NCBI GenBank assembly: GCA_005880795.1 | Contig: VBGP01000020.1 | Coordinates: 1 to 48,441 of the forward strand | DNA: 48,441 bases | From: Chloroflexota bacterium | Lineage (GTDB): Bacteria > Chloroflexota > Dormibacteria > Dormibacterales > Dormibacteraceae | Direction: 5' to 3' | In this document: one piece after another, positions 1 to 48,441 of the stretch | Position numbering within the stretch: the stretch's first letter is position 1 | Layout: each line of letters opens with the position of its first letter | Notes under the pieces: model-generated | Seen by the model: the letters and a program-made list of their open reading frames with translations, nothing else | What the model was told of the DNA's origin: nothing | Database searches by the model: none | Position numbers and translations under genes: made by a program

Positions 1-832
1 CGATCGGCCTGCCGAAAGCCTGCCGTTCGTGCGCGTAGGCGAGTGAGCGGTCGAGGCTCGCCTGTGCCACGCCCACGGCGCGGCCCGCGATGTTGACACG
101 GCCGAACTCGAGGGCGGACAGGGCTTGCTGGAGACCATGTCCCTCTTCGCCGCCAAGCAGGTTGTCGACCGGCACGCGGCAGTCGGCAAAGAAAACCTCG
201 GAGGACTCGGGGCCCTTATAACCAAGCTTGTCGAGATCTTTTCCAACCGTGAAACCGGGCGTCCCCTTCTCGATCATCAGCACGCTCATCCCGCGGTGAC
301 GCGGCTCGGCCCGCGGGTCGGTCTTCACGAGCACAGGCAACGGGTCGGCGTGGCGCGCGTTCGTGATCCACGTCTTGGTTCCGTTGACGACGTAGTGGCC
401 ACCTTCCCGTCGTGCCGCGGTGGCGATGCCCTGCAGGTCGCTGCCGGCCTGCGGTTCCGTGAGCGCGATGCCCGAGCGGCGATTGCCCGTCGCCAGGCCG
501 GGCAGCCATCGCGATCGCTGCTCCGGCGTGCCGAACTTCGACAGCATCAGGGTGGCCAGCGAGTGCGAGCCCAGGATCCCGGCGATGCCCATCCATGCTT
601 TCGAGATCTCCTCGAACACGATGGAGTACGAGACAGCGTCGATGGCGATGCCGCCGTGCTCCTCGGGGACCAGCATTCCGAACAGGCCCATCGCCTTCAT
701 CTCCTCGACGATCTCGTCCGGATAGCGCCCGGCGAGCTCCATCTCTCGAGCGACAGGTGTGATGCTCCTGCGCGCGAAATCGCGTATCAGGCCGCGAAAG
801 GCGCGCTGCTGTTCCGAGAGCTCGAAGTTCAC
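1..832 (-). CDS. acyl-CoA dehydrogenase, N-terminal part (cut by window edge)
   Basis: The reading frame gives 277 residues of an acyl-CoA dehydrogenase, the FAD enzyme that introduces the alpha-beta double bond in fatty or branched acyl-CoA oxidation. The N-terminal helical domain begins NFELSEQQRAFR, and the middle beta-domain has the FAD-binding block GIALTEPQAGSD followed by NGTKTWITNA. The frame runs off the left edge at ERQAFGRPI, so the catalytic Glu and the C-terminal helices are not seen. I chose the GTG start because the N-terminus aligns with the family there and GAAGGA lies 9 bases upstream. It is the last visible gene of the liv operon, 33 bases after livF, which suggests it degrades an acyl-CoA derived from the imported substrate (inference). 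Confidence 0.93.
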   Translation of the reverse strand, partial: MNFELSEQQRAFRGLIRDFARRSITPVAREMELAGRYPDEIVEEMKAMGLFGMLVPEEHGGIAIDAVSYSIVFEEISKAWMGIAGILGSHSLATLMLSKFGTPEQRSRWLPGLATGNRRSGIALTEPQAGSDLQGIATAARREGGHYVVNGTKTWITNARHADPLPVLVKTDPRAEPRHRGMSVLMIEKGTPGFTVGKDLDKLGYKGPESSEVFFADCRVPVDNLLGGEEGHGLQQALSALEFGRVNIAGRAVGVAQASLDRSLAYAHERQAFGRPI

Positions 833-865
833 GTCTTATGGTCCTTCGGTCTGCCCTTTCAAAGA

Positions 866-1561
866 TCAGACGCCGAGGATTCGGTGCAGCACCTCGCTGT
901 CCCGGGCTCGCGCCGCCGGAAGCACCTCGACGATGCGCCCCTTCTCGATGAAGGCCGCGCGGTCGGCGACGCGCAGCGCCATCTGGTGATTCTGTTCGGC
1001 CAGCAGGATTGAGACGCCGGTCGACTTCAGCGTTCCGAGCAGCGTCCCGATCGACTGCACAAGCACCGGCGCAAGGCCTTCGGTCGGTTCATCGAGCAGC
1101 ATCACCCGCGGATTGCCCATCAGCGCGCGCCCAAGCGCGAGCATCTGCCGTTCGCCGCCCGAGAGGCCGCCCGCCATGTTGTTCTTCAGGCCCTCGAGCT
1201 TGGGGAACAGCTCCCAGACCCGTTTCTTCGTCCAGCCGCGGTCGCCACCGTTGGCGTGCGATGCGATCTCTAGGTTCTCGTCGACGGTCAGGTTCTGGAA
1301 GCAGCGCGCGCCTGAGGGCACGTAGGCCACTCCCCCGCGCGTCCGCCGGTGGGCGGGCCATCCGCTCATGTCGCGACCTCCGACACTGACCGATCCGGAC
1401 GCGCCAGGCAGTAGTCCGGTGATCCCGCGGATGATGGTTGTCTTGCCGGCGCCATTCCGGCCGAGCACCGCGAGCAGCTTGCCATCCTCGACCTCGACGC
1501 TGAAGTCGAAGACGACATGGCTCTTGCCGTAGCGGACGTTCAACCCCTCGACCTTGAGCAT
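866..1561 (-). CDS. livF: Branched-chain amino acid ABC transporter ATPase, LivF type
   Basis: This 231-residue cytoplasmic ATPase powers a LivFGHMK-type importer. Walker A is GRNGAGKT at residues 34-41, the signature is LSGGERQ, and Walker B is VMLLDEPTEGLAP. The EGLAP ending after the Asp-Glu pair is typical of LivF rather than LivG. Length is normal for the family. It starts with ATG two bases after the upstream livM-livG stop, so it is translated from the same message. The substrate could be branched-chain amino acids, amides, urea or aromatic acids; the ATPase does not tell which. Confidence 0.96.
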   Translation of the reverse strand: MLKVEGLNVRYGKSHVVFDFSVEVEDGKLLAVLGRNGAGKTTIIRGITGLLPGASGSVSVGGRDMSGWPAHRRTRGGVAYVPSGARCFQNLTVDENLEIASHANGGDRGWTKKRVWELFPKLEGLKNNMAGGLSGGERQMLALGRALMGNPRVMLLDEPTEGLAPVLVQSIGTLLGTLKSTGVSILLAEQNHQMALRVADRAAFIEKGRIVEVLPAARARDSEVLHRILGV

Positions 1562-1563
1562 GT

Positions 1564-3429
1564 CTACGCGCCTAGCTCCTCCTGCTCCAACTCCCCCAGG
1601 TAGACCTTCTGCACGTCGGGGTTGTGCCGGACCTGCTCCGGTGTGCCCTCCGTTAGGACGCGTCCCTGGTGCATCACCGTGACGGTGCGAGCCGTGCTGA
1701 AGACAACCGACATGTCGTGCTCGCAGAAGAGCAGCGTCAGGTGGCGCTCCGTGGCCAGGCGCCGGACGAGCTCCATCGCCTTGTCCGTCTCGTAAGCGGA
1801 CATTCCGGCCGTGGGCTCATCGAGCAGCACGAGTTTCGAACCCAGCGCGAGCGAGATCGCGATCTCGATGGCGCGTTGATCGCCATGGCTCAGCTGACCG
1901 GCGGGGAGGTCCGCCCAGGCTCCCAGTCCGACTGCCTCAGCGAGCTCCTGCGCCTCAGCGTAGAAGATGCGATTCGCAAATCCGAATGGCCGGACGGTGT
2001 AGCCGGCGTGCGCGAGCATTGCGAACTGCAGGTTCTGACGAACGGTCAGCTTCGGGAATATCGTCGTGATCTGGAAGGCGCGACCGATGCCGGTCCGCGC
2101 GATCACGTGAGGCGCCTTGCCCGTGATTTCGCGTCCGCCGAATTTCACGGTGCCCGAGGTGGGCTTCAGCTGACCGGTGATGAGGTTGAAGAGGGTCGAC
2201 TTACCGGCCCCGTTCGGACCGATGATGGCGTGACGGTCGCCCTGCTTGACCTCGAGGCTCACGTCCTCGACCGCGCGCAAGCCGCCAAAGCGCCGGCTCA
2301 GGTGGTCGATCTGAAGCAAGGTCTGCCCGGGATGCACCTCCTCGGCCTGAATCGCATCGGTGGCGAGCGCCTTGCGGACGTCGAACATGCGGATCGCCTC
2401 GCCCGCGCTTTCAGCAGGCGCCACTTCCGCCTTCTCGCCGCGATGGAAACGCTCACGCAGGCGCAGGAACACGGTCGGCGCATCCGAGATGCCGCCGGGC
2501 ACAGCAAGCACGACGCCCAGCACGATGGCGCCAAGGATGATGTCGAACTGGTAGGGGAACTGCTTCGAGACCGCGTTGTCCAGCACTACGTAGATGAAGG
2601 CGCCGACCGCAGGCCCGAGGAACGTGCCCGTCCCGCCCAGGAGTGACACGACGACGGGCTGCGCGTTGGCCGTCCAGTAGAGCATCTCGGGGTATGCCTG
2701 CTGCTGGTACAGCATGAAGAGGCCTCCCGCCATGCCGGCGAACAGCGATGCCACCGTGTAGATGGCCAGCTCATACACCTTTACGTTGATTCCGATCGCC
2801 GCGGCGCGCTGCCTGTTCTCGCGGATCGAGAGCAGAGCCGCGCCGAAGGGCGAGCGCACGAGGAGGAACATCAGCAAGAGACACAGTCCGACGACCGCCG
2901 CTGTGAAGTAGTACAGCGTCGTGTAGTCGCTCAGCTGGTCGGGCACGGTGACCGAGATGCCGTTGTCGCCGCCGGTGAAGTCGTACCACGTGAAAGCGAG
3001 CGAGAAAAGCAGCTGGGAGATGGCGAGCGTGAGGAGCGAGAAATACAGTCGGACCGCCCGCTGCGCGACCAGACCGGTCACCACGCCGACCGCCGCGGCT
3101 GCAAACGGCGCCGCGGCAAGGCCCAGCAGGATGGGGAGGTGATAACGCTTGAAGATCAGGGCCACCGTGTAAGCGCCGACGCCGTAGTAGGCGGCGTGCG
3201 CGAACGAGACCATGCCTGTGTAACCGAGCATCAGGTTGTAAGAGATCGCCCATAACGCGAGCACCAACGCTGAGGTGCCCAGGAAGATCTGAAACCGCGA
3301 GCTCGCGTCCGGGTTCAGGTTCTCGTTGAGGCCGGCCAGCGGAGGGATCAGGGCCACGAACAGGAACAGGACGAGCACCACTCCCCAGCGCACCCGGTCG
3401 CCGCGAGAGCGCGGAAGGCGGCGGATCAA
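1564..3429 (-). CDS. Fused LivM permease / LivG ATPase of the branched-chain amino acid importer
   Basis: This is a 621-residue two-domain protein. Residues about 15-325 are a LivM-type permease with roughly eight to ten membrane segments and the conserved block GYTGMVSFAHAAYYGVGAY. A charged linker of about 45 residues follows. Residues about 370-621 are a LivG ATPase with Walker A GPNGAGKST at 404-412, signature LSHGDQR, Walker B LVLLDEPTAGMS and switch CEHDMSVVF. In Escherichia coli these are separate proteins. The TTG start overlaps the livH stop as TTGA, indicating translational coupling. No internal stop or frameshift is seen, so this is a true fusion that fixes permease and ATPase in a 1:1 ratio. 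Confidence 0.95.
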   Translation of the reverse strand: MIRRLPRSRGDRVRWGVVLVLFLFVALIPPLAGLNENLNPDASSRFQIFLGTSALVLALWAISYNLMLGYTGMVSFAHAAYYGVGAYTVALIFKRYHLPILLGLAAAPFAAAAVGVVTGLVAQRAVRLYFSLLTLAISQLLFSLAFTWYDFTGGDNGISVTVPDQLSDYTTLYYFTAAVVGLCLLLMFLLVRSPFGAALLSIRENRQRAAAIGINVKVYELAIYTVASLFAGMAGGLFMLYQQQAYPEMLYWTANAQPVVVSLLGGTGTFLGPAVGAFIYVVLDNAVSKQFPYQFDIILGAIVLGVVLAVPGGISDAPTVFLRLRERFHRGEKAEVAPAESAGEAIRMFDVRKALATDAIQAEEVHPGQTLLQIDHLSRRFGGLRAVEDVSLEVKQGDRHAIIGPNGAGKSTLFNLITGQLKPTSGTVKFGGREITGKAPHVIARTGIGRAFQITTIFPKLTVRQNLQFAMLAHAGYTVRPFGFANRIFYAEAQELAEAVGLGAWADLPAGQLSHGDQRAIEIAISLALGSKLVLLDEPTAGMSAYETDKAMELVRRLATERHLTLLFCEHDMSVVFSTARTVTVMHQGRVLTEGTPEQVRHNPDVQKVYLGELEQEELGA

Positions 3430-4304
3430 CTCTCGGGCAGACCGAACAGCCCGCGCGGCCGGACGATCAGGACCGCGGTCATGATGATGAAGACGAACGC
3501 CAGCGCGAACGGGTTGGTGGCGGGGATCACGAGACCGAACGAGATCACCATGCCGACGATCAGCGCGCCGACAGCCGAGCCCACGATGCTGCCGAGGCCG
3601 CCGATGACGCTGATCGCGAAAGCGAGGACCAGAACGTCAGTGTCGATGCTCGAGCCCACTGCCTGGCTCGGCGCGACGATCGATCCTCCAAGCCCAGCCA
3701 GCGCGGCGCCGATCATGAACACGGTGGTGTAGAGCCGGGTGACGTTGACGCCGGTGGCGTTCAGTAGGTCCGGATCCGCGACGGCCGCTCGGATGTTCCG
3801 GCCGAGGCTCGTGCGGTAGAGCATCGCCCACACGGCGCAGCCGATGGCGATTGCGGCGGCGATCATGAAAAGGGAGTAGCTGGCGTAACTGTAGCCGCCC
3901 AGGTCGAGGTGGCCTGGGATCGGTGAAACGATGGTTCGGTAGTTGGCGCCGAAGACGATCCGCACCGCGCCCGCGATGATCAGGCTGACGGCGTAGGTTC
4001 CAAGCAGCTGGACCAGATGCTCTCGGCCATAAACGCGCCTCAGCACCAGCACCTCAACGACTCCTCCGATCGCGCCGGCCACCGCCACCGCGACGAGCAT
4101 CCCGCCCCAGAAGCCAAGGCCCGCGCCCAGCTGGTTGCCGATGACCACGGTCACGAACGCCGCGATCATGTAGAGCGAGCCGTGCGCCATGTTGATGACG
4201 CGCAACGCTCCGAACACCAGGGACAGTCCCGCCGCCACGATGAAGAGGTAGGCGGCATTGGCCAGCCCGCCCACCGCGAAAAGCAGGACTTGCCCTGGCG
4301 TCAT
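3426..4304 (-). CDS. livH: Branched-chain amino acid ABC transporter permease, LivH type
   Basis: A 292-residue inner-membrane permease with about eight hydrophobic segments. Family hallmarks include GLSLVFGALRVINMAHGS near the N-terminus and LAFAISVIGGLGSIVGSAVG near the C-terminus. The frame stays open 20 codons further upstream, but that extension is charged and unlike the family. I therefore chose the ATG giving MTPGQVLLFAVGG. It pairs with the LivM half of the next gene to form the channel. The gap to the upstream binding-protein gene is 28 bases. Confidence 0.95.
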   Translation of the reverse strand: MTPGQVLLFAVGGLANAAYLFIVAAGLSLVFGALRVINMAHGSLYMIAAFVTVVIGNQLGAGLGFWGGMLVAVAVAGAIGGVVEVLVLRRVYGREHLVQLLGTYAVSLIIAGAVRIVFGANYRTIVSPIPGHLDLGGYSYASYSLFMIAAAIAIGCAVWAMLYRTSLGRNIRAAVADPDLLNATGVNVTRLYTTVFMIGAALAGLGGSIVAPSQAVGSSIDTDVLVLAFAISVIGGLGSIVGSAVGALIVGMVISFGLVIPATNPFALAFVFIIMTAVLIVRPRGLFGLPES

Positions 4305-4332
4305 ATTCGTTCTTGTTTCTTGGTGGGTCTGA

Positions 4333-5691
4333 CTAGCTCGCTTTCCATGACGGACACAGGGCAAAGCTCGCGGTCGTGGGATCGCCCGCCTTGGCGTCGC
4401 ACTGATTGCCCTTGATCTCGTTGACCATCTGAAGCGGCATCAGCAAGTCGTCGCCTTTGAGGTTCGTCACGTCCTTCAGAACCGGGAACGGATAGGTGCC
4501 GCCGGAGCTTGTCGTTGTACCGGTGGTCTCGCCGACGTTGGCCTGCAGCTCGTCGGAGCGGATCGTGATCTTGTATCCACGCAGGCTGTCGAACGTGTGG
4601 CCACTGACCTGCTTGATGACCTGGTCCGCGTCGAAGCTCTTCGCCGCGTTCGCGGCCTGTGCCCAGAGCATGAACGCGTCGTAGTCCATGACCGCCCAGT
4701 CGGACGGGTACTCGTTGTTGTACTTCGCGCGGTAGCGGCTGATGAAGTCGGTGAGCCTCGCGTTGTTGGTCTGGAGCGCGAAGAACGGAGCGCGCATGTA
4801 CGCGTGCATCCCCTCCGGGTACTGGGAGCCGAGGGAGTTCAGCTCGTCCACCGAGACCAGCGTCGTCATCGGGTACTTGACGAAGAACTGCGGGTCGACC
4901 GCCAGCGCCTGCTTGATGAAGTTGATCTGGTCGGCGGCGAAGATGTTGGAGTAGACGAGGTCAGGCTTCGCGGCCTGGATGGCGTTGATGGTGGAGTCCC
5001 AGCGTGGGTTGGTCGGAAACGGGACGTACCACGTGCTGGGATCGTTCACGATTTGCGTGCTCGAGTTGGCCTTCTTCAAGGCCGCCACAAAGGCGTTGGT
5101 CTCCGAGATTCCGAACAGGTACTTAGGCGAGACGATGAAAATCTTGCCTACGTTCAGTTTCGCCGCGAGCCGGCCCGCGGCAGTGCCTTCCATGTAGGTG
5201 TTGGGGACGATCGACACCCAGTAGGGGTTGACGATGTCGGGCTGCATGGTCAGCTGCCAGCTGTTGCAGGTGGCGTCGATGGTGATGACCTTGTTCTGCT
5301 TTGCGATCGGGCTTTCAGCCAGGCACTGAGCGGAGGTCACCGAGCCCATCAGGGCGACCACGTTGTCCTGAAGGATCATGTTCTTTGTGTTGCTCACCGC
5401 CTGCGGGACGGTTGTGCCGTCGTCCTGGATGTCCATCTCGATCTTGTAGCCGTTGACGCCGCCCTTGGCGTTGATGTCGTCCGCGGCGAGCTGCAGCGAC
5501 TGGCTGACCGCGTGACCGTAGAGAGCCGACTGGCCGGTCAACGGCGCCGAGTAGCCGACCTTTTTCGTGCCCTTGAAGCTTTGGGACTGGTTGCCGGAGG
5601 GCTGCCCGCCGCAGGCGGCGACGACGACCGTCACGGCCAGGGCTAGCGCCACCCAAACGAGTGGCCTGACGCTGCGCGGTACCAAGGTCAT
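4333..5691 (-). CDS. ABC transporter substrate-binding lipoprotein (LivK / Peripla_BP_6 family)
   Basis: A 452-residue secreted binding protein that delivers substrate to the LivHM channel. The first 26 residues form a lipoprotein signal peptide ending in VVVAAC, with Cys27 as the lipid-modified residue. The mature part has the type-I periplasmic-binding fold start VGYSAPLTGQSALYG and the region GSVTSAQCLAESPIAKQ. The ATG is fixed by a strong Shine-Dalgarno sequence, GGGGAGGAAT, directly upstream; the frame remains open far upstream but without family similarity. It is the first liv gene after a 9-base-pair hairpin that separates it from the quinone oxidoreductase gene. Its ligand cannot be read from the sequence. 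Confidence 0.95.
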   Translation of the reverse strand: MTLVPRSVRPLVWVALALAVTVVVAACGGQPSGNQSQSFKGTKKVGYSAPLTGQSALYGHAVSQSLQLAADDINAKGGVNGYKIEMDIQDDGTTVPQAVSNTKNMILQDNVVALMGSVTSAQCLAESPIAKQNKVITIDATCNSWQLTMQPDIVNPYWVSIVPNTYMEGTAAGRLAAKLNVGKIFIVSPKYLFGISETNAFVAALKKANSSTQIVNDPSTWYVPFPTNPRWDSTINAIQAAKPDLVYSNIFAADQINFIKQALAVDPQFFVKYPMTTLVSVDELNSLGSQYPEGMHAYMRAPFFALQTNNARLTDFISRYRAKYNNEYPSDWAVMDYDAFMLWAQAANAAKSFDADQVIKQVSGHTFDSLRGYKITIRSDELQANVGETTGTTTSSGGTYPFPVLKDVTNLKGDDLLMPLQMVNEIKGNQCDAKAGDPTTASFALCPSWKAS

Positions 5692-5778
5692 ATTCCTCCC
5701 CTGCTGGTCGCGGGGACGCCTTCTTGAGGCCGTTTCCGGCCGGTGCCCCCCAGCCACGATATGGTAGTTCGCGGTGCG

Positions 5779-5802
5779 CCAACCCGTCGAGATACGGGTT
5801 GG
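5779..5802 (-). terminator. Hairpin between the quinone oxidoreductase gene and the liv operon
   Basis: CCAACCCGT and ACGGGTTGG form a perfect 9-base-pair stem around a 6-base loop, 14 bases after the oxidoreductase stop on the minus strand. There is no T-run, so it could be a terminator of the U-less kind common in GC-rich bacteria, or an operator for the liv operon, which starts about 90 bases further on. Confidence 0.5.
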
Positions 5803-5816
5803 TCCGGGGGCGCCCT

Positions 5817-6815
5817 CTAGGCCCTTTCGACGGTGAGCACCGCCTTGCCGGTGGTCTTGCGCGAGGCGACCTCTTCCAGGACAGTTACAGCATCCGCAAG
5901 CGGAGCTTGGCGCCCGACGTGGGGGCGGATCTTTCCCGCCGCGTAGAGGGCAAACAAGGCTTTCGTGCACTCGGGGATCAGCTGCGGGGCCCGCTGGCGA
6001 TAGAGCCCCCAGTGCAGGCCGACGATCGAATAGTTCTTGATCAGGACGTGATTCGTCGCGATGGCCGGCACGCGTCCTGAGGTGAATCCCAGGACGATGA
6101 TGCGACCCTCGAAGGCGACACATTTGGTCGATCGATCGAACACGTCGCCGCCGACCGGGTCGTAGATGACGTCCGCTCCTTTGCCGTCGGTCGCCTCCTT
6201 GACCGCCGCCACGAAGTCCTCGTTCTTGTAGTTGATCGCGAGGTCGGCGCCCATCTCCCGGCACACGGCGACCTTGGCATCCGAGCCTGCCGTCGCGATC
6301 ACCCGAGCGCCGGCTGCTTTGGCAAGCTGGATCGCGGCGGTCCCGACGCCACCCGCGCCGCCGTGGACCAGGACCACCTCACCGGGCTGCAGCATGGCGC
6401 GGCGGTGGAGGCCGAACCAACCGGTCTGGTAGTTGATGAAGAAGGCGGCGGCCGCCTCGTAGGACATGCCATCCGGGATCTTCCGAACATCGCCTGGTTC
6501 GGCGTGGGTGACCTCGGCGTACCCGCCGCGGTGCAGGCCGTCTTGCGAGACGAGGGCAAACACCCGGTCTCCGGCACTCAACCCGCTTCCGGGCGGCGCG
6601 GCCTCGACATCGCCCCCCACCTCGGCTCCCAGGATGAACGGCAGCTCAGGCTTGACCTGATAGGTGCCGCCGATCTGGAGCAGGTCGAAGAAGTTAACCG
6701 CCGCGGCACGCACGCGGATCCGGACCAGGTCGTCGCTCATCGGCGACGGTTCGACATCCTCGAAATGAAGCTTGTCGGGCGTTCCCAGCTCGCGGACGAC
6801 CCAGGCCTTTGGCAT
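5817..6815 (-). CDS. NADPH:quinone oxidoreductase-like medium-chain dehydrogenase
   Basis: A 332-residue zinc-independent medium-chain dehydrogenase/reductase. The GroES-like N-terminal domain carries AAAVNFFDLLQIGG. The Rossmann domain carries the nucleotide motif VHGGAGGVGTAA at residues 150-161, the quinone-oxidoreductase form, and the Cys and His zinc ligands of alcohol dehydrogenases are absent. The C-terminal half contains YDPVGGDVFDRS, also typical of the group. The open frame continues about 100 codons upstream, but I start at ATG giving MPKAWVVRELG, which matches family N-termini. It is likely an NADPH-dependent reductase of quinones or enoyl compounds. A hairpin follows the gene, so it may be transcribed apart from liv. 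Confidence 0.92.
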   Translation of the reverse strand: MPKAWVVRELGTPDKLHFEDVEPSPMSDDLVRIRVRAAAVNFFDLLQIGGTYQVKPELPFILGAEVGGDVEAAPPGSGLSAGDRVFALVSQDGLHRGGYAEVTHAEPGDVRKIPDGMSYEAAAAFFINYQTGWFGLHRRAMLQPGEVVLVHGGAGGVGTAAIQLAKAAGARVIATAGSDAKVAVCREMGADLAINYKNEDFVAAVKEATDGKGADVIYDPVGGDVFDRSTKCVAFEGRIIVLGFTSGRVPAIATNHVLIKNYSIVGLHWGLYRQRAPQLIPECTKALFALYAAGKIRPHVGRQAPLADAVTVLEEVASRKTTGKAVLTVERA

Positions 6816-6865
6816 AGGGCCGGATCGTAGAGCACGGTGAGTTGGGAGGCTAACCTGACAGTTGA

Positions 6866-7576
6866 TTGAGCGAACTCGTCCGCGCTCTGACCTTCGATGT
6901 GTTCGGGACCACCGTCGATTGGCGGTCCGGGGTGGCTGCGGAGGCGCGCCGAATCGGTGAGGCTGCCGGCATCGATGGTGACTGGGAGCGGCTGGCGGAC
7001 GCGTGGCGCGCCCTTTATGTCCCGTCCATGGACCGGGTGCGTCGAGGCGACCTTCCCTGGACGAACTTCGACCAGCTCCACCGAATGTCGCTTGACCAGG
7101 TCCTCGCAGCCCTTGGCCTCGACGCATTCGATCCGGCAGCTCGCGATGAGATGACCCACGCGTGGGAGCGTCTGCCGCCGTGGCCTGATGCGGCGCCCGG
7201 ACTCGGACGGCTCGCGCGGCGGTTCACGGTTGCGACACTCTCCAATGGCAATCGGTCCCAGCAGGAGGCGCTGATCCGGTTCGCTGACCTACCTTTCCAG
7301 CGCTTGCTGTCGGCCGAAGACTTCCGCCATTACAAGCCCGACCCAGAGGTTTACCTCGGCGCGGCTTCTGCCCTCGGCCTCGAGCCGAGCGAGGTGATGA
7401 TGGTGGCCGCGCACAAAGGAGACCTTCGTGCGGCACAGGCCGCCGGGCTGCGCGCCGCGTTTGTCGAGCGGCCACTCGAGAAGGGAACGGCTGGTGGGGC
7501 GGACCGCTTGCCCGATCCCGACGCCGAGATCGAAGCGACTGACTTCCTGGACCTGGCTGACCAGCTGGGCTGCTAG
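6866..7576 (+). CDS. Haloacid dehalogenase type II / HAD-superfamily hydrolase
   Basis: A 236-residue HAD hydrolase. Motif I is LTFDVFGTTVDW with nucleophile Asp11; the FDVFGT form is the haloacid-dehalogenase type rather than the phosphatase DxDGT. Motif II is LSNGN, motif III is KPDPEVY, and motif IV is HKGDL. It probably hydrolyses 2-haloacids, although proteins with this motif set also act on other small acids. Translation starts at TTG because an in-frame TGA lies immediately before it and no better start exists; GGGAGG lies about 16 bases upstream, rather far for a ribosome site. It is divergent from the oxidoreductase gene with a 50-base gap. Confidence 0.88.
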   Translation: MSELVRALTFDVFGTTVDWRSGVAAEARRIGEAAGIDGDWERLADAWRALYVPSMDRVRRGDLPWTNFDQLHRMSLDQVLAALGLDAFDPAARDEMTHAWERLPPWPDAAPGLGRLARRFTVATLSNGNRSQQEALIRFADLPFQRLLSAEDFRHYKPDPEVYLGAASALGLEPSEVMMVAAHKGDLRAAQAAGLRAAFVERPLEKGTAGGADRLPDPDAEIEATDFLDLADQLGC

Positions 7577-7600
7577 GCAGGTCCGGAATAGACTGCGTCA

Positions 7601-8575
7601 ATGGGTATGGTTCGGCCGGCTGCGCCTGACGTCGAGCAGAAAGACATCGACGAGGCGCGGACGTTCAACGCCCAGCTCGAAGCTCTGATCGCCACCCAAC
7701 CACCCGTGATCTCGGTCCCGCCAGACGTGTCGCGGCGGGCCAGGCGGGAGGGCAAGGGCATCTTTCCAGCGCCCGTCTTCCTGGAGGAGGCGAGGGACAT
7801 CGAGGTCTCGGGCCGCAGCGGTCGACTGAAGGTCCGCGTCCTCCGTCCAGACAAGAAGGCGAGCGGCATCTACCTTCACCTTCACGGCGGCGGCTGGACG
7901 CTTGGCGCGCACGACATGCAGGACGTGGCCCTGAAGCTCCTCGCCGACGAGACGGGCCTGTGTGCCGCGAGCATCGACTACCGGCTCGCGCCGGAACACC
8001 CGTACCCGGCAGCGCCGGACGATTGCGAGGATGCGGTGCTTCATCTCCTCGAGCACGGCCCTCAGCTCCTGGACGCTCCCGCGCGCTTTGCCATCGGCGG
8101 CGAGTCCGCCGGAGCGCATCTCGCGGTGGTCACGCTCCTCAGGCTGCGTGACCGGCATGGAATCAAGGACAGCATCGCGGCCGCGAACCTCGTTTACGGC
8201 GCTTACGACCTCAGCGGCACGCCGAGCCAGATGCTCTGGGGCGATCGCAACCTGGTCCTGTCGACGCCAATCATCAAGTGGTTCGGCGGCAACTTTCTTC
8301 CTGGCTTTGGACCGGATCGTCAGCGCGATCCCGACGTCTCGCCGCTGTACGCCCGTCTCACCGGCATGCCCCCGGCCCTTTTCACCGTTGGCAGCCTCGA
8401 CCCGCTGATCGACGACACGCTCTTCATGGCTGACCGCTGGCGCATCGCCGGCAGCCCCGCCGAGGTCGTGATCTATCCCGAGGGTGTGCACGGCTTCAAC
8501 CAATATCCGACCGCTCTTGCTCGCAAAGCAAACGCGAGGCAGTTCGAGTTCCTGCGCGGCGTTCTGAACAGCTAG
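7601..8575 (+). CDS. Alpha/beta hydrolase, hormone-sensitive-lipase (HSL) family esterase
   Basis: A 324-residue cytoplasmic esterase. The oxyanion-hole motif HGGGW is at residues 95-99 and the nucleophile elbow GESAG has Ser169. The catalytic triad is completed by Asp267 in GSLDPLIDD and His297 in GVHGFNQYP. These features define the HSL (bacterial family IV) carboxylesterases, which act on short-chain acyl esters. ATG was chosen; a second ATG two codons later is equally possible. It follows the HAD gene by 24 bases and is probably cotranscribed with it. There is no signal peptide. Confidence 0.92.
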   Translation: MGMVRPAAPDVEQKDIDEARTFNAQLEALIATQPPVISVPPDVSRRARREGKGIFPAPVFLEEARDIEVSGRSGRLKVRVLRPDKKASGIYLHLHGGGWTLGAHDMQDVALKLLADETGLCAASIDYRLAPEHPYPAAPDDCEDAVLHLLEHGPQLLDAPARFAIGGESAGAHLAVVTLLRLRDRHGIKDSIAAANLVYGAYDLSGTPSQMLWGDRNLVLSTPIIKWFGGNFLPGFGPDRQRDPDVSPLYARLTGMPPALFTVGSLDPLIDDTLFMADRWRIAGSPAEVVIYPEGVHGFNQYPTALARKANARQFEFLRGVLNS

Positions 8576-8687
8576 TCCGTCACAACGCCGGCTGCGCACC
8601 CGATGCGACCGGTCGTGCGAAGGGTTCGCCTTCTACGGGCAGCGGCGTGTTGATCGCAAGGTGCACGGTCGTTTCCGAACCCTCCTT

Positions 8688-8936
8688 TCAGGACGTGAGA
8701 CCGCGAGCGAGCTGGCGGGCGATCACCGTGCGAAGGATGTCGTTGGTCCCTTCGCCGATCGCCATCAGGGTCGCGTCGCGGTAAAGCGTTCGATCTCGTA
8801 CTCGGTCGAATATCCGTAACCTCCATGGATCCGCATCGCCTCCAGAGATGCCTTGATGCACACCTCAGATGCGTAGAGCTTGGCCATTCCGGTCTGGAGG
8901 TCGGCCCTCTTTCCGGAGTCGAGGGCGGAGGCGGGT
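8688..8936 (-). pseudogene. C-terminal remnant of an acyl-CoA dehydrogenase, frameshifted
   Basis: Read on the minus strand, two frames together give the C-terminal end of an acyl-CoA dehydrogenase. The first gives DSGKRADLQTGMAKLYASE and then MRIHGGYGYSTEYEIER. After loss of one base near 8782-8786 the second gives YRDATLMAIGEGTNDILR and ends IARQLARGLTS with TGA. An in-frame stop lies just upstream at 8937-8939, and no N-terminal or middle domain is present nearby, so the gene is both truncated and frameshifted. A short open stretch after its stop (about 8580-8680, minus) shows nothing recognisable. Acyl-CoA dehydrogenase decay next to an intact paralogue in the same window suggests past duplication or rearrangement. 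Confidence 0.82.
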
Positions 8937-9082
8937 CAGTTAAACCCTCGGACTTCGATCGGTTCGATCCCTACCAGGGCATCGACGTCACTACCGATTG
9001 AATATCGGGCGGTGGGGTCGTACGTCCTGCAGCAACTCACCGTCTGGCACCGAAGCGTCTGGTGAAATACAAACGTTAGACA

Positions 9083-9123
9083 TTCGTCACCCGCTCGTCA
9101 CAGAGACTCGTCACGCTCGCGAC
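9083..9123 (+). promoter_or_regulatory. Direct repeats of YTCGTCAC before the lipoprotein gene
   Basis: TTCGTCAC (9083-9090), CTCGTCAC (9094-9101), CTCGTCAC (9107-9114) and a diverged CTCGCGAC (9116-9123) occur in a row, ending at the ATG of the next gene. Spacings of 11, 13 and 9 bases put them near one helical turn apart, which would suit an activator or repressor. No Shine-Dalgarno sequence is seen before that ATG. The remaining 8937-9082 stretch holds no gene I can recognise. Confidence 0.35.
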
Positions 9124-9606
9124 ATGAAAATCCAATCAATCCTCGCATCGATGTTCTTTCTGGCGGCAGCGTGTGGAGGCACTGGCGCTGCGAGTGCATC
9201 GCCGTCATCTCAACCAAGTACCGATGCGATGCACCATGCAGCGCTCGACGTGAAGGACTCTCGCTTCGGCCAAATCGTTGTCGACGGACAGGGTCGCGCA
9301 CTGTACCTGTTCGCCGCGGACAAGACGACCGAGTCGACCTGCTACGACGCGTGCGCGACAGCGTGGCCGCCTTTGCTCGCCGAAAAGGGCACCAAAATCG
9401 ACGCGATGCACGCTGCCGCCGCTTCGCTTACTGGAACCACGACGCGGAAGGACAGCACGATCCAGGTGACTTATAACGGCCACCCACTCTATTACTTCGC
9501 AGGCGACAAGAACCCGGGCGAGATCACTTGCCAGGCAGTTGTCAACTTCGGCGCTGCGTGGTACGTGGTTGACTCGAGTGGCAACGCGATCACGAAGACT
9601 GGGTGA
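9124..9606 (+). CDS. Secreted lipoprotein with two Yx(FWY)xxD repeats (COG4315-like)
   Basis: A 160-residue lipoprotein. The signal peptide ends in LAAAC with Cys17 as the lipid anchor. The mature part contains two copies of the COG4315 repeat: YLFAAD at 61-66 and YYFAGD at 123-128, each preceded by a strand ending in a Gly. An intervening Cys pair lies in CYDACATAWPPL. Proteins of this family are surface lipoproteins of unknown function, often near redox genes. I chose ATG rather than an upstream start because it begins a good signal peptide. It precedes two more exported proteins on the same strand, but a 179-base gap separates it from them. Confidence 0.85.
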   Translation: MKIQSILASMFFLAAACGGTGAASASPSSQPSTDAMHHAALDVKDSRFGQIVVDGQGRALYLFAADKTTESTCYDACATAWPPLLAEKGTKIDAMHAAAASLTGTTTRKDSTIQVTYNGHPLYYFAGDKNPGEITCQAVVNFGAAWYVVDSSGNAITKTG

Positions 9607-9785
9607 GAGCCACGATCCCCTGACCGTCCCAGTCCGTTGCGAGCGGCCATGCCTCCCGTGTGTGCTTATGGAGCAAACGCCCTATGGCGGTGGGGAGCGG
9701 GCTTAGCTACTGTGACCCGTAGCGCGGGTTTCTCGCACGCGTTCCCGTGGCAGCATTCGCGCACCGCACCAAAGCAAGGAGGAGC

Positions 9786-10784
9786 ATGGCCGACCACCTC
9801 GATTCACCGAACCTGACGTCACCGGCGATGGACGCTCGTGTGGACATCACGGACATTTACGCTTTCCAGAACCCGGCCGATCGACACAAATCGATCCTCA
9901 TCCTCAACGTGAACCCACTGGCTCCAACACACGCCGATGAGTTTCGACATGACGCGCGTTATGAGCTGCTAATCGATAACGATGGGGACGCCCGGCCTGA
10001 TGTCAGGTTCTCAATACTGTTCTCGAGGAAGAAGGATGGACATCAGTTCGCGACGGTGCGACGTCGTGTTCGCTCGGATGGCGCCGACGACGGCGGCGAG
10101 CACGACGGTGGCGACGACGATGCCGATGTTGTGATCGAGCGCGCGCCAGTGTCGTTTGGGTCGCTACCGAATGTCACAACCAATGGCGACTACCGCTTCT
10201 TCGCCGGTCTCCGGAGCGATCCCTTTTTCTTCGACCTGGTCGGTTTTCTCCACGGCTTCGCATTCACCGGAGTCGACTTCTTCAAGAGCTTGAATGTGTT
10301 CGGGATCGTGCTCGAGGTGCCCAACCGGGCACTTGGCTCGAACCCGAAAGTTGGCGTGTGGGCGCACACCTTGATCCCCGCCACACTTCAGCCGGACCGG
10401 TTGGTACAGGTTGACCAGATGGGGCGCCCGGCGATCAATACGGTCTTCAACCACGGGAGTGACAAGATCACGTTCAACAGCACCCAGCCGGCTGATCAGC
10501 GCGCCCTTTTCCTCGCCAGCTTCGTGGGTACCCTCGAGGGCTTTGGCTACGACGCATCGGCGGCGACCGATATCGGAGACCTCTTACTGCCAGACGTCCT
10601 CACCTTTGACTACTCGAGTTCGGCCGGTTTCTTGAATGGTCGCCAACTGACCGACGACGTCATCGACATCGAGCTCAGCCTCGTCAGCAAGGGCGCGGTC
10701 ACGACGGACAAGGTGGGAGCGCACTCCGATTACCTCTCAAGTTTCCCTTTTCTGGGCAGTCCCCACCAGGAGAACGTCAGATGA
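9786..10784 (+). CDS. DUF4331 domain protein
   Basis: A 332-residue protein with the DUF4331 hallmarks: the opening MADHLDSPNL, then VDITDIYAFQNP, FRHDARYELLIDNDGD and later NHGSDKITFNSTQPADQ. The start is decided by a very good ribosome site, AAGGAGGAG, just before ATG; the longer open frame upstream is not needed. DUF4331 proteins have no settled biochemical role. No signal peptide is visible, although the partner downstream is exported. An acidic stretch rich in Asp and Gly (about residues 100-120) could bind metal ions. The stop overlaps the next start as ATGA, so the two are translationally coupled. Confidence 0.9.
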   Translation: MADHLDSPNLTSPAMDARVDITDIYAFQNPADRHKSILILNVNPLAPTHADEFRHDARYELLIDNDGDARPDVRFSILFSRKKDGHQFATVRRRVRSDGADDGGEHDGGDDDADVVIERAPVSFGSLPNVTTNGDYRFFAGLRSDPFFFDLVGFLHGFAFTGVDFFKSLNVFGIVLEVPNRALGSNPKVGVWAHTLIPATLQPDRLVQVDQMGRPAINTVFNHGSDKITFNSTQPADQRALFLASFVGTLEGFGYDASAATDIGDLLLPDVLTFDYSSSAGFLNGRQLTDDVIDIELSLVSKGAVTTDKVGAHSDYLSSFPFLGSPHQENVR

Positions 10785-11257
10785 AACGAATCGAGCGCAG
10801 GACGTTTCTCAAGTTGATTGGTCTGAGCGGAGGGGTTGCCGCCGCGGCCGCCCTGCCGTCGGCGAGAGTCCTTCTGGGGAGTCCACACTCCTCTGTGGTC
10901 ATCCGTGCAAAAGGGGGTATGCCTGCCAAGCCACTGCCGAGCATGGCAACCCACGTGCTCGAGGGTTGGGTGGATGCCAGCGCGGGGACTGGAAAGCTCA
11001 CCTCGACGATCTTTGCTGGCCAACCAGGCGCGACTTCAAACATTGCCTATCCCGGCTTGACGCGTCTGATCAGTGTTACCGAGGTGGAGAAATCGGGGGA
11101 TCAGCTACGGATCGCCGGCGTAGTGACGGATCGGTCCCAGCTCCTGCCGATGGAAAGCCCCATCGTGACTATCGTCATCAATCAAGTGGATGGCACCGCG
11201 ACCGCCCGCCTCCGCGGTAACGATGTAGGCCTGAGCCTCGACCCCGACGGCTGGTAG
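10781..11257 (+). CDS. Tat-exported protein of unknown function
   Basis: A 158-residue protein with a twin-arginine signal: ERRTFLKLIGLSGG followed by an Ala-rich hydrophobic stretch. After likely cleavage, about 125 residues remain, predicted beta-rich from the alternating pattern (VVTDRSQLLPMESPIVTIVI). I do not recognise a domain. Its start overlaps the DUF4331 stop (ATGA), so the two probably work together outside the membrane. Tat export suggests that it folds, possibly with a cofactor, before secretion. Confidence 0.85.
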   Translation: MKRIERRTFLKLIGLSGGVAAAAALPSARVLLGSPHSSVVIRAKGGMPAKPLPSMATHVLEGWVDASAGTGKLTSTIFAGQPGATSNIAYPGLTRLISVTEVEKSGDQLRIAGVVTDRSQLLPMESPIVTIVINQVDGTATARLRGNDVGLSLDPDGW

Positions 11258-11275
11258 GTCAGGACGATTACAGGC

Positions 11276-11527
11276 TCAACCCTTGATAAGTCCGTAACGG
11301 ATGGCCATCAAAACCGCCTCGGTGCGGTGGTGGAGGCCAAGTCGCTTGTATAGATTGGCCACATGGTTGCGGGCGGTTCGATGGCTGATGCCAAGGCGAA
11401 GCGCAACCTCCTTCTCCGAAAGACCAAGGGCGAGGAGGCTGAGGATCTCCAGCTGGCGATCAGTCAACGGAAGGCTGCTGGTATGCGGCACCACTTGAAG
11501 TACGTAGGCAAAAAGGAATTGGATCAT
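11276..11527 (-). CDS. Small orphan LuxR-type (GerE) DNA-binding protein
   Basis: An 83-residue protein consisting almost only of a LuxR-family helix-turn-helix: LPLTDRQLEILSLLALGLS, then EKEVALRLGISHRTARNHV and LYKRLGLHHRTEAVLMAIRY. There is no receiver, PAS or autoinducer domain, and only about 18 residues precede the HTH. It would act as a stand-alone DNA-binding regulator like GerE. It is convergent with the Tat-exported gene and lies before the aldo/keto reductase gene stop, so its target is not obvious from context. Confidence 0.87.
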   Translation of the reverse strand: MIQFLFAYVLQVVPHTSSLPLTDRQLEILSLLALGLSEKEVALRLGISHRTARNHVANLYKRLGLHHRTEAVLMAIRYGLIKG

Positions 11528-11582
11528 CGCGTTGCCTTTCGTTACAGCAACGTCCGTGACCGACTGTGGTCAGGCTCGGACG

Positions 11583-12341
11583 CTAGCGCAGCGCTTCGAC
11601 TTCGGCGCTAGTCAAATCGATCTGCAGCGCAGCCACGTTTTCCTTCAGGTGCTCGAGCGACAGCGTGCCGGGGATCGGCAGCATTACCGGCGAGCGCCGC
11701 AGCAGCCACGCCAGCATGATCTGCTGCCGTGTCGCTCGGTGCCGCTTGGCGATCTCATCGAGCTTACGGCCGCCGTCCCCCCGGAGCGGGAAGAACGGGA
11801 CGAACGCGATCCCTTCGGCGGCGCAGTAATCGACGACCGCCTCGTACTTGCGTTCTGAGAGGTTGTACTGGTTCTGGACCGCCACGATTGGAACGACGCG
11901 GCGGGCACGCTCGATCTGGTCGATCCCGACCTCCGAGATGCCGACGTGTCGGATCTTGCCGCGATCCCGATGCTCCTTGATCGCGCCGAGGCTCTCCTCG
12001 AGCGGGGTTTCCCGGTCGACGCGGTGCAGGTAGTAGAGATCGATGATTTCCGTCCTCAGGCGTCGCAAGCTTTGCTCGATCTCGGCGCGCAGCACCTCTG
12101 GCCGGCCGCGTCCGGGACCGCCGATCCCGCCTTTGGTGGCCACGATGCAGCTCTCGGGGAAGGGATGGAGCGCCTCACCAATCGTCTCCTCGCTCTGGCC
12201 GCCGGTGTAAGAGTGAGCGGTGTCGACCATCTGCACTCCGGCGGCGACCGCCGCCTTGATGAACGCGATATTGTCCGGAGTTTTCATGAGGCGATTCGTC
12301 CCCAGCCCTATCCGGGCCACATCGATATCCCCAACCCTCAT
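11583..12341 (-). CDS. Aldo/keto reductase
   Basis: A 252-residue TIM-barrel reductase using NADPH. The N-terminal strand VARIGLGTNRL is followed by the catalytic Asp and Tyr in MVDTAHSYTGGQSEETIG, Lys in IVATKGGIGG and His in YYLHRVD. The group is close to the pyridoxal-reductase/oxidoreductase branch (inference from DTAHSY and TGGQSEE). I chose the ATG preceded by GGAG at six bases; an ATG four codons upstream is possible but has no ribosome site. Family members are often 280-320 residues, so this is a short version. It follows the ferric-reductase-like cluster on the same strand. Confidence 0.9.
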   Translation of the reverse strand: MRVGDIDVARIGLGTNRLMKTPDNIAFIKAAVAAGVQMVDTAHSYTGGQSEETIGEALHPFPESCIVATKGGIGGPGRGRPEVLRAEIEQSLRRLRTEIIDLYYLHRVDRETPLEESLGAIKEHRDRGKIRHVGISEVGIDQIERARRVVPIVAVQNQYNLSERKYEAVVDYCAAEGIAFVPFFPLRGDGGRKLDEIAKRHRATRQQIMLAWLLRRSPVMLPIPGTLSLEHLKENVAALQIDLTSAEVEALR

Positions 12342-12364
12342 GGAGTTCTCCATGATCGCAAAGG

Positions 12365-12835
12365 TCAAGCTTGAGCTGATCGCTGGCGCACCCACACTTT
12401 CGGCATAACGACCAGCAACAAGAGCCAAACGCTCAACCAGAACGCTGCGGACGCAAGGAGCTCGAGGCTCGTCACATCGCCGGCAATTGGCCGGACGAAG
12501 ATCAGACGCGAGCGATCGAGCCACGGCAGGACGGCGGGTATCTGCTTCCCGTCGAGCCAGTAGTAGAGGACGTCCTCGCCGCCGCCGAATGCGATCGTGT
12601 AGAGCGCGCCTTCGTACCACAGCGCCCATACACCGGCATCCAGCAGCAGGACAGCTCCGATCCCCATCATCCCGAGCAGGATCGCGACGTGCCCGGTCTG
12701 GTATTGCGGATCGAACATCGAAAGTTGATGCGCCTCGAAGATCCGCTGCCACAGCAAGATGTCGCTCAGCGCGTAGAAGCCGAGCGCGATCAGAAGGGCC
12801 GAGACGACGCGCCGCCTAACGGTATGGGCGGGCAT
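12365..12835 (-). CDS. Putative membrane protein, about four membrane segments
   Basis: A 156-residue protein I do not recognise. Hydrophobic segments are visible at about residues 12-24, 48-72 (HVAILLGMMGIGAVLLLDAG), 74-85 and 130-145 (AAFWLSVWLLLLVVMPKVW). A charged loop holds YYWLDGKQIPAVLPWLDRSR. It begins MPAHTVRRRVV inside the tail of the upstream small gene and ends 23 bases before the aldo/keto reductase start. By position it is a partner of the ferric-reductase-like protein two genes upstream. Confidence 0.7.
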   Translation of the reverse strand: MPAHTVRRRVVSALLIALGFYALSDILLWQRIFEAHQLSMFDPQYQTGHVAILLGMMGIGAVLLLDAGVWALWYEGALYTIAFGGGEDVLYYWLDGKQIPAVLPWLDRSRLIFVRPIAGDVTSLELLASAAFWLSVWLLLLVVMPKVWVRQRSAQA

Positions 12836-13211
12836 GGCCAGAATCGCGCCTGACTTCCGAGCCGCTGTGAATGCGCTGTGAAGCGCTGCTCGGTTGGGTC
12901 GGATACGGGCGTCGCTGGATCGGTTGCGGACTCGGGCTGGGTGGGGTCGGAACGATTTGCGCCGCCTCGGGCGGCGGTGGCCTTTCCGCCACACTTCCGC
13001 CGGGCGCCACCTCCGAAGGGCTTGCGCCGACGCCTGGCGGACGGTTAAGGAACTCCTGCAGTCCCTCCCTGACCAGCTGGCTCGTGCCGATCGCGACGGC
13101 CACCACAACGCACACCGTCGTGAGCGCATCGATCAACCGCTTCGCCTCGCGGCGCCGCGCCACCTTTGACTCGTAGGACGGCTCCGGTGGAGGCGCTGAC
13201 GGTTCAGTCAT
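12816..13211 (-). CDS. Small proline-rich single-pass membrane protein
   Basis: A 131-residue protein with a charged N-terminus (residues 1-25), one membrane segment at about 28-46 (LTTVCVVVAVAIGTSQLV) and a proline-rich tail of about 75 residues. No domain is recognised. It overlaps the upstream ferric-reductase-like gene by 8 bases and the next gene by 20. The overlaps argue for cotranslation, but the low-complexity tail makes the exact end less certain. Confidence 0.6.
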   Translation of the reverse strand: MTEPSAPPPEPSYESKVARRREAKRLIDALTTVCVVVAVAIGTSQLVREGLQEFLNRPPGVGASPSEVAPGGSVAERPPPPEAAQIVPTPPSPSPQPIQRRPYPTQPSSASQRIHSGSEVRRDSGHARPYR

Positions 13212-14013
13212 GGTTTGGCTTTTGCACGAAAGCGGCGGACCCCCTCACCGCGAGCTCGTTCGCGAGCGGCACGAATCCGAGACCGAAGATCCCGACCAGG
13301 GCGATCGCCGCCACCGCTCGCAACACGCGACGCGAGCCCCTCCGCCTCACCGCCGTCCACCAATGGCGCACCCACGGCAGGCGCAGGATCACAAGCGGCA
13401 TGCTGACCGCGACCGCCTCGAGGAAGATCGCGCTCAATCCGAACAGCAGAAAAAGGTGAATGAGGATCGTTACCCAGACGACGTACGTCAACCGCTGAAC
13501 CGCCTTCCAGTGCCGCCCGAGCCAACGCTGGGCCGGCTGGTTGGCTGTAACCACGAGGGGAACCAGGAGTAGCGTCGAGAGCGTCCCAGCGACCAGAAAC
13601 GTGTGCCCGCCGATTCGAGTCAGCACCGTGCCAGGGAACGTGTCGCCGGTCGTGATGGCCGCGAGCGTGAGATCGGTTCCGGCCACCGCAAACATTGCGA
13701 TCCCGTAGTCGCGGCGAAGCACGGTGTGCCATCTCCAGCCGGTCATCGTGTAGATCGGCGTGACGGCCAGCATCATGATGAAGATCAGGAATGTCGAGGT
13801 TCCGAGAACGTCGGCGACCGAAGCGGAAATGTTCGCCATTCCATCGGGGCTGCCGCGCAGCGCCGAGATCACCTCGGGCGCCATCAGGACGAATGGAATG
13901 AGGAGCAGCGCTCGGAAGAACCACACCGCCTTCGTCCCGTAGCTCGAACGATTGATGCGCTCGCCACCCAAATCGCTCGGCGCTGATGTGCTGTACGCCC
14001 GCTCTGTGCTCAT
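13204..14013 (-). CDS. Ferric-reductase-like (MsrQ/YedZ-type) membrane protein
   Basis: A 269-residue integral membrane protein with about six hydrophobic segments that resembles the ferric-reductase/MsrQ heme-b domain. Possible heme ligands are His in IGGHTFLVAG and in RLTYVVWVTILIHLFLLFG, with WHTVLRRDYG between segments as in the family. At the first canonical His position it has MFAVAGTDL, without His, so the bis-His set may be incomplete. A typical role is to pass electrons across the membrane to an extracytoplasmic partner; no MsrP-like partner is visible here. GGGGGT precedes the ATG. The gene heads a tightly overlapping three-gene cluster. Confidence 0.7.
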   Translation of the reverse strand: MSTERAYSTSAPSDLGGERINRSSYGTKAVWFFRALLLIPFVLMAPEVISALRGSPDGMANISASVADVLGTSTFLIFIMMLAVTPIYTMTGWRWHTVLRRDYGIAMFAVAGTDLTLAAITTGDTFPGTVLTRIGGHTFLVAGTLSTLLLVPLVVTANQPAQRWLGRHWKAVQRLTYVVWVTILIHLFLLFGLSAIFLEAVAVSMPLVILRLPWVRHWWTAVRRRGSRRVLRAVAAIALVGIFGLGFVPLANELAVRGSAAFVQKPNHD

Positions 14014-14124
14014 GCGACCCCCAATTCCACACGCTCCGGGTGCGATCCGATGGTCTGCGGCGAACCTCAGAACTCGCTTGGAACGGCGTGTGAGTTTCGA
14101 CCCGTTTGGGCGAAAATTTCAGGC

Positions 14125-14376
14125 ATGGCCGGCCGACAAAAGTTGGAGGAGCGCGATCTCCGGAGCCTCGACCGGAGGAGCATGTACTCGATCTTCGCGC
14201 CGCTTGACGACGATGGACCGTTGTCGCGTGAGCTCGAGCAGGAAGACAAGGCGACCCCGACCAAAGCGGGAGAGCTTGCGGTGTGGGGCTTCTTGCGCCG
14301 GTCCAGGCGTCGCCGCAAGGTCAGCGGCGACGACTGGATTCCCGCCATGTTCATGTTCGTGCGGCGGTTCGGTTAG
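14125..14376 (+). CDS. Small basic protein of unknown function
   Basis: An 83-residue open frame starting MAGRQKLEERDLRSLD, with an acidic middle and a strongly basic stretch (FLRRSRRRRK) before a hydrophobic end, MFMFVRRFG. I recognise no family. It lies 111 bases after the divergent ferric-reductase-like gene and 28 bases before the 2-hydroxyacid dehydrogenase. No clear ribosome site precedes the ATG. It may be a real small protein or a chance frame. Confidence 0.45.
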   Translation: MAGRQKLEERDLRSLDRRSMYSIFAPLDDDGPLSRELEQEDKATPTKAGELAVWGFLRRSRRRRKVSGDDWIPAMFMFVRRFG

Positions 14377-14404
14377 AGCGCACCGATACCATCAGTGCGC
14401 TTGC

Positions 14405-15325
14405 ATGACTGTCGACGTATGGATTCCAGACAACACCCGACCTGAGCACCGCGCGCTCCTGCCGCCGGCGGGCGTCGTCCATGAGGTGCCCGCCGATGGT
14501 CAATTGCCCGAGCGGCTTGGCGCCGGCCAATTCCTCGTCGCGGGTTTCAGCCTCGAGCGCATCACCGACGTGATCCCGCGACTCGACGGCCTTCGTGTCA
14601 TCCAGACCCTGTCGGCGGGGGTCGATCGCCTCGTCGACAAGGTTCCGCCCGGTGTGACACTCTGCGACGCGTCGGGCGTGCATGACGTCTCGGTCTCTGA
14701 ATGGGTCGTCATGTCGATCCTTGCGAGCCTGCACGACCTCCCCGCGCATCTCGACGCACAGCGAAGAGCCACGTGGGCAGAGCCCTCGGCTGAAGCCGAC
14801 GACCTCGAGGGCGCCTCGGTGCTGATCCTGGGTTACGGCTCGATCGGCCGCGCCGTTGAGGCGCGACTCGCGCCATTCGGCGCGAAATTTCTACGCGTGG
14901 CCATGCATCCGCGTGATGGCGTCGCATCGGCGACGGAATTGCCCGACCTTCTGCCTCGCGCGGACGTCGTCGTCGTGTTGCTTCCCCTCACCCAGGCGAC
15001 CCGCGGCCTGGTCGACGCGAGCTTCCTGTCGAAGATGCGCCCTGGAGCGCTGCTGGTGAACGCCGCCCGCGGACCGCTGGTCGACACCGATGATCTGCTC
15101 GCGGCGCTGCGTGCCGGCCGCATCCGCGCGGCGCTTGACGTGACCGATCCGGAGCCGCTGCCCGACGGGCACCCGTTGTGGTCGGCGCCCGGCATTCTCA
15201 TCACGCCGCATGTCGGCGGTTGGGTGCGCAAAAGGCTCGATCGGTCTTGGCGCCTGGTCGCGGACCAGGTGGGAAGGTTCTCGCGCGGCGAGCCATTGCG
15301 CAACGTCGTCGTGGACGGCTACTGA
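14405..15325 (+). CDS. D-isomer specific 2-hydroxyacid dehydrogenase
   Basis: A 306-residue NAD(P)-dependent oxidoreductase. The coenzyme-binding Rossmann motif is GYGSIG at 143-148. The catalytic triad is Arg222 in NAARGPLVD, Glu250 in VTDPEPLP and His269 in TPHVGG. The N-terminal substrate domain contains QTLSAGVDRL, which binds the 2-oxoacid carboxylate, with no ACT domain. It probably reduces glyoxylate, hydroxypyruvate or a related 2-oxoacid. The gene is followed after one base by a small membrane protein gene, whose GTG begins right after the stop. Confidence 0.93.
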   Translation: MTVDVWIPDNTRPEHRALLPPAGVVHEVPADGQLPERLGAGQFLVAGFSLERITDVIPRLDGLRVIQTLSAGVDRLVDKVPPGVTLCDASGVHDVSVSEWVVMSILASLHDLPAHLDAQRRATWAEPSAEADDLEGASVLILGYGSIGRAVEARLAPFGAKFLRVAMHPRDGVASATELPDLLPRADVVVVLLPLTQATRGLVDASFLSKMRPGALLVNAARGPLVDTDDLLAALRAGRIRAALDVTDPEPLPDGHPLWSAPGILITPHVGGWVRKRLDRSWRLVADQVGRFSRGEPLRNVVVDGY

Positions 15326-15326
15326 C

Positions 15327-15623
15327 GTGCGAGGTTTCCTGGTTGGCCTGGTGGTCATCGTGGCGATGACGGTGAGCGTGCTCGCCATTCGTCCTGGAGG
15401 TTTTCGGCGGCAGCTTCGGCTGGTCGCGCGCCGATTCCGACTCGTGCTCGTGCTGGGCGGGATTTTCGTTTTCGGATCACTCGTGATCCGGCTTGCGTTC
15501 AAGGAAGGTCCGCTCGTGGATTTCGGTCCAGCCGCGCTCGGCCTGGTCCTCGGGATTGCCTTCATAATCTGGGGCCGCGACCCAGCAATACCAGGAGTAA
15601 ACGCATCCAGTCCCCGCCCGTAG
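15327..15623 (+). CDS. Small membrane protein with three hydrophobic segments
   Basis: A 98-residue protein starting with GTG one base after the preceding stop. Segments appear at about residues 3-18 (FLVGLVVIVAMTVSVLAI), 35-55 (RLVLVLGGIFVFGSLVIRL) and 67-82 (AALGLVLGIAFIIWG), separated by a basic loop, RRQLRLVARRFR. I recognise no family. Its position makes it likely to be cotranscribed with the hydroxyacid dehydrogenase, but no functional link can be read. Confidence 0.65.
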   Translation: MRGFLVGLVVIVAMTVSVLAIRPGGFRRQLRLVARRFRLVLVLGGIFVFGSLVIRLAFKEGPLVDFGPAALGLVLGIAFIIWGRDPAIPGVNASSPRP

Positions 15624-15664
15624 GGCCCAAGCGCGGCGCCAGTCCAGCCCTGCTCGTCGGGCCG

Positions 15665-16357
15665 TTGGCGACTGGCGTGATGGCGCTTCTCGTGGTCGGC
15701 TTGCTCGTCTACCAGGCGGAGCAGACGAATCAGTCGCTCGTGCGCCAGGTCGACGTGCTGCAGTCTCAGATCCAGGATCTGAAGGAGCGGTGGTACGGTG
15801 CGCCCGCGATCTATCTGCCGCCGGCAATCACCAATACCGACATAGTGTTCTTCGACGTCAAGGGCAGCACGCAGGGACAGCTGATCGAAAGTCTCGACCA
15901 CGCCGACCTGTGCAAGAAGTACCCCCCTTGCGCGTCGGACCCTGCCGTTCCTAACGGAGTCGCGTGGGGCCTCGAAGGAGGCAACCTGGTAGACAAGACT
16001 GTGAGCTGCTATTCGCCTTCCACGACGACCGTCGCGTTTCGCGAAATGGTCGTCCTGCCGAGATGGACTCCGGCGGTTGATGGCACGGTCAAGATCCCGC
16101 TGGTGGAGAGATGGAACGCCCTGGCGAAAGCGATCTACACCCACGAGGCGGGCCACGTCGCGATCGCCCAGAAAGGCATCGCTGATCTAAACAATCGGGC
16201 GCAGCAGCTGTCGACGTGCGACGCCGTGTTCACGTTTTGGGACGACCCGCATGTCTACGACAAGCTGGACGCGGACCAGGCCGCCTATCACGCCAGGCTG
16301 CATGCGGACTGCCGCCCCGAGGTCGGCTGCATCCCGCCCGGCTGGATGGGATGGTGA
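15665..16357 (+). CDS. DUF922-like putative secreted zinc metalloprotease
   Basis: A 230-residue protein with an N-terminal membrane anchor (about residues 4-16), a short coiled stretch (QSLVRQVDVLQSQIQDLKER) and an extracytoplasmic domain. The domain has HEAGH at residues 160-164 in the context IYTHEAGHVAIAQ, a zinc-protease-like helix as in DUF922. Four Cys residues (CKKYPPC and CRPEVGC) could form disulfides. The start is uncertain: TTG is used here, GTG and ATG follow within five codons, and an AGGAGT that would suit a start lies about 70 bases upstream with no normal initiation codon after it. Function beyond metal-dependent proteolysis is inference. Confidence 0.72.
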   Translation: MATGVMALLVVGLLVYQAEQTNQSLVRQVDVLQSQIQDLKERWYGAPAIYLPPAITNTDIVFFDVKGSTQGQLIESLDHADLCKKYPPCASDPAVPNGVAWGLEGGNLVDKTVSCYSPSTTTVAFREMVVLPRWTPAVDGTVKIPLVERWNALAKAIYTHEAGHVAIAQKGIADLNNRAQQLSTCDAVFTFWDDPHVYDKLDADQAAYHARLHADCRPEVGCIPPGWMGW

Positions 16358-16407
16358 GCCGCTAAACAGGGCCATCAGCCGAGCCGGCGACCTATCATCG
16401 GCGCGCC

Positions 16408-17583
16408 TTGTCATTCACGGTCGAAGACTTCGCGCGCACCTCCCTCGTCCGCGTCCTCCCGCGCAGCCGCTACCGCCTCGCCGGGCAGACCGACGCGCGC
16501 TTTCAGTCCTTCGCCGGCAACACGACGCGGATCGCGTACCGCCAGCAAGGCGCCACCCCGGCCTTCCTCCTCTTCTCCGGACCGGGCCAGGATCCCCACG
16601 CAGCCGCGATGGCGGCGGCGACGTGGGCTGAGGCCAACTGGCGCCCCAACGCGATCCAGCGCAGGGTTCGACCAGGCGTGGTCGTGGTTCACGTCGCGCC
16701 CGCCAACCAGCTGACGCCGGCCGGGCAGGTGGCGGGGACCGCGGTGCCGGCTGCGATCTGGACGGTCGACTCCGAGAGCGGTCGCGTCGCGGTCGCGAGC
16801 ACTCCACCGGGATCGCCCCCGGGTGGCGAGATGAAGCGTGCCGCGACGGCGCTCCTGAACGGCGCTCCCGTGCCCTCCCTGGGTGAGCTGGACCTCGCCG
16901 AGCGAAACGTGATGCAGGTCCGGACTGTCGGCGTGCCACGAGTCGCGGGCGGGGTGCTGAGCATCTGTCTGATCCTGGTCGCCCTGCGCTACGGACTGGG
17001 CGGGGTTTTCGGCCTCTTCGCCTTGCCTGGCGCGATCGCCTCGGGAAACCTGGCCGAGATGGGCTCGCTGGCCGTGAGCGTGCTGATCCTCGCGGGGATC
17101 CTTCTCGGAATCGGCGTCCTACTCAACTTAGGCAACCTGGCCTACCGCGTGCCGGGCTTCTCCAGCCCCGTGCCCCGAACACGCAACCTCGCGTGGGGAG
17201 GCTACGTGGCCGCCATGGTCTGCCTGGTCGTGGCGCAGGGCGCCGTGCCGAGCGCCCTGAACCCCAACAACGTGGGTGCCGGCCAGGCCCAGTACCTGCA
17301 CGTCACCGCGACAACTTCGGACGACGGAAGCGAGACTTACGTCACGGCCGGCGGAGAGCTGACCGTCGATCTTTCCAGCTGGCCGTCGACGGAGTGGCCT
17401 GGCGTTCAGTTCAAGACGAGCAACCCCAGCGTGCTGTCGCTCGAGGCCACGCCGGCCGCGAATGGCAAGCCGATAGCGAAGTTCACCGCCCACCAGACCG
17501 GCGCGTCTCGAGTCGACGCAACCTCTACCGACGGCCAGTACACCTTTCAGCTGCGGGTGGACGTAGGCGCCTCGGCGCCTTAG
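16408..17583 (+). CDS. Membrane protein with extracytoplasmic Ig-like C-terminal domain
   Basis: A 391-residue protein I do not recognise. Residues 1-170 look like a soluble domain that begins FTVEDFARTSLVRVLP. Three or four membrane segments follow at about residues 178-290 (GVLSICLILVALRYGLGG, SLAVSVLILAGILLGIGV and AAMVCLVVAQGAVPS). The last 100 residues resemble a bacterial Ig-like fold: GGELTVDLSSWPS, then FKTSNPSVLSLEATP and ASRVDATSTDGQYTFQL. The TTG start has no clear ribosome site. The 3' end overlaps the convergent trxB gene by 4 bases. Confidence 0.7.
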   Translation: MSFTVEDFARTSLVRVLPRSRYRLAGQTDARFQSFAGNTTRIAYRQQGATPAFLLFSGPGQDPHAAAMAAATWAEANWRPNAIQRRVRPGVVVVHVAPANQLTPAGQVAGTAVPAAIWTVDSESGRVAVASTPPGSPPGGEMKRAATALLNGAPVPSLGELDLAERNVMQVRTVGVPRVAGGVLSICLILVALRYGLGGVFGLFALPGAIASGNLAEMGSLAVSVLILAGILLGIGVLLNLGNLAYRVPGFSSPVPRTRNLAWGGYVAAMVCLVVAQGAVPSALNPNNVGAGQAQYLHVTATTSDDGSETYVTAGGELTVDLSSWPSTEWPGVQFKTSNPSVLSLEATPAANGKPIAKFTAHQTGASRVDATSTDGQYTFQLRVDVGASAP

Positions 17584-18512
17584 GCTCGGGCGGCGTCCTT
17601 CAACGCGGTGATGTACTGCGAGGCGGCGACCGCCGCCGTCGTGCCATCCCCCACCGCGGTGGCGATTTGCTTGGTCAGCTGCGCCCGAACGTCGCCCACC
17701 GCCCAGATCCCCTCGACCGACGTCTGCAGGTTGCGGTCAGTCAGGACGTAGCCGCCCGCGTCGTGGTCGACGTGGACCTTGAAGAGCGAGGAGTTGGGCA
17801 CGAAACCGATGAAGACGAAGACGCCGCCGACGTTCAGCTCCTTGACCTTCCCGTGCTGCTCGTAGCGCACGGACTGGACCTTTCCATCACCGCTGATCTC
17901 GTTCACCTTCGCGTCGAAGATGAACTCGATCTTCTTGTTTTCTCGCGCGCGCTCGATCAGGATCGGCTGCGCCCGCAGCTCGCTGCGGCGGTGCAGGATG
18001 TAGACCTTCGACGCGTAGCGGGTGAGGAAGTCGCCCTCCTCGACCGCGGCGTCCCCCCCACCGATGACCGCGAGCTCCTGGCCTTTGAAGAAGGCGCCGT
18101 CGCAGACGGCGCAGTAGCTCACGCCTCGGCCCCAGAACTCCTTCTCCCCCGGAACCTGAAGGTAGCGGGGTAGGCCGCCGGCGGCCATGATCAGGGCAGG
18201 CGCTCGAAGCTCCTCGTCGGACTCGAGCCGGACCACCTTGGCGGTGCCCTCGACGTCGATCTCCTTGACGGGCTCGAAGTCGCGGATTTCTACGCCGAAC
18301 CTTCGGGCGTGCTCTCCCATCTTCATGGCGAGCTCTGACCCGAGGATCGAGTCAAAGCCGGGGTAGTCCTCCACGAGCTCGGTGTTCAGGAGCTGTCCGC
18401 CCAGCGGCCCCCGGTCGAGGATCACCGTTTTGAGGTTCATCCGGGCGGTGTACAGCGCGGCCGCCAGGCCGGCCGGGCCACCCCCCACGATGATCACGTC
18501 GTATTCGCTCAT
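17580..18512 (-). CDS. trxB: Thioredoxin reductase (NADPH)
   Basis: A 310-residue flavoprotein that reduces thioredoxin with NADPH. It has an FAD-binding N-terminus (VIIVGGGPAGLAAA), a redox-active CAVC at residues 134-137 followed by DG (CATC is the usual form), a second nucleotide motif AVIGGGDAAVEEG, HRR for the NADPH 2'-phosphate, and the C-terminal FAD motif GIWAVGDVR. Length and order match low-molecular-weight TrxB. The ATG start lacks a strong ribosome site. Its upstream region carries iterated and palindromic repeats, so regulation by a redox or stress regulator is plausible. The convergent gene overlaps by 4 bases. Confidence 0.95.
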   Translation of the reverse strand: MSEYDVIIVGGGPAGLAAALYTARMNLKTVILDRGPLGGQLLNTELVEDYPGFDSILGSELAMKMGEHARRFGVEIRDFEPVKEIDVEGTAKVVRLESDEELRAPALIMAAGGLPRYLQVPGEKEFWGRGVSYCAVCDGAFFKGQELAVIGGGDAAVEEGDFLTRYASKVYILHRRSELRAQPILIERARENKKIEFIFDAKVNEISGDGKVQSVRYEQHGKVKELNVGGVFVFIGFVPNSSLFKVHVDHDAGGYVLTDRNLQTSVEGIWAVGDVRAQLTKQIATAVGDGTTAAVAASQYITALKDAARA

Positions 18513-18526
18513 GCGCTAATAAGAAG

Positions 18527-18615
18527 TATTCCCATCCGGTCCGGTATTCCTATCCGATAGTCCGGACGAACTGGATGTGGCCGACGAAGGATTCCCGGAT
18601 AGTCCGGACTATCCG
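18527..18615 (-). promoter_or_regulatory. Iterated and palindromic repeats upstream of trxB
   Basis: In the 113 bases between fixX and trxB, TATTCCCATCCGG (18527-18539) and TATTCCTATCCGA (18545-18557) form one direct repeat. GATAGTCCGGAC occurs at 18556-18567 and again at 18598-18609, 42 bases apart. The second copy sits inside a perfect 20-base palindrome, 18596-18615: CGGATAGTCC then GGACTATCCG. The palindrome lies 11-30 bases after the fixX stop, so it may be that gene's terminator, an operator for trxB, or both. It has no T-run. Confidence 0.6.
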
Positions 18616-18625
18616 AAACCCCCTC

Positions 18626-18913
18626 TCAGCCGTGTTGGTAACGGACGCCAAACCCCCCGCGGGGGGCGTGGCAGGAGATGTTGTCGAAGGGGCAGCCGAT
18701 GGAGCAGGCCCCGCACTCGATGCAGTTGCCGAAGCTGACCAGGTTCTTCTTCTGCTCCTCGTTCCACTCGTAGACCCCGGCGGGGCAGAAGTGGTTGCAG
18801 TACTTCCCCGTGCACTTGGACAGGCAGACGTTCTGGTCGACCACCTCGATATGCGGCTTCCCGGTGTCCTCGTTGTACTTGACGGTGAAGAGCTTGTCGG
18901 TCAGCTTCTCCAT
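18626..18913 (-). CDS. FixX-type ferredoxin (ETF:quinone oxidoreductase ferredoxin subunit)
   Basis: A 95-residue ferredoxin-like protein of the FixX family. Cys residues are at 30, 34, 39 and 43 and at 64, 67, 70 and 74; the last four make a C-x2-C-x2-C-x3-CP cluster (CIECGACSIGCP), and the family usually binds one 4Fe-4S cluster. FixX normally partners FixC, the flavoprotein that passes electrons from ETF to quinone. No fixABC lies next to it here. Its ATG overlaps the M20 peptidase stop as TGATG, so the two are cotranslated, an unexpected pairing. Confidence 0.9.
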   Translation of the reverse strand: MEKLTDKLFTVKYNEDTGKPHIEVVDQNVCLSKCTGKYCNHFCPAGVYEWNEEQKKNLVSFGNCIECGACSIGCPFDNISCHAPRGGFGVRYQHG

Positions 18914-20271
18914 CAGCCCGCTCCGAAACGCTCCCAGATCCGGCACATCAGGCGGACCGTGTTGATGTAGTCGGCGGCCCTGATGTTCTCGTTCGGCGCG
19001 TGGATGCGGTTGTCCGGCCGGCCCACGCCCACCGGCAGCACCGTCGGGATGCCGAGGTCCGCCACGACCGGGTGCATCGGGCCCGTGGCGGGCATGAAAG
19101 GCCACAACACGGGCTCGCCGTGCATCTCGCGCACGCACTCGATGACCGTCCTGGCGACGGCGGATGCCGGGTCCGAGCGCGCGGGTTTCTCCCCCTCGCC
19201 CGCGAGGATCTCGACTTTCTCGAAGCCGTGCCGGTCGAGGTGCTTGCGCAGCAGCTCCAGCACTTCGTCGGGATCCTGGTCTGGAATCAGGCGGAAGTCG
19301 AGCTTCGCGGTCGCTTCTGCCGGCAGGACGGTTTTGGAGCCCGGCCCCTGGTAGCCCGTCGTGATGCCCGCGATGTTGCACGTCGGCAGAAAGAGCATCT
19401 GCTCGATCACCTGGTCTGCCTTGGGGTCGCGGACGAGCTTCTCGAAGCCGACCAGCTTGCGCCGCTTCTCGACCTCCGGGTCGATGCCCGCCATCATGCG
19501 GCGGTCGGACTCGGTCGGGTTGACGACCTTGTCGTAGAAGCCCTCGATCTTGATGTTCATGTCCTGGTCGCGCAAGCTCGCCAGCGCGCCGACCAGGTAC
19601 ATCGGTGCCGACGGATAGATGGACGCGAAGCCCGAATGCTGGTCGAAGTCAAGCAGCTTCACCCGCAACGTGACGTAGACCAGGCCGCGACATCCAAACT
19701 GCAGCGTCGGACGACCTGCATCGTCGAACGACGTGCCCGACTCCCAAAGGCAGCCGTCCGCACTCAGCTTCGCGGCATGATCGTGGGCGATCTTCTCGAA
19801 CGTCTTCGATCCGATCTCCTCCTCACCCTCGATGAGGAAGCGAAGCGTGACCGGCACCTCGCCGAGCTGCTTGAGCGTCTCCAGGGCGTGGATGCGGGCC
19901 ATGACGTCGGCCTTGTCGTCGGCGACGCCGCGGGCGACGATCCGGCCGTCTTTCTCCGATGGCTCGAACGGAGGCGAGTCCCACAGGTCGACGGGGTCGA
20001 CCGGCTGCACGTCGTAGTGCTCGTACAACAGAAGCTTGCGGCGTCCGGCCCCGGGAACCTCCGCATACAGCGCGGGCATGCCGCCTGCCTCGAGGGTCTC
20101 GACCCGGTCCGTGTAGCGCCCGAGCCGGTCGGCGAGCCAGTCGCGCGCCGGCTGAACCGCGTCGCGCCCGTGGTTGGAGATGCTGGGGAAGGAGCAGAGC
20201 TCTTTGAGCTCATCGACGAATCGGCGAGAGTGTTTCTCGATGTACGCGTCGACAGCGCTAGTTGAGATCAC
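18913..20271 (-). CDS. M20 family dipeptidase
   Basis: A 452-residue zinc peptidase of the M20/M28 fold. Metal and catalytic residues are visible in order: the His in YEHYDVQPVD, the Asp in RGVADDKADV, the Glu pair in IEGEEEIGS and the terminal His in NRIHAPNENI. The lid domain carries LDFDQHSGFASIYP. Family members remove N-terminal residues from dipeptides or act as carboxypeptidases. I chose the GTG giving ISTSAVDAYIEKHS; the upstream frame is open but poor. It starts 23 bases from the divergent DUF255 gene and is coupled to fixX downstream. Confidence 0.92.
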   Translation of the reverse strand: MISTSAVDAYIEKHSRRFVDELKELCSFPSISNHGRDAVQPARDWLADRLGRYTDRVETLEAGGMPALYAEVPGAGRRKLLLYEHYDVQPVDPVDLWDSPPFEPSEKDGRIVARGVADDKADVMARIHALETLKQLGEVPVTLRFLIEGEEEIGSKTFEKIAHDHAAKLSADGCLWESGTSFDDAGRPTLQFGCRGLVYVTLRVKLLDFDQHSGFASIYPSAPMYLVGALASLRDQDMNIKIEGFYDKVVNPTESDRRMMAGIDPEVEKRRKLVGFEKLVRDPKADQVIEQMLFLPTCNIAGITTGYQGPGSKTVLPAEATAKLDFRLIPDQDPDEVLELLRKHLDRHGFEKVEILAGEGEKPARSDPASAVARTVIECVREMHGEPVLWPFMPATGPMHPVVADLGIPTVLPVGVGRPDNRIHAPNENIRAADYINTVRLMCRIWERFGAG

Positions 20272-20294
20272 AGCCAAATCGTAACCTTGTCCCG

Positions 20295-21938
20295 ATGGTC
20301 GAGGCCGCAGAGGAATTCCACTTCTCACCGCGCCCGAACCGCGCCTCGGAGATCAGCTGGCGCCCCTGGTCACAGGAGGCGTTCGAGCAGGCAAGGCAGA
20401 CCGGCCGTCCCATCTTGCTGTCCATCTCGGCGGTGTGGTGCCACTGGTGCCACGTGATGGACGAGACCACCTACTCGCATCCCGGCGTGATCGACCTGAT
20501 CAACCGGGAGTACATACCCGTGCGCGTCGACAACGACGTCCGGCCAGACATCAACCAGCGCTACAACATGGGCGGCTGGCCGAGCACCGCCTTCCTGACA
20601 GCTTCCGGAGACATCCTCACCGGCGCGACGTACCTGCCTCCTGACCAGATGGCCGCCGCCCTGACGCAAATCTCGACCTACTACCGCAGCAGCCAGGCGG
20701 AGATCGCGAGCCGTGTCCTCGAGGCCCGCAAGCGGGCCGCGTCGGGAGTCGCGCGCAGCGCGGGCGAGCTCGACAACGGGCTTGTCGATTTGATCCTGGA
20801 GGCGGTCAAGTCGGCCTACGACCCGCAGTACGGCGGCTTCGGTAACGCACCGAAGTTCCCCCAGACCGATGCGATCCTGCTCCTGCTCGAGCAGTCGGTG
20901 GTGCGGTCCGACCCAGATTTGCGGCGGATGGCTGTGCACACGCTTGAGCGCATGACCGCCGGCGGGACCTACGACCATGTCGAGGGCGGCTTCTTCCGCT
21001 ACTCGACGACCCAGGACTGGAGCGTCCCGCATTACGAAAAGATGCTCGAGGACCATGCCGGATTGGTTCACGCGCTCGCCCTCGCAGGCATGTCCGACGC
21101 GCTCGACAAGACCACCGGCTACCTGGACCGCGTGCTCCGCGACCCGAAGACCGGGCTCTATGCCGGGAGCCAGGATGCTGACGAGCACTACTACTCCATG
21201 GATGCGGAGGAACGCGCCGAGTCCAACGCGCCGTACATCGACCGCCGCGTATACACGGCGTGGAACGCGGCCCTCGCCGTCAGCTATGGGGAACGCTCGG
21301 GCCACCTTCTCGATTCGCTCTTCAAACACGCGTACCGCCGCGGCGAAGGCGTGACGCATGCCGAGGGCGTCGGCGGCCAGCTCGGCGACCAGGTCTGGTC
21401 GATGTGGGCCGCGCTCCGCGCCTATCAGCGCGGCTTCGGCGAAAAGTGGATGCAGGTCGCGGTCGACCTCGCCGCCCACCTCCAGGACCGCTACGCGGAT
21501 TCCCAGCTTGGCGGTTACTTCGACCACGCCGGAGGTGACGAGCTGGGGCGCCTGGGCGAGCGCATCAAGCCTCTCGCCGAGAACTCGGTGGCGGCGATGG
21601 CCCTGATCGAGCTGGACACCCTGACGGGGGATCCTTCGGCGCCCTATCGGGAGCGCGCCCGCAAAGCGCTCGAATCCGTGGCTGCGCTGCCTCAGTCCTA
21701 CGGATTGATGGCCGCAGTGTTCGGCCGCGCACTGGACCGCTTGGGTCACGCGCTCAAGGTGTCGACCAAGAACCCGGAGCTGGCCCGCGCCGCAGTGGCC
21801 GCGCATCCGTACGCCGTGATCGATCCCTCGGGCGATGAGCGGGCAGTGGTCTGCGCCGGGACCATATGCTTGGCGCCGGTGTCGACACCGACCGAGCTGG
21901 CCGAGGCCATCAGAGAAGCGTCGCGAACGCGTGCCTGA
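20295..21938 (+). CDS. Thioredoxin-domain protein of the YyaL/DUF255 family
   Basis: A 547-residue protein with an N-terminal DUF255 thioredoxin-like domain and a long alpha/alpha-toroid region. The domain shows WRPWSQEAFEQA, then the CxxC pair Cys49-Cys52 in WCHWCHVM, and NMGGWPSTAFLT. The toroid starts near FGNAPKFPQTD and includes YDHVEGGFFRYSTTQDW and YTAWNAALAVSYG. Homologues (spermatogenesis-associated 20, YyaL) run 600-700 residues, so this is a short one. The molecular role is unsettled, although thiol redox or sugar-epimerase-like chemistry has been suggested. Starting at ATG avoids the open frame overlapping the divergent M20 gene. It leads an operon with the LutB-LutA gene. Confidence 0.92.
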   Translation: MVEAAEEFHFSPRPNRASEISWRPWSQEAFEQARQTGRPILLSISAVWCHWCHVMDETTYSHPGVIDLINREYIPVRVDNDVRPDINQRYNMGGWPSTAFLTASGDILTGATYLPPDQMAAALTQISTYYRSSQAEIASRVLEARKRAASGVARSAGELDNGLVDLILEAVKSAYDPQYGGFGNAPKFPQTDAILLLLEQSVVRSDPDLRRMAVHTLERMTAGGTYDHVEGGFFRYSTTQDWSVPHYEKMLEDHAGLVHALALAGMSDALDKTTGYLDRVLRDPKTGLYAGSQDADEHYYSMDAEERAESNAPYIDRRVYTAWNAALAVSYGERSGHLLDSLFKHAYRRGEGVTHAEGVGGQLGDQVWSMWAALRAYQRGFGEKWMQVAVDLAAHLQDRYADSQLGGYFDHAGGDELGRLGERIKPLAENSVAAMALIELDTLTGDPSAPYRERARKALESVAALPQSYGLMAAVFGRALDRLGHALKVSTKNPELARAAVAAHPYAVIDPSGDERAVVCAGTICLAPVSTPTELAEAIREASRTRA

Positions 21939-24003
21939 AAGCCGCAGCCATTTCGCGCGCCGCGTCAGCAAGGCGCTCGACGACCCGAAGCTCCAGAAAG
22001 CGCTGATCCAGGCCATGACCGGCCTGCGCGGCCGTCGCAATACAGCCTTCGAGAGCTTCGACTTCGCCGCGGGACGCGCCGACCTCAAGCGCCGCCGCAA
22101 AGCCAACCTCGATCGCCTCCCCGAGCTGCTGGAGCAGTTCACGCAGCGTCTTGCCGCCGTTGGGGGCGTGGTGCATCTGGCCGCCGACGCCGCGGAGGCC
22201 CGCGAAATCATCGGCCAGCTGTGCTGGAACGCAGGCAGCGGACTACCGGCGGGCACGCGAATGGTCGTGACGAAAAGCAAGTCGATGGCCACCGAGGAGA
22301 TTGAGCTCAACCCTTATCTCGAGGGCCTCGGCATCGAGGTCGTCGAGACCGACCTCGGAGAGCGCATGGTGCAGCTGACGCACACGCACCCGTCCCACCT
22401 GATCGCACCGGCGATCCACCTCACCAAAGAAGACGCGGCCGCTGTGTTCGGCACCGAGCCGACGGTCGAAGCGATCCAGCTGCACGCGCGCGAGAGCCTG
22501 CGCCAGAAGTTCATCGACGCGACGGTCGGCATCTCGGGCGCGAACATGGCCATCGCCGAGACCGGGACCATCGTGCTCGTCACCAACGAAGGCAACGCCG
22601 ACCTGACGACGACGCTGCCGCCGGTGCACGTCGCGGTGTTCGGCATCGACAAGCTCGTCGCGACACTCGACGACGCGGTGGCGGTGCTGCGGATGCTTCC
22701 GCGCAGCGGAACAGGCCAGCTCATCAGCAGCTATGTCAACTGGATCACGGGGCCGTCGCGCTCAGCCGACATCGAACAGTCGCTCACCATCGGCGTGCAT
22801 GGACCGCGCGAGCTGCACTGCGTGATCCTCGACAACGGCCGCGAGGAGATGCTCGAGGACCCGCTCTTTCGCGACGCGCTGACCTGCATCCGCTGCGGCG
22901 CCTGCTCCAACGCGTGCCCGCCATTCATGGCGGTCGGCGGCCACCAGTTCGGCGGTCACATCTACAACGGACCGATTGGCCTGGTACTCACGCCGTTTCA
23001 TCACGGACTCAAGGACGCTGACCTGGCGAACACGCTTTGCGTGCAGTGCAACGCATGCCAGGAGATCTGCCCGGTCGACATCCCGCTGCCACGCCAGATC
23101 CTCGAACACCGCCGCTCCGGGCGTAAGTCGCTGCGCAAGCAGGCGGTGGTCGGGCTGTGGAAACGTCCGAAGCTGGCCGACATCCTGATGCGGACCGCCG
23201 CGCCCTTCAGCGGACTCGTGCCAGGCGCGCCGCGGCTCGCGCGCACGCCGTACCGGGACAGCGTGCGGCCGGCCCAGGTGGACGGCGAACCGGTGACGAT
23301 CTTCGCGTCGTGCCTGGCCGACCGGATATGGCCCGAGGCCGCCGTGGCGCTGGAGCAGGTCGCGACCGCGGCGGGCTTTCAGGTTGGATTTCCCAAGGGC
23401 CAGTGGTGCTGCGGTCTCATCGCAGCCAACGCCGGCGACTTCAAGACGGGGGCCCAGCTCTCGGGCGCGCTGTCGGAGAGCCTTCGGAATTCCAAGGGTT
23501 TGATCGTGACGCCTTCGGCCTCCTGCTTCGGCGCCTTCACGATCGATGCCCCCGACTGGGGCGCCACGCCCGATGGGAACGTGCGCGATCGCATGCGCGA
23601 CTCCACCCGGTTCGTCCTTCAGCTTCTGGAGTCCAATCACGGGCTCGTCGAGCCGGGGCGGATGAGCTTGAAGATCGCGTACCACGACTCCTGCCAATCG
23701 TTGAGGCAGCTTGGCTTGAAGAGCGAGCCAAGGCGAGTCCTCGAGCTCGCCGGCTACGAGGTGGTCGACCTGCCCGACATCGCGAACTGCTGCGGGTTCG
23801 GAGGATCGTTCAGCCTGGAGTGGCCGGGCGTCGCGGATCGCCTCGCGCAGTGGAAGCTCGACGCCATCGTGAAGACAGGCTGCTCTGTCGTGGCATCGGA
23901 CAATCCAGGCTGCCTGATGCACATAGCGTCGGCGGCGCGCAAGCGCGGAATCGACATACGTGTCGCGCATGTCCTGGAGCTTGTGGCGGAGCATCTGGCT
24001 TAA
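21931..24003 (+). CDS. Fused LutB-LutA-like iron-sulfur protein
   Basis: A 690-residue fusion. The N-terminal part (about 1-440) is a LutB/LldF homologue: a LUD domain (residues 75-300, with AETGTIVLVTNEGNADLTTT) followed by two 4Fe-4S clusters at Cys319-322-325-329 and Cys370-373-376-380. The C-terminal part (about 455-690) has two CCG domains as in LutA/LldE: Cys461 and CCG at 493-495, then Cys588, CCG at 620-622 and Cys661 in NPGCLMH. In Bacillus, LutA, LutB and LutC oxidise L-lactate; here A and B are one chain and no lutC is visible. GTG starts inside the end of the previous gene (8-base overlap). No frameshift is seen, so the fusion is real. Confidence 0.9.
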   Translation: MPESRSHFARRVSKALDDPKLQKALIQAMTGLRGRRNTAFESFDFAAGRADLKRRRKANLDRLPELLEQFTQRLAAVGGVVHLAADAAEAREIIGQLCWNAGSGLPAGTRMVVTKSKSMATEEIELNPYLEGLGIEVVETDLGERMVQLTHTHPSHLIAPAIHLTKEDAAAVFGTEPTVEAIQLHARESLRQKFIDATVGISGANMAIAETGTIVLVTNEGNADLTTTLPPVHVAVFGIDKLVATLDDAVAVLRMLPRSGTGQLISSYVNWITGPSRSADIEQSLTIGVHGPRELHCVILDNGREEMLEDPLFRDALTCIRCGACSNACPPFMAVGGHQFGGHIYNGPIGLVLTPFHHGLKDADLANTLCVQCNACQEICPVDIPLPRQILEHRRSGRKSLRKQAVVGLWKRPKLADILMRTAAPFSGLVPGAPRLARTPYRDSVRPAQVDGEPVTIFASCLADRIWPEAAVALEQVATAAGFQVGFPKGQWCCGLIAANAGDFKTGAQLSGALSESLRNSKGLIVTPSASCFGAFTIDAPDWGATPDGNVRDRMRDSTRFVLQLLESNHGLVEPGRMSLKIAYHDSCQSLRQLGLKSEPRRVLELAGYEVVDLPDIANCCGFGGSFSLEWPGVADRLAQWKLDAIVKTGCSVVASDNPGCLMHIASAARKRGIDIRVAHVLELVAEHLA

Positions 24004-24036
24004 CGCCAGGCGTTGATCGTTAACCTTTAAGGCGCC

Positions 24037-25533
24037 GTGAAGATCAGCCTGGTCTCGGCGGGCGCCGCCGAGCTGAACGTCGACGCGCTCGCGATCCCGG
24101 TCGCCACCGGACAGCAACTCGCCGATTCAGCCGCCCAGCTCGATCGAGCGATGGGCGGCGTGCTCGCGGAGATGGTGGTCAACGCCGAGTTCCGCGGCCG
24201 CATCCACGAGGTGCTGCCCATCCCCGCTCAGGGCAAGATCGGGCCGCGCCGCGTGATCCTCTACGGCCTTGGCGCCGTCCACGACCTCGACGGGCAGCGC
24301 GTGCGCTCCGCCCATCACGAGCTCGTGCGCGCCTCGCGCACCTGGGGCTACAAGCGCATGGCCGTGCTGCGGGCCGAGCCGCTGGGCATGGACAGCCTGA
24401 AGGCGGTGATCGAGGGCTGCGTGATGGGCACCTTCGAGCGCCGCTCGCGACAGACTGGTGCAGCGCCCGAGCGGCGCGAGATCGACGAGCTGGTGCTGGT
24501 CGGGTTCGGCGCCGGGCGCGAGCGCGAGGTGGTGGCCGCGCAGGAGAACGGCGAGGCCACCAACCGCGCCCGGGAGTGGCAGAACGCGCCTCCCAACGAG
24601 CTCACCCCCGATGCGCTGGCCCAGGAGGCGACGCGCATCGCGCAGCGCCACAACCTGGAGGTCGAAATCCTCGGGCCTCCGGAGCTGAAGTCCGGCGGCT
24701 ACAACCTCCTGCTGGGCGTCGGGTCCGGCTCGGCAAGACCTCCGCGGCTCATGAGGGTCCGCTATCACGGGAATCACGACAAGGGCGACGCCAACGACGC
24801 TGCCCTTGCGCTGATCGGCAAGGGCATCACATTCGACACCGGCGGCATCTCGCTCAAGAATCCCGAGAACATGAGCCAGATGAAGGCCGACATGTCCGGA
24901 GCGGCCGCGGTGCTGGCTGCGATCGACGTGATCGCCTCCCGCAAGCTGCCGCTCGACGTCATGGCGGTCGTCGCAGCCGCCGAGAACATGCCCGGTCCGG
25001 CAGCTCAGCGTCCAGGTGACGTCATGGTGAGCGCCGACGGCAAGACTGTCGAGGTCGTCAACACGGACGCCGAAGGCCGGCTTGTCCTGGCCGATGCGCT
25101 GACCCACGCGCTGCGTAATGGTGCGACCCACCTCATGGACCTCGCCACGCTGACTGGGGCGGCCACCATCGCGATCGGACACGCGGCCAGCGCCGCCGTG
25201 AGCAACGACGACGGTTTCTGGTCGCTCGTCGACCAGGCGTCCCGCGAGGCGGGCGATCGTGTCTGGCGCCTCCCGATGTACGCCGACTACCGCATCCTGC
25301 TCCGGAGCCAGATCGCCGACCTCCGCAACGCGGAGTACGGCGAAGCGGGCACGATCATGGGAGGCATGTTCATCGCCGAGTTCGCGGGCGGCAAGCCATG
25401 GGCGCACATCGACATCGCCGCCGCGGCATGGAACACAAATCTCGAGCTGACCACGGTCCTGCGCGGCCCGAGCGGAGCCGGCACCCGCCTGTGCATCGAG
25501 TTGGCGGAACTCATGGCCGGTGGTAAGCGTTAA
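24037..25533 (+). CDS. Leucyl aminopeptidase, M17 family
   Basis: A 498-residue cytosolic aminopeptidase. The C-terminal catalytic domain carries the metal and catalytic residues: GKGITFDTGG at 261-270 (Lys, Asp), MKADMSGAAAV and the signature NTDAEGRL at 342-349. The N-terminal macro-like domain is less conserved. Two divalent metals bind at the Asp and Glu residues of these motifs, and the hexamer removes N-terminal leucine and other residues from peptides. The GTG start is 33 bases after the LutB-LutA stop and six bases separate its stop from the dxs start. Confidence 0.95.
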   Translation: MKISLVSAGAAELNVDALAIPVATGQQLADSAAQLDRAMGGVLAEMVVNAEFRGRIHEVLPIPAQGKIGPRRVILYGLGAVHDLDGQRVRSAHHELVRASRTWGYKRMAVLRAEPLGMDSLKAVIEGCVMGTFERRSRQTGAAPERREIDELVLVGFGAGREREVVAAQENGEATNRAREWQNAPPNELTPDALAQEATRIAQRHNLEVEILGPPELKSGGYNLLLGVGSGSARPPRLMRVRYHGNHDKGDANDAALALIGKGITFDTGGISLKNPENMSQMKADMSGAAAVLAAIDVIASRKLPLDVMAVVAAAENMPGPAAQRPGDVMVSADGKTVEVVNTDAEGRLVLADALTHALRNGATHLMDLATLTGAATIAIGHAASAAVSNDDGFWSLVDQASREAGDRVWRLPMYADYRILLRSQIADLRNAEYGEAGTIMGGMFIAEFAGGKPWAHIDIAAAAWNTNLELTTVLRGPSGAGTRLCIELAELMAGGKR

Positions 25534-25539
25534 CCAAGA

Positions 25540-27426
25540 GTGGCAATCCTCGAGACGCTCCGCTCGCCCGCCGACCTGAAAGCGTTGGACCAGGCGCGCC
25601 TGACGCAGCTGGCGGCTGAGGTCCGAGCCTTCCTCGTCGAGCAGACCTCTCGGACCGGCGGGCATCTCTCGCCGAACCTTGGAGTGGTCGAGCTCACGTT
25701 CGCCCTCCATCGCGTGTTCGACAGCCCGAAGGACGCGATCGTTTGGGACACCGGCCACCAGGCTTACGTGCACAAGCTCGTCACCGGGCGAGCCGCCCAA
25801 TTCACCGGCCTTCGTCAGGCGGGCGGCCTTTCCGGTTACCCGTCACGGAAAGAGTCGGAGCACGACCTCGTCGAGAACAGCCACGCCTCGACCTCTCTCA
25901 GCTACGCGCTCGGGGTTGCCGAGGCGCGCCTGCGCAAGAAGGTCGGCGGCTTTGTCGTGGCGGTGATCGGCGACGGCGCGCTCACGGGCGGCATGGCGTA
26001 TGAGGCCTTGAACCAGATCGCCCACCTCCAGCCGCCCAATCTGATCATCGTGATCAATGACAACGGCCGGTCATACGCTCCCACGGTGGGCGGCCTCGCC
26101 CGCCACCTCTCGCAGCTGCGCGTCGACCCTCGATATGAGCGCATCAAGGACGACATCTCGCGGTTGCTGCGTGAGCTGCCGCTCGTCGGCTACTCGGCCG
26201 ACCAGGCCGCGTACCGCGTGAAAGAAGGTCTCAAGCAGCTGCTGCAGCCATCGACGATGTTCGAGAGCCTCGGCATCAAGTACGCCGGACTAGTCGACGG
26301 CCACGACGAACTCGCGCTGGAAGAAGTCCTGACACGCGCCAAGAAATTGCGCGAGCCGGTCGTGGTGCACGTGGTGACCGAGAAGGGCCACGGATACGGC
26401 CCGGCGGTCGACGACGACGTGGACAAGCTCCACGGCGTCAGCGCCTTCGACCCGCTGACGGGCCGGCCACGATCGACGGAGCTCACTTACACGGACATCT
26501 TCGGCGACGCCTTGATGAGCTCCGCGGCGAGGCGGCCGGAGGTCTGCGCGATCACGGCCGCGATGGCCTCATCGACCGGGCTTCTGAATTTCGCCAAGGA
26601 GTTCCCCGACCGATTCTTCGACGTTGGGATCTGCGAGCAGCACGCGGTGACTTTTGCCGCGGGGCTCGCGATGGCAGGGATGCATCCCGTGGTCTGCATC
26701 TACTCGACCTTCCTGGCGCGCGCCTTCGACCAGACGATCATGGACGTCGCGCTGCACAAGCTGCCGGTCGTCTTCGTGATCGACCGCGCGGGTGTGACCG
26801 GTCCAGACGGAGCGTCGCACCACGGCATCTTCGACCTCTCGTATCTGCGCATGATCCCCAACCTCAAGGTCGCCGCGCCCAAGGACGCCACCGAGCTGTG
26901 CGCGCTGCTCGAGACTGCGCTGGCGAGCGACGGACCGGTCGCGATCCGCTATCCGAAGGGCCCGGTCCCTGCGATCCCCGACCTGCCGGTCGAGCCGCTT
27001 CCAGTCGGGCGCTGGGAAGAGCTGCGCAAGGGCGATGACGCAGTGATCTTCGCCGTCGGCAAGATGGTCGAGGTGGCCGGCGAAGCAGCCCAGCGCCTCG
27101 AGCTCCAAGGCGTGTCCTGCACGGTGGTCAACGCGCGTTGGGTGAAGCCGGTCGACCCGCGCATCGCCGATTGGGCACGACGCCACCAGGTCGTGCTCAC
27201 GGTCGAAGACAACGTCGGAACCGGCGGCTTCGGCGGCGCAGTGCTGGAAGCGCTGGCGCCCCACGGGCTGGCGGGCAGGGTGCGGACGCTGGCGCTGCCA
27301 GATGAGTTCCTGCCCCAGGGCAAGGCCTCAGACATCCTCAAGCAGCACGGCCTGGACGCGGCGGGCGTCGCCCGGTCGGTCTACGAGGCGGTGAAGGGAC
27401 GCGTCCCGGAGAAGACGGAGAGCTAA
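25540..27426 (+). CDS. dxs: 1-deoxy-D-xylulose-5-phosphate synthase
   Basis: A 628-residue thiamine-diphosphate enzyme, the first step of the MEP pathway to isoprenoids, joining pyruvate and glyceraldehyde 3-phosphate. The TPP motif begins GDGALTGGM at residues 144-152 and ends near NDNGRSY. The second domain shows FFDVGICEQHAVTFAAGLA and DRAGVTGPDGASHHG, and the C-terminal domain has TVEDNVGTGGFGGAVLE. Length matches the Escherichia coli enzyme (620). It starts with GTG. The gene is the last of a plus-strand run and is convergent with the DUF2203 gene, with 11 bases between stops. Confidence 0.96.
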   Translation: MAILETLRSPADLKALDQARLTQLAAEVRAFLVEQTSRTGGHLSPNLGVVELTFALHRVFDSPKDAIVWDTGHQAYVHKLVTGRAAQFTGLRQAGGLSGYPSRKESEHDLVENSHASTSLSYALGVAEARLRKKVGGFVVAVIGDGALTGGMAYEALNQIAHLQPPNLIIVINDNGRSYAPTVGGLARHLSQLRVDPRYERIKDDISRLLRELPLVGYSADQAAYRVKEGLKQLLQPSTMFESLGIKYAGLVDGHDELALEEVLTRAKKLREPVVVHVVTEKGHGYGPAVDDDVDKLHGVSAFDPLTGRPRSTELTYTDIFGDALMSSAARRPEVCAITAAMASSTGLLNFAKEFPDRFFDVGICEQHAVTFAAGLAMAGMHPVVCIYSTFLARAFDQTIMDVALHKLPVVFVIDRAGVTGPDGASHHGIFDLSYLRMIPNLKVAAPKDATELCALLETALASDGPVAIRYPKGPVPAIPDLPVEPLPVGRWEELRKGDDAVIFAVGKMVEVAGEAAQRLELQGVSCTVVNARWVKPVDPRIADWARRHQVVLTVEDNVGTGGFGGAVLEALAPHGLAGRVRTLALPDEFLPQGKASDILKQHGLDAAGVARSVYEAVKGRVPEKTES

Positions 27427-27437
27427 ACGCCGGACCT

Positions 27438-27842
27438 CTAGAGCCTCTTTCTTCCGGAGAAACCCTCGCCGACCCGGTGCCAATGCTCGACCCGGTCCTC
27501 GCCCAGCTTCCAGCAAAGCTCGATCAGCTCACCGTCGCGGTACGAGGGAAAGTCGATCAAGCCCTCCAGCGGACCCTTGAGCTGGATTCCCATGCTGTTG
27601 AGGTTCAGTACCGCCTTGAGAAGCTCTTCCTCGGCGCCGTTGACCGCGTCTCGAGCCTGTTGCAGCCGCTCGTGGTCGTCGCCGTTCGCTCCTGGACGCT
27701 GCACCTTGTAATCGGCCATGCGGAGCTGTTCTTCGAGGTCGGGCCTCAGGGCTGAGAGCTCCGCAATCTGCGCGACGATCGGGCGGACCCGCGGCAGCTC
27801 GCGGTTCGCCTCGTCGACGGTGTACGTGCGGAGCCTCTGCAC
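27438..27842 (-). CDS. DUF2203 family protein
   Basis: A 134-residue protein of the DUF2203 family. It starts with YTVDEANRELPRVRPIV, has a helical middle with two coiled stretches, and ends with the conserved part IDFPSYRDGELIELCWKLG followed by VEHWHRVGEGFSGR. Function is unknown. A GTG start is used. It is divergent from the F420/PPOX gene with 21 bases between the starts, so a shared promoter region is likely. Confidence 0.9.
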   Translation of the reverse strand: MQRLRTYTVDEANRELPRVRPIVAQIAELSALRPDLEEQLRMADYKVQRPGANGDDHERLQQARDAVNGAEEELLKAVLNLNSMGIQLKGPLEGLIDFPSYRDGELIELCWKLGEDRVEHWHRVGEGFSGRKRL

Positions 27843-27863
27843 GGCTCAACGATACTTCCTTCG

Positions 27864-28274
27864 ATGGACGCCACGGCGATGAGGCGGCGCATCTCGGAGA
27901 TGCCGGTGGCGCGCCTGGCGACGGTCGATGCGGCCGGCCGCCCACATGTCGTGCCGATCTCTTTTGTGGTCGATGGTGACACTCTTTATTTCGCGGTCGA
28001 CGCGAAACCCAAGCGAAGCTCCGACCTCAAACGCCTGCGCAACATTGCGCAGAACCCAGCGGTGTCGGTGCTCTTCGATCACTACGAGGACGACTGGAAG
28101 GGGCTGTGGTGGGTGCGGGTCGACGGCGCCGCGCAAAGGGTCGACGACGCTGCGGAGGCAGGCCGGGCAATCGACCTGCTGGTGGATCGGTACCCGCAAT
28201 ACGCGCGGGCTCGGCCGGGCGGCCCGGTGGTAGCGATTTCGATCGAGCGCATGTCTGGTTGGTCCGCAGCGTAG
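27864..28274 (+). CDS. PPOX-class F420-dependent oxidoreductase (TIGR03668-like)
   Basis: A 136-residue single-domain split-barrel flavoprotein. The family pattern is clear: PVARLATVDAAGRPHVVPIS, then KPKRSSDLKRLRNIAQNP, VLFDHYEDDW and the end VVAISIERMSGW. Proteins of this class bind F420 or FMN and reduce small molecules; which substrate cannot be told. F420 enzymes are found mainly in Actinobacteria, some Chloroflexota and archaea, consistent with the guess about the host. The start overlaps nothing and is 21 bases from the divergent DUF2203 start. Confidence 0.9.
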   Translation: MDATAMRRRISEMPVARLATVDAAGRPHVVPISFVVDGDTLYFAVDAKPKRSSDLKRLRNIAQNPAVSVLFDHYEDDWKGLWWVRVDGAAQRVDDAAEAGRAIDLLVDRYPQYARARPGGPVVAISIERMSGWSAA

Positions 28275-28305
28275 GCAGCACGCGTCGACGCGCCAACCCA
28301 GGGTG

Positions 28306-29262
28306 TTAAGGAATCGCCACCACCCGCTCGAAGCTACCCTGTCCGATGTAGGTGACGCGAAGCTGGTAGTCGCCCCGCGGACCAAGCCGGTAACCGAGAA
28401 AGTGGAGATGGACGCCCTGCTGGTCTGAATCCAGGCTGTAGGTGCCGTTGATCACCGCACCTCCGGGGTCGATCAGGTCGATGCTGAAAACTGCGGTGCC
28501 CTTTCCCCCGTCAGGAATACGCCGGTTGAGATCGTCCATCGTCGCTCCGGTGATGATCATGTCGATGCTGACCGTCGCAGGGGTGTATGCGACCGACGTA
28601 AACCGGTAGTGGATTGAACCCGTCGTCGCCGTCGCCGGCAGGGGCAGTGGATCCGTTTCGTCGAGACCCAGCCTCGCATTCAGCTTCCAATCGCCCGAGA
28701 CGAATGACCCGTCCGGTAGTTCGAGTCGTGTGGCGTGCAGCGTGACGCGTGCCCCGGTGAAGCCATCCGGCCAGGCGAGTGCCTCAAACTGCATCACCAA
28801 GTCACCGGTCAGCATGTTGCTGATGCTGTCGCTGAGGTGATAGGTGCGCCCGAACTGATCCGCGAGATCGGGCAAATCGGGCGCGGCGATCGCCGGGTCG
28901 GCATGCATCAGGAAGACGGTGCGGGTCGAATCGGCATAGGCGCCGACGAGCCTCAACTTGTATCCCGACGATGTGGAGGTCGAATCCACCGCGGTGATCC
29001 GGCCACTAGCGCCAACAAGCCCCGCCTCGCGCAGGAGGTCACCGGCGAACGGGACGTCTGCGATCGCGGTGTCCGCGGCAGGTACGAAATAAGCGACGAG
29101 CGCAAGAAGAAGGATTGCAGCGACAGCGCTCAAGGCTACCCGCGGCAGGCGACGTCCACGTCGTCGGGCCTGACGGGCGAGGACGCGAGTTGTGATCCGT
29201 CGCACATCTGGAATCTCGATCGCCAGGTTCTGCAGTCGCTCTTCGAGCTGGTCGACGCTCAT
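28306..29262 (-). CDS. Membrane protein coupled to an ECF sigma factor (probable anti-sigma factor)
   Basis: A 318-residue protein with a short cytoplasmic N-terminus (about 42 residues, very basic at ARQARRRGRR), one membrane segment at about residues 45-62 (LSAVAAILLLALVAYFV) and an extracytoplasmic domain of about 255 residues rich in beta strands (VSIDMIITGATMDDLNRR and FSIDLIDPGGAVING). I recognise no standard zinc anti-sigma motif. Coupling to the sigma gene by an ATGA overlap and the single-pass topology make an anti-sigma role likely; this is inference. GGAGG lies 10 bases before the ATG. The extracytoplasmic part could sense an envelope signal. Confidence 0.72.
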   Translation of the reverse strand: MSVDQLEERLQNLAIEIPDVRRITTRVLARQARRRGRRLPRVALSAVAAILLLALVAYFVPAADTAIADVPFAGDLLREAGLVGASGRITAVDSTSTSSGYKLRLVGAYADSTRTVFLMHADPAIAAPDLPDLADQFGRTYHLSDSISNMLTGDLVMQFEALAWPDGFTGARVTLHATRLELPDGSFVSGDWKLNARLGLDETDPLPLPATATTGSIHYRFTSVAYTPATVSIDMIITGATMDDLNRRIPDGGKGTAVFSIDLIDPGGAVINGTYSLDSDQQGVHLHFLGYRLGPRGDYQLRVTYIGQGSFERVVAIP

Positions 29263-29798
29263 TGGTGGGAGTCCTCCAATCGCGCGCGCAAACGATTGAG
29301 CGCGCGGCGTACGGCACGAGATGCGGAGTCGGAGCTCAGTCCGACGGCACTTCCAACCCGATGCATGTCCAGATCGGCGCCAAAGCGCAGGGCAAGCAAC
29401 GTCTGGTCCCGCCAAGGCAGCTTCCGCAGCTCGACATGAAGCTCGGCATCGCGGACGCGCTTCAGGACGACGTCCTCCACCGACACCGATTCCCGCGGCT
29501 GCCGGCCCAAAACCAGGACCAGATCGCGCATCCGCTGCCGCCTGCCGGCCAGGTCCTTGGCGGTGTTGGCCACGATCCGCCAGAGCCACGCCTCCATTGA
29601 GCCTCGCGAGGGGTTGTAGGAATGCAGGCTCCGGACCGAGCGGAGGAGAGCCTCTTGGGCCAAGTCTTCAGCCTCGCCGGTTGTCGGGCAGATCATGGCG
29701 GCGAATCGGGCCACAGGGGCGGCGTACATCCGGCACATCTCGTCGGCGGTGACCGGAGCAGACGATTCGGATCGCTTGATCGTCAGCGTGGCCCCCAT
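29259..29798 (-). CDS. ECF-type sigma-70 factor
   Basis: A 179-residue sigma factor with the two domains of the ECF class. Region 2 covers MYAAPVARFAAMICPTTGEA with EAEDLAQEALLRSVRSL. Region 4 covers LRKLPWRDQTLLALRFGADL with MHRVGSAVGLSSDSASRAV as the -35 recognition helix. There is no C-terminal extension. The next gene starts inside its stop (ATGA) and is probably its anti-sigma factor. Its 84-base upstream gap also carries the promoter of the divergent TetR gene. Confidence 0.93.
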   Translation of the reverse strand: MGATLTIKRSESSAPVTADEMCRMYAAPVARFAAMICPTTGEAEDLAQEALLRSVRSLHSYNPSRGSMEAWLWRIVANTAKDLAGRRQRMRDLVLVLGRQPRESVSVEDVVLKRVRDAELHVELRKLPWRDQTLLALRFGADLDMHRVGSAVGLSSDSASRAVRRALNRLRARLEDSHQ

Positions 29799-29846
29799 CT
29801 TGAAGTTCTGTACCGACCGGGCGGAGAAAATCGGACACCCTGATAC

Positions 29847-29883
29847 TTGACGAGAAGAGATGTCTTGTCTAGTCTCGTGTCAA
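29847..29883. promoter_or_regulatory. Candidate operator before the TetR-type gene
   Basis: TTGACGAGA (29847-29855) and TCTCGTGTCAA (29873-29883) form an imperfect inverted repeat with a two-base bulge. Between the arms, GTCT recurs three times at exact 5-base steps (29862, 29867, 29872). The site ends at the regulator's ATG, as expected of an autoregulated TetR operator. No experiment or family consensus supports it. Confidence 0.35.
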
Positions 29884-30656
29884 TGATTGCAACGCGGGAT
29901 CGGATTCTCAGCCGTGCACGCGTGGTTCTTGCGATGGGAGGCAAGCCGACGATCGCCGATTTCGCCGCTGCCGCCGGCGTTTCCCGCGCCGCCTTCTACA
30001 GGGCATTCGAATCGCGGGAGGCCCTGTTCCAGGCTCTGAACCGGGTGCCCGAGCCCGGCGCCCGCGACCGTATTCTTGGCGCGGCGTTCCGCATCGTCGG
30101 CGAGCGGGGCCTGAGCTCTCTCTCGATGGACGAGCTGGCGGGCAAGGCGGGAGTCTCGCGGGCTTCCCTCTACCGCCTCTTCCCGGGCAAGGCGGCCCTT
30201 TTCACGGCCCTCGTCCTGGCCTACTCCCCCATCGAGCCGGTGACCAGAGTTCTCACGGCGATGGGAGACCAGCCGCCCGATGTCGTCATGCCCGAGGTCG
30301 CGAGAGCCTTCTACCGCACCGTCTACGCGGGTGGCGAAAACCGCACCGGCCTCCTCAGGGCCCTTTTCTTCGAGGTCAGCAGCCTGGCGCCTGACACCGA
30401 GGATGCGGCACGCGAAGTGATCGCCGCGCTCATGGGGTCACTCGTCATGTACCTGACCGGTCAGATGTCATCCGGCCGGCTGCGTCGGATGCATCCTCTG
30501 CTCTCACTTCAGTCGTTCGTGGGGCCCATCTTCTTTCACCTGATGACCCGTCCCGCCGCGGAACGAGTCCTGGGCATCGAGATCGGCGGCGAAGATGCTG
30601 TCGCCGAGCTTTCCGAAGCGTGGCTGCGAGCAATGCAGCCGGAGGAGACGCGATGA
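29883..30656 (+). CDS. TetR/AcrR-type regulator with two tandem DNA-binding domains
   Basis: A 257-residue protein in which the TetR N-terminal HTH occurs twice. The first copy (about residues 4-50) runs TRDRILSRARVVLA, then TIADFAAAAGVSRAAFYRAF and ESREALFQAL. The second (about 55-105) runs ARDRILGAAFRIVGERGLSS, MDELAGKAGVSRASLYRLF and PGKAALFTAL. A C-terminal ligand domain follows (about 106-257), so only one effector domain is present. TetR proteins normally have one HTH and about 200 residues. ATG is used; the frame opens 12 codons earlier at TTG. The stop overlaps the ABC ATPase start (ATGA), so it likely controls that exporter. Confidence 0.88.
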   Translation: MIATRDRILSRARVVLAMGGKPTIADFAAAAGVSRAAFYRAFESREALFQALNRVPEPGARDRILGAAFRIVGERGLSSLSMDELAGKAGVSRASLYRLFPGKAALFTALVLAYSPIEPVTRVLTAMGDQPPDVVMPEVARAFYRTVYAGGENRTGLLRALFFEVSSLAPDTEDAAREVIAALMGSLVMYLTGQMSSGRLRRMHPLLSLQSFVGPIFFHLMTRPAAERVLGIEIGGEDAVAELSEAWLRAMQPEETR

Positions 30657-31369
30657 GCGAAACATTCGCCGTGACCGTGGAGGACGTTTCCAAGTCTTTT
30701 GGCTCGTTCAAGGCGCTGAATGGCATCACACTCCATGTGCGGCGAGGCGAGATCTATGGGCTGCTCGGCCCCAACGGGGCGGGCAAGACGACGTTGATCC
30801 GCCTCATCTGCGGCCTCCTCGAGACGAAGTCAGGCTCGGTCACCGTGCTCGGCCAGCGAATGCCTCAGGTCGCCGTCCTGCGACACATCGGGTACATGAC
30901 CCAGCAGGCTGCGCTGTACCCGGCGCTGTCAGTCGAAGAGAACGTGCGGTTCTTCGCGGCCATCAACGGCGCGGAGGATGGCGTGAAGGAAGCGCTCGAG
31001 CTGGTGCACCTCTATGACCGCCGCGGGTCGGTGGTGGCGACGCTGAGCGGAGGCATGCGCCAGCGCTGCTCGCTTGCGTGCGCGCTCGTTCACCGTCCCG
31101 AGCTGCTGTTGCTCGATGAGCCGACGGTAGGCATCGACCCGCAGCTGCGCGTGCAGTTCTGGGAGGCCTTCCGGCGCATGGCGGCTGAAGGCACCACCAT
31201 GATCGTGTCCAGCCACGTCATGGACGAGGCGGACCGCTGCCAGAGGCTCGGCCTGATCCAGTACGGCCGTCTGCTGGCCGAAGGTACGCCAGCCGACATC
31301 CGCGCCCAGGGCGGGTCGCAAAACCTTGAAGAAGCCTTCCTCGCTCTCGCCGGTCGGAACGAGTCATGA
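30653..31369 (+). CDS. ABC-2 type exporter, ATP-binding protein
   Basis: A 238-residue ATPase of the CcmA/DrrA-like drug and lipid exporter group. Walker A is GPNGAGKT at residues 39-46, followed by the Q-loop in YMTQQAALYPALSVEENV. The signature is LSGGMRQR, Walker B is LLLLDEPTVGIDP and the switch His is in SSHVMDEADRC. GGAGGAG precedes the ATG, which overlaps the TetR stop. It is followed by its permease with an ATGA overlap. The substrate cannot be read; neighbouring TetR control suggests toxic small molecules. Confidence 0.95.
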   Translation: MSETFAVTVEDVSKSFGSFKALNGITLHVRRGEIYGLLGPNGAGKTTLIRLICGLLETKSGSVTVLGQRMPQVAVLRHIGYMTQQAALYPALSVEENVRFFAAINGAEDGVKEALELVHLYDRRGSVVATLSGGMRQRCSLACALVHRPELLLLDEPTVGIDPQLRVQFWEAFRRMAAEGTTMIVSSHVMDEADRCQRLGLIQYGRLLAEGTPADIRAQGGSQNLEEAFLALAGRNES

Positions 31370-32466
31370 GCGGGCATCGCATCGCCGCGATCACCAGGCG
31401 GCTTTTGCAGGGCTTTCGTCGCGACCGGCGCACTCTCGCCCTGCTGTTTGTCGCGCCGATCATCATCCTCGGCCTTCTCGGCTACCTGATGCGCGGGTCG
31501 ACCAGCGCGCCCGAGGTGGGCGTCGCGAACCAGGATCAGGGTCCCCTCGGAGCCATCGTCGCGGACGGCCTGAAGAGCTCGAGCCACATCCGGGCCACCG
31601 AGATCAACGCGGCCGATGGCGACGCCAGGCTCAGGGACGGGTCGCTGGTCGCGTACGTCGTGCTGCCGTCCGACTTCAGCCAGCAGGCGCAGGCGGGCAC
31701 CGTCGCACCGGTGGTCCACCTCGAGGGATCGCAGCCGGGCGAGGACGCGCCCGTGATGCAGGCGCTGCAGCAAGCGATGATCGGGCTGGCCTCCCGCGTC
31801 GGAGGTCGCAGCATCAGCTTCCAGCCGCAGCCCAAATACCTCTACGGCGGCGCCAACTACGACACGCTTGACTACTTCGGCGCGGCGTTCGTCGGCCTGG
31901 TGGTGTTCTTTCTCGTTTTCGTGATCACCATCGTGTCGTTCCTCAACGAGCGGTCACAGGGCACGCTCGAGCGGCTGATGGCGAGCCCGCTGCGCCGCGG
32001 CGAGATCGTGGTCGGATACATGCTCGGTTTCACTGTGCTTGCCCTTGTGCAGGCGGCCGAGGTGCTCGTGTTCGCCCTTGCCATCCTCCGCATTCACAAC
32101 GAGGGCAGCGTGCTCCTGATCTTCGGCATGGAGGCGTTGATGGCGATCGCCGCCGTCAACCTCGGCATCTTTCTGAGCATGTTCGCGCGCTCGGAGTTTC
32201 AGGCGGTGCAGTTCATACCACTGGTCGTGGTGCCGCAGGTCCTGCTGTCGGGCATCATCTTCCCGGTCTCCACCGAACCGAAGGGCCTGCAGTGGCTGTC
32301 CGACGTCCTACCGCTCACGTATGCGGTGAATGGAATGCGCGACATCATGGTCAAGGGCGCAGACCTCACGTGGTCTTCGCTGCAGCTGGATGCGGCGGTG
32401 GTCGCGGGATTCTGCGTCCTGCTGATCGCGGCCGGGACGGCAACCCTGCGTCGACGCATGGGCTGA
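31366..32466 (+). CDS. ABC-2 type exporter, permease
   Basis: A 366-residue permease with the ABC-2 topology. One membrane segment lies near residues 24-41 (LALLFVAPIIILGLLGYLM), followed by an extracytoplasmic domain to about 170. About five segments then follow, with the family block NERSQGTLERLMASPLRR and the late motif PLTYAVNGMRDIMVKG. It forms the channel for the ATPase just upstream, with which it overlaps (ATGA). It is a full-length single permease. Confidence 0.94.
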   Translation: MSGHRIAAITRRLLQGFRRDRRTLALLFVAPIIILGLLGYLMRGSTSAPEVGVANQDQGPLGAIVADGLKSSSHIRATEINAADGDARLRDGSLVAYVVLPSDFSQQAQAGTVAPVVHLEGSQPGEDAPVMQALQQAMIGLASRVGGRSISFQPQPKYLYGGANYDTLDYFGAAFVGLVVFFLVFVITIVSFLNERSQGTLERLMASPLRRGEIVVGYMLGFTVLALVQAAEVLVFALAILRIHNEGSVLLIFGMEALMAIAAVNLGIFLSMFARSEFQAVQFIPLVVVPQVLLSGIIFPVSTEPKGLQWLSDVLPLTYAVNGMRDIMVKGADLTWSSLQLDAAVVAGFCVLLIAAGTATLRRRMG

Positions 32467-32497
32467 CAGGCGCCGCCCACGTAGTGTGGATGCTGGA

Positions 32498-32806
32498 ATG
32501 TTGCTGGTTTGTTCGAGCCGGTGCGGCGGAAGATTGTTTCGCGCCTTGTTCGCGGAGGTCGAGGTCGACGCCTCGGGTGCGTACCAGGACCATCGTGTAA
32601 CGCAGCCCAGCTATGTATGCCTCAACTGCGGCGCCCCCGCGCTCGACCTCGGTGCGGTGCCGGCCGAGCTGGAGGCACAGGCTCAGGAGGAGGAAGCTTC
32701 CTCCTCTGCGGTGGCCGACGTGCTGTGCCCGGTCTGCGAGACGATGGTCCAGCTCGACGCAAACATGGAGTGCCCGAACTGCGGGTCTCCGTTGGAGGTC
32801 AGCTGA
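32498..32806 (+). CDS. Small zinc-ribbon protein
   Basis: A 102-residue protein with Cys pairs that suggest one or two zinc sites. The N-terminus has VCSSRCGG, the middle has CLNCGAP, and the C-terminus has CPVCETMV with CPNCGSPLEV, a classic C-x2-C/C-x2-C zinc ribbon. An acidic stretch rich in Glu and Ala separates the halves. I recognise no specific family. The frame also opens at a GTG four codons earlier. It overlaps the end of the convergent ligase gene by 8 bases. Confidence 0.6.
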   Translation: MLLVCSSRCGGRLFRALFAEVEVDASGAYQDHRVTQPSYVCLNCGAPALDLGAVPAELEAQAQEEEASSSAVADVLCPVCETMVQLDANMECPNCGSPLEVS

Positions 32807-33899
32807 GAGCGGCGGATCCGACCAGGATCTCCTTCATCGCCCGCAGCGCCGCCGCATCGCGCTGGCGCAGCGCCGCCCGCAGCGCCCGCACCGCCCGGGG
32901 AGTGTCCAGGTCGTCGGCCAGCGCGGCGTTGAACTCCGCCATCAAAGCCGGGCCGGGCGGCGTTTTACGCGTACCCGCCCGCGTGTCGTCGGCAAGGAAC
33001 TTGCGCATCCGCTCGACCAGCCGCGCCGAGCGCGCCAGCCCCTGCCAGTCGAAGTCCCAGTCCCGGCCGTAGCGATGCGATACGAGGTACAGCCTCACCG
33101 CGGCGGCCGGCGCGCGCTGCAGCGCCTGGCTGACCTTGACGAGGTTGCCGAGCGACTTGCTCATCTTGCGGCCCTGGTAGCGGACCATCCCCGTGTGCAT
33201 CCAGGCCCGCGCAAAAGGCTTCTTGCCCGACAACGACTCCGACTGCGCCCGCTCCGACTCGTGGTGGCTGAACTGCAGGTCCCGTCCGCCGCCGTGGATG
33301 TCGATCTGCTCGCCGAGATAGTGCATGGCCATCACCGAGCATTCGATGTGCCATCCAGGGCGGCCCTCACCGAACTTAGAGGGCCAGGCCGGCTCGTCCC
33401 GCGCTGAGGGGCGCCACAAGGGAAAGTCGAGCGCGTCGCGCTTCGCGGTCGGGCCTACCTTGCCGAGCAGCCCCTCGTCGCGCAGCTTGCGCAGCATAGA
33501 GCGCCGCGTCCGATGCGACAACCGCCCGTAGCCGCGATATTTGCTGACGTCGAAATAGAGCGCGTCGGTTCGGTACGCGTAACCCGACGAATGCAGCTTC
33601 GAGGACGCGGAGACGATGCGCTTGATCTCGTCAGAGACGCGTGGCATGGCGTCCGGCGGCCGCCATCCGAGCACCGTCATGTCGCGGATGTGGACCTGCG
33701 TCTCGCGCTCCGCAAGCTCGCGCCAGCCGATCTCGTCGCGTCGCGCTCGCTCGAACAACGGGTCGTCGATGTCGGTCACGTTCTGCACGTACTTGACCCG
33801 CTGACCGCCGGCCTCGAGGAATCGCACCAGCACATCGAAGACCGAGAACGTGAAGGCGTGGCCCATGTGTCCCGAGTCGTAGGGCGTGACGCCGCACAC
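32799..33899 (-). CDS. Cysteinyl-tRNA synthetase/MshC-family ligase, start uncertain
   Basis: A 366-residue class-I ligase that activates cysteine. The HIGH-type motif is HMGHA at 11-15 after CGVTPYD, and KMSKS is at 245-249. Zinc ligands by alignment are Cys2, Cys187, His212 and Glu216. GNLVKVSQAL and LVSHRYGRDWDF after KMSKS are closer to MshC (mycothiol ligase) than to normal CysRS. CysRS is about 460 residues and MshC about 410. The reading frame upstream of this GTG still encodes family-like sequence (RVRDALTERKVRFDP, then LTLYVCG) but has no ATG, GTG or TTG before a stop; the triplet where ATG would fit is ACG (33978-33980). The true start may thus be upstream. Confidence 0.82.
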   Translation of the reverse strand: MCGVTPYDSGHMGHAFTFSVFDVLVRFLEAGGQRVKYVQNVTDIDDPLFERARRDEIGWRELAERETQVHIRDMTVLGWRPPDAMPRVSDEIKRIVSASSKLHSSGYAYRTDALYFDVSKYRGYGRLSHRTRRSMLRKLRDEGLLGKVGPTAKRDALDFPLWRPSARDEPAWPSKFGEGRPGWHIECSVMAMHYLGEQIDIHGGGRDLQFSHHESERAQSESLSGKKPFARAWMHTGMVRYQGRKMSKSLGNLVKVSQALQRAPAAAVRLYLVSHRYGRDWDFDWQGLARSARLVERMRKFLADDTRAGTRKTPPGPALMAEFNAALADDLDTPRAVRALRAALRQRDAAALRAMKEILVGSAALS

Positions 33900-33981
33900 G
33901 TATAAGGTGAGCGGCTTGCGGGCGGGATCGAAGCGAACCTTCCGCTCCGTCAGCGCGTCGCGGACGCGGAGAGGTTTCGTT

Positions 33982-35208
33982 CTAGCTCGGACGGGCTACG
34001 ACGGCTGCGTCCGCGCGCAGCGCCTCGACCTTGTTCGTCGACTCCCAAGGCACGCCCAGGTCGTCGCGACCAAAGTGCCCGTAAGCAGCTGTCTGGCGGT
34101 AGATCGGACGCAGCAGGTCCATGTTCGCGATGATCGCACCAGGTCGCAGGTCGAAATGCCGGCGAACGAGCGTGAGCAGCTCGTCTTCCGACTTGGTGCC
34201 GGTGCCGAAGGTCTCCACCGCGATCGACGTCGGGTGAGCGCGACCGATCGCGTAAGAGACCTGCACCTCGCAACGATCCACAAGACCAGCCGCGACCAGG
34301 TTCTTGGCCACGTGCCGTGCGGCGTACGCGGCGGAACGGTCGACCTTGCTCGGGTCCTTGCCGCTGAAGGCGCCGCCGCCATGGCGCGCCACACCGCCGT
34401 ATGTGTCGACGATGATCTTGCGCCCGGTGAGGCCGGCGTCCGCCGCCGGGCCGCCGAGGACGAAGTGACCGCTGGGGTTGACCATGATCTTGGTCGCGGC
34501 GTCGACCACCTGGCCTCTCAGCACCGGGTTGATCACGAGCTCGCGCACGCCCTCGGCGATCTCTTTCTGCGTCGCGCTCGCGGCGTGATGGGACGAAACG
34601 ACGATCGCCTCGATGCGCTTGGGACGGCCGTATTCGTACTCGACCGTGACCTGTGTCTTGCCATCGGGGCGCAGGAAAGGCAGAGAACCGTTCTTTCGCA
34701 CCTCGGCCAGCTTCTTCGCCAGCCGGTTGGCGAGGGAAATTGTGAGCGGCATCAGCTCGGGCGTCTCACGGCAGGCAAAGCCGATCATCATGCCCTGGTC
34801 ACCCGCGCCCTGGAGCTCGAACGGGTCGTCTTCCAACGAACCTTCACGCTCTTCGAGTGAGTGATTGACTCCCGCGGCGATGTCTGGCGACTGCTCTTTC
34901 AGATAGACCTGGATCAACGCATGGTCGGCGTCGAACCCGATCTGCTCGTCGTTGTAGCCGATCGAGCGAATCGTGTCGCGGATGGTGCGCTGGATGTCGA
35001 GGTCCGCGTGCGTGGTGACCTCACCGATTACGACACACAGACCCTTGGTGATCGCTGTTTCGCAGGCGACGCGGGCGTTTGCGTCCTGGGCCAGCATTCC
35101 ATCTAGGACCGCGTCCGAGACCTGGTCGCAGATCTTGTCAGGATGCCCTTCGGTGACGGATTCAGACGTGAGCAGAAAGGACGGCGATGAGCTGAAGCTG
35201 GTTGTCAC
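33982..35208 (-). CDS. metK: S-adenosylmethionine synthase
   Basis: A 408-residue enzyme that makes S-adenosylmethionine from methionine and ATP. Family motifs are present in order: [34 protein letters not shown] and the phosphate-binding [19 protein letters not shown]. Metal and substrate residues are intact. The length, 408, is slightly longer than the Escherichia coli enzyme (384), mostly at the N-terminus. It starts with GTG and has no visible Shine-Dalgarno sequence. Only 15 bases separate it from the preceding small gene, too few for a SAM riboswitch. Confidence 0.96.
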
Positions 35209-35223
35209 AAGGAGGGATGATAA

Positions 35224-35487
35224 CTAAGACCCGTTGTGGTGCCGGCTGTCTTCCGGGTCCTGCCCGAGCAGCTGCGCCTGCAGGGCGAAGATGTCATCGA
35301 GCACGCGGTCGATGCGGCGACCCTCCAGCCTGTGGTCGGCGATGACCCCGGCACGCTCGAGATGCCGCCGCAGCGACGCGCCCAGCGGGCCATCGATGCG
35401 CACCTGCCCGCGGACCTGCGCCTCCTCGAGCAATTGAAGGCACCGGTCGAGGGCAATCTGCCTCGAGCGGTGCGCCCGGACGTTCAC
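35224..35487 (-). CDS. Small helical protein downstream of the Rieske gene, unknown
   Basis: An 87-residue protein with a largely helical composition (ALDRCLQLLEEAQVRGQV, then LGASLRRHLERAGVIAD and RIDRVLDDIFALQAQLLGQ). I recognise no family and no signal or membrane segment. Its GTG overlaps the Rieske stop as GTGA, so it is translated with it and the ECF sigma gene. A role in the same regulatory or redox unit is inferred from this coupling only. It ends 15 bases before metK. Confidence 0.65.
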   Translation of the reverse strand: MNVRAHRSRQIALDRCLQLLEEAQVRGQVRIDGPLGASLRRHLERAGVIADHRLEGRRIDRVLDDIFALQAQLLGQDPEDSRHHNGS

Positions 35488-36134
35488 TCCGTTCCCAGCA
35501 CCTCGATGCGTCCGGCGGTGGTGACGCGCACCTGCACCGGGTTGAGCGCAGGCAAGGCATAGCCGTCGGTCGGCTTGCCGTCCGGGTGGAAGGAGGCTGG
35601 ATGGCACGGGCACGCCAGGTGGGTGTTGCTGCGATCCCACCAGAGCTCGCACGGCAGGTGGGAGCAGATGGACGAGACCGCGGTCACCGTCTGGCCGCGC
35701 CGGAACAGGAACGCTCCGACGCCGCCGGCCTTCACGCGCTTGCCCTGGCCCTCCACGAGGTCGCTCATCGCGGCCACGTCGATCCAACGACCGTTGACCG
35801 GATCGATCGTGGCGCCCGCCACCGGCATGATGCCTGGCTGCGTGGCCCGGCCCAGCAGTGTCCCTCCCGCGACGCCCGCCGCCAGGCCAAGGCCGGCGAC
35901 CAGCGCGGCGCGGCGCGTCACCCGGTCTTGCTTCGGCTCCTGTTCCAGCAACGACGCGAGACTCTTCCGAAAAGCCGGGTGCATGCGCTGGGAGCCCTGG
36001 CGGGCCGCCGCCAGCCTCGCCGCCGCCGTGATCGCGCCCTTTTCCTCCGCGTCGCCACCGCGCAGCTTCAGACGGCGGCCGCGGAGCAGGTCGGAGACGA
36101 TCTTGTCGATCCGGTTCTCGCGCTTGCCGTTCAT
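35484..36134 (-). CDS. Membrane-anchored Rieske [2Fe-2S] protein coupled to an ECF sigma factor
   Basis: A 216-residue protein. Residues 1-72 are a charged, helical cytoplasmic part (IDKIVSDLLRGRRLKLRGG). A Tat-like or simple anchor segment follows at 74-95 (RRAALVAGLGLAAGVAGG). The C-terminal Rieske domain has box I CSHLPC (ligands Cys157, His159) and box II CPCHPAS (ligands Cys175, His178), with Cys162 and Cys177 as the disulfide pair of high-potential Rieske proteins. It overlaps the sigma gene upstream (ATGA) and the small gene downstream (GTGA). A long cytoplasmic N-terminus before the anchor is unusual for bc-type Rieske proteins and matches anti-sigma topology; that role is inference. 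Confidence 0.85.
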   Translation of the reverse strand: MNGKRENRIDKIVSDLLRGRRLKLRGGDAEEKGAITAAARLAAARQGSQRMHPAFRKSLASLLEQEPKQDRVTRRAALVAGLGLAAGVAGGTLLGRATQPGIMPVAGATIDPVNGRWIDVAAMSDLVEGQGKRVKAGGVGAFLFRRGQTVTAVSSICSHLPCELWWDRSNTHLACPCHPASFHPDGKPTDGYALPALNPVQVRVTTAGRIEVLGTE

Positions 36135-36658
36135 TCCGGGCGCACCTTTGCCGCCGCCCGCAGCGCGCGGAGCTGCATCACCTTGATGGCGCCGACCGTC
36201 GATTTCATTTCCGAGGCAACTTCCTTCAACGAATACCCGTGCAGGAAACGCAGCTCCAGGACGCGCCTGTAGTTGTCGGAGAGCTGGGCCAGGATCTGCT
36301 GGACCGTTTCCGTCCCTTCTTCTGATGGCGGCCCCAAGGCGATCGGCATGGCGAGGTCTTCGCGGAGCTCGGACTCAGAAAGCCCAAGGCGCGTGCTCCA
36401 GAAAGCGCCGAGCACCGACCGGGCCGTGGCGAAGAGGTATCCCCGGATGGCGCTTGCCGGTGCGCCCTCGCGAAGCCGGGGGATCGCCTTGAGCGCGACC
36501 TGCTGTGTGAGATCTTCGGCGTCTGCCCGGTTGCCAACTCGCGCGTAGATGAACGCGTAAACCAGCTCCAGTTCGTCGAGCGCGATGTCGGTCGCGCGCG
36601 CAGAGGTGGGAAGCTGCAGGACCTGGCCCGGCTCGGACGCCGGTTCTTCCGATGTCAT
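36131..36658 (-). CDS. ECF-type sigma-70 factor next to the Rieske gene
   Basis: A 175-residue ECF sigma factor. Region 2 includes YAFIYARVGNRADAEDLTQQ with VALKAIPRL. Region 4 includes LAQLSDNYRRVLELRFLHGY, then SLKEVASEMKSTVGAIKVMQ as the recognition helix. About 25 residues precede region 2. It overlaps the Rieske gene by ATGA and follows a 36-residue lipoprotein gene by 7 bases. Its target promoters cannot be predicted from this window alone; autoregulation through the upstream gene's promoter would be typical. Confidence 0.92.
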   Translation of the reverse strand: MTSEEPASEPGQVLQLPTSARATDIALDELELVYAFIYARVGNRADAEDLTQQVALKAIPRLREGAPASAIRGYLFATARSVLGAFWSTRLGLSESELREDLAMPIALGPPSEEGTETVQQILAQLSDNYRRVLELRFLHGYSLKEVASEMKSTVGAIKVMQLRALRAAAKVRPE

Positions 36659-36665
36659 GGCGCGG

Positions 36666-36776
36666 TTACGTGAACAGGTAGGGTTTGGGCGAAGGCGAAG
36701 GGGTTGCGGCCGACCCGCCGCCGCAAGCCATCGCGAAAACCGCGACTGCGGCCAGAGCGAACCATGCCCTTGGCAT
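36666..36776 (-). CDS. Micro-lipoprotein of 36 residues
   Basis: A 36-residue open frame with a complete lipoprotein signal: MPRAWFALAAVAVFAMAC, Cys18 in an AMAC lipobox, then a short GGGSAATPSPSPKPYLFT tail. The mature part is only 19 residues, Pro- and Ser-rich. It lies 7 bases before the sigma gene and follows the hairpin after the DUF4349 gene. No strong ribosome site is seen. It may be a genuine tiny lipoprotein or the worn start of a once longer one. Confidence 0.5.
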   Translation of the reverse strand: MPRAWFALAAVAVFAMACGGGSAATPSPSPKPYLFT

Positions 36777-36796
36777 TACCAGTGCAGGTTACTCGA

Positions 36797-36824
36797 GCGG
36801 GTCCCGGATTCATCCGGGACCCGC
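36797..36824 (-). terminator. Strong hairpin terminator after the DUF4349 gene
   Basis: GCGGGTCCCGGAT (36797-36809) and ATCCGGGACCCGC (36812-36824) are perfect inverted copies separated by two bases, giving an 11-base-pair stem with a small loop. It starts 9 bases after the DUF4349 stop on the minus strand. An outer GCAGG/CCTGC pair (36784-36788 and 36825-36829) could extend it. There is no T-run, as is common in GC-rich genomes. It separates the DUF4349 gene from the sigma unit. Confidence 0.75.
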
Positions 36825-36832
36825 CCTGCTGT

Positions 36833-37741
36833 TTACGCGTGTTTTGGCTGGGGCGTCCGCCGGCGGCGCCAGACCAGGAAACCGATCCCGGCCAACACCA
36901 GGAACGGACCGATCGCTCCGAGCCCGCTGACGAAGTAGTCGATCGTGGTCACGAAGTTGTGGGCGGCGCCGCTGAGGGCGGTTGCAAAGCCCCAGTTGTC
37001 CGAGGACGCGGCCTGTGCCGGGGCGCCGGTCTCGGCAATCGTCACGGACACGTTGCTGTACGAGGTGTTGTCGTCCAGGTACTTGATCTGACCCTTCAGC
37101 TGCTCGATCTGGGCGGTGATCTGGCCGATCTGGTTCTGGACCGCGATGATGTCGTTGATGTTCTGCGCCTTGGTCAGCAGGGCGAGCATCGCCGCGTGCT
37201 GGGCTTCGGCGTTGGCGAGGCGAGCGCGGAGGTCGACGTACTGAGCGCCGACGTCGGTGCCGGTTATGTGCTCGCTCTGCACCTTGCCGACTTTCGACAG
37301 CTGGTCGATGGTGTCGTCGAAGTGCGCCGCCGGGACCATGAAGCTGATCACGCCGGTACGAATCTGGCTGTTCTCAGAGCTGGTGGCGGGATTCGCCTGC
37401 GCGTCAGTCCCGGCGATGTAGCCACCCTCTGACTCGACCAGCGTGCGCACCTGCGTCAGCTTCGAGTCGAACAAACCGTTGCCGACCGTCATGCTCAGCT
37501 GCGCCTGCCGGATCACCGGCGGGCCGCTGAGGGCCGGAACCGTGTCGCCAGGCAGGGTGGTCGTGCCTCCTGTCGTTCCACTGGGCTGGCCGGCGGCCTT
37601 GGAGCCCTGGCCGCCACCCGACACGGGCTGCGAGAGCGAAGCGCCGCCGTTCGACGAGGTGGCTCCGCCGCCGGAAACACTCCCCCCGCCGCAGGCGGCC
37701 GCCGCCGCGAGGATGCTGACGATGACAAGGACCTTCTTCAT
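36833..37741 (-). CDS. DUF4349 lipoprotein
   Basis: A 302-residue envelope protein. The lipoprotein signal ends in AAAAAC with Cys17. A low-complexity linker rich in Gly, Ser and Thr follows (about 18-70), then the DUF4349 domain: IRQAQLSMTVGNGLFDSKL, GGYIAGTDAQANPATSS and ITGTDVGAQYVDLRARLANA. A coiled-coil region (about 165-225) includes NQIGQITAQIEQLKGQIKYL. A C-terminal membrane segment (about 272-290) ends in WRRRRTPQPK. DUF4349 proteins have no fixed function. AGGAGG lies about 10 bases before the ATG. The gene diverges from the ABC-F gene with a 73-base gap. Confidence 0.9.
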   Translation of the reverse strand: MKKVLVIVSILAAAAACGGGSVSGGGATSSNGGASLSQPVSGGGQGSKAAGQPSGTTGGTTTLPGDTVPALSGPPVIRQAQLSMTVGNGLFDSKLTQVRTLVESEGGYIAGTDAQANPATSSENSQIRTGVISFMVPAAHFDDTIDQLSKVGKVQSEHITGTDVGAQYVDLRARLANAEAQHAAMLALLTKAQNINDIIAVQNQIGQITAQIEQLKGQIKYLDDNTSYSNVSVTIAETGAPAQAASSDNWGFATALSGAAHNFVTTIDYFVSGLGAIGPFLVLAGIGFLVWRRRRTPQPKHA

Positions 37742-37814
37742 TTGAGCCGGCCTCCTGGGCGCGAGATTTGATTTACAGAACGTCGGGTAGGCCGTCACGT
37801 AACAATTGGCGCTC

Positions 37815-39401
37815 ATGATCCAGGCCCGAGGTCTCGCCATCGACGTCGCAGCGCGCCGAGTGCTGTCCGACGCGAGCTTCACCGTTGCCGCGGGGGACAA
37901 GGTCGGCCTCGTCGGCCGCAACGGCGCGGGCAAGACAAGCCTGCTGAAGGTCCTGGCCGGGGACGACGACGCTGCGGGCGGGATCGTGCTGCGCCGAGGA
38001 ACCCTGGGCTACGTGCCGCAGAATCCTCGGCCGCGCACCGAGGCCGCACACACAGCGCTCTCCCACATCCTGTCAGGGCGTGGGCTCGACAGCGCGGCGG
38101 CGCGCCTCGCCGAGCTGCACCAGAAGCTGGAGCACGACCACTCCATCGCCAGCATCGAGAAGTATTCCGAGGCGGAGGAGCGCTACCGGATGGACGGCGG
38201 ATACTCCGGCGAGTCCGAGTCGCGCCGCATCGCCGCCGGGCTGGGCCTCCGGCTCGACCGCGTGGACCTGCCGCTCAGCGTGCTCTCAGGTGGCGAGCGC
38301 CGCCGGGTGGAGCTGGCGCGCGTGCTTTTCGCGGACGCCGACCTTCTGCTGCTGGACGAGCCCACCAACCACCTGGACAGCGACGCCAAAACTTGGCTGA
38401 TGGACTTCCTGCGCGAGTATCGCGGCTCCGTGATCGTCGTGAGCCACGACCTGGCACTGCTCGACGCTTCGATCACCCGAGTGCTGCACCTCGACTCGGG
38501 CAAGCTCATCGAATATCGGGGCACCTACTCGCAGTACCAGGCAGCGCGGCGCCTCGAGGAGAAGCGGTTGACTTCGCTCGCCCACCGGCAGCAGGCCGAG
38601 ATCCAGCGACTGAGCCTGCTTGCGGAGGTGATGCGCCGGCAGACAGCAAAACGCGCCAAGCAGGCCCACTCGATCTTCACCCGCGTCGAGCGCATGAAGG
38701 CGCAACGCGTGACCGCTCCGCGGCGCGAGCGCAAGGTCAAGATCAGCTTCCCCGACCCGCCGCACAGCGGTCGCATCGTCCTGCACTCGACCGGCCTCGC
38801 CAAGGGTTACGGCGGTCCACTCGTTTTTCGCGACGTGTCCTTCGAGGTGGAACGGCACGAGCGACTCCTCGTGATGGGCTTGAACGGCGCGGGCAAGACG
38901 AGCTTGCTGCGCATCCTGGCGGGGCAGAGCGAACCGAATGCAGGGTCATTTCGCCTGGGTCACGGCGTTTCGCTGGGCTACTACGCGCAGGAGCACGAGG
39001 GGATCCGGTCCGGGGTCACGGTGCTGGCACACATGCGCGAGCAGTCGGACGCCGAGGAACGCGTGCTGCGGGCCCTGCTGGGCATGCTCGGGCTGACCGG
39101 CGACATCGCTCGGCAGGATGCGGGGACGCTGTCCGGCGGCGAGAAGACGAAGCTGGCGCTCGCCCAGCTGGTCGCCGGACGCCACAACCTGCTGCTGCTC
39201 GACGAGCCGACGAACAACCTGGATCCGCCGTCTCGGTCCGGGGTCGCGCGGTCCCTGGCGGAGTGGCCGGGCACGATGGTGATCGTGAGCCACGACCCGG
39301 AGTTCGTCGAGGCGCTGCACCCAGGTCGGGTTCTGTTCATGCCGGAAGGCCGGCTCGACTACTGGGACGAAGACCTCCTCGACGTCGTCTCGATGGCCTG
39401 A
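37815..39401 (+). CDS. ABC-F family ATPase
   Basis: A 528-residue soluble protein with two ABC domains and no membrane segment. The first has Walker A GRNGAGKT at 34-41, LSGGERRR and LLLLDEPTNHLD. A charged linker (about 240-310) has AKRAKQAHSIFTRVERM. The second has GLNGAGKT, LSGGEKTK and LLLLDEPTNNLDP. ABC-F proteins act on the ribosome E-site, as translation factors (EttA, Uup) or antibiotic-protection proteins. The linker is of moderate length, not diagnostic for resistance. ATG is chosen over a TTG three codons earlier. Confidence 0.94.
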   Translation: MIQARGLAIDVAARRVLSDASFTVAAGDKVGLVGRNGAGKTSLLKVLAGDDDAAGGIVLRRGTLGYVPQNPRPRTEAAHTALSHILSGRGLDSAAARLAELHQKLEHDHSIASIEKYSEAEERYRMDGGYSGESESRRIAAGLGLRLDRVDLPLSVLSGGERRRVELARVLFADADLLLLDEPTNHLDSDAKTWLMDFLREYRGSVIVVSHDLALLDASITRVLHLDSGKLIEYRGTYSQYQAARRLEEKRLTSLAHRQQAEIQRLSLLAEVMRRQTAKRAKQAHSIFTRVERMKAQRVTAPRRERKVKISFPDPPHSGRIVLHSTGLAKGYGGPLVFRDVSFEVERHERLLVMGLNGAGKTSLLRILAGQSEPNAGSFRLGHGVSLGYYAQEHEGIRSGVTVLAHMREQSDAEERVLRALLGMLGLTGDIARQDAGTLSGGEKTKLALAQLVAGRHNLLLLDEPTNNLDPPSRSGVARSLAEWPGTMVIVSHDPEFVEALHPGRVLFMPEGRLDYWDEDLLDVVSMA

Positions 39402-39408
39402 TGCTGGT

Positions 39409-39444
39409 CCTCCCCATTCATGGGGAGGTGTCGGCGAAGCCGAC
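39409..39444. repeat. REP-like pair of hairpins
   Basis: CCTCCCCA, TTCA, TGGGGAGG (39409-39428) forms an 8-base-pair stem-loop; GTCGGC, GAA, GCCGAC (39430-39444) forms a second of 6 base pairs. The following GGAGGGG could compete with the first stem. From memory, the pattern GGGGAGGTGTCGGCGAAGCC recurs in intergenic regions of many GC-rich bacteria. It lies 8 bases after the ABC-F stop and may terminate its message. Only one copy is seen in the window. Confidence 0.5.
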
Positions 39445-39489
39445 GGAGGGGCTGACCCGACCCACCCAATGCCGAGCGACAATAAGTGC

Positions 39490-39735
39490 GTGAGCGTCGA
39501 GATCACGGAAGTGGTGATGCCGGAGCTGCAGGGCGCCGAAGAGATCACGGTCGGGGCGTGGGGCAAGCAGGAGGGCGAGCACGTGGACGAGGGCGAGACC
39601 TTGATGGAGGCGCACACCGACAAGGTCAACGCCGAGATCCCCTCCCCCGTCGCGGGCGTCGTCGAGGCCCTGCTGCTCGAGGTCGGCGACCCCGTGGTGC
39701 CGGGACAGCCGATCGCGCGAATCACGCCGGACTGA
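39490..39735 (+). CDS. Free-standing lipoyl/biotinyl-domain protein
   Basis: An 81-residue single domain of the lipoyl/biotinyl carrier fold. It starts ITEVVMPELQG, shows VGAWGKQEGEHVDEGETLME and carries the attachment hairpin HTDKVNAEIPSP, with Lys in the DK-V motif used for lipoate (biotin carriers have MKM). The C-terminal half is GVVEALLLEVGDPVVPGQP. It has no E2 catalytic domain. A start at ATG seven codons earlier is possible. Its stop is followed after one base by the sarcosine-oxidase-like gene, so the two are one unit. Confidence 0.85.
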   Translation: MSVEITEVVMPELQGAEEITVGAWGKQEGEHVDEGETLMEAHTDKVNAEIPSPVAGVVEALLLEVGDPVVPGQPIARITPD

Positions 39736-39736
39736 C

Positions 39737-40843
39737 GTGCGGGTCGCTGTGATCGGAGGCGGCGCGATGGGCGCCGCGACGTCCTGGAGGCTCGCCAAGC
39801 GCGGGGTCCACGTCGTCTGCTTCGACCGGCACTCGCCTCCGCACGCCCAGGGCTCGACGCACGGCGAATCGCGCATCATCCGCACCGCCTACTTCGAAGG
39901 CGCCTGGTACGTCCCGCTATTGCAGGAGGCCTTTCCTCTATGGCGAGAGCTGGAGGCCATCAGCGGCGAACGTATCTTGACCATGACCGGCGCGCTGATG
40001 ATCGGCGACGCCACGTCGGACGCGGTAGTCGGCGCGCAAGCCTCGGCGAAGGAGCACGGCCTGGACGCCGAGCTCCTCGACACCGACTCACTGCGGCGCA
40101 GGTATCGCGGACACGTCGTGCGGGATGGCGACGTCGCTGTGCTCGACCGCCAGGCCGGCGTGCTCAACCCTGAAACAGCGGTTGGCGCGATGCTGGCGCA
40201 GGTGCCGCAGGTCGTCCGCGACACGGAGGTGAAGTCGATCGCGGAGCTGCGGTCGAGCTTCGACGCGGTGGTCGTCGCCGCGGGGCCATGGACTCCGGAG
40301 CTGATCGACTGGATCCCGCTTCGGGTCGAGCGCCAGGTGCACGGATGGTTCTCCCTCGCGCGAGACGCCGACTGGTTCGGCCCCGATCGATTTCCTGCTT
40401 TTGTCCGGCAATCGGGTGAGTCAAGCTTCATGTACGGCATCCCCAGCCTGGACGGCAAGACGGTCAAGGTGGGGCGGCACCACGATGGAGAGACGACAAC
40501 ACCGCAAGCCATCCGCCGCCGCGTCGACGACTCCGACGTCGACCCGCTGCGCCTCCTGACCTCGACGTACCTGCGCGGCGTAAGCGGACACGTGACTCGA
40601 ACGCTGACCTGCATGTACACCAACACTCCGGACGGTCACTTCGTGATCGACTTCAGCCCGGAAGACGCTCGAGTGGTCGTGATCAGCGCGTGCTCAGGTC
40701 ACGGATTCAAGTTCGCGCCGGTGATCGGCGACATCGCCGCCGACCTCGTCTGCGACGGCGGCACGAAACGTGACATCTCACGCTTCTCGGCGAGCCGGTT
40801 CGCGGCCTCGCACGTACCAGGCGACCACGGCGATCACGACTAG
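39737..40843 (+). CDS. FAD-dependent amine oxidoreductase, monomeric sarcosine oxidase/MTOX type
   Basis: A 368-residue DAO-family flavoenzyme. The N-terminal FAD motif is VAVIGGGAMGAATS. HGESRIIRTAYFEG is the substrate-side block of sarcosine oxidase and N-methyltryptophan oxidase. The covalent-FAD Cys is probably Cys292 in TCMYTNTPDGHF, and the C-terminal FAD region is ISACSGHGFKFAPVIG. It likely oxidises an N-methyl amino acid to an imine with O2. GTG is the start. The last 66 bases overlap the convergent DedA gene. Confidence 0.9.
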   Translation: MRVAVIGGGAMGAATSWRLAKRGVHVVCFDRHSPPHAQGSTHGESRIIRTAYFEGAWYVPLLQEAFPLWRELEAISGERILTMTGALMIGDATSDAVVGAQASAKEHGLDAELLDTDSLRRRYRGHVVRDGDVAVLDRQAGVLNPETAVGAMLAQVPQVVRDTEVKSIAELRSSFDAVVVAAGPWTPELIDWIPLRVERQVHGWFSLARDADWFGPDRFPAFVRQSGESSFMYGIPSLDGKTVKVGRHHDGETTTPQAIRRRVDDSDVDPLRLLTSTYLRGVSGHVTRTLTCMYTNTPDGHFVIDFSPEDARVVVISACSGHGFKFAPVIGDIAADLVCDGGTKRDISRFSASRFAASHVPGDHGDHD

Positions 40844-41377
40844 CAACGCGATCGCGATCGCACCCTTCTCGAGCGGGCCGCTGATCCGGTCGTAGTTGCG
40901 GCCGAGCACATAGCCGACAATGCCGAGCGCTGCGCACCAGGGCAGCGCGCCGACGAAGGTCAGGATCGAAAACCTCAGCAGGTCGATCCGCGCGAGCCCG
41001 GCGGGAAAAGAGATGTAGGTCCGAATCACGGGTAGCACTCGCCCGACCAGCACCGCGAGCAAGCCCCAGCGCCGAAACCATCCGTCCGCGATCTCGAGGT
41101 GGTGGCGGCGGATGCCGATGTAGCGGCCGGGGCCCAGGAGCAGCGGTTCGCCGAAGCGAGCCGCCACGCCGTATGCGATCAGGGATCCCACCAGGTTCGC
41201 GACGGCGCCCGCGACGATCGCCAGGACGAGGTTCATGTGGCCCGAGGCAGCGAGAAGGCCGGCGGTCGGCATGATCACCTCGCTTGGAAAGGGAAAGCCG
41301 CAGCTCTCGCCGACCATGAGGACGAACACGGCGAGAAGGCCGTAGCTCGCGATGAAATTGCTGACGGCGGCGGTCAA
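40778..41377 (-). CDS. DedA family membrane protein
   Basis: A 199-residue protein of the DedA/SNARE-associated family, membrane proteins implicated in undecaprenyl-phosphate or lipid translocation. The motif GESCGFPFPSEVIMPTAG follows the first segment. GSLIAYGVAARFGEPLLL and the Arg-rich part LVGRVLPVIRTYISFPAGLA are present, then ILTFVGALPWCAALGIVG. TTG overlaps the upstream stop (TTGA), so it is coupled to the DUF6941-like gene. The 3' end overlaps the flavoenzyme gene. Confidence 0.93.
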   Translation of the reverse strand: MTAAVSNFIASYGLLAVFVLMVGESCGFPFPSEVIMPTAGLLAASGHMNLVLAIVAGAVANLVGSLIAYGVAARFGEPLLLGPGRYIGIRRHHLEIADGWFRRWGLLAVLVGRVLPVIRTYISFPAGLARIDLLRFSILTFVGALPWCAALGIVGYVLGRNYDRISGPLEKGAIAIALLVVIAVVAWYVRGREPARREA

Positions 41378-41802
41378 ACCGTCTGGACCGCGGCTGGTTT
41401 TACCGCCCTGAACGGCAGGGTCCGCACCTGCTGGTTGTCGATCATGATCTCGAAGTTGTAGAAGCCGGGCCGCTCGATCGGCACCGCGGAGAGGTTGATC
41501 ACGATGCTGGCCGAAAGGTCCCAACCGTGGGGATAGTCGGCCGGCACCTGCCGGGGCGGCAGGTTCAGCACGATCGGGTTCGGCAGGACCAGCTTGCCGT
41601 CCTCATCGGCGCAGTGGACCTCGACTTTGTGTGGCCTCTCCGTCTCGAGCCGCGTGGTCTGGAGGCGGAGGACGATCACGCCGCCGAAAGGCGTCGGGAA
41701 CTGGTCTCGGATCAACGTGTCGAAGCCTGCGCCGAGGATGTAGACGAGCCCGTTTGGCGGAGCTTCAGCGGCGTTGGCGAGCAGCGCCCAGTCGAGCCTC
41801 AC
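41374..41802 (-). CDS. DUF6941-like protein
   Basis: A 142-residue soluble beta-rich protein. It begins RLDWALLANAAEAPPNGLVY, then ILGAGFDTLI, and contains VHCADEDGKLVL and FEIMIDNQQVRTLPFRAV. This pattern resembles the DUF6941 family (from memory), whose function is unknown. GTG overlaps the amidohydrolase stop (GTGA) and its own stop overlaps the DedA start, placing it in the middle of a coupled three-gene unit. Confidence 0.65.
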   Translation of the reverse strand: MRLDWALLANAAEAPPNGLVYILGAGFDTLIRDQFPTPFGGVIVLRLQTTRLETERPHKVEVHCADEDGKLVLPNPIVLNLPPRQVPADYPHGWDLSASIVINLSAVPIERPGFYNFEIMIDNQQVRTLPFRAVKPAAVQTV

Positions 41803-43031
41803 GTCGTTCCGCTCTTGACGACTTCGCCGCTTTTGACGACCAGCCTGATGTTCTCGGGTTTGGCGAGCAGCGCCAGGTCGGCCACCGGGTCGCCCGGCAC
41901 ACCGATGAGATCTCCCCAAGCGCCGGGCTCGAGGCTTCCGACTCCCTTCATACCGATCGTCTCCGCGGCCACTGTCGTCGCGGACCGGATGCAGTCGATC
42001 GGCGTCATGCCGAGATCGCGCATCAGCAAGAACTCCTCGCCGTTGGAGCCGTGAGGGCCGACGCCGGTGTCGGTGCCGAACGCGATCTTCACGCCCGACT
42101 CGATGGCCAGCTTGACGCTCGCCTTGTGGTCGTCGATCACCGCGCGGGCCTTGCCGATCGCGTAAGCCGGCATCTTCCCCGCCTCGGCGTGGCGGATGAC
42201 CCAGTGCGGCGCCACGAGGGTCGGGATGAGTGCGTTGTGCCCGTCGAGCATCATCTCGATCGCGTCCCCATCCAGCCAGATACCGTGCTCGATGGTGGCA
42301 ACGCCGGCCTTCAGCGCGTTCTTGATTCCCGCATTTGCCTGCGCGTGCGCCATCACCTTGCGGCCCTGCACGCGGGCCTCCTCGACGGCCGCCTTGATCT
42401 CCTCGAGCGTCAGCGCCGAATGGTGCGGCTGGTCGCCAGGCGAAAGCACGCCGCCGGAGGTGCAGAGCTTGATCCAGTCGGCGCCGGCGCGGATGACCTC
42501 ACGCACGCGCATCCGCATGTTTTCAACGCCGTCGACCACCATGTAGGGCCGGTCGGGCAACGGTATGTCGAGGTCGGCGCCGCACATGAAATGTGAATCG
42601 GTATGGCCACCGGTCTGGCTCAGCGCACTGACCGTGACGAACATGCGAGGTCCGGGGAAGTAGCCGGCGTCGATGGCCATGCGGATGCCGGCGGGAGAGC
42701 CGGCCGCGTCGCGCACGGCGGTGAAGCCCGCATCGAGGGTTCGCCTGGCCGCGCGCACGGCGCGCATCAGCTCCAGGGTCGGAGGCGTGGTCAGCTCGCG
42801 CGCGAAATCGAGCCCCTCGCCGAGGTTGGTGAGGTGAACGTGGCAGTCGATGAGACCGGGCAGCAGCGTGAGGCCCGCCGCGTCGATTGTCTCGGCGTCG
42901 CGCGGAACCTGCGTCCCGTTGCGAGAGCCGGCTTTCGTGACACGCCCGTCTTCGATGATGACAACCGCCTGGCGCGTTACCTCACCGGTGGCGGGGTTCA
43001 GGAGAGCGTCGCCGAAGACGGCGCGAATCAC
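41799..43031 (-). CDS. Amidohydrolase, imidazolonepropionase-like
   Basis: A 410-residue metal-dependent amidohydrolase. HVH (residues 64-66) after LLPGLIDC binds metal, followed by the Lys region in GADWIKLCTSGGVLSPGDQ, the His in KVMAHAQANAGIKNAL and ATIEHG, and the Asp in IAFGTDTGVGPHG. The C-terminal cap shows PGAWGDLIGVPGDPVADL. Such enzymes hydrolyse cyclic amides or N-acyl dipeptides (Xaa-Pro dipeptidase-like). The GTG start is only 6 bases from the start of the divergent gene. It heads the unit with the DUF6941-like and DedA genes. Confidence 0.92.
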   Translation of the reverse strand: MIRAVFGDALLNPATGEVTRQAVVIIEDGRVTKAGSRNGTQVPRDAETIDAAGLTLLPGLIDCHVHLTNLGEGLDFARELTTPPTLELMRAVRAARRTLDAGFTAVRDAAGSPAGIRMAIDAGYFPGPRMFVTVSALSQTGGHTDSHFMCGADLDIPLPDRPYMVVDGVENMRMRVREVIRAGADWIKLCTSGGVLSPGDQPHHSALTLEEIKAAVEEARVQGRKVMAHAQANAGIKNALKAGVATIEHGIWLDGDAIEMMLDGHNALIPTLVAPHWVIRHAEAGKMPAYAIGKARAVIDDHKASVKLAIESGVKIAFGTDTGVGPHGSNGEEFLLMRDLGMTPIDCIRSATTVAAETIGMKGVGSLEPGAWGDLIGVPGDPVADLALLAKPENIRLVVKSGEVVKSGTT

Positions 43032-43037
43032 CAGCCG

Positions 43038-43391
43038 ATGTTAAAGCTCAACCCAACCGCGGCGGATCGGGCGCTTGCGGTGGTCAGCGTGGCCCTCTCG
43101 ATCGCTGCCTGCGGCGCGCTTGCGATGGCCTTCTTCCTGCCGTTCGTGGAGTTCTTGTTCTTTCGCGACCATAGAACCTCGTCGATGTTCGCGATGATCG
43201 GGGGCGCGCTCGTGATGTCTTCGCCGGTCCTAGCCGCGGCAGGAGTCACGTGCGCCCACATCTCACGGCGGCGCTACCCAGAGGTAGGTCTTGGCCGAAT
43301 CGCCCTGATTTTCGGCTACTGTGTGCTGGGAGCGCTCAGCCTCCTCACAATCCTCGCCGTCGCGACGTGGTTTGCAATTCGGAGCCGCTGA
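43038..43391 (+). CDS. Small membrane protein, DUF4190-like
   Basis: A 117-residue protein with three hydrophobic segments: about 14-38 (VVSVALSIAACGALAMAFFL), about 54-72 and about 90-112 (IALIFGYCVLGALSLLTILA). The arrangement CAHISRRRYPEVGLGRIALI resembles DUF4190-like small membrane proteins that sense or surround cell-envelope functions. The ATG is 6 bases from the divergent amidohydrolase start, leaving no room for two separate ribosome sites, so leaderless or poorly translated initiation is likely. Confidence 0.6.
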   Translation: MLKLNPTAADRALAVVSVALSIAACGALAMAFFLPFVEFLFFRDHRTSSMFAMIGGALVMSSPVLAAAGVTCAHISRRRYPEVGLGRIALIFGYCVLGALSLLTILAVATWFAIRSR

Positions 43392-43423
43392 CCGCCCGCA
43401 CCAAGTCCGTACCGACCGAACTT

Positions 43424-43864
43424 CTAGGAGCGCGTTGGGACCGTGGAATCGACAGGGACATAGTTGACTCGCGTGCTGATGATGTACGCGCCTATGACGC
43501 CGGCCAAACCCAGCACCAAGCTCCCGAAATAGCCGAGCGCGGTCGCGAGTTCGATGACTCCAGGTAAATGTGACAAAGGCGGCAACGTGGCGCCGGTGAG
43601 TTCGGCGGTGGTGACGATGAGCACCAGGCTGGAGGGACCGGCGATGAAGGTCAGACCGATCGCCTGCAGGATCTTGCTCGCACCCTGGCGGACGGAATCG
43701 ACCTCATTTGCGGGCCGGCGCTTCCGAAGCATGCGTTCGAACGGCAGAAACCCCATGCGTCCGGTGACGACCTGGTAAAAACCATCAAGCAGAAGTGTCG
43801 CTATCGCAACTGCCAGGAGCCCAGGCAAGGTCACGACCAAGCCCCAAAGAAACGTGTCGCTCAT
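43424..43864 (-). CDS. Putative membrane protein
   Basis: A 146-residue protein with about three membrane segments: residues 4-28 (FLWGLVVTLPGLLAVAIATL), about 70-90 (AIGLTFIAGPSSLVLIVTT) and about 110-133 (ALGYFGSLVLGLAGVIGAYI), separated by the basic loop LRKRRPANEVDSV. I recognise no family. The frame is open upstream, but ATG giving MSDTFLWG is the best start. It is convergent with the preceding membrane gene and isolated on the minus strand. Confidence 0.55.
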   Translation of the reverse strand: MSDTFLWGLVVTLPGLLAVAIATLLLDGFYQVVTGRMGFLPFERMLRKRRPANEVDSVRQGASKILQAIGLTFIAGPSSLVLIVTTAELTGATLPPLSHLPGVIELATALGYFGSLVLGLAGVIGAYIISTRVNYVPVDSTVPTRS

Positions 43865-44012
43865 CGGCAGAGTTTGCCACCAGCCGGTTGGCGCGTCAAA
43901 CCTTGATGTATGGGTGGGGCCTGGCGGCATCCGGTCGACGTTTAGATCCCGCCTCGGCCATGAACTTGATGGGCTGAAGGGGTTCAGAGACCCGCCAACG
44001 ATCTGACTGCCG

Positions 44013-45707
44013 TCAGTAGAACTCCTGACATATGAGCGGAGGGTTCGGATCGACTCCTTTGGGGAGACAGAGCCTCGGCTTCCCGTCATATCCCGCCGTC
44101 ACGCAGCCTTGAGAAGGAATCGGCTGGCCCTTCTGGCATGCGACTTCCGGCGATGGGCACGCGAACTGTTGTCCCGGGCCGCAGTTGTCGGGCGGCCCCG
44201 GGCAATAAGTGCCCGGTGTGCAGCTGCCTTGCGAAGGCGGCACACACGGCGTCCCGGTGCCCGGCCCGCAGTTGGTCGGAGGACACGGCGTGCCGGTGCC
44301 CGGCCCGCAGTTGGTCGGAGGACACGGCGTGCCGGTACCTGGTCCGCAATTGTTGGTGGGTGAGGTTGTGGTCCATGCGTAACGGACAGGAACAACCTGC
44401 TTCGTCGTTCCGTCGTCAGCGACGATCAACGTGCCGAAGCTGAGTATGTAGGCCTGATCGAGAGGGCTCACGGTCCAGTTGAACACGGCATCTGCGGTGA
44501 AGGGAGGCTTACCCGAAGTCGGCTTGAAAACCACCTTTACCGGGTCATATGAGCCGTGGTAATCGACCTTTACCGGCTGGTATGAACCGTCTATGAGATC
44601 GTAGGTCGAAGTACCTCCGATCCCTGCATAGGCGAACGCATCGAACTTGACTGAGTTTCCGGAGCCTTCAATGAGAACCGGGAGGTGGGTCGGTGCAATG
44701 ACACCGGGGACCAGTGGCAGTGGCTTGGGAAGCGAGACCCGGTAGCTCGTCGGTCCGTAGACGTAGCTAACGGTGCGACTCCAGTTTTCGCCGAGCGAAT
44801 GTCCGGCGTAGTCGGCAGGCAGCGCGCCGCCCCCATTGACAAAGACGCGGACTCGGCCGTCCGCCAGAACCATGGCGTCGGCATCGCCGCCTGACAAGTC
44901 CTCTGGCTTCCGGTTGGCCCAGGTCAGGCCATCGACCGAAGTTGCTGACCACAGGCAACAGAGATTCAGCGAGTTGTAGAACATCTTGAGGGTGCCGTCG
45001 GGCAACCTGAAAACTCGCGGATGGCCGGCGTCACCGGGACCGTTGATCTGACCGTCGGTCCCCCGCGGAATCTCTGGGCCGTCGAGCGGGTTGATGCGCA
45101 CTCCGGGATCCGCTTGCCAGTTCAAGCCGTCCTTCGACGTCGCGCTTAGGATCTCGGATGCCTTGATGTTGAAGTACTCGCCGACCGTGCAGTTGTAATA
45201 ACCGCGGAGCGTGCCGCCAGGCAGCACCAGGAAGTCGCTGAACCCTCCGCTCTCAGAGCGACAGTTCGGGTTGTGCAGCTCGGGATGAACGACCCGTCCC
45301 AACTCCGTCCAGTTCTTCGCATCGGTCGATGTATAAAAAAGACCCGAGGCGTACGCGCGGTACGTCCCGTCCGGCAGGCGGACCGGAACGTAGTAGCCGA
45401 TCGGGCTTTCGCCCTCATCCGTCCAGTGGAGACCGTCGCTCGAGGTTGCGGTTACATAGTGGGCATCTTGTCCGGGAAGGCCGTCCGGACCCGGCACAAA
45501 TGACCGCCATCTGCTGAAGACCTGGCGGTAGCCTCCGTCGGGGAGAGTGATGTTGCGATTGTCGACTGAGTTCTGGCGCACGACGCCTTCGTAGGTCCAA
45601 GCCATGAGCTGCGAACGCACAGCGGGTGTGCTCGGTGGATGACTGGTGGATCCCGGGGAAGCGCAGGCAACTGCAGCAACTAGGACCGCAGCGAAAGTGA
45701 TGCGCAT
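44013..45707 (-). CDS. Large secreted lipoprotein with propeller-like repeats and Cys-rich tail
   Basis: A 564-residue protein. The signal peptide ends AVAC with Cys15 as lipid anchor. The main part (about 40-330) repeats a pattern of Asp-Gly turns and Trp (SSDGLHWTDEGESP, STDAKNWTELGRVV, SKDGLNWQADPGV and SVDGLTWANRKPE), like blades of a sialidase or glycosidase five-blade propeller. A second beta-domain follows (about 345-455). The tail (about 465-564) is rich in Cys and Pro and includes three copies of a 13-residue motif, NCGPGTGTPCPPT. No catalytic residues can be assigned. GGGAAGGGAGC precedes the ATG. It likely sits on the cell surface. Confidence 0.8.
   Translation of the reverse strand: MRITFAAVLVAAVACASPGSTSHPPSTPAVRSQLMAWTYEGVVRQNSVDNRNITLPDGGYRQVFSRWRSFVPGPDGLPGQDAHYVTATSSDGLHWTDEGESPIGYYVPVRLPDGTYRAYASGLFYTSTDAKNWTELGRVVHPELHNPNCRSESGGFSDFLVLPGGTLRGYYNCTVGEYFNIKASEILSATSKDGLNWQADPGVRINPLDGPEIPRGTDGQINGPGDAGHPRVFRLPDGTLKMFYNSLNLCCLWSATSVDGLTWANRKPEDLSGGDADAMVLADGRVRVFVNGGGALPADYAGHSLGENWSRTVSYVYGPTSYRVSLPKPLPLVPGVIAPTHLPVLIEGSGNSVKFDAFAYAGIGGTSTYDLIDGSYQPVKVDYHGSYDPVKVVFKPTSGKPPFTADAVFNWTVSPLDQAYILSFGTLIVADDGTTKQVVPVRYAWTTTSPTNNCGPGTGTPCPPTNCGPGTGTPCPPTNCGPGTGTPCVPPSQGSCTPGTYCPGPPDNCGPGQQFACPSPEVACQKGQPIPSQGCVTAGYDGKPRLCLPKGVDPNPPLICQEFY
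44248..44355 (-). repeat. Three tandem 39-base repeats inside the lipoprotein gene
   Basis: The 39-base unit starting GGCGTGCCGGTGCCC is repeated at 44248-44286 and 44287-44325, with a diverged, shorter copy from 44326. It encodes the NCGPGTGTPCPPT motif. Near identity of copies one and two, with drift only in the third, suggests recent slippage or unequal recombination. Confidence 0.85.
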
Positions 45708-45762
45708 GCTCCCTTCCCGCGGGCAGCCTACATCCGCGTCGGGGAATGTCAAGGGGCAGGGG

Positions 45763-45836
45763 TGGGCCCGGGTGGCCTCGATCCACCGACCAGCCGATTA
45801 TGAGTCGGCCGCTCTGACCAGCTGAGCTACGGGCCC
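45763..45836 (-). tRNA. tRNA with CAT anticodon (Ile2 or Met)
   Basis: A 74-base cloverleaf on the minus strand. The acceptor stem pairs GGGCCCG with CGGGCCC with discriminator A, the D-arm is GCTCAGCTGGTCAGAGC, and the anticodon arm is GCCGA, CTCATAA, TCGGC. The T-arm GGTGG, ATCGAGG, CCACC has A instead of T at position 54. CCA is not encoded. The anticodon CAT means either elongator methionine tRNA or isoleucine tRNA read after lysidine change; the acceptor looks more like Ile2, but I cannot settle it. Confidence 0.93.
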
Positions 45837-45956
45837 TGACGGCTGAGTCTATCGACACCGATCCGGACGCCCGCCGGCCCACCACGTTTAGGCCTCGTGA
45901 TTACGTGGAATTTCCATGCATCTAGACTTGTGGTCGGATCAGGAGGTGAGTTCGCA

Positions 45957-46661
45957 ATGGTTGCTTTGGGGTTGTTGATTCTTCGCCTCGTCATCGGGCT
46001 GACGCTCGCCGCGCACGGCGCGCAGAAGGTCTTCGGATGGTTCGGCGGGCCGGGCATGACCGGCTGGACCGGCGCCATGAACCGCATGCGCATCCGTCCC
46101 GCAACGCCGTGGGCCTGGATGTCCGCCCTCGCCGAGCTCCTCGGTGGGATCGGGCTTGCGCTCGGCCTCCTCTCCCCCCTGCCCAGCGCCGCCATCGCGG
46201 GCTCCATGCTCGTGGCGATGATCATCGTCCACCTCCCGAAGGGATTCTTCGTCACAAAAGGCGGCTACGAGTTCAACCTTGCGATCCTGGCCAGCGTTGC
46301 CGCTCTCGCCCTCAGCGGGCCGGGCGCTTACTCGCTGGACGCGGTCCTGGGCATCCGCCTCCCGGAGCCCATCTCAGTCATCGTCGTGACGGTCCTCGTG
46401 CTCGCCGGCGTTGCGGTCGCGCTCCTCACCCGCGCGCCCGAACCCGTCGTCGAGACCAGGGCCCGCCGACCGGCTTCTGGTCGCCGCGGCGACAGCCGGG
46501 AACGGAGCCAGGTTGCGGTCACCGACGGCGGCGGGACGTGCGCTCGCACCAACGCGACCATGACCTCGGGGAAGGTCGACATGCTCGGCACGACCAGGAA
46601 CCGGTCCTCCCAGCGGGGCCCGAACTTTTCCTTGAAGCGGTGCAGCGTGCGGCTGCGCTGA
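45957..46661 (+). CDS. DoxX family membrane protein with a long C-terminal tail
   Basis: A 234-residue protein. Residues 1-160 are a DoxX domain with four hydrophobic segments, AAHGAQKVFGWFGGPGMTG near the start and LAELLGGIGLALGLLSP in the middle. DoxX proteins form membrane redox complexes, such as with SseA and superoxide dismutase in mycobacteria, or act as quinone reductase subunits. The start is fixed by AGGAGGTGAG. The last about 70 residues (ETRARRPASGRRGDSRE) lie antisense to the catalytic part of the next gene and look random, so the natural stop may have been lost. GC-skewed extension or sequencing error cannot be excluded. Confidence 0.85.
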   Translation: MVALGLLILRLVIGLTLAAHGAQKVFGWFGGPGMTGWTGAMNRMRIRPATPWAWMSALAELLGGIGLALGLLSPLPSAAIAGSMLVAMIIVHLPKGFFVTKGGYEFNLAILASVAALALSGPGAYSLDAVLGIRLPEPISVIVVTVLVLAGVAVALLTRAPEPVVETRARRPASGRRGDSRERSQVAVTDGGGTCARTNATMTSGKVDMLGTTRNRSSQRGPNFSLKRCSVRLR

Positions 46662-48157
46662 AACCGGTCGAGGCCCCAGTACATCGCGCGCCAGGCGCTC
46701 TCGAATCCATGCGCCGCATCGGGTGACGTGATGATTCGCGGCGTCATCCCGAGGCTCACCTCGGTGATGCCGCGCGACCGCGCCTCCTCGATCGACCGGA
46801 CGATCAGGGCCTCGATGACCCCGTAGCTGCCGTCGGGACTCCGTCGCATGAGGTCAAGCGTCCATGCCCCGCGCATCGGCACCGGCAGCCAGCTGACGAA
46901 AGCATCGAGGCGCCCATCGCCACCAAAAGCGAGGCCGACGACGATGTCGGGGTCCGCAAGGGTGGCAAGCGTCCCAAGGCTGTAGCCGAGCTCCGGGGAG
47001 TTATGGCTCTCCAGCCATTTCCCCGAGACGCGGTGCAACTCCTCGGCGTGCTCGGCGACCAACGATGGCGCGGGCCCGAACACGAACCGGACGCCGTTCT
47101 TCTCCGACCGATGCAGCGCGTAGCGAAGGTCGGCGCGCTTCTTACCACTCAGATCGAAACCCGCGACTTGGACGATCGCCTCGGCTCCAATAGGCACGAG
47201 CGTCAGCCCGAGTGACCTATACGGCTCTCGCTCGTCGACCTGGTAAAAGGCCGGAATCCAGTCCTGCCGGTCGCAGTAGGAGATGAAGTCTCGGGCAGCC
47301 GTCGCAACGCGGTCGGGCGACGCGATCGGATCGCCAAGGGCGAGCGCGGTGCGGCCGCGGAGGGTGAAGGCTACGCATTCGTCATCGTCGAGCCAGTGGT
47401 AGCTCGTAGCCCCGTGCACCGCCAGGTGCGAGATGTAGTTCCGGCCCCTTTCTCTCAGCAGGCGGTGCAAACGCTCGCGATCGGCCGCCGCCGCGCGAGG
47501 CGCCAGCACGGGGCGAAGCAGCTGCGTCAGGGCGACGATGATCAGCGCGTAGCTGACGATCGGGAGGGTGGTCAGAAACCAGTTCGCCCGCTCCGTCAGC
47601 GCTCGGTATGTGGTCGGGCTGCCCGCCAGCGCTGCGAGGAGCGACTCCAGTGTTCGCACGATGCCGAACTCCGGCGCCAGCTCGTTCTCCAGGATCGCCG
47701 CGCCGGCCAGCGCGTAGATCACGGCTGCGAGCAATCCGACGCCGAGGACGATAAGGCCCCAGCGCGCCCGCGACGGATCAGAGTCGGCGTCGAAGTGGTG
47801 GCGGAACCACCACAGCCCGAAGAGGATCCAGCCGAAAAGCGCGGCCGCCTCGAAGTCGAGGTCTTTGATCAGCTCGAACCCGATTGTCGCGCCGAGGACG
47901 ATCAAGGTGAGCCGGAAGGCGACGCGCTTGCCGCGCGCAATGCCTCCCGCCAGCAGCAGGAGGGCCAGGCCTGAAAGAACCGCGCCTGTGCGCCCGCCCA
48001 GGGTCACGCTTGCCGGCAGAAGCGTCTCGAGGACCTGCGACCGAGTCTGATGCTGCACCAGCAGCGTGTTCACGATGTCGAGCACGGCGCTGACGACGAG
48101 CAAGCCGGCAAAGAACCAGCGCACCCTCCGGCGCTCGGCCCGAGACTCGAATCCCAT
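46328..48157 (-). CDS. MprF-like membrane protein with DUF2156 (lysyl-phosphatidylglycerol synthase type) domain
   Basis: A 609-residue protein. The N-terminal half (about 1-220) has seven or so membrane segments. The DUF2156 GNAT-like catalytic domain (about 230-540) shows YHWLDDDECVAFTLRGRTAL, GDPIASPDRV, GKKRADLRYALHRSEKNGV, SLGMTPRI and FKEKFGPRWEDRFLVVP. Homologues transfer lysine or alanine from aminoacyl-tRNA to phosphatidylglycerol, which lowers envelope charge and gives resistance to cationic peptides. The final about 68 residues are antisense to the DoxX domain and look like non-family sequence. The ATG has no visible ribosome site. The overlap with the convergent gene is 334 bases. 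Confidence 0.85.
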   Translation of the reverse strand: MGFESRAERRRVRWFFAGLLVVSAVLDIVNTLLVQHQTRSQVLETLLPASVTLGGRTGAVLSGLALLLLAGGIARGKRVAFRLTLIVLGATIGFELIKDLDFEAAALFGWILFGLWWFRHHFDADSDPSRARWGLIVLGVGLLAAVIYALAGAAILENELAPEFGIVRTLESLLAALAGSPTTYRALTERANWFLTTLPIVSYALIIVALTQLLRPVLAPRAAAADRERLHRLLRERGRNYISHLAVHGATSYHWLDDDECVAFTLRGRTALALGDPIASPDRVATAARDFISYCDRQDWIPAFYQVDEREPYRSLGLTLVPIGAEAIVQVAGFDLSGKKRADLRYALHRSEKNGVRFVFGPAPSLVAEHAEELHRVSGKWLESHNSPELGYSLGTLATLADPDIVVGLAFGGDGRLDAFVSWLPVPMRGAWTLDLMRRSPDGSYGVIEALIVRSIEEARSRGITEVSLGMTPRIITSPDAAHGFESAWRAMYWGLDRFQRSRTLHRFKEKFGPRWEDRFLVVPSMSTFPEVMVALVRAHVPPPSVTATWLRSRLSPRRPEAGRRALVSTTGSGARVRSATATPASTRTVTTMTEMGSGRRMPRTASSE

Positions 48158-48251
48158 ATGAACTACAACGGTAAGGCCGACCCAGAGGGATCAGGCGGGG
48201 CCAATCACCTCGACCTCGTTTCCGTCCCGCATGCAGGTGCCGAGCAAGACG

Positions 48252-48441
48252 TCAGCGGTGCGCAGTTGGCAGGCGTCCCTCGAATGGCCAACGTTTCTGG
48301 TGGTGCTGCTCCAACAGAAGCATCGAGATCGGAATAGCCGCGATGGCCGGGAAGATCAACCAAACGACGTCGTACCAACAAGCCGGTGCGACCCAATTTG
48401 GACTCGGACCCGTCGACAGGACAAGGCCGCCAACCAGCGAG
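48252..48441 (-). CDS. C-terminal end of an unidentified membrane protein
   Basis: The window's right edge cuts into a minus-strand frame ending in TGA. The visible 62 residues include a Trp- and Pro-rich stretch (NWVAPACWYDVVWLIFPAIA) with a hydrophobic segment, then the soluble end EQHHQKRWPFEGRLPTAHR. No family can be named. About 95 bases lie between its stop and the MprF-like start; that interval shows no gene. Confidence 0.5.
   Translation of the reverse strand, partial: SLVGGLVLSTGPSPNWVAPACWYDVVWLIFPAIAAIPISMLLLEQHHQKRWPFEGRLPTAHR

Follow-up and report, generated by a model that had tools for sequence, protein, structure and literature searches.

An ECF sigma factor paired with a membrane Rieske protein in Chloroflexota and Actinomycetota: a candidate redox-responsive anti-sigma system

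The operon and its proteins

The operon lies on the minus strand of the window (the whole stretch of 48,441 nucleotides that was analyzed). It runs from an ECF sigma gene (36131..36658, 175 residues) through the gene for a Rieske protein (35484..36134, 216 residues), the candidate membrane anti-sigma factor, to a third gene of 87 residues (35224..35487), with a metK-like gene downstream. The Rieske gene overlaps the sigma gene by ATGA and the third gene by GTGA. A DUF4349 lipoprotein gene (36833..37741, minus strand) is the upstream neighbor and keeps this place and orientation in most genomes of the window's family. The 87-residue protein, which matched no Pfam family, is also kept in most of these genomes, at about 60-98% identity. 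Re-reading the sequence bore out all coordinates, overlaps and residue numbers of an earlier sequence-only reading of this DNA.

Between the DUF4349 and sigma genes is a 36-residue lipoprotein-like frame (36666..36776, minus strand), which that reading took for a lipoprotein gene. Its position, 7 bases 5′ of the sigma start, was right; its status as a functional small lipoprotein was rejected. The frame is the remnant of a gene, now truncated, for a CHRD-like lipoprotein of about 150 residues (Pfam CHRD 9e-5, just below the cut-off); in relatives this gene is intact and lies between a promoter-like element and the sigma gene. Besides the window, the gene or its remnant was found in L004, L005, L010, L012, L013, L014, L018, L019, L023 and L024, and the copy in L021 also appears internally deleted.

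The window sigma is an ECF sigma factor (group IV sigma-70) with regions 2 and 4 only: Sigma70_r2, Sigma70_r4 and Sigma70_r4_2 all scored above the Pfam cut-off, and TIGR02937 matched at 4.3e-17. Its best PDB chain was BldN (6dxo_A, 2.6e-11), and it gave a confident profile alignment with Streptomyces BldN. The BldN-family model TIGR02952 was among the top matches, at 62.5 bits against a curated cut-off of 206. The protein is related to the BldN family, not a member of it, and belongs to a distinct BldN-related group.

The Rieske protein has three parts, all encoded on the minus strand. Residues 1-70 (35925..36134) form an N-terminal domain of three predicted helices, predicted to be cytoplasmic, which is the candidate anti-sigma domain (hereafter, the N-domain). 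A twin-arginine motif (RR74/75) and a hydrophobic segment follow at residues 74-95 (35850..35915), resembling a Tat-type signal anchor. Residues 115-212 (35499..35792) form the Rieske [2Fe-2S] domain, predicted to lie outside the membrane; Pfam Rieske (PF00355) matched at residues 117-193 with 4.8e-12. From the sequence and alignment, box I is C157-S-H159-L-P-C162 (35649..35666) and box II is C175-P-C177-H178 (35601..35612). All six of these cysteines and histidines were where the earlier reading had placed them, and they are invariant in a 46-sequence alignment. Its claim of a high-potential Rieske domain with the full set of ligands and a Cys162/Cys177 pair is confirmed by the boxes, the Pfam match and the alignment. 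The RR pair ahead of the hydrophobic segment is likewise invariant in the 46 sequences, which is consistent with Tat export, a route used by Rieske proteins elsewhere (PMC3623810).

AlphaFold2 placed the three N-terminal helices at residues 2-17, 29-45 and 53-65. The Rieske fold was confident (ten-residue block means of 88-98), while segment 69-105, which contains the anchor, was of low confidence. The predicted topology of a cytoplasmic domain, one anchor and an exported domain fits both the sequence and this model. The nearest PDB chain to the Rieske domain was 8hn2, and the nearest solved relatives were a Chlorobaculum Rieske protein, arsenite oxidase and Rieske ferredoxins.

Pairing of the sigma and Rieske genes across two phyla

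We searched for the Rieske protein in 61 related genomes. Most genomes of the window's family had full-length homologues; elsewhere in its class the homologues were weaker, at 34-38% identity. The sigma gene preceded the Rieske gene in all of the first 30 loci, most of which also had the 87-residue gene after the pair and the DUF4349 gene before it. In the more distant regions examined, an ECF gene stood immediately before the gene for the full-length protein whenever the contig extended that far, and matches to the Rieske domain only had none. A scan of named genomes, run with an alignment of six sequences, as one of 26 diverse sequences varied too much, found the pair in Mycobacterium, Mycolicibacterium, Nocardia, Streptomyces, Actinomadura, Pseudonocardia, Catenulispora, Frankia and its relatives, Dormibacterota and other Chloroflexi. 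Across Chloroflexota (the window's lineage, Dormibacterota) and Actinomycetota, the two genes stay paired at 30-40% identity.

The earlier reading had considered that homologues might occur mainly in bc-complex operons without a sigma gene. We found the opposite. An ECF gene lay directly upstream of 144 of the 146 Rieske open frames that carry the N-domain and of none of the 40 Rieske frames that lack it; both counts include near-identical and overlapping loci, and the 40 frames are a by-product of the searches rather than a designed sample. The two N-domain frames without a direct ECF neighbor are one tandem copy, seen in two overlapping loci, with an ECF gene in the same operon. Similarly, 29 Rieske loci without the N-domain, from Chlorobi, Arthrobacter, Bosea and others, had no ECF gene. 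There are 126 distinct pairs, and the genes overlap in most of them, with overlapping starts that are mostly ATGA or GTGA in both phyla. The pairing is far beyond chance.

Because of this genomic context and the scores of subunit models, we rejected the reading that the window protein is a bc/b6f-complex Rieske subunit: its best NCBIfam model reached 35.9 bits against a cut-off of 250, and its neighbors are the DUF4349, sigma, 87-residue and metK genes. It shares with the Rieske subunits of bc/b6f complexes and arsenite oxidase the fold, both boxes, the extra cysteine pair and a Tat-type anchor. It differs from them in its additional N-domain, its ECF linkage and its NCBIfam subunit scores, which fall far below cut-off.

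Seen from the sigma side, the group is sharply bounded: in a search over 61 genomes of the phylum, members scored at least 162 bits and the next ECFs at most 116. A Rieske partner adjoined 17 of the 21 members; the other four are in three genomes. Together, the genome-wide context of the N-domain frames and the composition of the sigma group strongly support the proposed sigma/anti-sigma pairing, which we regard as highly probable.

Several loci depart from the simple arrangement. Same-group ECFs without an adjoining Rieske gene were seen at L258, L259, L239/L262 and L242/L261; one genome contains two of these as well as a paired ECF. In L183/L184 (one genome), an ECF gene is followed by two tandem genes for Rieske anti-sigma candidates, of which the first encodes a protein whose initial helix is degenerate. 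L105, from Nocardia cerradoensis, has the order ECF-Rieske-ECF (4345-6339), in which the promoter-like element precedes the second ECF gene and the first ECF is divergent.

The Rieske boxes are nearly constant among the 126 pairs. Box II is CxCH in 125, the remaining one being frame-disrupted. The first histidine of box I is present in 119, and these, the window among them, have the high-potential combination of CxHxxC and CxCH. In six pairs, from two separate lineages, aspartate replaces this histidine, so a standard two-histidine cluster is not strictly required. These copies (L021, L023, L024, L025, L046 and L049, as well as L234) have box I sequences such as CSDLPC, CTDQGC and CTDVGC with an intact box II, and their sequences suggest a possibly altered Rieske cluster.

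The N-domain and a short-spaced promoter-like element

Searched with a profile of the N-domain by itself, 35 of 151 genomes of the phylum contained it. All 30 loci read from this search, the window included, had an ECF gene upstream, and a Rieske domain followed the N-domain in all but one, where the contig ends. In Actinomycetota, the distribution was patchy (5 of 198 sampled genomes). Where the N-domain occurs without a Rieske domain, it is only beside or fused to ECFs. In L042/L064, a stand-alone N-domain gene (L064:3489-3704, plus strand) lies between the ECF and Rieske genes. In L037/L063 and L035, a degenerate ECF carries the N-domain at its C-terminus, and the gene for this fusion immediately precedes an ordinary ECF-Rieske pair (L063:3708-4439, plus strand; L035:4228-5355, minus strand). 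Such a fusion is perhaps a self-inhibited or decoy sigma. AlphaFold modeled the L063 fusion at low confidence (pTM 0.40), too low for its interface to be used. Mean-field direct coupling analysis of the 126 sigma-Rieske pairs, an alignment too shallow to locate the interface (Neff 75), gave contacts that were not enriched in the N-domain.

The N-domain resembles no anti-sigma domain with which we compared it. The zinc (ZAS) motif Hx3Cx2C is absent and residues 1-72 of the window protein contain no cysteine, and a 31-member comparison with Pfam gave no family match, anti-sigma families included; the claim that the N-terminus has no standard zinc motif therefore held. A profile search of the PDB returned chance matches only (best E 0.07). 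Against the cytoplasmic domain of RsbN (an alignment of 30 RsbN sequences), hhalign gave 0.1-0.2%, compared with 99.4% for a positive control. With hhalign below 1% and no Pfam match, we detected neither RsbN homology nor membership of a Pfam anti-sigma family, and the view that this is not a known anti-sigma domain held. Two short membrane proteins encoded beside ECFs of other groups showed weak similarity to the N-domain (hhalign 60% and 24%).

These results set the system apart from its nearest parallels. In the RsbN-σBldN system of Streptomyces (ASDIII), a membrane-anchored anti-sigma factor is also encoded beside a related ECF; however, no homology between its cytoplasmic domain and the N-domain was detected, and the RsbN protein examined has no Rieske boxes. 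Class I anti-sigma domains (ASDI, including ZAS; PMC7406223) are likewise small, N-terminal, helical and cytoplasmic and belong to ECF-coupled genes, whereas the N-domain lacks Hx3Cx2C and any Pfam anti-sigma match; it may nevertheless be a divergent ASDI fold. Two anti-sigma factors, RsmA of S. coelicolor and RshA of M. tuberculosis, are reported to bind a [2Fe-2S] cluster, on which the binding of RsmA to its own sigma depends; RsmA is of the HATPase_c family with an HX3CX2S motif, and RshA is ZAS-type with cysteine ligands (PMC3427169). Neither is an exported Rieske domain, whereas the window protein would carry its cluster on a domain of its own, predicted to be external to the membrane.

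Upstream of the operon is a promoter-like element, GTAACCTGCACTGGTAATG (36774..36792, minus strand), present as a single copy in the window's genome. Its general form, GTAAC-N8-(C/G)(T/G)AT, is common to the two phyla and lies upstream of the sigma gene in many of the loci L031-L184. In 76 of the 126 pairs, GTAAC(C/T) followed by (C/G)(T/G)A occurred no more than 330 bases from the sigma domain; the expectation from dinucleotide shuffles was 1.1 pairs, and the reversed sequence gave 5. The spacing peaked sharply at 8 bases (44 pairs). In the window's family, the gene for the CHRD-like lipoprotein, or what remains of it, comes between the element and the sigma gene, so many of the apparently missing sites lie further upstream. 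The element also precedes nearby cupredoxin, DoxX, PAP2, Lipoprotein_15 and metallophosphoesterase genes. We infer that the paired sigma reads this element. Since ECF promoters usually have a spacing of 16-17 bases, which 8 bases does not fit, the element may instead belong to another regulator.

A proposed transmembrane switch

The gene pairing, the linkage of the N-domain to ECFs, the conservation of the cluster ligands and the RR pair, and the common promoter-like element are the observed basis of our model; from these, we infer binding and inhibition of the sigma, the membrane orientation, the signal and the release step. In this model, the N-domain of about 70 residues would hold the sigma inactive at the membrane, the Tat-type signal anchor would span the membrane, and the Rieske [2Fe-2S] domain outside would be the sensor. 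Oxidation or loss of the cluster, or breakage of the C162-C177 disulfide, would be the trigger; the signal would pass through the anchor or set off proteolysis, freeing the sigma. The freed sigma would transcribe its own operon and a few neighboring genes for exported proteins: the CHRD-like lipoprotein in the window's family, and cupredoxin, metallophosphoesterase, DoxX, PAP2 and Lipoprotein_15 proteins elsewhere. That redox sensing through the cluster or disulfide would release the sigma is suggested by the conserved ligands and by analogy. A sensor role for the Rieske domain seems to us likely, and the complete proposal of an ECF sigma and a membrane anti-sigma factor with an external Rieske sensor is, on balance, probable.

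The pairing could be right and the sensed quantity different. If the protein receives its cluster in the cytoplasm, ahead of export, unexported or apo protein might alter the hold of the N-domain on the sigma, and the system would report cofactor supply or Tat export, that is, Fe-S or Tat stress, rather than redox state outside. The invariant RR pair ahead of the hydrophobic segment and the status of Rieske proteins as Tat substrates (PMC3623810) suit this explanation, as do the Asp-for-His variants, which suggest drift in the exact redox properties of the cluster. We consider it unlikely, as the putative targets (cupredoxin, CHRD-like and DoxX proteins) are exported redox and envelope proteins, not Fe-S or Tat genes.

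It is more doubtful still that the Rieske protein is a plain electron carrier of an ECF-controlled operon, with the N-domain a non-regulatory tail and another protein inhibiting the sigma. Carrying electrons is what Rieske domains normally do, a cupredoxin gene adjoins in many Actinomycetota, and a second Rieske gene follows in L063. However, the N-domain tracks the ECF gene and is absent from ordinary Rieske proteins, its occurrences without a Rieske domain are confined to the company of ECFs, and we saw no other gene conserved next to the sigma across both phyla. That the N-domain binds the sigma but is needed for its activity, so that it acts as a chaperone or activator at the membrane and redox control runs in reverse, seems very improbable: genome context fits inhibitor and activator equally, but the analogy with other membrane proteins that are coupled to an ECF and have a small cytoplasmic domain favors an inhibitor, which such proteins typically are (PMC7406223, PMC8103513).

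We conclude that the sigma-Rieske pair is a real, widespread and apparently undescribed ECF/anti-sigma variant. Its novelty is provisional: no description of a Rieske protein in a sigma/anti-sigma system was found in the full-text literature, a scope outside which most subscription papers and the main ECF reclassification fall. Whether an external, electron-carrier type of Rieske sensor on an ECF anti-sigma factor, with a new sigma-binding domain, a small local regulon and a short-spaced promoter element in Chloroflexota and Actinomycetota, amounts to an undescribed class of transmembrane redox signaling is, in our judgment, evenly balanced.

How cells read the redox state or electron flow outside the cytoplasmic membrane is poorly understood. 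The system described here probably allows genes to be switched on according to the redox conditions on the outer side of the membrane. If the model is true, a Rieske center coupled to a sigma factor without intermediates would let cells read these conditions directly. The proposal gives a possible role to a domain absent from Pfam, can be tested in cultured environmental mycobacteria, Nocardia and Streptomyces, and would offer a two-gene redox switch.
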